Shown in pieces: positions 1-36,395 of a DNA stretch of 36,395 bases; positions within the stretch are counted from its first letter, which is position 1; the number at the start of each line of letters is the position of its first letter. This DNA comes from Candidatus Saccharimonadota bacterium (GTDB taxonomy: Bacteria; Patescibacteriota; Saccharimonadia; Saccharimonadales; Saccharimonadaceae), in assembly GCA_017421325.1 (NCBI GenBank), contig JAFOJO010000015.1, positions 1-36,395 of the forward strand, written 5' to 3'. The notes below the pieces were generated by a model, which was not told the origin of the DNA, made no database searches, and saw only the letters and a list, made by a program, of their open reading frames with translations. The position numbers were made by a program, and so were the translations under genes.

Positions 1-1
1 A

Positions 2-1552
2 ACTAGTCTACATGGTGGTCAAATGGATAATAATGTAGGTAATACTAAACTCAGTGCCTTTTGTAATGATAATAATGGCTATAGTATCTATGCAGTAGGT
101 AGTAGTGGAGATATAGATGGTAATACAGACTTAATTAATACTATAAATGAAAGCTATAATATTCATACTGGAGTATATGATGATACAATACAATCTAATC
201 CTTCCTCCTGGGCTATGAAACTAACAGCGGGAGTAGGTACTGGTATAGATCCAACTACAGGAGGATCAGTACCTACTACTCCACCTACCATAGTAAACGG
301 TTTTGATAACTATAGTACTATACCGAATGTCTATACTCAAGTAGCTAAAAGAACTTCTGGTACTAGTATGATAACGGATAGCGATGCTTCTGGATCATAT
401 CTCAATACTACCTATCAGATTTATGCTAATTCCTATCAACCAGCCGGTACCTATAATGGTAAAGTAAAATATGTAATGGTACATCCAGATAATTCATCGC
501 ATACTACTATCCCAGATTTGGAGGTTGCCTTTACTGCGGCTGGAAAGCAAAGAGCATATCGGGATAGTGGCGGTAATTACTATTACTCTATGCAAGATAT
601 GGACTCTCAAATATGTAGCTTTGTAAGTGGCGCTGGCGCAAGCACTGCTACACAGTTAGTAGACATTAGAGATAACAACCTTTACTGGGTAGCTAAACTA
701 GATGATGGTAAGTGTTGGATGACAAGTAATCTAGACTTAGATATAGGTGGTACCAATACTGCCCCACTTAACTCAAATAACACAGACATCAGTATAGACC
801 CCAATGTTTATGCCAGTAGCGGCATCTACTCAGACTATAATGTATCAGATGGAGTTTATACTTGGAATCCAGTATCTACCGCTATTACTGCAAATACTAG
901 TATTGCATATCCAAATAATACTAATAATCCTACTGTTTCTCCAGCTTGGCCAACCAATAACTACACCACGCCATACTCAGTCGAAGGCGGTGATACTTAC
1001 TATTACACTTCTAATACTACCGCTGACGATACTAGGTATAACTCTCTCCAAGCCTGTAAGAACGCAAGCCATACAGAAGATGAATGTAAACGTTACTTTG
1101 CCGGTAACTATTACAACTGGACTGCCGCTATAGCTTCCAATAATTCCACCAATATAGGCAGTACGGCTGAAGAAATTGCAGCTAATTCTATTTGTCCTAA
1201 AAACTGGAGGTTACCTAATGTCTCACAGACAGATAACGAATATAATGAGTTTGGCAGGTTATTATATAATGGCTACAACATTCCCGACAAGGTGACAGCA
1301 GATGGTACCGGATCGGTGAAATATCAGACTGATGGTTTTGCCAAAATACGTTCTAATCCACTTTATTTTGTGCGATCCGGTATCATCCGCGGCAGCGTCC
1401 TCGAAAATTCTGGCATTATTGGTACCTACTGGGCAAGTATGACTAACAGTAGTTCCTACGCTTATGGCCTAAGCTTTAACAGTAGTGATATTTGGTTAGC
1501 CGCTAACATTCTTAGAAATGACGGGAGATCGGTCCGCTGCGTCGCTCGCTAA
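2..1552 (+). CDS. FISUMP-domain surface protein, copy A (5' partial)
   Basis: The frame is open from base 2, so the true start lies upstream of the window and the ATG at 23 is internal. The protein matches the complete paralogue at 18067-19752 along its length: a Cys-containing N-terminal beta region, the block DGKCWMTSNLDLDIGG, a second block around CPKNWRLPN, and a C-terminus YW...GRSVRCVAR. This layout is typical of the Fibrobacter succinogenes major paralogous (FISUMP) domain, thought to adopt a C-type-lectin-like fold. It is probably an exposed, membrane-anchored binding protein; the anchor would be in the missing part. Third positions are A/T-rich in the first two thirds and visibly GC-richer in the last ~300 nt, as in copy B. 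The ligand is unknown. Confidence 0.85.
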   Translation, partial: TSLHGGQMDNNVGNTKLSAFCNDNNGYSIYAVGSSGDIDGNTDLINTINESYNIHTGVYDDTIQSNPSSWAMKLTAGVGTGIDPTTGGSVPTTPPTIVNGFDNYSTIPNVYTQVAKRTSGTSMITDSDASGSYLNTTYQIYANSYQPAGTYNGKVKYVMVHPDNSSHTTIPDLEVAFTAAGKQRAYRDSGGNYYYSMQDMDSQICSFVSGAGASTATQLVDIRDNNLYWVAKLDDGKCWMTSNLDLDIGGTNTAPLNSNNTDISIDPNVYASSGIYSDYNVSDGVYTWNPVSTAITANTSIAYPNNTNNPTVSPAWPTNNYTTPYSVEGGDTYYYTSNTTADDTRYNSLQACKNASHTEDECKRYFAGNYYNWTAAIASNNSTNIGSTAEEIAANSICPKNWRLPNVSQTDNEYNEFGRLLYNGYNIPDKVTADGTGSVKYQTDGFAKIRSNPLYFVRSGIIRGSVLENSGIIGTYWASMTNSSSYAYGLSFNSSDIWLAANILRNDGRSVRCVAR

Positions 1553-1581
1553 ATTCCAACTACATAAAGCCCACGAAAATA

Positions 1582-1590
1582 TGCTATAAT
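1582..1590 (+). promoter_or_regulatory. Extended -10 promoter, leaderless type
   Basis: TGC-TATAAT lies 6 nt before the ATG at 1597. A transcription start at the usual 6-7 nt after the -10 box would fall on or next to the start codon. No Shine-Dalgarno sequence fits between them. Confidence 0.7.
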
Positions 1591-1596
1591 ACACTT

Positions 1597-3450
1597 ATGA
1601 ATATCTTAGTGGTGGGAAATGTTTTAAAAGATGTGTATCTTAATCTTGATTCTCGCACCGAAAATTTTGAAACCGATAAAAACAACACCAAATGGCTAGA
1701 CATAGAGTTTAACGCTAGCGAACACCACTTTTTTCACCGCAATTCTAGCCTAGGTGGCGCCGCCATTTCGCTAGAAGTTTTGCAAAAAATGGGTCTATCT
1801 ACTGCTATTTCCGGCTCCAGCCTCCGCTTAGAAAACGATGAATTCACTTCTACCGACCCCGCCGAAATTTATCGCTATATTTTAATCGCCGATGGCAAAA
1901 CTAGCTATTTTGTACCTAGCGAGTATAAAAACACCAATTTTACCCCACCCGCCGAGCCAGTAGATTACCTCTACGTAGACCGCTCTGCCGAGCTCACCAC
2001 CGATGCCGCCGCCAAAATCCATGCTTATCTAGATATCTCCCAAAATACCAAACTCGTGCTCTACGTTCGCAATTTCGAAAACCCTAATCTAAACGATCTC
2101 ATACCTCGCACCGATTTAGTCTTTTTAGAAGAAAACAGAGAAAGATCGGAAAAAAAAGACGCGCTTTCTTCAGCCGAAATTAACCCCGAAAAGCTCGTCC
2201 ATATCTCCGAAACCACCCTTTCCTACCAAAATCTTTCCGAAACTATCTCGGTGGATAGAGTAGATATGCTTACCCACTTATCTGTTTATTCTATCGCCGC
2301 GGCCACTATTCTAGGTGGCTTTATATTGGGCAATTCCGTAGAAGATAGCCTCACCCTAGCCCGCGTTAATATCGAAAATTCTAGGCTTAACGCCGTTTTA
2401 CCCCTATCCGAAATGCAAAAAATCGTCGAAAACACTTCCCCCGCCGAAAACTTAGAGCTTATCGCTGCAAGCCTAGTGCTAAAACCAAAAGGCATTTTAG
2501 CCGCAGACGAATCTGGCGGCTCTATCAAGAAAAAATTCGCTAAGCTGAACATCCCAGATACTTATGAAAATCGCCGCGACTACCGCAACATCTTCTTCAC
2601 TACCCCAGATTTAGAAAAATATGTTAATGGCGTAATACTATTTGACGAAACTTCCAAGCAACTCGCCGATAACGGCCAAAATTACGTAGATTTCCTCACT
2701 GCCCGCCGTATTATCCCCGGTATCAAGGTAGACCAAGGCCTAGCCAAATTTGATAATTCTGTAGAAACTTACACCAAAGGCCTAGACGGCCTAGATGAAA
2801 GATTAAAAGAATACTACATTAGGGGTCTTCGCTTCGCCAAATGGCGCGCCGCCTTTGAAATCCACCTCTCCACTTCCGGTGCTATCCTCACCCCTACCAC
2901 TAAAGCTATCGAAGAAAACTGCAGAATCCTAGCCGAATACGCCGCCAAGTGCCAATCTGCCGGCCTGGCACCAATAGTCGAGCCAGAAGTAGTTTACGAC
3001 GGCTATTATTCTATCGACCAAAACGCCGAAATCACCGGCAAAATCCTAGATGAACTATTCAAAAAACTCGCCGATTTCGGAGTAAACTTACGCGCTTGCA
3101 TCCTTAAGGTTAATATGATCATCGCTGGCAAAAATTACGAAACTCCTTCCGCTTCAGAAGAAGTCGGACAAAAAACCGCCGAAGTGCTGAAAAATCACAT
3201 CCCTGCCGAGCTAGCCGGCGTAGTCTTCCTTTCTGGCGGCCAAACTGTCGAGCAGGCCACTGACAACCTAACCGCCGTAGAAAAAAACGGCCCCTTCCCT
3301 TGGCCCGTCACCTTCTCTTTCGCTCGCGCCCTGCAAGACCCAGCTCTCTACGCCTGGAAAGGTAACAATGAGAATGCTAACCAAGCCCGCCAAGCCTTCC
3401 TAGATAGATTAATTGCAAACGTGGAAGCAATCAGAAAAGCACAAGAATAA
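1597..3450 (+). CDS. PfkB-like domain fused to class I fructose-bisphosphate aldolase
   Basis: A 617-residue two-domain protein. Residues 1-~275 have the ribokinase/PfkB fold signature (N-terminal NILVVGNVLKDVYL, then a GGAA segment). Where active kinases carry the GAGD anion-hole/catalytic-base motif, this protein reads VDMLTHLSVYSIAAA (about 222-236), so the kinase half looks inactive. Residues ~285-617 are a class I aldolase: LAADES at 301-306, a VEPEV segment, and LKVNM with Lys504 as the likely Schiff-base lysine, then SGGQ. It would interconvert fructose-1,6-bisphosphate with DHAP and glyceraldehyde-3-phosphate in the cytoplasm. A TGC-TATAAT box lies 6 nt before the ATG. The gene converges on rplY and shares with it a 169-bp palindrome that contains the last codons of both. 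Confidence 0.9.
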   Translation: MNILVVGNVLKDVYLNLDSRTENFETDKNNTKWLDIEFNASEHHFFHRNSSLGGAAISLEVLQKMGLSTAISGSSLRLENDEFTSTDPAEIYRYILIADGKTSYFVPSEYKNTNFTPPAEPVDYLYVDRSAELTTDAAAKIHAYLDISQNTKLVLYVRNFENPNLNDLIPRTDLVFLEENRERSEKKDALSSAEINPEKLVHISETTLSYQNLSETISVDRVDMLTHLSVYSIAAATILGGFILGNSVEDSLTLARVNIENSRLNAVLPLSEMQKIVENTSPAENLELIAASLVLKPKGILAADESGGSIKKKFAKLNIPDTYENRRDYRNIFFTTPDLEKYVNGVILFDETSKQLADNGQNYVDFLTARRIIPGIKVDQGLAKFDNSVETYTKGLDGLDERLKEYYIRGLRFAKWRAAFEIHLSTSGAILTPTTKAIEENCRILAEYAAKCQSAGLAPIVEPEVVYDGYYSIDQNAEITGKILDELFKKLADFGVNLRACILKVNMIIAGKNYETPSASEEVGQKTAEVLKNHIPAELAGVVFLSGGQTVEQATDNLTAVEKNGPFPWPVTFSFARALQDPALYAWKGNNENANQARQAFLDRLIANVEAIRKAQE

Positions 3451-3610
3451 ATTCTCCACTAGCATAATGAGATTTAGACCAGATTTGTTTATCGTAATTT
3501 ATACAACTTAGCAACGAAAAAATCTCCCAAATTTAAGGAGATTTTTTCTTGCCCTATGTTGTAAAAATTACAAGATAAACAAGTCCAAGCTAGTGGAGAA
3601 TTTATTCTTG
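3442..3610. repeat. 169-bp nested palindrome / bidirectional terminator between convergent genes
   Basis: The outer arms 3442-3463 and 3589-3610 are perfect 22-nt inverted repeats, and each includes the final Gln-Glu-stop codons of its gene. Further arms pair inside: 3485-3493 with 3574-3582 (9/9) and 3494-3507 with 3558-3571 (13/14). The core is a 12-bp stem, 3516-3527 with 3537-3548, rich in A on one side and T on the other, so it can terminate transcription from either direction. The total length and terminal inverted repeats also resemble a MITE-type element; no target-site duplication is evident. Confidence 0.85.
3516..3548. terminator. Bidirectional intrinsic terminator
   Basis: A 12-bp hairpin with a 9-nt loop. 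The stem has GGAGA-type GC near the loop and an A-run/T-run at its base, so it serves both the aldolase gene (+) and rplY (-). Confidence 0.85.
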
Positions 3611-4279
3611 CGTAGGCTCTTCAGCTTCTTCTGGCTTCTTACCATTATCCGCTGGCACGTCAGCCGCTTCTACTGCTGGCTCTTCTGCCTCTGCTTCGCG
3701 TTTTTCAGCTTCTGCCGCTGGATCATACAGCGATGCAATTACTTGCTCTTTGTCCAGTTCTTTATCGGCAAATTCTACGCCACTAGGTAGCACGATATCT
3801 GCAATCGTAATTTTATCTTCCACTTCCTTCATACCAGAAGCATCAATTTCTAATTCTTTTGGTAAGTCCGCCGGCTTCGCCTTTACGTCAATTTCTTCCA
3901 TCGCTTGGTTTAAAGCAAAATGAAAAGTTTTCGAGGCTTCTGAACCTTCAAAATTCACAATTACAATTGGCGTAGTAGCTTCCACCACTTCCTTCGCTGA
4001 AATCGCCTGAAATTCTACATTCATAATCTTGCGCGACACTGGATCAATCGCTACGTCTTTCACAATCGCCAAGCGCTTTTTGCCTTCAATATCTAGATCA
4101 ATCGGCGAATGATACCCAGCTTTTTCTAATACTTTTTCTGTCGCCACATATTCAGACGCCACTAATACCGGCTCCTTACCGCCATATACTACCGAAGGGA
4201 TCAGTCCCTTTTCACGTAAGCCTTTCAACTTTTTACCAGTCGCTTCACGTTTTTCTAACTTTAACTTATATTCAGCCAT
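3602..4279 (-). CDS. rplY: 50S ribosomal protein bL25, long CTC form
   Basis: A 225-residue protein. The N-terminal ~90 residues are the L25 5S-rRNA-binding domain (LKLEKREATGKKLKGLREKG, then IPSVVYGG). Residues ~95-185 are the TL5/CTC-type beta domain (VEATTPIVIVNFEG, ADLPKELEID, ITIADIVLPSGV). The tail from ~188 is very rich in Glu/Ala/Pro, a common feature of CTC-type proteins. It binds 5S rRNA in the large subunit. The start is supported by AAAGGA about 7 nt upstream, so unlike many neighbours this mRNA has a leader. The last codons lie inside the right arm of the 3442-3610 palindrome. Confidence 0.95.
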   Translation of the reverse strand: MAEYKLKLEKREATGKKLKGLREKGLIPSVVYGGKEPVLVASEYVATEKVLEKAGYHSPIDLDIEGKKRLAIVKDVAIDPVSRKIMNVEFQAISAKEVVEATTPIVIVNFEGSEASKTFHFALNQAMEEIDVKAKPADLPKELEIDASGMKEVEDKITIADIVLPSGVEFADKELDKEQVIASLYDPAAEAEKREAEAEEPAVEAADVPADNGKKPEEAEEPTQE

Positions 4280-4512
4280 AAATAATCCTTTTTCTACTTA
4301 TATTTTACTCTATTATTCTACCACTAAACCCTTAGAATGCCAACATTTATCACCAATGCGCTCTTACACGCCTATATACCCCACAGCTGATACACGGATG
4401 CGCGTGTTGACTTATAAAGTATAGTATGTTATATTTAAACAACTTGCACTTTATTCGGTTTATAATCCAAGTTTTATTGTGCTAGTATTCATTCAAGAAG
4501 GGGGGGAATCTA
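4280..4512. other. Divergent intergenic region with two promoters
   Basis: The left part carries the leader and an AT-rich -10-like stretch of rplY (minus). The right part carries a sigma70-type promoter for the plus-strand gene: TTGACT at 4407-4412, a 17-nt spacer, TATATT at 4430-4435. I see no gene here. Confidence 0.55.
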
Positions 4513-4839
4513 GTGAGAAAAGGAAAGAGCTTCGATATGAAGCTAGCGATTCTGGAAGCAAGGAAAAGGAAGGCAAAGGCCACTCTCGAAAAGAAAGCGA
4601 TGGCGTACCGCACAATCATAAACATATCTTTTATGTGTGCATGCACGGCTGTTATTACTCTCGTGTTAGCCCTAATGGCCGACCAAGTCCAATCAGGCTT
4701 CGTAGCGCTAATCATCATAAGCGGTCTCGCGACAATTGCGAGCGCTTTGGTATTCTTGGCGGCAAACGTCGCCAAACGAATTTGGCGATACAAGTTATTC
4801 CATCAATTAGGGATAGTTATCCCTAGAGAACTTTGGTAA
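4513..4839 (+). CDS. Small membrane protein, function unknown
   Basis: A 108-residue protein starting at GTG, chosen because AAGGGGGG lies about 8 nt upstream and because this frame, unlike the overlapping ones, gives a sensible membrane protein. The N-terminal ~35 residues are strongly basic and helical (LEARKRKAKATLEKKA). Two hydrophobic helices follow (about 37-60 and 64-90, joined by a short DQVQSGF loop), then a basic C-terminal tail. This is a hairpin topology with both ends probably cytoplasmic. It has its own consensus promoter and an intrinsic terminator at 4844-4875, so it is monocistronic. I do not recognise a family. Confidence 0.65.
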   Translation: MRKGKSFDMKLAILEARKRKAKATLEKKAMAYRTIINISFMCACTAVITLVLALMADQVQSGFVALIIISGLATIASALVFLAANVAKRIWRYKLFHQLGIVIPRELW

Positions 4840-4843
4840 AACC

Positions 4844-4875
4844 ATTCTCCGGTATTGCCAACCGGAGAATTTTTA
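4844..4875 (+). terminator. Intrinsic terminator of the small membrane protein gene
   Basis: A 10-bp perfect stem (ATTCTCCGGT with ACCGGAGAAT), a 7-nt loop, then TTTTTATT. Confidence 0.9.
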
Positions 4876-4882
4876 TTGGTTC

Positions 4883-4990
4883 AAAATTTGAAATCAAAAT
4901 TTCCTAGATTGATATTTTGTTCGTGCGAAGCGCTTATTGATAGAGCAAGCACGAAAAAATGCCAAGATAGGGAATTTTGGTTCAAATTTT
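4883..4990. repeat. Imperfect 108-bp palindrome at the grpE 3' end
   Basis: The left arm 4883-4926 and right arm 4949-4990 are largely complementary. The outer 10 nt and the inner 7 nt (TTCGTGC/GCACGAA) are perfect. The right arm runs through the grpE stop codon and its last two sense codons. It probably ends grpE transcription, and its design resembles 3442-3610. Confidence 0.65.
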
Positions 4991-5473
4991 CTTTACTTTT
5001 ACCATTGCGGGACGCAATATTTCACCCTCATAATAATACCCGGGCCGTAGAGTCTCTGCTATTACTTCTTTCTCACCATCACCCTCCACCATCACTGCAT
5101 CATGCAAATCCGGATTAAACTCTACCCCCTCACCAGAGCCAATTTTTACCAGTTTCAATTCTTTCAAAGTCTTTTCCAAAGATTTTGCTAGCGGCGCTAG
5201 CTCCTTATAGCTAATAATTGCCCTATCTAGATCATCCAACAAAGGTAGTATCTTATACACTGTCGCCAACTGCGCCATTTTTTTAGTATTTTCTTTTTGT
5301 ACCTCTACCTGTTTACGAAAATTCTCAAAATCCGCCCGTGTCCGCTGCAAATCATTCGTGAGCTCGTTAATTTGTTTTTCTACTTCTGAAGCATCTACTT
5401 CTACCTTAAAATTTTTCAAGTCTTCCGCCCCCAAAGTTACCTCTATCTCCTCATCTTTTTTGATTTTTTTCAT
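4982..5473 (-). CDS. grpE: Nucleotide exchange factor GrpE
   Basis: A 163-residue GrpE homologue that releases ADP from DnaK. An acidic N-terminus leads into a long coiled-coil helix (about 30-75, VEKQINELTNDLQRTRADFE), and a C-terminal beta domain holds the family signature GEGVEFNPDLHDAVMVE and GYYYEGEILRPAMVKV. Start: AAGGAG sits 7 nt upstream. The gene follows hrcA with a 14-nt gap and would be co-transcribed with it from the CIRCE-controlled promoter. dnaK and dnaJ, often next in this operon, are absent; a palindrome follows instead. The stop is TGA, which shows that UGA is not reassigned here. Confidence 0.95.
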   Translation of the reverse strand: MKKIKKDEEIEVTLGAEDLKNFKVEVDASEVEKQINELTNDLQRTRADFENFRKQVEVQKENTKKMAQLATVYKILPLLDDLDRAIISYKELAPLAKSLEKTLKELKLVKIGSGEGVEFNPDLHDAVMVEGDGEKEVIAETLRPGYYYEGEILRPAMVKVKKI

Positions 5474-5487
5474 AAATCTCCTTTTTA

Positions 5488-6219
5488 TTACAAAATTTCT
5501 TCCAACATATTGCCTGCATATTTCACTAGCGACATTACTTTCGAATAATTCTGTCGCGTCGGCCCTAGCACCCCAATATAACTTCTATCCGAAAACGGCG
5601 ACCGAAACTTCGAAATGATCAACGACACTTCCGAATTTTTGCCAATTGGATTTTCGTGCCCAATAAAGATATTTAATGCCTCTCCTGGCGCCGCCTCTCT
5701 TAACCACGGTTCTAAATTATCCAATAATCTCGCTACTGCCTGTACTCGCCGCGTATCGCCAAACTCTGGCTGCGTAAATAGCCGTGTTAATCCTGCTAAA
5801 TATAGTTGCCCGCCAATCGTCGCTAAACCTAAATTTCCCGTCAATTCCACCAAAGCATCCACTGCCCCCCTTATCGCCGTATCCGCCCGCGATTGTGCGC
5901 CTACCCGTACTTCCAAAGCATGCGTTCCTCGCTCTAGAGACCGCCGTTCCACATCCGACCGGCTCAAAACATCCTCATTCACGCCATCCAAACTATTCAC
6001 GTAAAACCGATATCCCGCGTCTGTTGGTACCCGCCCCGCCGAAGTATGCGGCTGCGCTATTAAGCCTAGTGTCTCCAATCGTGCCATCTCAGCCCGGATC
6101 GTTGCCGGTGATACATTAAAAAGTTTTGCCAACGTTACGCTCCCCACCGGGGAAGCCGTTTCGGCATATTCTTCTATTATCTGGCAAAGAATTTTCCTTT
6201 GTCGCTCAGTAATTTCCAT
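5488..6219 (-). CDS. hrcA: Heat-inducible transcription repressor HrcA
   Basis: A 243-residue repressor. The N-terminal winged helix ([32 protein letters not shown], read in two halves) is followed by [39 protein letters not shown], the classic HrcA block. The C-terminal GAF-like region contains SLIISKFR and the ending [28 protein letters not shown]. It binds CIRCE to repress heat-shock genes. I start it at the ATG at 6219 and not at the upstream TTG (6237), because the TATAAT at 6227-6232 lies between them; this leaves no room for a leader. It is shorter than the usual ~340 residues, mainly by shortening of the middle domain. Confidence 0.93.
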
Positions 6220-6226
6220 ATTTTTA

Positions 6227-6255
6227 ATTATAGTCAATTAGCACCCAAAATGCAA
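6227..6255 (-). promoter_or_regulatory. hrcA-grpE promoter
   Basis: On the minus strand: TTGCAT (6250-6255), a 17-nt spacer, TATAAT (6227-6232), then 7 nt to the ATG. The -35 box lies inside the CIRCE spacer. Confidence 0.75.
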
Positions 6256-6264
6256 GAGTGCCAA
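6238..6264. promoter_or_regulatory. CIRCE operator (HrcA binding site)
   Basis: TTAGCACCC-N9-GAGTGCCAA, two mismatches from the consensus TTAGCACTC-N9-GAGTGCTAA with exact spacing. It overlaps the -35 element, so HrcA binding would block RNA polymerase and create autoregulation. Confidence 0.93.
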
Positions 6265-6303
6265 TTTTCCCATGTCACAATCGCCATTACAATCAATATG
6301 ATC

Positions 6304-6332
6304 TTTACAAAATGCCTACTCCGTGTTATAAT
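6304..6332 (+). promoter_or_regulatory. Promoter of the 75-aa gene
   Basis: TTTACA, a 17-nt spacer, TATAAT. It implies a leader of about 76 nt. Confidence 0.65.
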
Positions 6333-6381
6333 AAAAATAGCTTAGGGGTAAGTTTTTAACTGTACCCACAAGACTATGCAG

Positions 6382-6399
6382 CTGGGTTAGCCAACCCAG
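6382..6399 (+). promoter_or_regulatory. Leader hairpin next to a strong ribosome-binding site
   Basis: CTGGGTT-AGCC-AACCCAG, a perfect 7-bp stem ending a few nt before AAGGAGG, which sits 5 nt before the ATG at 6416. It may keep the ribosome-binding site single-stranded or stabilise the 5' end. Confidence 0.6.
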
Positions 6400-6415
6400 G
6401 GAAAAGGAGGAAAAA

Positions 6416-6643
6416 ATGGCTAGCACAACTAAAAAGAAACGGACAATAACAATCAGTCAAGGAGGAACCATCTATATCGGCTCAATGCAGGGTAACGGTA
6501 TAATACATGTGTTCCGAAAAGGCTGCTCTCACGGTGATGCCTCTGGCCATGCAATACTAAATCCCATGACCGGTGAGTGGGCAGGCGACCAAATACCCAA
6601 TCGCGCAAAAAAACGTTTTGAGAAATATTTTACGTCCACTTAA
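6416..6643 (+). CDS. Small orphan protein, 75 residues
   Basis: Begins MASTTKKKRTITISQGG, with an AAGGAGG ribosome-binding site at ideal spacing, a consensus promoter upstream and an intrinsic terminator downstream, so it is a real and probably well-expressed monocistronic gene. It has no signal peptide or membrane segment; both ends are basic. The middle (GTIYIGSMQGNGIIHVFRKGCSHGD, read as two short strands) looks like a small beta structure with a lone Cys-Ser-His. I do not recognise the family. Confidence 0.75.
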   Translation: MASTTKKKRTITISQGGTIYIGSMQGNGIIHVFRKGCSHGDASGHAILNPMTGEWAGDQIPNRAKKRFEKYFTST

Positions 6644-6651
6644 GCAATACC

Positions 6652-6682
6652 GCCTCGGCGAATTTCCGCCGAGGCTATTTTT
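6652..6682 (+). terminator. Intrinsic terminator of the 75-aa gene
   Basis: A 9-bp GC-rich stem (GCCTCGGCG with CGCCGAGGC), a 6-nt loop, then TATTTTTA. The next gene's -10 box follows directly. Confidence 0.9.
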
Positions 6683-6683
6683 A

Positions 6684-6692
6684 TGCTACAAT
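6684..6692 (+). promoter_or_regulatory. Extended -10 promoter, leaderless type
   Basis: TGC-TACAAT, 6 nt before the ATG at 6699. No Shine-Dalgarno sequence is present. The position decides the start codon; an upstream in-frame ATG at 6573 would overlap the previous gene and its terminator. Confidence 0.65.
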
Positions 6693-6698
6693 AGCCCT

Positions 6699-7322
6699 AT
6701 GGAAATAGAAGAGAAAATTCAAAAAATCAAAGAATGGCTCGGTACCGGCTCTATTAATATTTTTGGCCTACCTATGTCCGGCAAAGATACTCAAGGCGTC
6801 AAACTCGCCGAAATGCTCGGTGCTAAGTTCCTTTCTTCCGGTATGATTATCCGCGCCATGGAAACCGAAACCAGACAAAAATTATCCGACAAAGGCAATC
6901 TTATCCCTACCAACATTTTTTACGAATGGGTTCTTCCCTACTTTGAACGTCGCGATCTTTTCGACTACGCCCTCATCCTATCCTCTATTGGCCGCTGGAG
7001 TGGCGAGGAAGACCAAGTCATGTCCGTCGCTGCCGGCGCTGGCCACGAAATCAAGGCCGCCATCATTCTAAACATTTCCGAAGCCGACGTCGAAAACCGC
7101 TTCAACGAAGCCAAAGCTTTAAACGATCGTGGCGAACGTGAAGATGACAAAGACCTTGAAATTTTCCACAATCGCCTTAAAGAGTTCCGCGAAAAAACCC
7201 TTCCTGTCCTCCAACATTACAATACTTTAGGGCTTCTTATCGAAGTCAACGGCGACCAAACCCGCGAAGCCGTCTTTAATGAAATTATAGATAAACTATA
7301 TAATAAGGCTCTCACTAAATAA
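6699..7322 (+). CDS. Adenylate kinase-like nucleoside monophosphate kinase
   Basis: A 207-residue P-loop protein. The Walker A segment is GLPMSGKDTQG (G23-G33, Lys29), followed by LAEMLGAKFLSSGMIIR, where adenylate kinases have the GD.R NMP-binding element. Later come an RW segment and LNDRGEREDD (about 146-155), matching the lid arginines, and a C-terminal helix. It lacks the Cys4 zinc lid. The likely reaction is phosphate transfer between ATP and an NMP in the cytoplasm. Usual adenylate kinases show GxPGxGKGT; here PMSGKDT is a variant, so substrate specificity is uncertain. The stop codon lies inside the palindrome at 7315-7341. Confidence 0.75.
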   Translation: MEIEEKIQKIKEWLGTGSINIFGLPMSGKDTQGVKLAEMLGAKFLSSGMIIRAMETETRQKLSDKGNLIPTNIFYEWVLPYFERRDLFDYALILSSIGRWSGEEDQVMSVAAGAGHEIKAAIILNISEADVENRFNEAKALNDRGEREDDKDLEIFHNRLKEFREKTLPVLQHYNTLGLLIEVNGDQTREAVFNEIIDKLYNKALTK

Positions 7323-7341
7323 TTCCAACGGAATTATTTAG
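7315..7341. terminator. Perfect palindrome at the kinase stop codon
   Basis: Arms of 12 bp (7315-7326, 7330-7341) with a 3-nt loop AAC. The core TTCCAACGGAA recurs at 15863-15875. It spans the kinase stop codon and probably acts as a 3'-end structure. Confidence 0.65.
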
Positions 7342-7350
7342 ACAAAAACC

Positions 7351-7385
7351 AAAAACAAATCGGAATTCACTTCTGATTTGTTTTT
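7351..7385. terminator. Terminator hairpin overlapping the lamin-tail protein stop
   Basis: An 11-bp stem (7351-7361 with 7375-7385), A-rich on one side and T-rich on the other, around the TGA of the minus-strand gene. It can work in both directions. Confidence 0.7.
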
Positions 7386-8782
7386 CTTCCTAGTTTCTTT
7401 GCTAAACTTTCTTTGCCCAAAGAAAGTTTACGAAGAATCTCATGCCTAAACTCGTAGATCAAATACAAAAGTCCTACCACCACCACCCCTAATACCGCAT
7501 ATAGCGCCACAAAAGACGATTGTTCTTCGTAATTTTCTGGCTCTAAGCTATAGTTAGCCCCTGTATTTTGCTTAATTTTCCTACACCGCCCCGTCTCCGG
7601 ATTTAATTCATACCCCTCCTTACAAGTCTTTTCCTCCGTAGTTCTTATTTTATTACATCGCCCCGTCAAAATATTCAAATAATATCCCTCTTTACAAAGC
7701 TTTTCCGTCACCGTGGTCACTTTCACACAGTTTCCTGTCGCTTCATTAATCACTTTCCCCTCTTCACAACTTCTAAACTCCTGGTAATTATTTGCTCCGC
7801 CCGGCGTTGGCGTATAAGTCGTCTTCCAAATTTCTTCACCCGCCTCATCATATCCCACAAAAATATACGAAGTACCTTTACGTTGCCCATTGGGATATTT
7901 CAGGCTATCTATTACCGCCCCGTCCGTATCAACTATCTCTAAAGTATTAAAATTAGTCGGATTTTTCGTCAAATTAAACGTACTCGGATAATACACATAA
8001 TATCCTTCTGCCCCCACTATTCCACTTAAATTATAATTTTTATTCTTATATCTCACCTGGCACCCGTCTAACAAAATTTGCTCTGATCTAGGATTATAAA
8101 ATTCAATAAATTGCTCTGTTTTAGAAGTTTCATAGTAACTCAAAATTTCTGAAAACTGCAATCCCCTGCACTGGCTTACCACCTGGCCATAGCCTTCTTC
8201 CTCTTTTGCCGTCTCCACATAATAACTTTCCGCGTCATACGTAAACTCATACTCCGCCACATCTCTATGTTCAAAATCTCCAGTTTCTAAATTACGCACC
8301 AGCACCGTAGGCTTTGCCGACTTAAAATCTTTATAGCACTCGTCCTTCCCTGTCCAGCACACACTATCCACTGTTTCATCACCAATTTTTAAATCTATTC
8401 CGCCCTTAAACGCCAATGTTTTTGTATAATTCACGGCTGCCAGCTCACTATCCGGCGAGCTGGCCAAGCGAAGGAGGAGAGTCTCGCCAGCCATAATGCT
8501 GTGCTCGGGAAACTCCACCAAAGTAGAGTAATTCCCGCTAGAATTCGTATAGCCTACAGCTAAGCCAGCGAGCGAAACCGGTGCGTCGGAATTTTTGCGG
8601 CCAATCTCAATCATTTCTCCGACATTGCCTTTACCATCTACCGTGTATCCCGGGTTAATGGCCTTAATGTAAATTTCAGGAATTTCTTCATTAATCTTTA
8701 CTGCTTTTGTACAGTTTGCGAAATTCAAAACTCCCAAAATCACCCCACAAACCGCGCCTAAAAATAAAATAATTTTTTTCAT
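7367..8782 (-). CDS. Membrane-anchored surface protein with two lamin-tail-like domains and Cys repeats
   Basis: A 471-residue protein. It has an N-terminal signal (KKIILFLGAVCGVILGVL), then a lamin-tail-like beta domain at ~33-120 (PEIYIKAINP, GEMIEIGRKN) and a second at ~205-330 (LQFSEILSYY, QFIEFYNPRSEQILLDGC). Three Cys repeats of the form C-EG-N-TG-C-K follow at ~338-405. A transmembrane helix lies at ~425-446 with a basic cytoplasmic tail. Lamin-tail domains in bacteria are usually secreted binding modules. Most of the protein would be outside the cell. Ribosome-binding signal: weak purine-rich AGAGAAGAG. A 20-nt near-palindrome at 8791-8810 lies just upstream and could be an operator. 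Confidence 0.75.
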   Translation of the reverse strand: MKKIILFLGAVCGVILGVLNFANCTKAVKINEEIPEIYIKAINPGYTVDGKGNVGEMIEIGRKNSDAPVSLAGLAVGYTNSSGNYSTLVEFPEHSIMAGETLLLRLASSPDSELAAVNYTKTLAFKGGIDLKIGDETVDSVCWTGKDECYKDFKSAKPTVLVRNLETGDFEHRDVAEYEFTYDAESYYVETAKEEEGYGQVVSQCRGLQFSEILSYYETSKTEQFIEFYNPRSEQILLDGCQVRYKNKNYNLSGIVGAEGYYVYYPSTFNLTKNPTNFNTLEIVDTDGAVIDSLKYPNGQRKGTSYIFVGYDEAGEEIWKTTYTPTPGGANNYQEFRSCEEGKVINEATGNCVKVTTVTEKLCKEGYYLNILTGRCNKIRTTEEKTCKEGYELNPETGRCRKIKQNTGANYSLEPENYEEQSSFVALYAVLGVVVVGLLYLIYEFRHEILRKLSLGKESLAKKLGRKTNQK

Positions 8783-8790
8783 GGCTCTTC

Positions 8791-8810
8791 TCTAGCACGT
8801 TCGTACTAGA
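8791..8810. promoter_or_regulatory. 20-nt near-perfect palindrome between divergent genes
   Basis: TCTAGCACG and CGTACTAGA are inverted with one mismatch around a 2-nt centre, between two divergent starts (8782 minus, 8842 plus). It is a candidate operator; no regulator is identified. Confidence 0.4.
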
Positions 8811-8826
8811 AAATCAACCCCCCACA

Positions 8827-8835
8827 TGCTATAAT
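8827..8835 (+). promoter_or_regulatory. Extended -10 promoter, leaderless type
   Basis: TGC-TATAAT, 6 nt before the ATG at 8842; no ribosome-binding site. Confidence 0.7.
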
Positions 8836-8841
8836 TTAACC

Positions 8842-9549
8842 ATGAGCTTTTTTATCTCTTTGGGAATTGTAATTCTGGCTATGCTTATCATGGCTTCTTT
8901 ACAATTACAGCCCGGCGTTTTTGCACTTTTTTGCCATTACGCTTCCGGTAAATATTCCAAAAAAAGAGCTTCCGACCTTACCCTTTTTTTCATCCTCGGC
9001 GCCGAAACCGTCAGTGCCTGTCTTTTCCTCTGCGCCTACTACCTCGCCAACCTATTTTTCTTTTATCAATTCCGCCCCGAAACCAGCTTTTTTGCCTGGG
9101 TAATGGTAGGTGTACTTATCGCCCTTAGCCTTATGAGTCTCTTTTGTTATTTCCGCCCCGGCCCCGGCACCAAATTATTTATCTCTAGGCAATGCGCCAA
9201 AAATCTCGACGCTCACGCTAGGCTCGCCAAATCTCGTTCCGACGCATTTCTACTTGGCGCCTTTTCCAGCGTTTGCGAGCTTCTGTTCACCTTACCACTA
9301 TATGTCATTACTTCCATCGAAATCATGGAAATGGCCGTAGAATTCTCCCCCAGCCACTTGCTCACCCTTCTCTACATTATTGTCCCCATTATTCCGCTTT
9401 TTATTATCCGCTGGCGCTTTCATCTCGGCCACAATCTCGCCGATATCCAAAAATCCCGCGTCAAAGACAAAAATTTCACCCGCATCATCTTATGCTTCAG
9501 CTATCTTTCCATCACTATTTTATTTATTTATTTTAGGATCATTGCATAA
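8842..9549 (+). CDS. Multi-pass membrane protein, function unknown
   Basis: A 235-residue protein with about six hydrophobic helices (roughly 1-30, 45-75, 84-103, 134-160, 169-190, 212-233). The first helix carries a Gln-Pro-Gly kink, and a basic cytoplasmic loop with FISRQCAKNLDAHARLAKSR lies near 113-132. The helix layout is reminiscent of small LysE/CcdA-type transporters, but I see no diagnostic motif. It is the first gene of a three-gene set: its TAA overlaps the next ATG (TAATG), and the third gene follows without a gap. This suggests a role in the same process as the FAD oxidoreductase, perhaps as its membrane partner (inference). Confidence 0.65.
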   Translation: MSFFISLGIVILAMLIMASLQLQPGVFALFCHYASGKYSKKRASDLTLFFILGAETVSACLFLCAYYLANLFFFYQFRPETSFFAWVMVGVLIALSLMSLFCYFRPGPGTKLFISRQCAKNLDAHARLAKSRSDAFLLGAFSSVCELLFTLPLYVITSIEIMEMAVEFSPSHLLTLLYIIVPIIPLFIIRWRFHLGHNLADIQKSRVKDKNFTRIILCFSYLSITILFIYFRIIA

Positions 9550-9788
9550 TGGATATTACTAATAACAAAACTCTCATCAAAAACCTCAAAATCGATGCTA
9601 AAGCCGTAGGTATTCCCGCCGGTGCCGCCGAAATTTTCATTACAAAATCCTTAAAAGCCGCCGAAAAATCTCTTAAATCCAGAAAAATCATCACCGAAAA
9701 AGATTTAGAAAGAGCCATCACCAAGGAGCTCAAAAAATATAACGCCGATTTCGCTTATGTTTACGAAAATCGTGATAAAATAATATAA
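9549..9788 (+). CDS. Small helical protein coupled to the FAD oxidoreductase
   Basis: A 79-residue, Lys-rich, all-helical protein; start and stop both touch the neighbouring genes (TAATG overlap upstream, zero gap downstream), so translation is coupled. Sequence blocks: KAVGIPAGAAEIFI (about 18-31) and KIITEKDLERAITKELKKY (about 46-64), then FAYVYENRDKII. It has no signal, Cys or metal site. The helix-strap-helix pattern is loosely like a histone-fold half, but I would not claim that. It may be a subunit or regulator of the next protein. Confidence 0.7.
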   Translation: MDITNNKTLIKNLKIDAKAVGIPAGAAEIFITKSLKAAEKSLKSRKIITEKDLERAITKELKKYNADFAYVYENRDKII

Positions 9789-11159
9789 ATGGGTAGGAAA
9801 TACGACTTTGATTATATAGTTATCGGTAGCGGCCCTGCCGGTTCTGCTGCTGCACTAGCACTCGCCAAAACCAAAAAACGCGTCGCCTTAGTGGAAAGCA
9901 AATATTTTGGCGGTTCCAACATTAATACTCGCGACATCCCTTACAGTGTTACATTGGATTTCGCCCACACTTATCACAAAGCTTCTCATTTTCCCGAGTT
10001 CAGTCATCAAGATTTTTCTTTTAATTTTCCCACCATCATCGCACACCAATTAAAGGCCATCATCCAATCTGGTGGCGGCAATAATCAAAAGTCCTACACC
10101 GACGCTGGCGCCATCTGTCTGCACGGCTATGCTAATTTTTTAGACGCCAACACCATCGCCATTGGCGATCAAAAGTTCACTTCCTACAATTTCATCATCG
10201 CTACCGGCTCACATCTTAATACCTCCGCCATTGCCGGCACCGATGCCGTCAATTACCTTACCCCAGACACCGCCATTAAAATCCGCCGTTTACCCAAGGC
10301 CGTACTTATCGTTGGCGGCGGCTCCACCGGCTGCGAGATCGCCGAATATTATGCCAAGCTCGGCGCCAAAGCCATCATTATGGAAAAGTCCAGTCGCATC
10401 CTCCCGCGCGAAGACAAAGAAGTCAGCGCTACCGTTACCGATTATTTCACCAATAATCTCGGTATCATGGTACTCACCAACAGCAAAGTCATCGCTTTGG
10501 AGCAAGACGACGCCTCCAAACGTGTCATCTTTCAAAATGACCACACCGAAAAAATGATCCGCGTAGATTGCATCGTACTCGCCACCGGCAGCGAACCCAA
10601 CACCGACCTTGGTCTCGAAAACGCCAAAGTCAAATACACCACCACCGGCATCAAAGTAGACAAAACCTTCCAAACTTCCGCTAAAAACATCTACGCCATC
10701 GGTGATTGTATTAGTAGCGACTCTTCCACCGAACGCGCAGATTACGAAGGCAACCTCCTCGCTGTTAACATTATCAACAAAACCAAAAATACCGCCAACT
10801 ATACCGGCTTCGCCCGCGTTACTAACACCTGCCCCGCCGTCGTCACTATTGGCCTTAGCGAAGACGACCTTATCCGTCGCAAACGTAAATACAAAAAATC
10901 TATCGTTTACCTAAAAGACACTCCGGCCAGCAAAATCTTCAACGTCCGACACGGCTTTGTCAAACTTCTTACCGACCGCAGCAATCATATGCTGGGTGGC
11001 TGCATTGTTGCACCTCATGCCACTGCCATGTCTGGCGAAATTGCTTTGGCCGTGCGTCACCATCTTACTGCATTAGAACTCGCCAGTACTCCGTCTATTA
11101 CCAACGATTTTAGCTATGTCATTAAACTAGCCGCCAAAAAATTAGTCAAGAAAAAATAA
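9789..11159 (+). CDS. FAD-dependent oxidoreductase of the lipoamide dehydrogenase/mercuric reductase family without active-site cysteines
   Basis: A 456-residue flavoprotein. It has an N-terminal FAD Rossmann motif (VIGSGPAGSAAA, 12-23), a second GG segment, an ATGS block, an NAD(P) Rossmann motif (VGGGSTGCEIAEYYAKLGAKA, read in two parts), and YAIGDC for FAD, with a C-terminal dimerisation domain from ~340. Family members have GGTCLNVGCIP here; this protein has GGSNINTRDIP (41-51), so both redox cysteines are replaced (Asn44, Asp49). The C-terminal HPT..SE dyad is also missing (TPSITNDFS). It can probably bind FAD and NAD(P)H but not perform disulfide exchange, so electrons must go elsewhere (quinone, O2 or a protein). 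It is the last gene of the three-gene set. Confidence 0.85.
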   Translation: MGRKYDFDYIVIGSGPAGSAAALALAKTKKRVALVESKYFGGSNINTRDIPYSVTLDFAHTYHKASHFPEFSHQDFSFNFPTIIAHQLKAIIQSGGGNNQKSYTDAGAICLHGYANFLDANTIAIGDQKFTSYNFIIATGSHLNTSAIAGTDAVNYLTPDTAIKIRRLPKAVLIVGGGSTGCEIAEYYAKLGAKAIIMEKSSRILPREDKEVSATVTDYFTNNLGIMVLTNSKVIALEQDDASKRVIFQNDHTEKMIRVDCIVLATGSEPNTDLGLENAKVKYTTTGIKVDKTFQTSAKNIYAIGDCISSDSSTERADYEGNLLAVNIINKTKNTANYTGFARVTNTCPAVVTIGLSEDDLIRRKRKYKKSIVYLKDTPASKIFNVRHGFVKLLTDRSNHMLGGCIVAPHATAMSGEIALAVRHHLTALELASTPSITNDFSYVIKLAAKKLVKKK

Positions 11160-11170
11160 CCAGCCCTAGA

Positions 11171-11204
11171 TTCAGCTTGAGTTAGGGGGGTAACTCAAGC
11201 TGAA
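11171..11204. terminator. Perfect 14-bp hairpin after the oxidoreductase gene
   Basis: Arms 11171-11184 and 11191-11204 with a GGGGGG loop. No U-tract follows on the plus strand, so it is a 3' stabiliser or a weak terminator. Confidence 0.55.
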
Positions 11205-11240
11205 CTTAAAACTGATTATTAATTTTGAACTCAAAGTTCG

Positions 11241-11317
11241 TGGTTGTGGGGGCTGGATTTGAACCAGCGACCTTTTGGTTATGAGCCAAACGAGCTACCA
11301 GGCTGCTCTACCCCACG
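11241..11317 (-). tRNA. Initiator tRNA-fMet(CAT)
   Basis: A 77-nt cloverleaf with encoded CCA. Initiator hallmarks are the unpaired C1-A72 at the acceptor end (CGTGGGG with CCCCACA), the D-arm AGAGCAGCCTGGTAGCTC, and the anticodon loop CTCATAA. The anticodon stem is TTTGG/CCAAA, so only two of the three usual consecutive G-C pairs are present. A leader hairpin and a consensus promoter lie upstream. Confidence 0.95.
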
Positions 11318-11325
11318 ACGTAAAC

Positions 11326-11354
11326 ATACAGTGTCTATCAGCTAGACACTGTAT
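11326..11354 (-). promoter_or_regulatory. Hairpin in the tRNA-fMet precursor leader
   Basis: A perfect 11-bp stem with a 7-nt loop between the promoter (11356-11384) and the tRNA 5' end. It is probably part of the pre-tRNA 5' leader. Confidence 0.6.
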
Positions 11355-11355
11355 A

Positions 11356-11384
11356 AGTATAGCGCACTTTGCCAAAATTGTCAA
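11356..11384 (-). promoter_or_regulatory. Promoter of tRNA-fMet
   Basis: On the minus strand TTGACA (11379-11384), a 17-nt spacer, TATACT (11356-11361). It begins 4 nt after the stop of the prepilin-like gene. Confidence 0.8.
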
Positions 11385-11387
11385 GGT

Positions 11388-12722
11388 TTACGTATTATCA
11401 CAAAGCCCCCTCGGCCCAGTCGCATCACCAAAGTTCCACTCGCAAGTCGGTGTCACATCTTTTTGAATCAACGAACCATTGCTCTCACCTAGCACCTGAA
11501 TCGCATATAGCGGGTACGGATAACCCGTATCCGGTGGTTCTAGCCTAGTCTCCACCCGCCTATACAAATCATTCGCCCGCCCCGTAGAATCTATGCCTAC
11601 TTGCACATCCTTTAGTTTTGCACTCACAGTTTCTCTGGCCAAGATACCATCTTCATTCTGCACCTCCCTTACGCACTTACCGTCGCTATTGCCATTCTTC
11701 TCGCAAAACTTCACCTCAAAATCAAAATTCCAATTCGCATATGGCGCCGACAACACCACCATAAATGTCTCGTCGCTTCTGTAGTCACTATTCACCGGAT
11801 CCGGTAATTCAATCGTTACCGAACAAACAAAACCACCATTATCATTATCATTATCACAATAAACCGCGTATGGTTTATTTTTCACCGTCTTATCGTTAGA
11901 CTTTAAAAAGCCTTTTTTGCCAATATACCCATTACTGGCCACTTCGTATTTATCTGTACTTTGCAAATTATCTTGATCGGTCGGCACAAGATACAAAGTC
12001 CCCCGATCGGTCCTATCGCCCTGCGTCATATCAAAATCACTCAAATTAAAAGTCCCGGCCGTCTGCACCAAACCCACCGAGATCACCGCCGGTGCTGGCG
12101 CTTCTTCGCCAAAAATACCCTCATTGCTAAAGTTGCTATACTTCGCCGTAAAATCTTCATTATCCGCCTGCCAGCTCACCACAATAGAGCTAATGTTGGC
12201 AGCACTTGTATCCTCAAACTTTGGTTTTATTACTTTTGTAAAATCATTGCTGCTACTTAATGTCCCGAGATAATTCGGCAAAACATCAGTCACTTTTACG
12301 CAAGTATAAGCCTGTTGCATATTATTTGCGCCCCCATCAACCTTTTCCTCTATCAGTACTTCCTGGCCATCATTATCCTCGGGAATCCTTCCCAAAATCT
12401 TCGCTACCATATCGCAACTGTTACTATCTTCTATTAAATACCTAATCTCTTCACAACTGATATTTTTATCGTTGTTCAGCGCCACCTTCCCCGCATTGCC
12501 TTCCAGACAACTTTGGTAATTATAGTATGCCAATTTCGCATCCTCCACTCCAGCCAATGCCGAATCGTATGCCGACTGTGCTAAATCATCGTTAGAAGTC
12601 CTCGTAATTTCCGAAATAATTACCGCCGCAAAACTCGCCGCAATAATCACCAAAATCAGCGTAGATATCGCCACAATATAAAACGATGCCGCACCTTTTT
12701 TAAACTTTTTCATCTTTTTCAT
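11388..12722 (-). CDS. PilX-like type IV pilus assembly protein (third gene of the prepilin operon)
   Basis: A 444-residue protein. A short basic leader (KKMKKFKKG) precedes a long hydrophobic helix (ASFYIVAISTLILVIIAASFAAVI, about residues 11-34), then a large exposed domain with a series of Cys and many Asp/Asn. The leader ends in Gly before Ala, but the usual Glu at +5 is absent, as in PilX-type and atypical prepilins. The SALAGVEDAK segment after the helix is typical of the class. I start it at the ATG at 12722, with GGAGG 5 nt upstream, 1 nt after the stop of the preceding prepilin gene; earlier in-frame ATGs lie inside that gene. It is likely a minor pilin or pilus-tip component. Confidence 0.75.
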   Translation of the reverse strand: MKKMKKFKKGAASFYIVAISTLILVIIAASFAAVIISEITRTSNDDLAQSAYDSALAGVEDAKLAYYNYQSCLEGNAGKVALNNDKNISCEEIRYLIEDSNSCDMVAKILGRIPEDNDGQEVLIEEKVDGGANNMQQAYTCVKVTDVLPNYLGTLSSSNDFTKVIKPKFEDTSAANISSIVVSWQADNEDFTAKYSNFSNEGIFGEEAPAPAVISVGLVQTAGTFNLSDFDMTQGDRTDRGTLYLVPTDQDNLQSTDKYEVASNGYIGKKGFLKSNDKTVKNKPYAVYCDNDNDNGGFVCSVTIELPDPVNSDYRSDETFMVVLSAPYANWNFDFEVKFCEKNGNSDGKCVREVQNEDGILARETVSAKLKDVQVGIDSTGRANDLYRRVETRLEPPDTGYPYPLYAIQVLGESNGSLIQKDVTPTCEWNFGDATGPRGLCDNT

Positions 12723-12723
12723 T

Positions 12724-13614
12724 TCATCCTCCATTCGCCTGCGCGGCAAAATTAAATTTATTTATTGCACAATAATCAAAATTCGAATCATATTCATCTG
12801 GCGTCGCACAGAAATTCCCACTAGACATCACATTTATACCACCCTGCACCGTACCCAAAATAAACGACACTGCATAAAATGCAGCATTCACTCCATCTGC
12901 CGCTGGCGCCGGCACCGACAAATCATACAAAGCCAGTGCATTAGCAGTATCACCGCTACCACTTAATAAAACCACCGGCTCCTCAGTTATCTCACCGACC
13001 TCAAACTGATTCGTACCAAATTCATCATATTTACTATCGCCTTCCACTAAACCAGATCTACAAACCTTCCTATTTTCATCACGCACTTTTATCAATCTAA
13101 AATCATTTGGATTTTCCTCTGTCCCATCATATTTATACGACAAACTAGCTCGCTCCAAACTACTATTATCCTCAGTAAACAAATACCCAGAATTCCACAC
13201 ATACGAATACGCCCCCGTACAAAAGGCTCCATATAGTGGCACTCCTTCCTTTTCTTCGCCCTTAATTTTTACCTTATCTGAATTTGTCGAAGCCTTCACT
13301 ATCGAAACAAATTTTCGCCCGCCATCACTTTTACAATTATTACGCTGGCTCGTTTCCTGCGAACCATTACCCTTAAAAACTTCATCACATATTTCAGCAA
13401 CCACCTTCGCCGGCGAATTCTGGATCGCTGCCCGCATATCGTCTACCAAATCCATACCCACCGTATTAATCTGATTTAAAGTTAACCCCCGCCGATAAGT
13501 CGAAATCGCATCGTTGATGATTAAAGCTATTGTAATCGAAAGTATCGCAATAAACGCTATCGAAAGCGATAACTCTACCAAAGTAAAACCTTTTTTATTT
13601 TTCAACCTTTGCAT
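12724..13614 (-). CDS. Prepilin-like protein with N-terminal methylation motif
   Basis: A 296-residue type IV prepilin: leader MQRLKNKKG, cleavage predicted between Gly9 and Phe10 in KKGFTLVELSLSIAFIAILS, with Glu at +5. The hydrophobic helix (10-33) is followed by a C-terminal globular domain with several Cys residues. A PilW/PilV-type minor pilin is the best guess. The ATG directly follows the stop codon of the upstream prepilin gene (no gap), with AAGGGTG as ribosome-binding site. Confidence 0.8.
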   Translation of the reverse strand: MQRLKNKKGFTLVELSLSIAFIAILSITIALIINDAISTYRRGLTLNQINTVGMDLVDDMRAAIQNSPAKVVAEICDEVFKGNGSQETSQRNNCKSDGGRKFVSIVKASTNSDKVKIKGEEKEGVPLYGAFCTGAYSYVWNSGYLFTEDNSSLERASLSYKYDGTEENPNDFRLIKVRDENRKVCRSGLVEGDSKYDEFGTNQFEVGEITEEPVVLLSGSGDTANALALYDLSVPAPAADGVNAAFYAVSFILGTVQGGINVMSSGNFCATPDEYDSNFDYCAINKFNFAAQANGG

Positions 13615-14394
13615 CTACATACACCCTTCACCATCAGATAAAATTTCTACACCAGACGCATTACGCGCCCCCTTCGCGACTCTTATGCCCCTTCTTAAAC
13701 TACTTTTTTCCGCACCATTCGGATTCACGCAAAACACTGCGTCTTCCTTCTCAAACTCCCTAGTTCCAGGCTCAAGCAGGGGCTTCAATTCATTCTGCTC
13801 CGCACCCAAAGCTTCCGATTGTTCAATCATTTTATCCACATCTATTGTGCCACTCTTGTCAATAAAAGTATAGATCGTCCCAGAGCTCGGGTGCCTCACA
13901 ACTAGCAACATACCCTGAAAAAGAGTGTATCCACTATCTCCCCAGGCATCTCCAGTCTGAATTTGTGATGCCCATCTTGGCACATAATTTTCTACCATTC
14001 CTACCGCCTTGAACCCATCATCGTCCTGAATGATCACATTCGCGTTTGAGTCTGCCAATTTGGTTAGAATATCACCGCCAGATGACTCTTCTCCAACATC
14101 ACCAATCACATTATACGAAGTAATCTCATTTTTAGTCTTTTCCTGATTTACTCCAAACACTATCAATTTACCGTAGATTGCTTTATTGGTCCGTCCAGTT
14201 CCTTCACTCTGCACATTAGATACCTGCGAATACGTACTGCGCAAAAACTCCGCAAAATTCTGCACTGCATCATTATAGCGCTGTTGAAAGATGGAATTCT
14301 GTGTACCCACCGCAATACTCACAAAAATCGCCGCCGTAATCACCAAAAACAGCGCTACCTCCACCAACGTAAACCCACGCCGAGCTTTCTTCAT
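13615..14394 (-). CDS. Prepilin-like protein, first gene of the pilus operon
   Basis: A 259-residue prepilin. The motif MKKARRGFTLVEVALFLVI predicts cleavage between Gly7 and Phe8 with Glu at +5. The hydrophobic helix is followed by an exposed domain. I start it at 14394 and not at the in-frame ATG at 14418, because TGG-TATAAT (14401-14409) lies between the two and the shorter form gives the canonical 7-residue leader peptide. The three genes 14394 to 11388 are packed with 0-1 nt gaps and must form one mRNA. The pilus or pseudopilus they build is probably powered by the PilB ATPase at 15980-17602. Confidence 0.82.
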   Translation of the reverse strand: MKKARRGFTLVEVALFLVITAAIFVSIAVGTQNSIFQQRYNDAVQNFAEFLRSTYSQVSNVQSEGTGRTNKAIYGKLIVFGVNQEKTKNEITSYNVIGDVGEESSGGDILTKLADSNANVIIQDDDGFKAVGMVENYVPRWASQIQTGDAWGDSGYTLFQGMLLVVRHPSSGTIYTFIDKSGTIDVDKMIEQSEALGAEQNELKPLLEPGTREFEKEDAVFCVNPNGAEKSSLRRGIRVAKGARNASGVEILSDGEGCM

Positions 14395-14400
14395 ACTACC

Positions 14401-14409
14401 ATTATACCA
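14401..14409 (-). promoter_or_regulatory. Extended -10 promoter of the prepilin operon, leaderless type
   Basis: Minus strand TGG-TATAAT, 6 nt before the ATG at 14394. Confidence 0.7.
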
Positions 14410-14432
14410 CAAGCGCATTTATCTATGCCAAT

Positions 14433-14858
14433 TTAATAATCCGGAAACAAATACATCATCCATTTTTCAAAATTCGAATATTCTTTTTCCGTCTTTTCCA
14501 CCTTGGCAACTTTATGTTTATTTTTCGCCGCTTCTGAATTTTCTGGCATCACCACCATATTTTCCCCACTCAGTTTTTTATCCAATATTTTTCTAGCCAT
14601 CAATTCTTGATATTCATTAGTTTTATAATACTCATTTTCTAGTTCCTCTGCCTCTACTTCTATACTGAGAAGCTCTAATTCCTTTTTCTCGGTTATCAAA
14701 GTTTCCGACAACCCCCAGTTTCTCGACATTGCCGCAATAGATTGATACGTCCAAGTCAAGCACAAGATAATCGCCAGTGCCAACACTATATTCTCTAGCG
14801 TAAAAAAATCCCGCTTCAACTTAAACTTCGTCCGCCGCACACTATCCTTCACGCTCAT
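14433..14858 (-). CDS. FtsL/DivIC-like septum formation protein
   Basis: A 141-residue single-pass protein. It has a basic cytoplasmic N-terminus (about 1-20), a transmembrane helix (VLALAIILCLTWTYQSIAAM, ~25-44), then a Glu/Lys-rich coiled coil (~52-85, with ELELLSIEVEAEELENEY). It has the topology and size of DivIC/FtsL divisome proteins, which form a coiled-coil complex with FtsQ/DivIB. No family-specific motif is certain, so the identity is by layout. Start at 14858 chosen from the TGG-TATAAT box 6 nt upstream; the in-frame ATG at 14903 would lie upstream of this promoter. Confidence 0.6.
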   Translation of the reverse strand: MSVKDSVRRTKFKLKRDFFTLENIVLALAIILCLTWTYQSIAAMSRNWGLSETLITEKKELELLSIEVEAEELENEYYKTNEYQELMARKILDKKLSGENMVVMPENSEAAKNKHKVAKVEKTEKEYSNFEKWMMYLFPDY

Positions 14859-14864
14859 GCTTAA

Positions 14865-14873
14865 ATTATACCA
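14865..14873 (-). promoter_or_regulatory. Extended -10 promoter, leaderless type
   Basis: Minus strand TGG-TATAAT, 6 nt before the ATG at 14858. Confidence 0.7.
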
Positions 14874-14976
14874 AAAAAACACCCGTTCGAGTGATTTTGA
14901 CAAAGACCATAATTGTAGTGAGACCAGTAGGAAGGGAGAATCCCTTGCCTTGCTCGGGATGCGAACCTACAAAAAA

Positions 14977-15051
14977 TGGCGAGGCCGGCTGGAATCGAAC
15001 CAGCATTGTATCCTTAGAGGGGATATGTCCTATCCGTTGAACGACGGCCCC
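14977..15051 (-). tRNA. tRNA-Arg(TCT)
   Basis: A 75-nt cloverleaf with encoded CCA. Acceptor GGGGCCG/CGGCCTC, anticodon loop CCTCTAA, T-arm GCTGG-TTCGATT-CCAGC, discriminator G. Decodes AGA (and AGG by wobble). Confidence 0.95.
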
Positions 15052-15066
15052 GTCAATTCTCTATAT

Positions 15067-15095
15067 ATTATACCCTATTCTTCTGGTTTTCTCAA
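15067..15095 (-). promoter_or_regulatory. Promoter of tRNA-Arg(TCT), inside the methyltransferase 3' end
   Basis: Minus strand TTGAGA (15090-15095), 17-nt spacer, TATAAT (15067-15072), 15 nt before the tRNA 5' end. The -35 box and most of the spacer lie in the last codons of the upstream gene. Confidence 0.7.
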
Positions 15096-15824
15096 CTTGT
15101 AATAGATAGATGGCGCAAATCTTACACCTGCTAGTAGTTGTTGTGCCGAATCTTCCATCTTTACTAAATTCTTGGTACCAAAAATCTTCTTCAAACCTTT
15201 GCTACGAAAATTAGATACAGAAAGTACTTTTTCACGCTTAAATCCAACTTTATCAAAAATTTCTTCCACATATTTCGGGTGATAATTATAAAATCCATTC
15301 TTTGAAATCTCTTTGTAGTCCGCGACTTTTCTGTCAAACGGGTTCACCTTGCTACGCCCAGTCACATACCGTGCCATTTTTGGCAAAGTCCGTTTGTTGG
15401 CCACCTCTATCACCGCCACACCACCCGGCTTTAGCACCCGATAAAGCTCGGCAATCGCCTTATCCATATCCTTCAAGTGATGCGTTACCCGCACCATCAT
15501 TAGACCATCTAGTTCATTATCTTTAAATGGTAATTTATAAATATCACCAGCTTTAGTTTCTACCTTATCGCCGTAAATCTCCTTGGCCTGCTCTAGCTCA
15601 GTTTTAGAATAATCAAAAATATAAACTTTGCGCGCCCGCTTCAGATATTCGTTCGCAAGTCTGCCATAGCCACCGCCAATATCAGCAAACTTTTCCATCC
15701 GCTTTGGCAGTAATTTCCGTATCGCCATCCGGTCTGCTTGGTCTTCATACTCGCGGTCCGCATCTTCCCAAAAGATTTTTTTATAGTCATAACCATTATA
15801 GTCAGAAATAACTTTTTCACTCAT
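15075..15824 (-). CDS. Class I SAM-dependent methyltransferase
   Basis: A 249-residue Rossmann methyltransferase. Motif I is FADIGGGYGRLANEYL, motif II KVYIFDYSKTEL, then LPFKDNELDGLMMVRVTHHL and the UbiE/type-11 block ELYRVLKPGGVAVIEVANK. The C-terminal part is basic. The substrate cannot be read from the sequence. Start at the ATG at 15824, 7 nt after TATAAT; the ATG three codons upstream overlaps the -10 box. Upstream lies a run of three hairpins that isolates it from pilB. Confidence 0.82.
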   Translation of the reverse strand: MSEKVISDYNGYDYKKIFWEDADREYEDQADRMAIRKLLPKRMEKFADIGGGYGRLANEYLKRARKVYIFDYSKTELEQAKEIYGDKVETKAGDIYKLPFKDNELDGLMMVRVTHHLKDMDKAIAELYRVLKPGGVAVIEVANKRTLPKMARYVTGRSKVNPFDRKVADYKEISKNGFYNYHPKYVEEIFDKVGFKREKVLSVSNFRSKGLKKIFGTKNLVKMEDSAQQLLAGVRFAPSIYYKLRKPEE

Positions 15825-15831
15825 ACATTCC

Positions 15832-15840
15832 ATTATACCA
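15832..15840 (-). promoter_or_regulatory. Extended -10 promoter, leaderless type
   Basis: Minus strand TGG-TATAAT, 7 nt before the ATG at 15824. Confidence 0.65.
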
Positions 15841-15856
15841 TACCATTACCATCTAC

Positions 15857-15973
15857 TATTTAATTCCAACGGAATTAAATAAACATCATCAAAATTTGAA
15901 ATGGAATTGAGTTCCATTTCAAATTTCTTGCTAGCCTCTTTTACTGGCCTTTTCTACCTCCGGAGAAAAGGCC
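15857..15973. repeat. Three consecutive hairpins downstream of pilB
   Basis: (1) 15857-15881: 11-bp arms, loop AAC, core TTCCAACGGAA as at 7315-7341. (2) 15892-15926: perfect 15-bp arms with a 5-nt loop. (3) 15946-15973: 10-bp arms (GGCCTTTTCT with AGAAAAGGCC), 8-nt loop. They lie between the pilB stop and the methyltransferase promoter and probably terminate pilB; their number is unusual. Confidence 0.7.
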
Positions 15974-15979
15974 AAAGGC

Positions 15980-17602
15980 TTATATCACACGCGAGATTTC
16001 TTCCAAAGTCGTCTCGCCTTTTAATACTGCTAGTACGCCCTTTTGTTCCAAAGTCAACATTCCATTTTTGCGCGCCGTTTCTTCTATGGCCTTGGTGTTA
16101 ATATCTGCCACGTCACCACGAATAAACGCTTGGATATCATCATTTACCACCAACTGCTCCATTATCACCGTTCGCCCACTATAGCCAAACGGATCCTCTT
16201 CCGTAGGTACTGGATCATACAGCAATGGATTTTCCATATCAAAATCAGACAAAATTTCCGCATTCACCCCCTCCACCACCATCCTAATATAATCTCGCTC
16301 TGCTTCCGTAGCAGGCCTTGCCTTTTTAGCTTTAGACAATTTACGAATCAGCCGCTGCGCCACAATCAGCCGAATAGAGCTCGCAAAAATTGGGTTCACG
16401 CCAATCAAATCTATCATTCTAGAAAACGCCGCACTAGTAGAATTCGCGTGAAAAGACGATAACACCAAATGTCCCGTGATAGAAGCCTGAATTGCCGTCT
16501 TCGCCGTATCTGCATCGCGAATCTCACCTACCATCACTACATCTGGATCCAACCGCAAAACCGACCTCAGCCCTTCCGCAAATGATCCACCCGCATTAGT
16601 ATTCACCGGTATCTGTGAAATCCCCGTAATACCATATTCGATCGGGTCCTCCAAAGTAATTATCTTTTTATCCGAAGCATTCAAAGCATTCAGCATAGAA
16701 TACAGGGTAGTGGATTTACCAGACCCAGTCGGCCCCACCATCAACACCAACCCGCGCGGGTGTGAGATCACTTCGTCTATTTCCCTTCGCTCCTCCTCGG
16801 ACAACCCAAGCAAATCCAAATTCAGCAAACTCTCGTCGAAATTAAACAACCTCAGCACCGCATCCTGCCCATACATAGTAGGGATAGTTTCCACACGAAT
16901 ATTCAGTAGATGCGTCGCGCCATCGCGGTGAATTTCTTTTTGCATATGCCCAGACTGTGGCTTGTTAGACGCGGTAGACACATTCGCCCGCGAGCTCAGC
17001 TCTCCCATAAATATTCGGTATCTATCTTTATCAATATTCGCCACTGGATGGAGTAACCCATCTACCCGCATACGAATACGGATTTCATCACGCATATTTT
17101 CAATATGAATATCCGACGCTCCCAATTTATCCGCCTGGTCTAGCAAAAAATCAAATACCTTCTCAGTAGATACGCTACTCAGAGTTTTAGACACACTTGC
17201 AATAGTCTCGCTATCACCTTCGCCCGCAATCTTAATGTCATCATACTGCACTACCTTCGGTGGGTCATATCTCAGCATAAATACCTTATACGCAGAATTA
17301 GAAATCAGGAAAAAATCTACCCTTTCGCCCTCATCAGTATATTCATTGCGCATTTTTTCAATCAAAGTCCGTGGCGTCTGGCTAGTTACCATAAACTGGT
17401 AGTGCTCTTCGCCCCCACCCCGCTGCAAGGGAATAATAAAATCCTGATGCATTTTTTGTACATCTAATAAACCCGGCACCAACGAAATTTCACTTTCAAA
17501 TTCACGCGTATCTAAATATGGCAAACCCAGTATCCGCGCCCGCCCAGCCGTAGCCTGCTCTTCATTTTCACGTCGCTTCAACTGAATATCATTCTCATCC
17601 AT
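15980..17602 (-). CDS. pilB: Type IV pilus extension ATPase (PilB/GspE family)
   Basis: A 540-residue secretion ATPase that drives pilus assembly at the inner face of the membrane. After an N-terminal region (~1-145), the N2 domain has DKLGASDIHIENM (158-170), Walker A GPTGSGKSTT (290-299), Asp box ITLEDPIEYG (315-324), Walker B VVMVGEIRDADTA (355-367, Glu360) and His box GHLVLSSFHANS (377-388). The tetracysteine zinc site usual in the C-terminal domain of PilB is absent (RKLSKAKKARPAT where RKLCxxC is common). The start is fixed by TGA-TATAAT 6 nt upstream of 17602. It is not in the prepilin operon but lies close by on the same strand. Confidence 0.93.
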   Translation of the reverse strand: MDENDIQLKRRENEEQATAGRARILGLPYLDTREFESEISLVPGLLDVQKMHQDFIIPLQRGGGEEHYQFMVTSQTPRTLIEKMRNEYTDEGERVDFFLISNSAYKVFMLRYDPPKVVQYDDIKIAGEGDSETIASVSKTLSSVSTEKVFDFLLDQADKLGASDIHIENMRDEIRIRMRVDGLLHPVANIDKDRYRIFMGELSSRANVSTASNKPQSGHMQKEIHRDGATHLLNIRVETIPTMYGQDAVLRLFNFDESLLNLDLLGLSEEERREIDEVISHPRGLVLMVGPTGSGKSTTLYSMLNALNASDKKIITLEDPIEYGITGISQIPVNTNAGGSFAEGLRSVLRLDPDVVMVGEIRDADTAKTAIQASITGHLVLSSFHANSTSAAFSRMIDLIGVNPIFASSIRLIVAQRLIRKLSKAKKARPATEAERDYIRMVVEGVNAEILSDFDMENPLLYDPVPTEEDPFGYSGRTVIMEQLVVNDDIQAFIRGDVADINTKAIEETARKNGMLTLEQKGVLAVLKGETTLEEISRVI

Positions 17603-17608
17603 ACTATC

Positions 17609-17617
17609 ATTATATCA
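17609..17617 (-). promoter_or_regulatory. Extended -10 promoter of pilB, leaderless type
   Basis: Minus strand TGA-TATAAT, 6 nt before the ATG at 17602. Confidence 0.7.
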
Positions 17618-17639
17618 TAAGCGTTTTACAAAACTAACA

Positions 17640-17671
17640 AAAAAGAGCCCGTTGATTTAGGCTCTTTAGCG
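17640..17671 (-). terminator. Intrinsic terminator of the 34-aa gene
   Basis: Minus strand AAAGAGCC - 10-nt loop - GGCTCTTT followed by TTTTG. The upstream arm includes the stop codon. Confidence 0.85.
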
Positions 17672-17770
17672 ACCATCTTTCAAGCGTGGATGCTTGCGCT
17701 TGTCGCTGTGTTTGTGATTATTGTTCCGATTTTGCTTTGATACCGGACGCATTTTAATTTTTCTTGCCAT
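17666..17770 (-). CDS. 34-residue highly basic protein
   Basis: Begins MARKIKMRPVSKQNRNNN and ends HPRLKDGR; about half of the residues are Lys, Arg, His or Asn, with no hydrophobic core, so it is probably an RNA-, ribosome- or DNA-associated peptide (inference). It does not match the small ribosomal proteins bL34, bL36 or bS21 that I know. Evidence that it is real: TGT-TATAAT exactly 6 nt before the ATG, as for neighbouring genes, and a canonical terminator overlapping its stop codon. A longer frame exists upstream, but it crosses this promoter and the divergent FISUMP promoter. Confidence 0.65.
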   Translation of the reverse strand: MARKIKMRPVSKQNRNNNHKHSDKRKHPRLKDGR

Positions 17771-17776
17771 ATCTAC

Positions 17777-17785
17777 ATTATAACA
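17777..17785 (-). promoter_or_regulatory. Extended -10 promoter, leaderless type
   Basis: Minus strand TGT-TATAAT, 6 nt before the ATG at 17770. The box plus 6-nt spacer TATAATGTAGAT is identical to that of the hydrolase gene at 33850. Confidence 0.7.
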
Positions 17786-17807
17786 CATTTTCCCCAAATT
17801 ACGAATA

Positions 17808-17835
17808 TTCACAAATAATTTTGGCGTGATATAAT
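17808..17835 (+). promoter_or_regulatory. Promoter of FISUMP gene B and its RNA leader
   Basis: TTCACA (17808-17813), 16-nt spacer, TATAAT (17830-17835). The predicted transcription start near 17842 coincides with the first paired base of the leader RNA. Confidence 0.7.
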
Positions 17836-17841
17836 TAAAAC

Positions 17842-18031
17842 GCAACATTCTAATTTAATAAACGAACCAAAGGTTTTTATTAACCTATAGAGATATATTC
17901 GCAATATAATTGGCACCGTAAGGTTTCCAATTTGCGGATACTATAGGTTCACTTTGGTTCACAAATTAGGATGTTGCACCCCCTTGCGGTGCCATTTTTG
18001 TATGACTACCCCGTTTACACAAAATGGCATC
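17842..18031 (+). ncRNA. Structured 5' leader RNA with long-range pseudoknot, copy B
   Basis: Helices seen by eye: P1 17842-17856 with 17963-17977 (15 bp, one G-U); P2 17864-17872 with 17952-17960 (9 bp); P3 17882-17890 with 17941-17949 (9 bp); P4 17900-17904/17909-17913 with 17932-17936/17927-17931 (10 bp, 4-nt bulge). The apical loop segment GGCACCGTAAGG (17912-17923) is complementary over 12 nt (one G-U) to CCTTGCGGTGCC (17982-17993), outside P1: a pseudoknot. P5 17988-17998 with 18021-18031 (11 bp, one G-T) overlaps that strand, so the two pairings exclude each other. ATTTTTG follows the pseudoknot strand. Copy C at 35141-35307 keeps all but P3, with sequence changes. Probably cis-regulatory; I do not recognise the class. 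Confidence 0.75.
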
Positions 18032-18066
18032 GCAAAGACCAGACAACTAAACAGGGTAATACATAT

Positions 18067-19752
18067 ATGAGCCAAAGTAATCCAACAAATAATTATACAG
18101 ACTTCTACTATCATTTCTTCCGCAATGTTCTTCTAGCCGGTGTTCTCTTGATTCTTATTTCCGCCCTAATTTTATCCTCTCTCCACGGCTCTGCTACAGG
18201 CTCAGGTAGTGGTACGGATAGTCTCACTATATCTATCTCTTCTGCCTGTACGCTAAGCAGCGTGGTTAATACAGAACATAGTACCAATACCAATGTAGGT
18301 ACATATACTCCCAACATAGGTAAGACTACCATTACTACCCTATGTAACGATGGCAATGGCTATGCAGTATATGCTAATGGATATAGTAATAATGAAGAAG
18401 GCAATAATAAACTCATCAACTCTTCCTATCCACAATATAGTATAGATACAGGATTAGCTACGAGTGGATTAACATCTACTTGGGCCATGAAACTAAATAA
18501 TATAGAAAATGATCCTTCTCCTACTCCACCTACTATAGAAAGTGATTATAATAATACATATGGTATAGTACCAAGCTATTGGATTAAAGTAGCCTCACGT
18601 GCTTCTGGTACTACGGATATGGCACAGGGGTCATCCTTTACTACTACTTATGCTGTATATACTAGCTCTTCCCAATTTACTGGTACTTATCAGGGGCAGG
18701 TGAAGTATGTATTAGTTCATCCATACAGAAATGATAGCACAATAACTACTGTACCAACCTTTGAAGAATCTTTTGCTTTAGGCGGTAAAGAAAAAGTTAC
18801 TATAAACGGAACTGATTTTTATAAAATGCAGGATATGGGTAGCCTCATATGTGAACGCATTTCTAATACCAATGAAACACCGACTACTCAACTAGCAGAT
18901 ATTAGGGATAATAAATTATATTGGGTAGCCAAACTAGCTGATGGCAAATGTTGGATGACACAAAACTTAGACTTAGATATAGGCGGAACTAACACTATGG
19001 CTTTAACGTCAGAAAACACAGATATCAGTACTAATGCTTCTGGTAGTGGAATATATGCTAATGGATATACTGAGAATAATGGAGTTTGGACTTGGAACCC
19101 GGCCAGTACTGCAATCACCTCTAGCAGTATCGTGAATTATGGCAACAATACCGTTTCTAACTGGAGCAACAATAATTCCACCCCAACCTCTGCTGAAGGT
19201 GGAGATACTTATTTCTACACTTCTGGCAACGATAACAATGATAAGAGATACGATTCCTTAGAGCTTTGCGAGAAAGACCATACTGAAACAGATTGTTTGC
19301 ATTATCATGCCGGAAATTATTACAGTTGGACAGCCGCCATAGCCTCCAATACCTCTAGCAGTATTAGTGCAAACACCGCCATAGCAGGCAACTCCATTTG
19401 CCCTAGAGGCTGGAGATTACCTTATACTTCTACTACAGACAACTCTTACAATGAATTTGGTAGATTGTTCTATGGCTACAATATTACGAATAATCTAGCC
19501 AATAGTACTGGTTCCGTAGGTTACAAATCTGGTGGCTTTAATGCTTTAAGAACCTCCCCTTTGTGGTTTGTACGGTCCGGCTACATCTATAATGGCACGC
19601 TGGCCGAGCCAGCAGCGGGCGGCAACTACTGGTCTAGTACGGTTACCAATAGTACCGACGCTTACAACCTCCTCTTCTATAGTAACAGTATCAACTTAGC
19701 CGGCAGCTACAGCAGGGGCGGCGGGAGGTCTGTACGTTGTATTGCTCGTTAA
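18067..19752 (+). CDS. FISUMP-domain surface protein, copy B (complete)
   Basis: A 561-residue protein. Start at 18067 is chosen because the ribosome-binding AGGG is upstream and an earlier in-frame ATG at 17971 falls inside the RNA leader. Residues 1-19 are cytoplasmic, 20-41 a transmembrane anchor (NVLLAGVLLILISALIL), and the rest exterior. An N-terminal beta region with two conserved Cys and NGYAVYA runs to ~230. FISUMP blocks: DGKCWMTQNLDLDIGG (292-307), ICPRGWRLP, and a C-terminal lectin-like end NYWSS...GRSVRCIAR (520-561). Role: probably a surface adhesin or receptor; ligand unknown. Codons are AT-rich except over the last ~300 nt. Expression probably depends on the leader RNA. Confidence 0.9.
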   Translation: MSQSNPTNNYTDFYYHFFRNVLLAGVLLILISALILSSLHGSATGSGSGTDSLTISISSACTLSSVVNTEHSTNTNVGTYTPNIGKTTITTLCNDGNGYAVYANGYSNNEEGNNKLINSSYPQYSIDTGLATSGLTSTWAMKLNNIENDPSPTPPTIESDYNNTYGIVPSYWIKVASRASGTTDMAQGSSFTTTYAVYTSSSQFTGTYQGQVKYVLVHPYRNDSTITTVPTFEESFALGGKEKVTINGTDFYKMQDMGSLICERISNTNETPTTQLADIRDNKLYWVAKLADGKCWMTQNLDLDIGGTNTMALTSENTDISTNASGSGIYANGYTENNGVWTWNPASTAITSSSIVNYGNNTVSNWSNNNSTPTSAEGGDTYFYTSGNDNNDKRYDSLELCEKDHTETDCLHYHAGNYYSWTAAIASNTSSSISANTAIAGNSICPRGWRLPYTSTTDNSYNEFGRLFYGYNITNNLANSTGSVGYKSGGFNALRTSPLWFVRSGYIYNGTLAEPAAGGNYWSSTVTNSTDAYNLLFYSNSINLAGSYSRGGGRSVRCIAR

Positions 19753-19829
19753 CACAATGAACCCAATTTTAATAATCTTAGACATGCCAAAGAAACCTTA
19801 ATCTGTCTAAACCTCGCCAAGAGATTATA

Positions 19830-19838
19830 TGCTATAAT
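19830..19838 (+). promoter_or_regulatory. Extended -10 promoter, leaderless type
   Basis: TGC-TATAAT, 6 nt before the ATG at 19845. Confidence 0.7.
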
Positions 19839-19844
19839 ATCCTT

Positions 19845-20225
19845 ATGGCTATTACCGAAATGTTTTTCTGGTGGTATTCTCGCGGGTGGCAAACTTTCAT
19901 CGCCAAAGCTCGCACTTCCCTCACCAGCATTACAGATTTCTTTTCAATGTCTTCACTTGTTCGCACTCTTTTCAAACCTTACCGCCAAATCTCCGCCGAA
20001 ACCGCTTCTAGCTCCGCATCATTAGATCTCAAATTCCACATGTTTTTAGATCGCCTAGTTTCACGTTTTATTGGTTTCTTATCTAGACTAGTTCTACTTT
20101 TAGCCGGCACCCTTATCATCGTCGTTGGCGGCATCGCTAGTTTAATTCTCATTATCCTCTGGCCAATCATCCCCATGCTACCAATCATCGGTATTGTTCT
20201 AAGTATTGTAGGGCTAGCCATATGA
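19845..20225 (+). CDS. Small membrane protein overlapping the Clp-like ATPase gene
   Basis: A 126-residue protein. The N-terminal half is amphipathic and basic (FFWWYSRGWQTFIAKA, then FKPYRQ), and the C-terminal half holds a long hydrophobic stretch that can form two helices (about 75-98 and 100-124, separated by ILWPIIP). The last 4 nt overlap the ATG of the downstream AAA+ gene (ATGA), so the two are co-translated and likely form a membrane complex. I do not recognise a family; a substrate adaptor or membrane anchor for the ATPase is a guess from context. Confidence 0.72.
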   Translation: MAITEMFFWWYSRGWQTFIAKARTSLTSITDFFSMSSLVRTLFKPYRQISAETASSSASLDLKFHMFLDRLVSRFIGFLSRLVLLLAGTLIIVVGGIASLILIILWPIIPMLPIIGIVLSIVGLAI

Positions 20226-22606
20226 ATAATTCTTTTGATCCCAAAAATCCTCGCGTAAAAAAAGCGTATCAAAAACGCTCGCTCAATAGCCCTCCAGTCT
20301 TAGCGCTCACGCTCGTTATCTTCATCGCCTTGCTTTTTGGCGGTATCGCCCTACTATATTTCCAAATCGCGCTAGGTTGGGCATTAATTGGTTTTTCTGC
20401 TTTACCAGCCATGCTAGTTTTTTGGATCAAAAACGATTTAAACGAAATCTCCATCGGCAAATCAGGCAGTTTTACCGATCTACTTTCCGAAGATTTACTT
20501 TTACTTTTATCCCCCAACACCACCCCTGCAGACTTAATTAAAATCCTCCCCAAAACTCGCGGCGGGTCCTTCATTATGGCCAGATTTGGCTTGCCAATCT
20601 CTTTCTTCCAACAAGCCCAAGAGTTTCTCCCAGCCACTACCGATCCCATCTATATCACCACGCAGAACATTTTAAGCTCCACCAATTCCGAAGAAATCAC
20701 CGGCGCCATCTTGGCCGTAGCACTTGTGCAAAATCTTCCTAACTCCGAGCTCGTTCTCAACCAAATCAAACTCACCACAGCCGATCTTCACCAAGGCATC
20801 ATTTGGTTTAATTATCTCACCGGTCTAGTAAAAGACGCCAAAAAACCTGTACGCTCTGGCGGTATTGGTCGCGATTTTGCCTTTGGCTATACGCCCACAC
20901 TGCAACGTTTTGCCATCAACCTTTCTGAGCGCTACGCGAATTCTCACATCCAACTTCAAATGGCCGACCACACCAAAATTATTGGTCAAATCGTAGAGAC
21001 TTTCACTCATGGCGGTCGCCAAAATGTTGCTCTTATCGGAGCTTACGGTTCTGGTCGTTCTACTATCGTCAATTCCCTCGCCGAAACCCTCATGGACGCC
21101 AACAGCAAAATTCCAAATTCCCTAAAATACCGCCAAATTTTTGCCCTAGACGCACCTAGCCTTATCTCCGCCGCCAAAGACAATAGTGAGCTAGAATACT
21201 TAATGATCAACATTTTCAATGAAATCTACTCCGCCAAAAACATCATTCTCTGCCTAGACAATGCTCATCTTTTCTTTGAAGAAGGGCCTGGCTCCGTAGA
21301 TATCGCCAATTTGCTCGTGCCAATCCTAGAAGCTGGCCGCATCCGCATAATTCTCATCATGGACGACCAAAAATTCCTCGAAATTTCCGCCAAAAATCCC
21401 GCCTTGGCTAATTCTCTAAATAAAATTGTAGTTACCCCAAGCGGCCACGAAGAAACCCTCAAAATTCTAATGGATCAAGTCCCATTTTTCGAATATCAAA
21501 AAAATGTTATCTACACTTACCAATCCTTATCCGAAGCCTACCGCCTTAGCGAACAGTACATCCATGATGTAGAAATGCCCGGCAAAGCCAAACTACTCTT
21601 AGAAAGCGCTGCTGTTTATGCAGAAAACGGCCTAGTCACCGCAGAATCCGTTGCTACTGCCGTAGAAAAATCTTATGGCGTCAAGGTCAAAGTTGCCTCC
21701 GATACCGAAGATCGCGAAAAATTACTAAACCTAGAACAACTTATCCACGAACGCATGATAGACCAAACAGAAGCCGTTTCTGCTGTTGCCAATGCCTTGC
21801 GTCGCGCCGGTGCCGGCGTCAAACATTCTGGCCGCCCTATTGGTACTTTCCTTTTTCTCGGCCCCACCGGTGTAGGTAAAACCGAACTCGCCAAAACCCT
21901 ATCCGAAGTCTATTTCAACGGCGAAGACAACATTATCCGTCTAGACATGAATGAGTTCGTTTCCGCCAGCGACGTTTCGCGCCTCATCAAAGACGGCGCC
22001 GAAGACGGCCTCAGCCTTACCGCCCAGGTTATAAAACAACCATTTTCCGTCATCCTCCTAGACGAAATCGAAAAAGCCCACCCGTCCGTACTTACCACCC
22101 TGCTTCAGGTGCTAGACGAAGGTATCCTCCGCGACGAAAAAAACCGCGAAGTCAGTTTTCGCGATAGCATTATCATTGCCACTTCCAATGCCGGCGCCAA
22201 CGAAATTCGCGAAAAAATCACCTCCGGCGCCAAAATTGAAGATTTCAAAGAAGAATTTATCGAAGACCTCATTTCTAGCGGCGAATTCAAACCAGAATTT
22301 CTCAACCGCTTTGATGAAATCTGTCTCTTCAAACCATTATCCAAAGAAGATTTGTTCCAGGTACTAGACCTCATTATCAAATCCGTCAATAAAACTCTAG
22401 AAGTCCAAAAAATCTCCGTCTCCGTCAGCCCTGAAGCTAGGCAAATCTTAATAGATAGAGGTTACGATCCTAAAATGGGCGCCCGTCCTATGCGCCGCAT
22501 CGTTCAAAAAACCGTAGAAAATATCGTTGCCGCTGCTATATTGTCCGGCCACGCCACCCCCGGCTCCACCCTGCACATCACCCCAAACGAAATTGAGATT
22601 AGCTAG
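20222..22606 (+). CDS. Membrane-anchored Clp/Hsp100-type AAA+ ATPase with degenerate first module
   Basis: A 794-residue protein of ClpA/B/C architecture. Two N-terminal transmembrane helices (~20-64) replace the usual Clp N-domain. Module 1 (~255-480) is degenerate: GAYGSGRST (273-281) has Arg279 in place of the Walker A Lys, and the Walker B end is LCLDNAH with Asn347 in place of the catalytic Glu. Module 2 is intact: GPTGVGKTE (Lys553), SVILLDEIEKAHPSV, ATSNAG sensor, FLNRFDEI with Arg finger, and the C-terminal MGARPMRRIVQ sensor-2 block. It would unfold proteins near the membrane using module 2 only. There is no clear ClpP-binding IGF/L loop, so disaggregation or remodelling is as likely as proteolysis. 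Clp expected length is ~750-860. Confidence 0.85.
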   Translation: MNNSFDPKNPRVKKAYQKRSLNSPPVLALTLVIFIALLFGGIALLYFQIALGWALIGFSALPAMLVFWIKNDLNEISIGKSGSFTDLLSEDLLLLLSPNTTPADLIKILPKTRGGSFIMARFGLPISFFQQAQEFLPATTDPIYITTQNILSSTNSEEITGAILAVALVQNLPNSELVLNQIKLTTADLHQGIIWFNYLTGLVKDAKKPVRSGGIGRDFAFGYTPTLQRFAINLSERYANSHIQLQMADHTKIIGQIVETFTHGGRQNVALIGAYGSGRSTIVNSLAETLMDANSKIPNSLKYRQIFALDAPSLISAAKDNSELEYLMINIFNEIYSAKNIILCLDNAHLFFEEGPGSVDIANLLVPILEAGRIRIILIMDDQKFLEISAKNPALANSLNKIVVTPSGHEETLKILMDQVPFFEYQKNVIYTYQSLSEAYRLSEQYIHDVEMPGKAKLLLESAAVYAENGLVTAESVATAVEKSYGVKVKVASDTEDREKLLNLEQLIHERMIDQTEAVSAVANALRRAGAGVKHSGRPIGTFLFLGPTGVGKTELAKTLSEVYFNGEDNIIRLDMNEFVSASDVSRLIKDGAEDGLSLTAQVIKQPFSVILLDEIEKAHPSVLTTLLQVLDEGILRDEKNREVSFRDSIIIATSNAGANEIREKITSGAKIEDFKEEFIEDLISSGEFKPEFLNRFDEICLFKPLSKEDLFQVLDLIIKSVNKTLEVQKISVSVSPEARQILIDRGYDPKMGARPMRRIVQKTVENIVAAAILSGHATPGSTLHITPNEIEIS

Positions 22607-22634
22607 AAAAAGCGCCGCTTCAATTAGCGACGCT
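22607..22634 (-). terminator. Terminator between convergent genes
   Basis: Minus strand AGCGTCGCT - 6-nt loop - AGCGGCGCT - TTTTTCT (one G-U pair). Serves the minus-strand gene at 22644; the arms begin just after the ATPase stop. Confidence 0.8.
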
Positions 22635-22643
22635 AAAGCATAA

Positions 22644-22970
22644 TTATGCCATTCTAAAGACAAAACGAGGAACCCCATCAATAATATAATCATACTTCAC
22701 TTTCCATCCTACGGCCTCATAATGTGACTTTACCATTAAGTACCAACTCTTCCGAGCAAAGAACTCACTAAGCAAACAAGTTTTTTCCTTATTGCTGGCA
22801 CAACGTTGAAAAGCTTCCTCTATAATATCTCTTTCTATAATACGAGCCTCCAATTGGTTCCTAGTCCACCATTCAATCAATAATTCATTGATTATTTCAT
22901 AAACTTCATCCGGAATCTGGGGAAAACAAAGCTGATTTACTTCCTGTGGTGTAATAGGTACTACACTCAT
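22644..22970 (-). CDS. Hypothetical protein, 108 residues, phage-protein-like layout
   Basis: It has no signal peptide or membrane segment. Layout: IPDEVYEIINELLIEWW (about 19-35), a helical acidic/basic middle with RIIERDIIEEAFQR, and a C-terminal VKSHYEAVGWKVKYDYIIDG...FVFRMA. The order 'IPxEVxxxxNELI - helix - Y..GWKVxYD - F.F' recalls small uncharacterised phage and MAG proteins with an ending GWKVEYDKP; that resemblance is from memory and only moderate. It has a perfect consensus promoter and AAGGTGG ribosome-binding site, and stands alone. Function unknown. Confidence 0.65.
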   Translation of the reverse strand: MSVVPITPQEVNQLCFPQIPDEVYEIINELLIEWWTRNQLEARIIERDIIEEAFQRCASNKEKTCLLSEFFARKSWYLMVKSHYEAVGWKVKYDYIIDGVPRFVFRMA

Positions 22971-23017
22971 GCCTTAACCACCTTTCATTGTATTTTAGAC
23001 TATAAGCGTCAGTGTAT

Positions 23018-23046
23018 ATTATATATTATTTTACTGTTTTTGTCAA
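23018..23046 (-). promoter_or_regulatory. Perfect consensus sigma70-type promoter
   Basis: Minus strand TTGACA (23041-23046), 17-nt spacer, TATAAT (23018-23023), for the gene starting at 22970. The 5' leader is about 40 nt. Confidence 0.85.
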
Positions 23047-23121
23047 AGAATAAGGTAGGATGTAGGAACCTCGCTCTGCTCGGTGCGAACCTTGGCTCGA
23101 ATCTATCTTCATCACAATAAA

Positions 23122-23150
23122 AACAAACCCCACGGGGTTTCTTTTTATTG
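23122..23150 (-). terminator. Terminator of tRNA-Ser
   Basis: Minus strand AAACCCC-GT-GGGGTTT followed by GTTTTTA. Confidence 0.85.
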
Positions 23151-23236
23151 TGGCGGAAAGGACAGGATTCGAACCTGCGGACGTTTCCGTCTCTGGTTTT
23201 CAAGACCAGTGCCTTCAACCACTCGGCCACCTTTCC
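23151..23236 (-). tRNA. tRNA-Ser(TGA)
   Basis: An 86-nt cloverleaf with a long variable arm and encoded CCA. Acceptor GGAAAGG/CCTTTCC, anticodon stem CTGGT/ACCAG with loop CTTGAAA, discriminator G. TATAAT at 23244-23249 (minus) lies 7 nt upstream. Confidence 0.95.
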
Positions 23237-23310
23237 ACCCACTATTATAACATATTAAGCCACCCAAAATCAATCCCTTACCCTCATTATATCACACTTA
23301 TGCTAAAATG

Positions 23311-24405
23311 TCAAATATCCGTATCTAGCACAGTATATACTTTATACCCGGAATACAATTTATTAATTTTTCTTTGAATTTCTCGCATCTTTGCTACCGC
23401 ATCTTTCTCCTCAAACGAAAACACCAAGTCCAGAGATATTACTTTTTCTACTTCGTCTACATAAAATCCATGCACTTGCACCACTGTAGGGTAATCTTTT
23501 ACTATGGTTTCTACCTCTTGCTTCATTTTCTTATATTTGCCACTTTCATTTGCCGCATATACACCCAAAGTCAAAATAATACCATATTTTTCATAAACTT
23601 GCACTTCTATCTGCCGTGAAAGTCGATGAATTTCCCGAGTATGCAATTCGTCCCCTACTTGTATATGCGCACTTGCGATAATCTTATTCGGCCCATAATT
23701 ATGTAGTGCTAGGTCATACACCCCTTGCACTTCGCCAAACCTCTCAATCGTTTTCTTTACTCTAGCAATTATCTCGTCATCCACTCGCGCACCAATCAAA
23801 TCATTCACCGCATCGCGCATAATTTCTACTGCCGTCTTGATGATCATCACTGCAATCAGTATGCCAATATAACCCTCCAAACTAATATGCCAAATAAAAC
23901 TAATCACCGCACCAATCAGCACGGATAGCGAAAGCGCCGCATCCGATATCGCATCTACCCCACTCGCCACCAAACTTCCCGAGTTTAGCGCTTTCCCTTT
24001 ATTTTTTACAAATCGTCCAAAGAAAAACTTCACCAGCACTGCTACCGCAATTATCACAAGCGACGCCACCGAATAATCTGCCTCTTCCGGCGCAATAATC
24101 TTTTCAATAGATTCTTTCAATGCCATCACGCCTGCCGCTAGCACAATCACTGCTACCACTGCCGCCGAAAAATATTCTACCCTACCATATCCAAACGGAT
24201 GCTTGCGGTCTGGTCTTTTGGTTGCTAGTCTTAGCCCTACTATCGTCACCACGGATGACAATACATCTGTCAAGTTATTTACCGCGTCCAAGATGATAGA
24301 AATAGAATTTGCAATCAGCCCCACCACAGCCTTAAAGCCCACCAAAACTAAATTGACCAAAATCCCGTAAATGCTAATTTTGACAATTTCTTTATTGCGT
24401 TGCAT
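23311..24405 (-). CDS. Cation diffusion facilitator family transporter
   Basis: A 364-residue CDF exporter with six transmembrane helices (~8-290) and a cytoplasmic ferredoxin-like domain from ~205, here followed by an extra C-terminal stretch with a second repeat-like segment (~290-364). Metal site: TM2 has DAVNNLTD and TM5 has SGVDAISD, a DxxxD pattern seen in Mn-type CDFs and not the HxxxD of Zn-type, so Mn2+ or Fe2+ is more likely than Zn2+ (inference). Its ATG follows the yebC stop by 2 nt, so it is translationally coupled in the comEC-yebC operon. Confidence 0.88.
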   Translation of the reverse strand: MQRNKEIVKISIYGILVNLVLVGFKAVVGLIANSISIILDAVNNLTDVLSSVVTIVGLRLATKRPDRKHPFGYGRVEYFSAAVVAVIVLAAGVMALKESIEKIIAPEEADYSVASLVIIAVAVLVKFFFGRFVKNKGKALNSGSLVASGVDAISDAALSLSVLIGAVISFIWHISLEGYIGILIAVMIIKTAVEIMRDAVNDLIGARVDDEIIARVKKTIERFGEVQGVYDLALHNYGPNKIIASAHIQVGDELHTREIHRLSRQIEVQVYEKYGIILTLGVYAANESGKYKKMKQEVETIVKDYPTVVQVHGFYVDEVEKVISLDLVFSFEEKDAVAKMREIQRKINKLYSGYKVYTVLDTDI

Positions 24406-24407
24406 TT

Positions 24408-25109
24408 TTACTCTGCGTTCGTGTAAACATTTGTCACATCGTCGAGATCGTCTATCGCACCCAATAACTTCTCCAATTTTTCGGCTGCTTCACCTTCTAC
24501 TGGCACATAATTATTTGGTACATATTGCAATTCTGCTGAAGTAATCGTTAATCCTGCATCCGCAAGAGCTGCCCGCACTTTCATCAAATCCGAAGCTGCC
24601 GTATAAATTACGCTGCCCTCGTCCTCTTCCGCCACATCTTCCGCACCAGCTTCCAGTGCCGCCATCATTGCATCCTCACCCTTCTCGGAAATTTCAATTA
24701 CACCCTTCCTGGCAAACTGGAACATCACTGAACCTGGATCCGCCATCCGGCCACCAGACTTATCCAAAGTATGGCGCACCTCTGGCATCGTACGGTTTTT
24801 ATTGTCCGTAGCCACCTCTATAACTATACCTACCCCACCTGGGCCGTATGCCTCATAAACTTCTTCAATCAACGCCGCCGCTGATTTATCTGCCGCCCGC
24901 GCAATCGCCCGTTCTATATTTGCCTTTGGCATATTAGCGTGCCGTGCTTTTTCTAACACCATCGCTAGCGATGGGTTCATTGCTGGATCGGTACCCTGTC
25001 TCGCCGCAATCGCTATTTGATTACCTATCTTCGTAAAAAGCGCCCCACGCTTGGCATCTACCACCGCTTTTTGTCGCTTCGTTGTCGCCCACTTACTATG
25101 TCCAGACAT
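24408..25109 (-). CDS. yebC: YebC/PmpR-family protein
   Basis: A 233-residue member of the family. N-terminal signature GHSKWATTKRQKAVVDAKRG (residues 3-22) and ARQGTDPAMNPSLAMVLEKARHANMPKANIERAIARA, read as two blocks, then EAYGPGGVGIVIEVATDNKNRT and a C-terminal ending around LQYVPNNYVPV. Members act as transcription regulators or, as shown for some, as translation factors that relieve ribosome stalling at prolines. Ribosome-binding site GGAG 8 nt upstream; 15 nt after comEC. Confidence 0.95.
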   Translation of the reverse strand: MSGHSKWATTKRQKAVVDAKRGALFTKIGNQIAIAARQGTDPAMNPSLAMVLEKARHANMPKANIERAIARAADKSAAALIEEVYEAYGPGGVGIVIEVATDNKNRTMPEVRHTLDKSGGRMADPGSVMFQFARKGVIEISEKGEDAMMAALEAGAEDVAEEDEGSVIYTAASDLMKVRAALADAGLTITSAELQYVPNNYVPVEGEAAEKLEKLLGAIDDLDDVTNVYTNAE

Positions 25110-25124
25110 ATTTTCTCCAAATCA

Positions 25125-26582
25125 TTAAAATAATTGATAATTCTCTTCTCTTAATTTTACCATTTTTTGCCTAATAAGTCCAATCACAAGCGGCACAAAT
25201 ATCACAAAATAAATCAAAAACACCCATGTCTGATAAGGTTCTATTTCTATCAGAAAACTTTTCATCCCACCAAAAAATTCCACCACAGCAATGTGAAAAT
25301 CTAGTAACTTTGTTGCCAACCACCCCACCGCCGTTTCCAAAAAAGGCACGCCAACCACCGCACCAGATAAAAAAACTAGTCCCATCGCATATGGTAAAGT
25401 CGGTAAAATTAATAAATTCGCAACTACCGAAATTAAAGACACCGTACCATAATAATACAAAATTATCGGCAATGTCATCAAAGTCGCCGCCAACGTAGTG
25501 ATTATTATCTCCGCCACAAATCCCGGCTTTTTCTCGCCATAGAAAAATTTCGTCAACCGTGGCCCCAAAATCATAATCCCCGCAAAACTCGCGAAAGATA
25601 ATAGCCACCCCAAATTAATAATAAACATCGGGTTCACTAGCAATGTTCCCGCCGCCACTATCAAAATTATCCGCCACGGCGCAAACTTCCGCCCCACATA
25701 CCATGCAAGTAACGTCAAAATCGTCATTATCCCCGCCCGCATAATAGACGGTGTCCACCCAACCATTGCCATAAAAAACACCACGAACAGCACTGAAAAT
25801 AACAACCCAGCAAATCTAGACAATTTCCCAAAAATCTTCCTCGAAATCTCCACCAAAATTGACAAATGCGCCCCACTCGCCACCACTATATGCACCAACC
25901 CCACCGTTCGCAAATTTTCGCTCAAATCATCCGGCAGCCCCGCCTTCATACCCAGTAAATACGACAATCCCAAATTCACCTGTGGCTCGGGCACTAGCCC
26001 CTTCACCCTTTCAGAAAACCAATTCCGTATCATTAGCACCCAATCGCCTGGCTCGGGTTTCAAAATCTTCTCAATATTTGGCTTATACATATACCCAGCA
26101 TACGTACCAAACCCCTCCGCTAGCTTTCCCCGCACCGTAATCGTGTCCGCCCGCGCTGCATCGTCGTTATACCTCGCCGAAATATAAATATTTCCACTAG
26201 CCGCCACACCTTCCCCACCAAATTTCAAATTTGTGAGTTTAATTTTTGTGCCACTCTCGTCCGTTTCTGGGTCACCATCTACCGTACCAGTAATCAAAAC
26301 TTCCTGCCCATAAAACTGCCGAATATAATTCTCCCCCGCTAGCTCGCTAGATACCCTAAAAAACGCTAACACCATACCCGCAATTAGAGCTATCACTATA
26401 AAAATTAGCTTTGGCCGAAAATACGCCAGCACCATCAGCCCCACCGCAAACCCTATCCACACCGGCGACGCAAAAAAGTTTATCCGAAACACCAACCCCA
26501 GCACCACCCCCACCACAATCCCCACACACATTGCCACCACAAAATACGATTGATGCAAACTTCGCCCCAGTAAATTTCTCAT
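25125..26582 (-). CDS. comEC: ComEC/Rec2-type DNA-uptake channel
   Basis: A 485-residue polytopic membrane protein. Three N-terminal helices (~15-75) precede an extracellular OB-like domain (~82-175, YIRQFYGQEVLITGTVDGDP), then the Competence domain (~203-470) with SYLLGMKAGLPDDLSENLRTVG and the conserved VVASGAHLSIL segment and about eight helices. The C-terminal metallo-beta-lactamase nuclease domain of long ComEC proteins is absent. It carries single-stranded DNA across the membrane. First gene of an operon with yebC and the CDF transporter. No ribosome-binding site is obvious at the chosen start. Together with the pilus genes it suggests natural DNA uptake. Confidence 0.9.
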   Translation of the reverse strand: MRNLLGRSLHQSYFVVAMCVGIVVGVVLGLVFRINFFASPVWIGFAVGLMVLAYFRPKLIFIVIALIAGMVLAFFRVSSELAGENYIRQFYGQEVLITGTVDGDPETDESGTKIKLTNLKFGGEGVAASGNIYISARYNDDAARADTITVRGKLAEGFGTYAGYMYKPNIEKILKPEPGDWVLMIRNWFSERVKGLVPEPQVNLGLSYLLGMKAGLPDDLSENLRTVGLVHIVVASGAHLSILVEISRKIFGKLSRFAGLLFSVLFVVFFMAMVGWTPSIMRAGIMTILTLLAWYVGRKFAPWRIILIVAAGTLLVNPMFIINLGWLLSFASFAGIMILGPRLTKFFYGEKKPGFVAEIIITTLAATLMTLPIILYYYGTVSLISVVANLLILPTLPYAMGLVFLSGAVVGVPFLETAVGWLATKLLDFHIAVVEFFGGMKSFLIEIEPYQTWVFLIYFVIFVPLVIGLIRQKMVKLREENYQLF

Positions 26583-26682
26583 ACGCCGTATCTAACATAT
26601 CCCTAGCATAATTTCAACCTCTCCATTATTCTTGCGCCTTTCTTCTATACTGTCTGCGCTTTTTTACCACCCCAAAATATGG

Positions 26683-26714
26683 TATAATTTACCCACGCAC
26701 CAATTTATGGTGCG
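26683..26714 (+). promoter_or_regulatory. Promoter and leader hairpin of tRNA-Arg(CCG)
   Basis: TGG-TATAAT (box near 26683-26688), then a leader hairpin CGCACCA - ATTTA - TGGTGCG (about 26696-26714) before the tRNA at 26724. Confidence 0.65.
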
Positions 26715-26723
26715 GTACAATTT

Positions 26724-26782
<59 letters not shown>

Positions 26783-26800
<18 letters not shown>

Positions 26801-26957
26801 AAAGCAAAAAATATAATTTATTATATTTTTTGGTTTTGGATACCGCCCGGCTAGATCCCCCATCGTGCCGGGTGTACCAAAAGCCAAAAATATAACTTGT
26901 TGTATTTTTAGGTTTTGACTACCTCCTGGCTAGTCCCCTATCGTGTCAGGTATCAAA
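26783..26957 (+). repeat. Tandem 79-bp repeat derived from the tRNA-Arg(CCG) 3' end and its terminator
   Basis: The 23-nt tRNA 3' end/flank at 26783-26805 recurs exactly at 26862-26884, and a degenerate third copy begins at 26940. Period 78-79 nt. Each of the two full units also carries an A/T-rich terminator hairpin (first one 26806-26832) and a GGCTAG-containing segment. Confidence 0.85.
26806..26832 (+). terminator. Terminator of tRNA-Arg(CCG)
   Basis: AAAAAATATAAT - TTA - TTATATTTTTT, an A/T-only stem ending in a T-run; a diverged copy follows 79 nt later. Confidence 0.65.
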
Positions 26958-26968
26958 TAATCCAATAC

Positions 26969-27045
26969 GCACCGGTAGCTCAGTGGATTAGAGCATCTGT
27001 CTTCGGAACAGAGGGTCGTGGGTTCGAGTCCCTCCCGGTGTACCA
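26969..27045 (+). tRNA. tRNA-Arg(TCG)
   Basis: A 77-nt cloverleaf with encoded CCA. Acceptor GCACCGG/CCGGTGT (G1-U72 wobble), anticodon stem TCTGT/ACAGA with loop CTTCGGA, T-loop TTCGAGT. Decodes CGA. Confidence 0.95.
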
Positions 27046-27137
27046 TTGTGGAATTAAGCCCTCTTTAAGGCCTTTTTTTCATCTGTTGAAAGTCGGTTCG
27101 AGCAAACTCAAATTATTGTACTCACCATTTTCTCTTC

Positions 27138-27165
27138 GTCAACAAGCAAAACGCTTGTTTTTATT
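27138..27165 (+). terminator. Terminator before the protease gene
   Basis: AACAAGC - AAAAC-type loop - GCTTGTT followed by TTTATTTTTATTTTG. A TACAAT -10-like box for the next operon follows at about 27177. Confidence 0.6.
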
Positions 27166-27248
27166 TTTATTTTGTGTACAATATATACAAGAGTAAGAGT
27201 TTATTGGTTGTTACAAACACAAAAAAGTAGTTTAAATAAGGATGCAAA

Positions 27249-30200
27249 ATGAAAAAACGTAACATACTAATTATTTTAGGAGCCTTTCTACTGACAGCTG
27301 GAGCATTTTTCGCTCTCGCACTGGCATGGTCACACAAAAAAATAGAAGACCCCACCGACCTTATAAACATATCCGACCTTTCGGAAGAATTCATGGACAA
27401 TTATCTAACATCGTATGCGGAAATAACAAAAAACTATTCAAAAGACAATTTGCTCATAGTGACGGCCAAAAACAAGCCAGTGGATAGCTACGGGGCAGTG
27501 TCAATAGTAGACGCCCCCAATCACCAGTATTTTTTCCAATACGATTCCGAAAAAGCAAAAAACATCGCATACTCCAAACTTCGAGCAGATTCTACTATAA
27601 GCGTAGCTGAAAATACTCACTACGAACTACTGGAAGATGAGAGCGGGAACTCTGCATATAACTCGTGGGGTATTGAGAGAATGGGGCTAGACCACGCTGC
27701 GGAAATAATAGAAGGGTGGACCCCCGCTGATGTAACTGTGGCTATAATAGACACTGGTTGCGATATGGACTTATTCAACGCCAACTATCCTGGCAAGATT
27801 GAGGAAATGTACAACGTATTGGATCCGGATGCTGGAATGACCGATGAATATGGTCACGGTACACATATAGCTGGCACCATAGCGGAAGGCACACCTAGCA
27901 ATGTAAAAATACTTCCTGTAAAAACTTCTTCTAGTAATTCACTCAGCGCTAGTGATATCATCACCGCCATAAATTATGTTGCGGCTGGTAAAAAAGCCGA
28001 CGTAATAAATATGAGTTTTGGTATTGGTGGGCCAGGACTTACAGAAGAAAACCCGCAATACATAGCCATAGAGGCCGCCAAGCAAGAAAACATTATAAGT
28101 GTGGCCGCTGCGGGGAACGAAGCTACGGATGAGCCTAGATATCCATCTGCCTTTGACAATACTATTTCCATATCAGCAATAGGCGAGAATGATCTTTTAG
28201 CAGATTTTTCCAGCTATGGTGATATGGTTAGTTTTGCGGCTCCAGGCGTGGATATTTTAAGCATCAACGGTACTAAAAGTGGCACATCCATGGCAACACC
28301 ACATGCGGTAAGCGCCGTAGCCATAGTTAAGAGTATAAATAAAGATTTGTCTCTCGAGGATACTATAGGTATTTTAAAAACCCGAGCTACAGATTTGGGT
28401 GCGGAAGGATGGGATCATCTGTATGGGAACGGGATAATAGATTTCAGTGATGCCCAAATTTGTGAAAGTGCGAGTAGTATTGATTGCGACGAATATGGTG
28501 TTTTTGAGAAAGAGGTACCCGACTCCATATCTGTACAACCAATATTAACGCCGTACAACTATGGGAGTCTCACTAATATTCTTGCTTCGGAAATCACAGT
28601 TACTACCACCAATGGCAATACTTTGGTAAAACAGCTTGGCGACCTGGACGACGCAACAATTACGGGGTATAACCCCTACGGTGATGGCCCTCAGACTGTA
28701 TCCGTAGGCTATTCTGGGCTAACTGCTAGCTTTGAAGTAACCAACCCCAGCGAGTACGAGATGGGCTGGGGTTATTGGGAAAGTGGTGGTACTATAGGAA
28801 TCATTAGCTACAAGGACCACGGACTAGGCATTAAGAAGTTATACTTCCCCGAAAAAATCGATGGAGTCGATGTGGTAGAGGTATGGCAGGCTTTTAGTGG
28901 TTCGACCGACGCCCAGTACTATGAATATGTATTCCTGCCAGAAACCATCGTGAAACTGCATGGTACTTTTGCGAGTTGGAACAGTAAGATGACAAATATA
29001 GAAAAAATTGTAAGCGAAGCGGATACTGTTACCATTACCGATAGTACTTTTCATGGCCTTTCGAAATTAAAGACACTGGATGCCACTATTCGGTTAACGG
29101 AAGGTTCTAGCGCCGCTTTCTACTTAAATAAATCACTAACTTCGGTAAAGTTATCCGAAGATACAACTATTATTCCGGCTGGGGCTTTTAATACATGTGT
29201 TAGCCTGGAGTCGATAAATATGCCAGAAGGTATTACCGAAATAAGAGAGTTCGCTTTTGCTAATGCTGGGATTAGAGATATAGTTTTGCCAGAAGCCCTT
29301 ACGAAAATTGGCAATAATGCTTTTCAGCAGAGCAAACTAGAATCTTTAGCTTTACAGAAAAATGTTACAGAAATTGGAAAAGATGCGTTTTATCTTGATA
29401 GTTATCTAAAGACTATTACGGTAAGTCCAGAAAACACCACCTTTGATAGCCGTAATAATAGCAACTCTATAATAGATACGGCTACAAATACTTTGATACT
29501 AGGATCTTCTAGCACGGTAGTGCCAGACTCTGTAACTACTATCGGCGAAAGGGCATTTTTCAGCCTAAAGGGATTAGCCGAGATTTCACTGCCGGAAGGA
29601 GTAATCACAATAGAAGATTCAGCATTTGGACTATGTGCTTCTTTGTCTAAGATAGTATTACCAGAAAGCGTGGCTCAGATAGCAAGTGGGGCTTTTCGGG
29701 GAAATGAGAGGTTGGTAGCATGGGTACATAGAGATTCTTATGCTCATACTTATGCTATAGATGAAGACATTGTTTATACACTGATAGAAGAACCCCCAAT
29801 TAATACTGTAGCTGGCGTAGAAATGTCGTTTCCGCTACTAGAAGCGGAAGGCCAGCCGTTTAGGGCATTTGAGATACTTACTCCAGAGAATACTTTAATA
29901 GAAGTGTATTATTACGATAGTGAGGGTGAACTTATAGAACAGCCAGAAATAATTACAGATTTTGCGGTAGATTACGGAGAGTATGATAGCTTGCGGGCTG
30001 GAGATTTCTTCCTGCTGACTATCAAGTTTGACACCAATAGTGGATTCTACAATTTCGTGCTCCCTATAATGCTAACGGTAAGCAAGACTACACCCACTTA
30101 CACAGTGCCGGGAGATCTGGTAGCTGTAGCTGGAAGCAGGCTAGGTACTATAGCCCTGCCAGACGGTTTTAGCTGGATGGACGAATCGGAAGTTGTACCT

Positions 30201-30698
30201 GGTGGCGAAAGTGCAGAATTCCTAGCAAAATACACTCCAGAAGACACAGACAATTACGAAATAGTTGAGAATATACCTATCACGATAAAGGTCGTGGAAC
30301 CAGTACCAGACGATACTGTCATAAAATCATCTGGCAATACGCTGGCCGACATACTAAAAGAATTGGGCGACTCTGCGCAGCTAGCGGACACCACTGTCTT
30401 ATTTGATATAGATAATAATGAGGTTGAATATAGTGATACTACTGCGGTGGGCACAGGATATACGTTGCAGCTGACTTTTGGTGACGAAACTTATGATTAC
30501 AAAATAGCTGTTATTGGAGATTTGACTGGCGACGGAATTATAAACTCGGCAGACTTGCTTAGATTAAAGCGGCACCTGCTAGAAATAGAAACATTGACAG
30601 GACCATATTTTGCGGCAGCAGATATGGAAGAAGATAGTATAATTAATTCGTCAGACTTACTTAAGATGCGTCAATATTTAATAGGAAAAGGTCAATAA
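27249..30698 (+). CDS. Secreted subtilisin-like (S8) protease with leucine-rich repeats and a C-terminal dockerin
   Basis: A 1149-residue protein with AAGGA 7 nt before the ATG. Residues 5-27 are a signal/anchor. The S8 domain (~135-400) has a full triad: Asp168 in AIIDTG, His203 in YGHGTHIAGT, Ser347 in GTSMATPHA, with oxyanion Asn290 (AAGN). Then a Gly/Tyr-rich beta region (~425-560), BspA-like leucine-rich repeats (~600-855: LPEGV, FxxCxSLxxIxLPES, SAFGLC), Ig-like repeats (~860-1060) and a dockerin (~1090-1149) with two calcium-loop repeats: GDLTGDGIINSADLLRLKRHL and ADMEEDSIINSSDLLKM. It probably acts outside the cell on host or neighbour proteins, docked by the dockerin. Repeat style and base composition suggest transfer from Firmicutes (inference). 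Confidence 0.9.
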   Translation: MKKRNILIILGAFLLTAGAFFALALAWSHKKIEDPTDLINISDLSEEFMDNYLTSYAEITKNYSKDNLLIVTAKNKPVDSYGAVSIVDAPNHQYFFQYDSEKAKNIAYSKLRADSTISVAENTHYELLEDESGNSAYNSWGIERMGLDHAAEIIEGWTPADVTVAIIDTGCDMDLFNANYPGKIEEMYNVLDPDAGMTDEYGHGTHIAGTIAEGTPSNVKILPVKTSSSNSLSASDIITAINYVAAGKKADVINMSFGIGGPGLTEENPQYIAIEAAKQENIISVAAAGNEATDEPRYPSAFDNTISISAIGENDLLADFSSYGDMVSFAAPGVDILSINGTKSGTSMATPHAVSAVAIVKSINKDLSLEDTIGILKTRATDLGAEGWDHLYGNGIIDFSDAQICESASSIDCDEYGVFEKEVPDSISVQPILTPYNYGSLTNILASEITVTTTNGNTLVKQLGDLDDATITGYNPYGDGPQTVSVGYSGLTASFEVTNPSEYEMGWGYWESGGTIGIISYKDHGLGIKKLYFPEKIDGVDVVEVWQAFSGSTDAQYYEYVFLPETIVKLHGTFASWNSKMTNIEKIVSEADTVTITDSTFHGLSKLKTLDATIRLTEGSSAAFYLNKSLTSVKLSEDTTIIPAGAFNTCVSLESINMPEGITEIREFAFANAGIRDIVLPEALTKIGNNAFQQSKLESLALQKNVTEIGKDAFYLDSYLKTITVSPENTTFDSRNNSNSIIDTATNTLILGSSSTVVPDSVTTIGERAFFSLKGLAEISLPEGVITIEDSAFGLCASLSKIVLPESVAQIASGAFRGNERLVAWVHRDSYAHTYAIDEDIVYTLIEEPPINTVAGVEMSFPLLEAEGQPFRAFEILTPENTLIEVYYYDSEGELIEQPEIITDFAVDYGEYDSLRAGDFFLLTIKFDTNSGFYNFVLPIMLTVSKTTPTYTVPGDLVAVAGSRLGTIALPDGFSWMDESEVVPGGESAEFLAKYTPEDTDNYEIVENIPITIKVVEPVPDDTVIKSSGNTLADILKELGDSAQLADTTVLFDIDNNEVEYSDTTAVGTGYTLQLTFGDETYDYKIAVIGDLTGDGIINSADLLRLKRHLLEIETLTGPYFAAADMEEDSIINSSDLLKMRQYLIGKGQ

Positions 30699-31721
30699 AT
30701 GAAACGGATAATAACTAAAATTATAACAATCATCATGGTCGCCATGCTAGCGATTGTATCAATGAACACGCCAGTATTTGCGACCACAAATTTATATGCG
30801 AGCACCACAAGCGTACACGTAGGCGATTCTTTTACTATAACTGTGCGTCTGGACGGCATTGCAGCATGGAACGTGCACGTATCATCTAGCGGTCCAGTAA
30901 GTGGCTGTACCATAGCGCAGGCCGATGCGTCAGAAGATGCCATGAATACAAGCAAGACTTTTACAGCGTCCTGCACTGCTACTGGTACAGGGACCATCTG
31001 GATTAATCTTTACGGCGACACCACTACGGAAAGCGGCAAAAATGAAGCTTTGGCTGGGAGTATCAGCGTGCTAGCTGTAGAGAAGGAGGCATCGCCAGAC
31101 CCTGACTCAAATCCCACTCCAGACCCTGTACCCAGCCAAGAGCCATCTTACCCATCGTCATATAGTGGTAATAGCTACCAACCAACAAGAAACCAAACTT
31201 CCCAGCCATCAGATCCTATCTTATCCACCAACGAAGAGTCCTCAAAAAGCAGCGATACAGACGTATCGATATCTATAAGCGGATATGTGCTATCCGAGGA
31301 AAAAGGAATATACAAAACCACCGTTCCATATAATATCTCCGAAATAACCATCAAAGCAACTCCGAAAGACGAAAAAACAACCATCACTGGAGATGGCGTC
31401 GTTCAATTGGAAACAGGCGAAAACAGTATAACAATTACGGCTACAGCGGAAGACGGTACAACCAAAACCTACAACCTCAAAATCACAAGAGAAGAAAACT
31501 CCGAAAATAATATTATATCCACTGAGCAAAAGGACAATGACATCGCACCTGTAATTATAGTACTGATAGTGCTATTGGCTCTCGCTCTTGGTTTAATAAT
31601 AGCTTTAACCCTTATCATCAAAAAACAGAAAAAGCAAACAGAGAATAAAAAAGATAATTCCAACTCAATGGATACTACACCACCCAACACAACCAATCCT
31701 TACAATCCGACTGGATATTAA
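30699..31721 (+). CDS. Membrane-anchored surface protein with possible cohesin-like domain
   Basis: A 340-residue protein starting directly after the protease stop (AATAAATG), with AAAAGG as ribosome-binding site, so the two form an operon. Signal peptide 1-28 (ending VFA-TTN). Residues ~30-125 form a beta domain (LYASTTSVHVGDSFTITVRL, W-N-V-H-V, two Cys) like the cohesin/Ig-like modules seen in Clostridia. A Pro/Ser/Gln/Asp linker spans ~127-190, then a cadherin-like beta-sandwich (~195-270, GYVLSEEKGIYKTTVPYN, ENSITITATAEDGTTKTYNL), a transmembrane helix ~283-308 and a Lys-rich then Asn/Pro/Thr tail. It may be the anchor that binds the dockerin protease; cohesin identity is uncertain. Confidence 0.75.
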   Translation: MKRIITKIITIIMVAMLAIVSMNTPVFATTNLYASTTSVHVGDSFTITVRLDGIAAWNVHVSSSGPVSGCTIAQADASEDAMNTSKTFTASCTATGTGTIWINLYGDTTTESGKNEALAGSISVLAVEKEASPDPDSNPTPDPVPSQEPSYPSSYSGNSYQPTRNQTSQPSDPILSTNEESSKSSDTDVSISISGYVLSEEKGIYKTTVPYNISEITIKATPKDEKTTITGDGVVQLETGENSITITATAEDGTTKTYNLKITREENSENNIISTEQKDNDIAPVIIVLIVLLALALGLIIALTLIIKKQKKQTENKKDNSNSMDTTPPNTTNPYNPTGY

Positions 31722-32025
31722 GTTAAAAAGTACTTCGTAGCACCCTACTATGCCCCTAGCTTCGCAGGGGACATATCCAGACACTTTGGGGGTCTGCCCC
31801 ACCAACAAAAAATTAACAAAAATATAGTGGGAATGGGCCCCTACTACTTTTACACAAAATATAATAAACTTTGAGTATACTTTTTTGGGCTTTTATAGAT
31901 ACAGCCCCATTTTCGCTACAAATATGACATAATCCAAAGTGTACCTTAGTGAGAGAATAACAAATAAGATGGGCAATTCCCGCCTATCAAATCTTCCTTT
32001 AGCATAGTTGTTACCTGCCTCACCA

Positions 32026-32038
32026 GGGTGTACCAAAA
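32026..32038 (+). repeat. tRNA-Arg 3'-end remnant
   Basis: GGGTGTACCAAAA, identical to the 3' end and flank of tRNA-Arg(CCG) at 26791-26803, followed by a terminator as after a real tRNA. I could not fold a full cloverleaf upstream. Confidence 0.6.
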
Positions 32039-32040
32039 CC

Positions 32041-32062
32041 AAATCCTCTTCGAGGATTTTTT
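32041..32062. terminator. Intrinsic terminator
   Basis: AAATCCTC - TTC - GAGGATTT followed by TTT on the plus strand; on the minus strand it lies just after the hydrolase gene and is followed by GGTTTTGG. Confidence 0.8.
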
Positions 32063-32089
32063 ATTTACCTTAAACCAATCCAAGCCAAC

Positions 32090-33850
32090 CTAATCTTTTC
32101 TTTTAAACCAATAATGAGATTTTACAAAATATGTCACAACAACCGTTACAAATATAGACAGTGGAATCGTCACGAATTGACAATCTATCTTCGCAAAGTC
32201 TTCAGTTATAAACATTGCACCAGTATTCGGCACAGGCAAATCCTCATCATCACCAGACGACTCACTCTCATTTGGAATCAAACTCTTCAAAATCGGCATA
32301 ATGCTTTCTGGAATATGTCCAATGACAAGATTTTTTGCATTAGAAACTAGACTATATGTATAAAATAGTGAATATTCCTCTCCAAAAGTTTCTTGAGTAT
32401 ATTTCGCATCAGCAACAATAAAAGGCGCCAAAACCCTAATAAGCTCAGGGATATTTTCTTTCAAAATAATAAATTCTTCTTCAGTAACCGCTGGATTATT
32501 ATAATCACTATATTCACCAGCATAAGTTTTCAAATGATTAACAAAATCCTCTATATCGTCACTATCTGCAGTACCTTTCAAAATTTTAACAAGATCCTGA
32601 TAGGGCGGAAAATTTGCAAGAGCTTCCCCTATATCCTCATAACCCATGCTCATTAAATCTATAAAAGCGTTCCCGGCAACTCTACCAGCCACCCCATTAG
32701 TAGTATCAGTAATAAAACTAGTAAACTCACTCTGCTTATTCAAAGTCCTTAGCTGATAAGCCTGCATAATTGCCGAAAGTGGCGCCTTCACGTTGGTATC
32801 AAAATATTCCCTAGTAAAACCATTTTCTATTATAAATTGAAGCCAATCATCCATAAAATCTTTACCTTTCATGGCACCTACACTTTTTGTAAGACCATCA
32901 TTGTCCGCTAGTACATTAAACGCCCTAGAACTATCCGCAAGATCCGAAATATCCACAACCGCAGTATCAATCTCCAAATCAGCAGGATGGATCTCTTCAT
33001 AAACTCCAGTATTATAAAAACCCCAATCCTCCGGGAACATATAGCCGAGCAGCAAGTCGTTTCCATCCTTTACATCATGAATATTTGCATAATTAGTTTC
33101 TGCACTACTAGCCCTTGGCGCCCCAAAAGTATAAACATAGAAATCTTCTGCCAACATCTCATAGTCAGAAAGATTAGCATTGATATTCCTAGCAGCCAAA
33201 TCAACCACCGAACCACCGCGTGAATATCCCACAATCCAAATCTTATAGTCAGAAAGTTGCCGATCAGAAATATACTCGTTAAGTCTCTCCACAATCAGTT
33301 CAGCAGATTCGTTAAGACCAGCATGGTCACCACTCATTCCAACATTAAAGTTAGAAAGCCACTCGGTCATATAATTATAGTTACGTGGAGCAACCACAAT
33401 TAGATCCTGCTCACTCGGAAGTTTTTTTCGCGCAATGGTTGTACCCATAGAATGCCCATTTTCCTCTGAAGCTTCATCCCAACTATCATAATCGTCAAAA
33501 CCCAGCTCACCTAAAAACTTCGTCAGCTTCGGATTCGGCGTGGAACTATCAGAAGGATACCCATCAGCCTGATTTTCATAACCAGCCAACGCCAAAGCAT
33601 AAGAAACTGCACGAAGCTCTGGGTGATCACCCGTAGATGGCACATCAAAATAATGATCACTATACTCAACAGTACCAGTCGCATCCAACGCATCCCAAAC
33701 CGTTTGCCATGGTTCATCCGGATTTTCAACAAATGCATAATACGGATAAGTCACCGTATATGAATTATCAAGTGCATATACGCTACGACACATCAAAGTC
33801 GCAACCAATGCACTAAAAACGCCAAAAACCAATAAACTCTTTCTTCTCAT
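32090..33850 (-). CDS. Secreted alpha/beta-hydrolase (lipase-like) with C-terminal anchor
   Basis: A 586-residue protein. Signal peptide (KSLLVFGVFSALVATLM, ~4-26, ending VYA-LDN). The hydrolase domain (~30-290) has IWIVGYSRGGSVVDLAA, with Ser210 as the nucleophile in G-Y-S-R-G, and later FGAPRAS and an HDVKDGNDLL segment that fits the family's His/Asp region, as in lipase class 3 proteins. A helical middle is followed by LPVPNTGAM (538-546), a C-terminal transmembrane helix (IPLSIFVTVVVTYFV) and WFKRKD. The PNTG-helix-basic tail recalls a sortase sorting signal. Start at 33850 because TATAAT lies 6 nt upstream; the longer frame crosses that box. Substrate unknown: lipid, ester or peptide. 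Confidence 0.8.
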   Translation of the reverse strand: MRRKSLLVFGVFSALVATLMCRSVYALDNSYTVTYPYYAFVENPDEPWQTVWDALDATGTVEYSDHYFDVPSTGDHPELRAVSYALALAGYENQADGYPSDSSTPNPKLTKFLGELGFDDYDSWDEASEENGHSMGTTIARKKLPSEQDLIVVAPRNYNYMTEWLSNFNVGMSGDHAGLNESAELIVERLNEYISDRQLSDYKIWIVGYSRGGSVVDLAARNINANLSDYEMLAEDFYVYTFGAPRASSAETNYANIHDVKDGNDLLLGYMFPEDWGFYNTGVYEEIHPADLEIDTAVVDISDLADSSRAFNVLADNDGLTKSVGAMKGKDFMDDWLQFIIENGFTREYFDTNVKAPLSAIMQAYQLRTLNKQSEFTSFITDTTNGVAGRVAGNAFIDLMSMGYEDIGEALANFPPYQDLVKILKGTADSDDIEDFVNHLKTYAGEYSDYNNPAVTEEEFIILKENIPELIRVLAPFIVADAKYTQETFGEEYSLFYTYSLVSNAKNLVIGHIPESIMPILKSLIPNESESSGDDEDLPVPNTGAMFITEDFAKIDCQFVTIPLSIFVTVVVTYFVKSHYWFKRKD

Positions 33851-33856
33851 ATCTAC

Positions 33857-33865
33857 ATTATAGCA
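33857..33865 (-). promoter_or_regulatory. Extended -10 promoter, leaderless type
   Basis: Minus strand TGC-TATAAT, 6 nt before the ATG at 33850. Confidence 0.7.
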
Positions 33866-33897
33866 CAAGCATTATATTATCATAGCTACAGCTTTTT

Positions 33898-33906
33898 TGC
33901 TATAAT
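33898..33906 (+). promoter_or_regulatory. Extended -10 promoter, leaderless type
   Basis: TGC-TATAAT, 6 nt before the ATG at 33913. It is divergent to the hydrolase promoter, 32 nt away. Confidence 0.7.
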
Positions 33907-33912
33907 TAAAAT

Positions 33913-34884
33913 ATGACAACAAGTAAAACAACTCTAACCAAATCAGAAGCCAAAACCATCCAAACCAAAAAGCCTACCTCTTCCAAGAAAACTAATTTCT
34001 TACACAAAATCTTCGGCGAGCTAAATATGTCTTGGCCAATTGTTATCATTTTTGCCATCGCAATGGGTGTCTACACCGCCTTAATGGCTATGCTCGTCCC
34101 AGACGGCAATTCATTTCACGACATCGCTGTCACCGCAGAATGGTGGGTGCTTCCTGCCATCCTCGTCATCGTCAACTGTAAAAAGCCATCCGAAGCCGCC
34201 CTCAAAGTTTTTGTTTTCTTTCTAATCTCACAGCCACTCGTTTATCTCATTCAAGTTCCGTTCAACTCTATGGGCTGGCAATTATTCGGCTACTACTCTT
34301 ATTGGTTTAAAATTACCCTTCTTACTCTTCCAGCCGGTTTTATCGCCTGGTATATGAAAAAAGACCAGTGGTATTCTGGCCTAATCCTTTCCTCTATGAC
34401 TATTTTTCTTGCCTATGTTGGCTTAGGTATTGTTCGCGGCTTTAACAATGATTTCCCCAACCATTTACTCACTCTAATTTACTGTTTCGGCATTATTCCT
34501 ATCTTCATTTTTGGCATTTTCCATAAATGGCAACCTCGCATTATTACTACCATCATCACCGTTGTCGCAACCATCATTTTCGCAGTCGCATTTGGTAGTC
34601 ATGAAAAATACGACAGCATTTATCGCAGCGGCTACGATACTGCCGACGGGACCATCGTCCAATTCGAATTTGGCGATGAACCATTTGTCAGTTTTTGGTC
34701 TGGGGAGGGACAAGGCAACGTAGAAATTATCAACGCCGGCGATTTAGGCTACAATCTTAAGCTCAGCGGAGAAAAAGGCTTCACTTACCATTTTTCTATT
34801 ACCGATAGCACAGGCAACGAATATAACTATCGCTACTTTTTCGACCAAGACCAAAACACCTTAATCTTAGAGCTAGATGATTAG
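33913..34884 (+). CDS. Polytopic membrane protein with C-terminal exterior beta domain
   Basis: A 323-residue protein. A Lys/Thr/Ser-rich cytoplasmic N-terminus (1-38, rich in TKSEAKTIQTKKPTSSKK) precedes about seven helices (~40-235), and a hydrophilic C-terminal beta-rich domain (~240-323: VQFEFGDEP, VEIINAGDLGYNLKLSG, FTYHFSITDSTG, ending LILELDD). I do not recognise a family. It is a single gene with its own leaderless promoter, divergent from the hydrolase. Confidence 0.68.
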   Translation: MTTSKTTLTKSEAKTIQTKKPTSSKKTNFLHKIFGELNMSWPIVIIFAIAMGVYTALMAMLVPDGNSFHDIAVTAEWWVLPAILVIVNCKKPSEAALKVFVFFLISQPLVYLIQVPFNSMGWQLFGYYSYWFKITLLTLPAGFIAWYMKKDQWYSGLILSSMTIFLAYVGLGIVRGFNNDFPNHLLTLIYCFGIIPIFIFGIFHKWQPRIITTIITVVATIIFAVAFGSHEKYDSIYRSGYDTADGTIVQFEFGDEPFVSFWSGEGQGNVEIINAGDLGYNLKLSGEKGFTYHFSITDSTGNEYNYRYFFDQDQNTLILELDD

Positions 34885-34979
34885 ACGCACCTTCTAAGTT
34901 ATTTACCTTATCTAATAAATCACATTTTGTTCCGCCAAGGTATACTAAATCCCAAATCTATGATATAATATATAGGCAT

Positions 34980-35056
34980 GGTACCGTAGCTCAGCTGGTT
35001 AGAGCGTGGGACTCATAAGCCCAAGGTCACTGGTTCAAGCCCAGTCGGTACTACCA
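34980..35056 (+). tRNA. tRNA-Met(CAT), elongator type
   Basis: A 77-nt cloverleaf with encoded CCA. Acceptor GGTACCG/CGGTACT (G1-U72 wobble), D-arm GCTC/GAGC, anticodon loop CTCATAA, stem TGGGA/GCCCA with one A-G mismatch next to the loop. The D-arm and the lack of C1-A72 separate it from the initiator at 11241-11317. A CAU tRNA could alternatively be the Ile(k2CAU) species; elongator Met is favoured by loop and D-arm. TATAAT at 34964-34969. Confidence 0.88.
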
Positions 35057-35066
35057 GATTACGAGT

Positions 35067-35093
35067 AACATTTCCCTTCGGGGATTTTTTGTT
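35067..35093 (+). terminator. Terminator of tRNA-Met
   Basis: TCCC-TTCG-GGGA hairpin (UUCG tetraloop) with flanking AACA/TGTT pairing and a TTTTTT run. Confidence 0.85.
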
Positions 35094-35105
35094 GCCACAA
35101 ATCCA

Positions 35106-35134
35106 TTGCAATAAACCCCGCATCAAGTTATAAT
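35106..35134 (+). promoter_or_regulatory. Promoter of FISUMP gene C and its RNA leader
   Basis: TTGCAA (35106-35111), 17-nt spacer, TATAAT (35129-35134). TATAATTAAAA is shared exactly with the copy B promoter. Confidence 0.75.
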
Positions 35135-35140
35135 TAAAAT

Positions 35141-35307
35141 GCTACATTCTAATTTCCAAAACTAAGCATTTTTTAATAATGCTAGTTACACAATTTAATG
35201 GTACCGTAAGGAATTTTAATTGTGTAACTTGCTTAGTTGGCAATTAGGATGTAGCACCCTTGCGGTGCCATTTTTGTATTACTACCCCGTTTACACAAAA
35301 TGGCATC
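35141..35307 (+). ncRNA. Structured 5' leader RNA with long-range pseudoknot, copy C
   Basis: Helices: P1 35141-35154 with 35242-35255 (14 bp, one G-U), with a compensatory A-T to T-A swap at the third pair relative to copy B; P2 35160-35168 with 35230-35238 (9 bp, sequence unrelated to copy B); P4 35185-35195 with 35218-35228 (11 bp, unrelated sequence). P3 has no counterpart. Apical loop GGTACCGTAAGG (35200-35211) is complementary over 12 nt (two wobbles) to CCTTGCGGTGCC (35258-35269). P5 35264-35274 with 35297-35307 overlaps this strand. The 22-nt loop gives room for the pseudoknot. Confidence 0.78.
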
Positions 35308-35342
35308 ACAAAGATTAGATAACTATATAAGCGAGGTAAGTG

Positions 35343-36395
35343 ATGGGTAAAACCGCTAAAACTAAAAGCAAAGTAAAGGTGCATAGAATCATAGAGAGCA
35401 GAACAGACGTCTTCTACTATGCTTTCCGTAATGTATTGTTAATTTCTATTCCTCTTCTTACAGTCTCTGGTTTAGTCTTATCTCATTTATCATTTCATAG
35501 CTCTGCTACGAGCTCTGGCTCAGACAACCTAGCTATTACTATCTCATCATCTTGTACTTTATCTAGTGTAGTTAATATTCCTCATAATGCAGAAGTATAT
35601 AATGGTAACTATCTAGGGGATATAGGAAAGACTACCATTACTACACTATGTAATGACAGTAATGGGTATAGTGTATATGCAGTAGGGTATAGTAATAATG
35701 AAGAAGGCAATAATAAACTAATAAACTCAGAATACCCACAATATAGTATAGACACAGGATTAGCTGCTAGTGGTCTTACTTCCGCATGGGCTATGAAGTT
35801 AAACAATATACCAGATGATCCTTCTCCTACTCCTCCTACTATAGAAAGTGACTATAATAATACATATGGCATAGTACCAGCATACTGGACTAAAGTAGCT
35901 AGTAGAGCTTCTGGCACTACAGATATGGCTAAGGGGTCTAGCTTTACTACCACTTATGCTGTATACGCATCATCTAGTCAGTATGCAGGTACTTATCAGG
36001 GACAGGTGAAGTATTTACTAACACATCCATATTCTACCGATGAACATATATATTACATGCAAGAAGTAGATACTTGGAAAAATACACTAGCATTAGAACA
36101 AAGTGTGCAAGCTATAGATAAAAGAGATGGTAAGAAGTATTGGGTAACTAAATTACAGGATGGAAATGTTTGGATGACGCAAAACTTAGATTTTGATATA
36201 GCAGCCAATACCGTGCTTAATTCCCAAACTACAGATCTAAATGTAGCTTATGACTCTAGTACTGGACAATATGCAGAATATAGTGATGGATATACAAAAG
36301 ACAATGGAGTAATATACTATACTCCAGCTAGCACAGCTACCACTATAGATTTTACTGGTACTAATGTTTCTGGTTGGCAGAATATTAATACTGCA
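35343..36395 (+). CDS. FISUMP-domain surface protein, copy C (3' partial)
   Basis: Open for 351 codons to the window end. The ATG at 35343 has GAGGT about 7 nt upstream. Layout as copy B: cytoplasmic basic N-terminus (GKTAKTKSKVKVH), transmembrane helix (~29-50, NVLLISIPLLTVSGLVLSHL), SSCTLSSVVN, CNDSNGYSVYAVG, then DGNVWMTQNLDFDI, where the Cys of the KCWMTQNL block is replaced by Val. Residues ~80-225 are nearly identical to copy B (shared EEGNNKLINS, YPQYSIDTG, ESDYNNTYGIVP), and later parts diverge, so the gene is a mosaic. The missing 3' part should hold the lectin-like end. Confidence 0.88.
   Translation, partial: MGKTAKTKSKVKVHRIIESRTDVFYYAFRNVLLISIPLLTVSGLVLSHLSFHSSATSSGSDNLAITISSSCTLSSVVNIPHNAEVYNGNYLGDIGKTTITTLCNDSNGYSVYAVGYSNNEEGNNKLINSEYPQYSIDTGLAASGLTSAWAMKLNNIPDDPSPTPPTIESDYNNTYGIVPAYWTKVASRASGTTDMAKGSSFTTTYAVYASSSQYAGTYQGQVKYLLTHPYSTDEHIYYMQEVDTWKNTLALEQSVQAIDKRDGKKYWVTKLQDGNVWMTQNLDFDIAANTVLNSQTTDLNVAYDSSTGQYAEYSDGYTKDNGVIYYTPASTATTIDFTGTNVSGWQNINTA

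Follow-up and report, generated by a model that had tools for sequence, protein, structure and literature searches.

The window (the whole 36,395-nt stretch of DNA analysed here) contains a predicted gene for a 561-aa protein that matches TIGR02145 with an E-value of 1e-13, above the family cut-off, and possesses a hydrophobic N-terminal segment. This gene is preceded by a structured leader, a second copy of which lies upstream of a paralogous gene (Table 1). A third FISUMP-like gene was found at the contig start (positions 23-1552), with its 5′ end and any leader beyond the contig. The source bacterium is tiny and probably host-dependent. Saccharibacteria in culture grow on bacterial hosts and rely on proteins of their surface, and to our knowledge hardly anything has been published on gene regulation in Saccharibacteria.

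Table 1. Features of the leader, its second copy and the associated genes in the window
Feature	Position	Strand	Basis or remark
Extended -10 promoter box, TGA-TATAAT	17827..17835	+	P1 stem starts 6-7 nt further on
P1, 5′ strand, at the very probable RNA 5′ end	17842..17856	+	MFE fold
P2, 5′ strand	17864..17872	+	Fold; partner 17952-17960
U-rich one-sided 5′ bulge, GUUUUUAUU, putative hinge	17873..17881	+	Bulge statistics over 162 copies
P3, 5′ strand region	17882..17904	+	Fold
Strand A (pairs with B), apical GGCACCGUAAGG with a GNRA-like tip	17912..17923	+	A:B covariation
P1, 3′ strand	17963..17977	+	Fold
T5′ (GCACC), overlapping the base of P1, local partner of B (17988-17992)	17976..17980	+	Order homologue covaries
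Strand B, CCUUGCGGUGCC, pairs with A, C or T5′	17982..17993	+	(Nearly) invariant in own genome
U5 tract	17995..17999	+	Five U in 163 of 163 genus copies
Segment D, GUAUGACUACCCCGUUUACAC, P5 loop, complementary to the Shine-Dalgarno region	18000..18020	+	D:E covariation
Strand C, P5 3′ strand, partner 17984-17998	18021..18035	+	Fold, B:C duplex test
Segment E, Shine-Dalgarno region, CUAAACAGGGUAAUAC	18047..18062	+	D:E covariation
Putatively regulated gene, exported FISUMP-domain protein, 561 aa	18067..19752	+	TIGR02145
-10 box TATAAT, second copy	35129..35134	+	
Strand A GGUACCGUAAGG, second copy	35200..35211	+	
Strand B and U5, second copy	35258..35275	+	B itself 35258-35269
Strand C, second copy	35297..35311	+	
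Paralogous gene downstream of second copy, cut by contig end	35343..36395	+	

The minimum free energy of the leader (17835-18085) is -80.4 kcal/mol, corresponding to a z-score of -8.0 against shuffled sequences, none of 200 being as good. The best pseudoknot-free fold consists of a long P1-P3 hairpin (17842-17977), with strand A at its tip, and a second helix, P5 (17984-17998 with 18021-18035). Strand B (CCTTGCGGTGCC, 17982-17993), which is directly followed by ATTTTTG, is complementary to strand A (GGCACCGTAAGG, 17912-17923) at 12 of 12 nt, including one G-U pair, and the isolated A:B duplex has a predicted energy of -25.8 kcal/mol. Opening of the A tip costs about 8 kcal/mol, and formation of P5 yields about -22 to -25 kcal/mol in L001 and about -19 kcal/mol in the second window copy. 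The energies of A:B and P5 are comparable and would allow exchange between the two.

An earlier sequence-only reading had proposed that B pairs either with the A tip or with the P5 strand. Sequence and fold bear this out, and both options are present in the other copy in the window, as that reading had stated; its 11-nt pairing (17988-17998 with 18021-18031) is part of the longer P5. Absent from that reading was a third partner for B, namely GCACC at 17976-17980 close by, with which the pairing is weak in the window.

Copies in the genome, the genus and the order

A covariance model extending from A to B identified 43 copies of the element in the 861-kb genome to which the window belongs, two of which (L027 and L028) are identical in the region printed; a similarity search with the window leader found 40 places. 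The sequence-only reading had treated the structure as a local leader feature; it is indeed a leader feature, but actually one of these 43 copies and part of an order-wide element. In each of the 40 copies examined in this genome, exactly 5 nt separate a TANAAT-like box from the start of P1. Genus-wide, 138-143 of 162 copies (85-88%) retain the extended TG, and 160 have G as the second base of the stem. Given this promoter-to-stem spacing, the 5′ end of the transcript very probably lies at the base of P1. The stem sequences differ among copies, and the P1 arms pair at -33 kcal/mol in cis versus -13 kcal/mol between copies. The bulge is one-sided, with a median over 162 copies of 16 nt in the 5′ strand opposite 0 nt in the 3′ strand, and contains UUUU in 80%. 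Strand B is invariant or nearly so across the copies of this genome, and strand A is GGYRYCGYRAGG with few exceptions; its variants retain the pairing, since each variable position has either Y facing a G or R facing a U in B.

Of 174 genomes in the genus, 70 carry the element, with at least 24 copies in the copy-richest ones. A gene in the same direction almost always lies 3′ of the element, and 90% of the downstream genes in the genus, versus 30% of control ORFs, encode an N-terminal membrane- or signal-like segment according to a simple hydropathy count. Other copies precede genes for related or different exported proteins, and in the window's genome most of the genes behind the element are predicted to encode exported proteins, several with FISUMP domains. 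Standing before about 43 genes of this genome and occurring in many other Saccharibacteria, the element is probably a switch of wide distribution that turns exported proteins on or off. Several copies (L014, L017, L019 and L021-L024) were considered as orphans without a gene, which was rejected, most of them having a gene 220-245 nt downstream instead of at the usual distance of about 70 nt. These long-spaced leaders contain two more repeated hairpin families (…GCATAATTCATTATG… and …AGCGGGTCCTGTCACTCATATTC…). Contigs often end at a short and often identical distance 3′ of a copy, e.g. 116 nt in three G005 contigs; such ends, seen in G005 contigs C4, C22 and C24 (L070, L110) and in several G000 contigs, appear as if the assembly had broken at the sequence that the copies share.

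Restriction of the element to the genus proved wrong: weak outside matches (L103 and L105-L107), also considered as ordinary terminators, show the full architecture, and that assignment was rejected as well. A second model detected the element in 57 of 355 genomes of the order, usually with 1-6 copies per genome; at least 12 families and, of the 150 genera sampled, 31 are represented. This order-wide form comprises a -10 box, 5 nt, UGUCUUAA...UUAAGACA and then CC-UUGC-GGUGUC-GUUUUU, with the tip AAAACGGCACCGCAUAAG. It contains the conserved stretches GGCGAAAG and GUUUGUGAAUGG, whereas only A and the U-rich bulge are conserved in the genus form. Two copies of the order-wide form are arranged in tandem, about 480 nt apart, in L232, and a LOOT RNA (RF03000) is located near another (L265:2744-2861). 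Outside the genus, the genes behind the element include those for OmpA-like proteins, DUF4352 proteins, DNA methylases and a type IV secretion pilin, indicating that the regulon comprises more than a single protein family.

When 84,980 named species genomes were scanned for an exact pattern, the hits were Candidatus Saccharibacteria, for the most part gut MAGs from goat, sheep and other sources, together with a few rabbit MAGs labelled Firmicutes, in which the architecture is identical. The rabbit-gut contigs are labelled Clostridia, Oscillospiraceae, Dysosmobacter or Bacilli (L164, L168, L170, L176, L177, L192, L208 and L221) and, because of the identical element architecture in those inspected, are probably mislabelled or misbinned Saccharibacteria.

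Alternative pairings and their covariation

Besides the promoter-locked 5′ end and the association with exported-protein genes, five pairings (A:B, B:C, T5′:B, A′:A and D:E) are kept when copies are compared. A:B was evaluated in 62 copies from 9 genomes, whose loci were collected with 3′-half or whole-leader queries, the query used for the non-window genomes lacking A. In these copies, 94% of the cells are paired and five pairs have changed on both sides; none of 500 shuffles was as good, and control helices obtained by sliding paired in 38-54%. Joint changes of A and B were found in L047 and L049 (CCAUGAGG/CCUCGUGG), L056 (UCGUGGG/CCCGCGG) and L084 (CCACUAGG/CCUAGCGG), and L059 carries a matched one-base insertion in both strands (CCGUAAUGG/CCAUCGCGG). 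The order-wide form gave similar results, with 98.7% of 468 cells paired (slid controls, 39-60%) and 42 cells with double changes versus 10.1 in shuffles, none of 500 shuffles reaching 42. In L271, a two-base insertion is matched in A, B and T5′.

Each B forms a better duplex with its own A than with partners from other genomes (0 of 2000 permutations), and among copies that differ within one genome the own copy fits best (12 of 5000; JAFWNY, G014 and JAFRKK), so the A:B pairing is made in cis. The corresponding permutation test in the order-wide form gave 0 of 5000. These and the following permutation counts are not strict probabilities, because the copies are related and kinship inflates the tests. 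Plain chance pairing was rejected on the basis of the z-score of the leader fold, the covariation counts and the cis duplex tests; by sequence comparison, A:B is an evolved pairing in cis.

The pairing also extends to the U-tract. In the order-wide form, the base before the tract swaps among C-G, G-C and U-A together with its partner in A, and the first U changes from A-U to G-C in five sequences, so that A:B pairing runs into the U-tract. U5 is present in all 163 copies of a genus set that required A:B complementarity (the R1 and R2 search models also contained A:B), though its A-tract partner is not strict.

B has further partners. In the order-wide form, T5′ and B form a GACACC/GGUGUC hairpin (T) of 5-7 bp in nearly all copies, with a loop of 4-5 nt and placed just before U5, which covaries in cis (0 of 5000). 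A has its own upstream partner, A′, in this form, and A′:A likewise covaries (0 of 5000); the control pairing A′:B showed no covariation in the same test. In the genus, the cis-versus-other-genome duplex test gave 9 of 2000 for B:C. In 27 of 39 genomes, B:C exceeds the pairing with shuffled partners in the majority of copies; it is weak or absent in the other genomes.

In the same duplex test, D:E gave 0 of 2000, and the control pairings A:C and B:E showed no cis effect. Examples are CCUCACUUAG/CUAAGUGAGG in L078 and UACGCCUUU/AAAGGCGUA in L081, and in these two loci, L089 and others the pairing is positioned at the Shine-Dalgarno/start region. In the window, GUAUGACUACCCCGUUUA lies opposite UAAACAGGGUAAUAC (-14.9 kcal/mol); the mean energy of D:E is -12 kcal/mol, and the Shine-Dalgarno region can be covered. 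Copy by copy, D:E is significant in only 38%, and on this comparative evidence it is the weakest of the pairings.

Possible mechanism and alternative explanations

On balance, we incline to the interpretation that the leader belongs to an uncatalogued family of Saccharibacteria RNA switches acting in cis, in which A:B would serve as a conditional terminator and P5 and D:E would come into play after read-through. In this scheme, termination and the order of events are what we infer. Transcription would start at the base of the long P1-P3 hairpin, which would form first and display strand A at its tip. As soon as B and the U-tract have been transcribed, A could pair with B. Since this helix is flush with U5 and runs into it, the expected effect on RNA polymerase is conditional intrinsic termination, as seems probable to us, or a strong pause. 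Strand A may be restrained by its own tip hairpin, which in the order-wide form is A′:A, and the neighbouring T5′ may restrain B; the winner would decide read-through. In the read-through mRNA of the window's genus, C may displace A from B to form P5, and segment D in the P5 loop may then pair with E, the Shine-Dalgarno region, so that translation would be controlled as well. P5 was also considered as a classical antiterminator, which was rejected because its C strand is transcribed after the U-tract. Mutually exclusive, conserved pairings in a switch-like leader and a terminator-like helix followed by a U run had been suggested by the sequence-only reading, and both have gained support from covariation in many genomes; its link to translation is upheld by the covariation of the P5-loop segment with the Shine-Dalgarno/start region.

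With P1-P3 formed, A:B would be a pseudoknot, in which the tip of a hairpin of about 40 bp must be bent back sharply to its own base. The hinge on which the rod folds back may be the one-sided bulge or, in copies elsewhere that have one in its place, a small 5′ hairpin. This demand on the fold and the equilibrium fold without pseudoknots, for which P1-P3 plus P5 is best, count against the scheme, as do the weakness or absence of B:C in about a third of genomes and the low share of copies with a significant D:E.

It is also conceivable, though unlikely, that the T5′:B hairpin followed by U5 is the terminator and that A:B is an antiterminator removing B. In the wider order, T is a textbook stem before U5 and covaries with B (GACAACC/GGUUGUC in L271). 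However, in the window's genus, where U5 is invariant, T has only 4-5 bp and is mismatched in 24 of 163 copies, with A:B and U5 kept; T is also broken in L250 and L269, both of which keep A:B. In addition, A:B would have to form after B emerges, later than the neighbouring T. These losses, together with the 1-2 unpaired nt that T leaves before the U-tract and the flush position of A:B, favour A:B over T as the helix acting on the polymerase.

A switch of translation alone, without termination, in which A:B and P5 would decide whether D covers the ribosome-binding site, is rather improbable. It would be consistent with the cis covariation of D:E at the Shine-Dalgarno/start region and with the enclosure of D by P5, but A:B and U5 persist outside the genus, where many gene distances are short and C was neither sought nor evident, and the conservation of U5 would be left unexplained.

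The invariance of B in the window's genome, where every A fits every B, would also suit A:B pairing in trans, either from one copy to another or with a small RNA, by which the 43 genes would be coordinated. This is distinctly improbable, since no other A or B sequence, and thus no separate complementary RNA gene, was found in that genome outside the elements, and differing copies of one genome favour their own B, as described above. That the element is mobile or a recombination site (a MITE or attC-like site), with the pairings reflecting terminal or site symmetry, is very improbable: it is a dispersed multicopy repeat near which contigs often break, but the stems of different copies are unrelated in sequence and nevertheless remain complementary, the element is almost always accompanied by a promoter at constant distance and by a gene of the same orientation, and an informal look at the flanks inspected revealed no constant ends or target duplications.

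Returning to a conditional terminator formed by A:B, a broader proposal, to which we would give somewhat less than an even chance, is that promoter-locked pseudoknotting attenuators of this kind occur throughout the order, respond to one common signal and have been amplified in the gut genus to control at least 40 exported proteins, with species-specific C and D:E expression platforms behind a constant A:B core. If one regulatory RNA precedes about 43 genes in 0.86 Mb, this would be an unusually dense RNA regulon and would suggest that the surface repertoire is under the control of one signal. Competition between the strands is sufficiently clear for direct testing, and the covariance models make the family searchable.

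Relation to known regulatory RNAs

No Rfam 15 family matched the element at the gathering score, the only matches elsewhere in the loci being tRNA, RNase P and LOOT, and no description of it was found in the open-access literature (subscription journals and bioRxiv were outside the scope). The element resembles attenuators and the expression platforms of riboswitches in its location in a 5′ leader, exclusive helices sharing one strand, a U-tract and a cover for the Shine-Dalgarno region, and the trp attenuator in the competition of several strands. In particular, a G+C-rich helix (A:B) is followed by a U run, and covarying exclusive helices (B:C, T5′:B and A′:A) share the same strand. It differs in that the remote 5′ arm, which pairs beside the U-tract, is the tip of a long promoter-locked hairpin, in having neither a leader peptide nor a known aptamer, and in the occurrence of 43 copies before one gene class. 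Like an intrinsic (Rho-independent) terminator, it contains an A-tract and a G+C-rich helix flush with U5; unlike one, A:B would be a pseudoknot, because about 55 nt separate its two arms, the 5′ one of which lies within another hairpin.

The T-box riboswitch is also an attenuator, and UGGCACCG in A resembles the T-box sequence, UGGNACCG. However, A lies inside a stem, C precedes GGC in many copies and no specifier domain was recognised. The T-box model (RF00230) gave no match at the gathering score and none up to an E-value of 10 for the window leader; identity with the T-box was rejected for this reason and for the wrong layout and the C in place of U in many copies. The preQ1, SAM-II and THF riboswitches form a pseudoknot between a loop and a 3′ strand near the Shine-Dalgarno sequence or the U-tract, as the element may do, but its rod is much larger, and the element has no Rfam match. 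As the stem sequence is hypervariable, there is no evident conserved ligand pocket in the genus form. RNA thermometer designs lack the A:B and U5 parts, and D:E of the element can cover the Shine-Dalgarno region. Neither tRNA, as in the T-box, nor temperature is supported as the signal.

Two further repeats were observed in the window. Directly 3′ of the tRNA-Arg(ccg) gene, positions 26783-26938 contain two 77-nt tandem copies, 86% alike, each consisting of the 3′ end of tRNA-Arg followed by a long AT-rich hairpin. An inverted repeat with 41-nt arms that are 73% complementary (11144-11231) lies beside a tRNA-Met gene.
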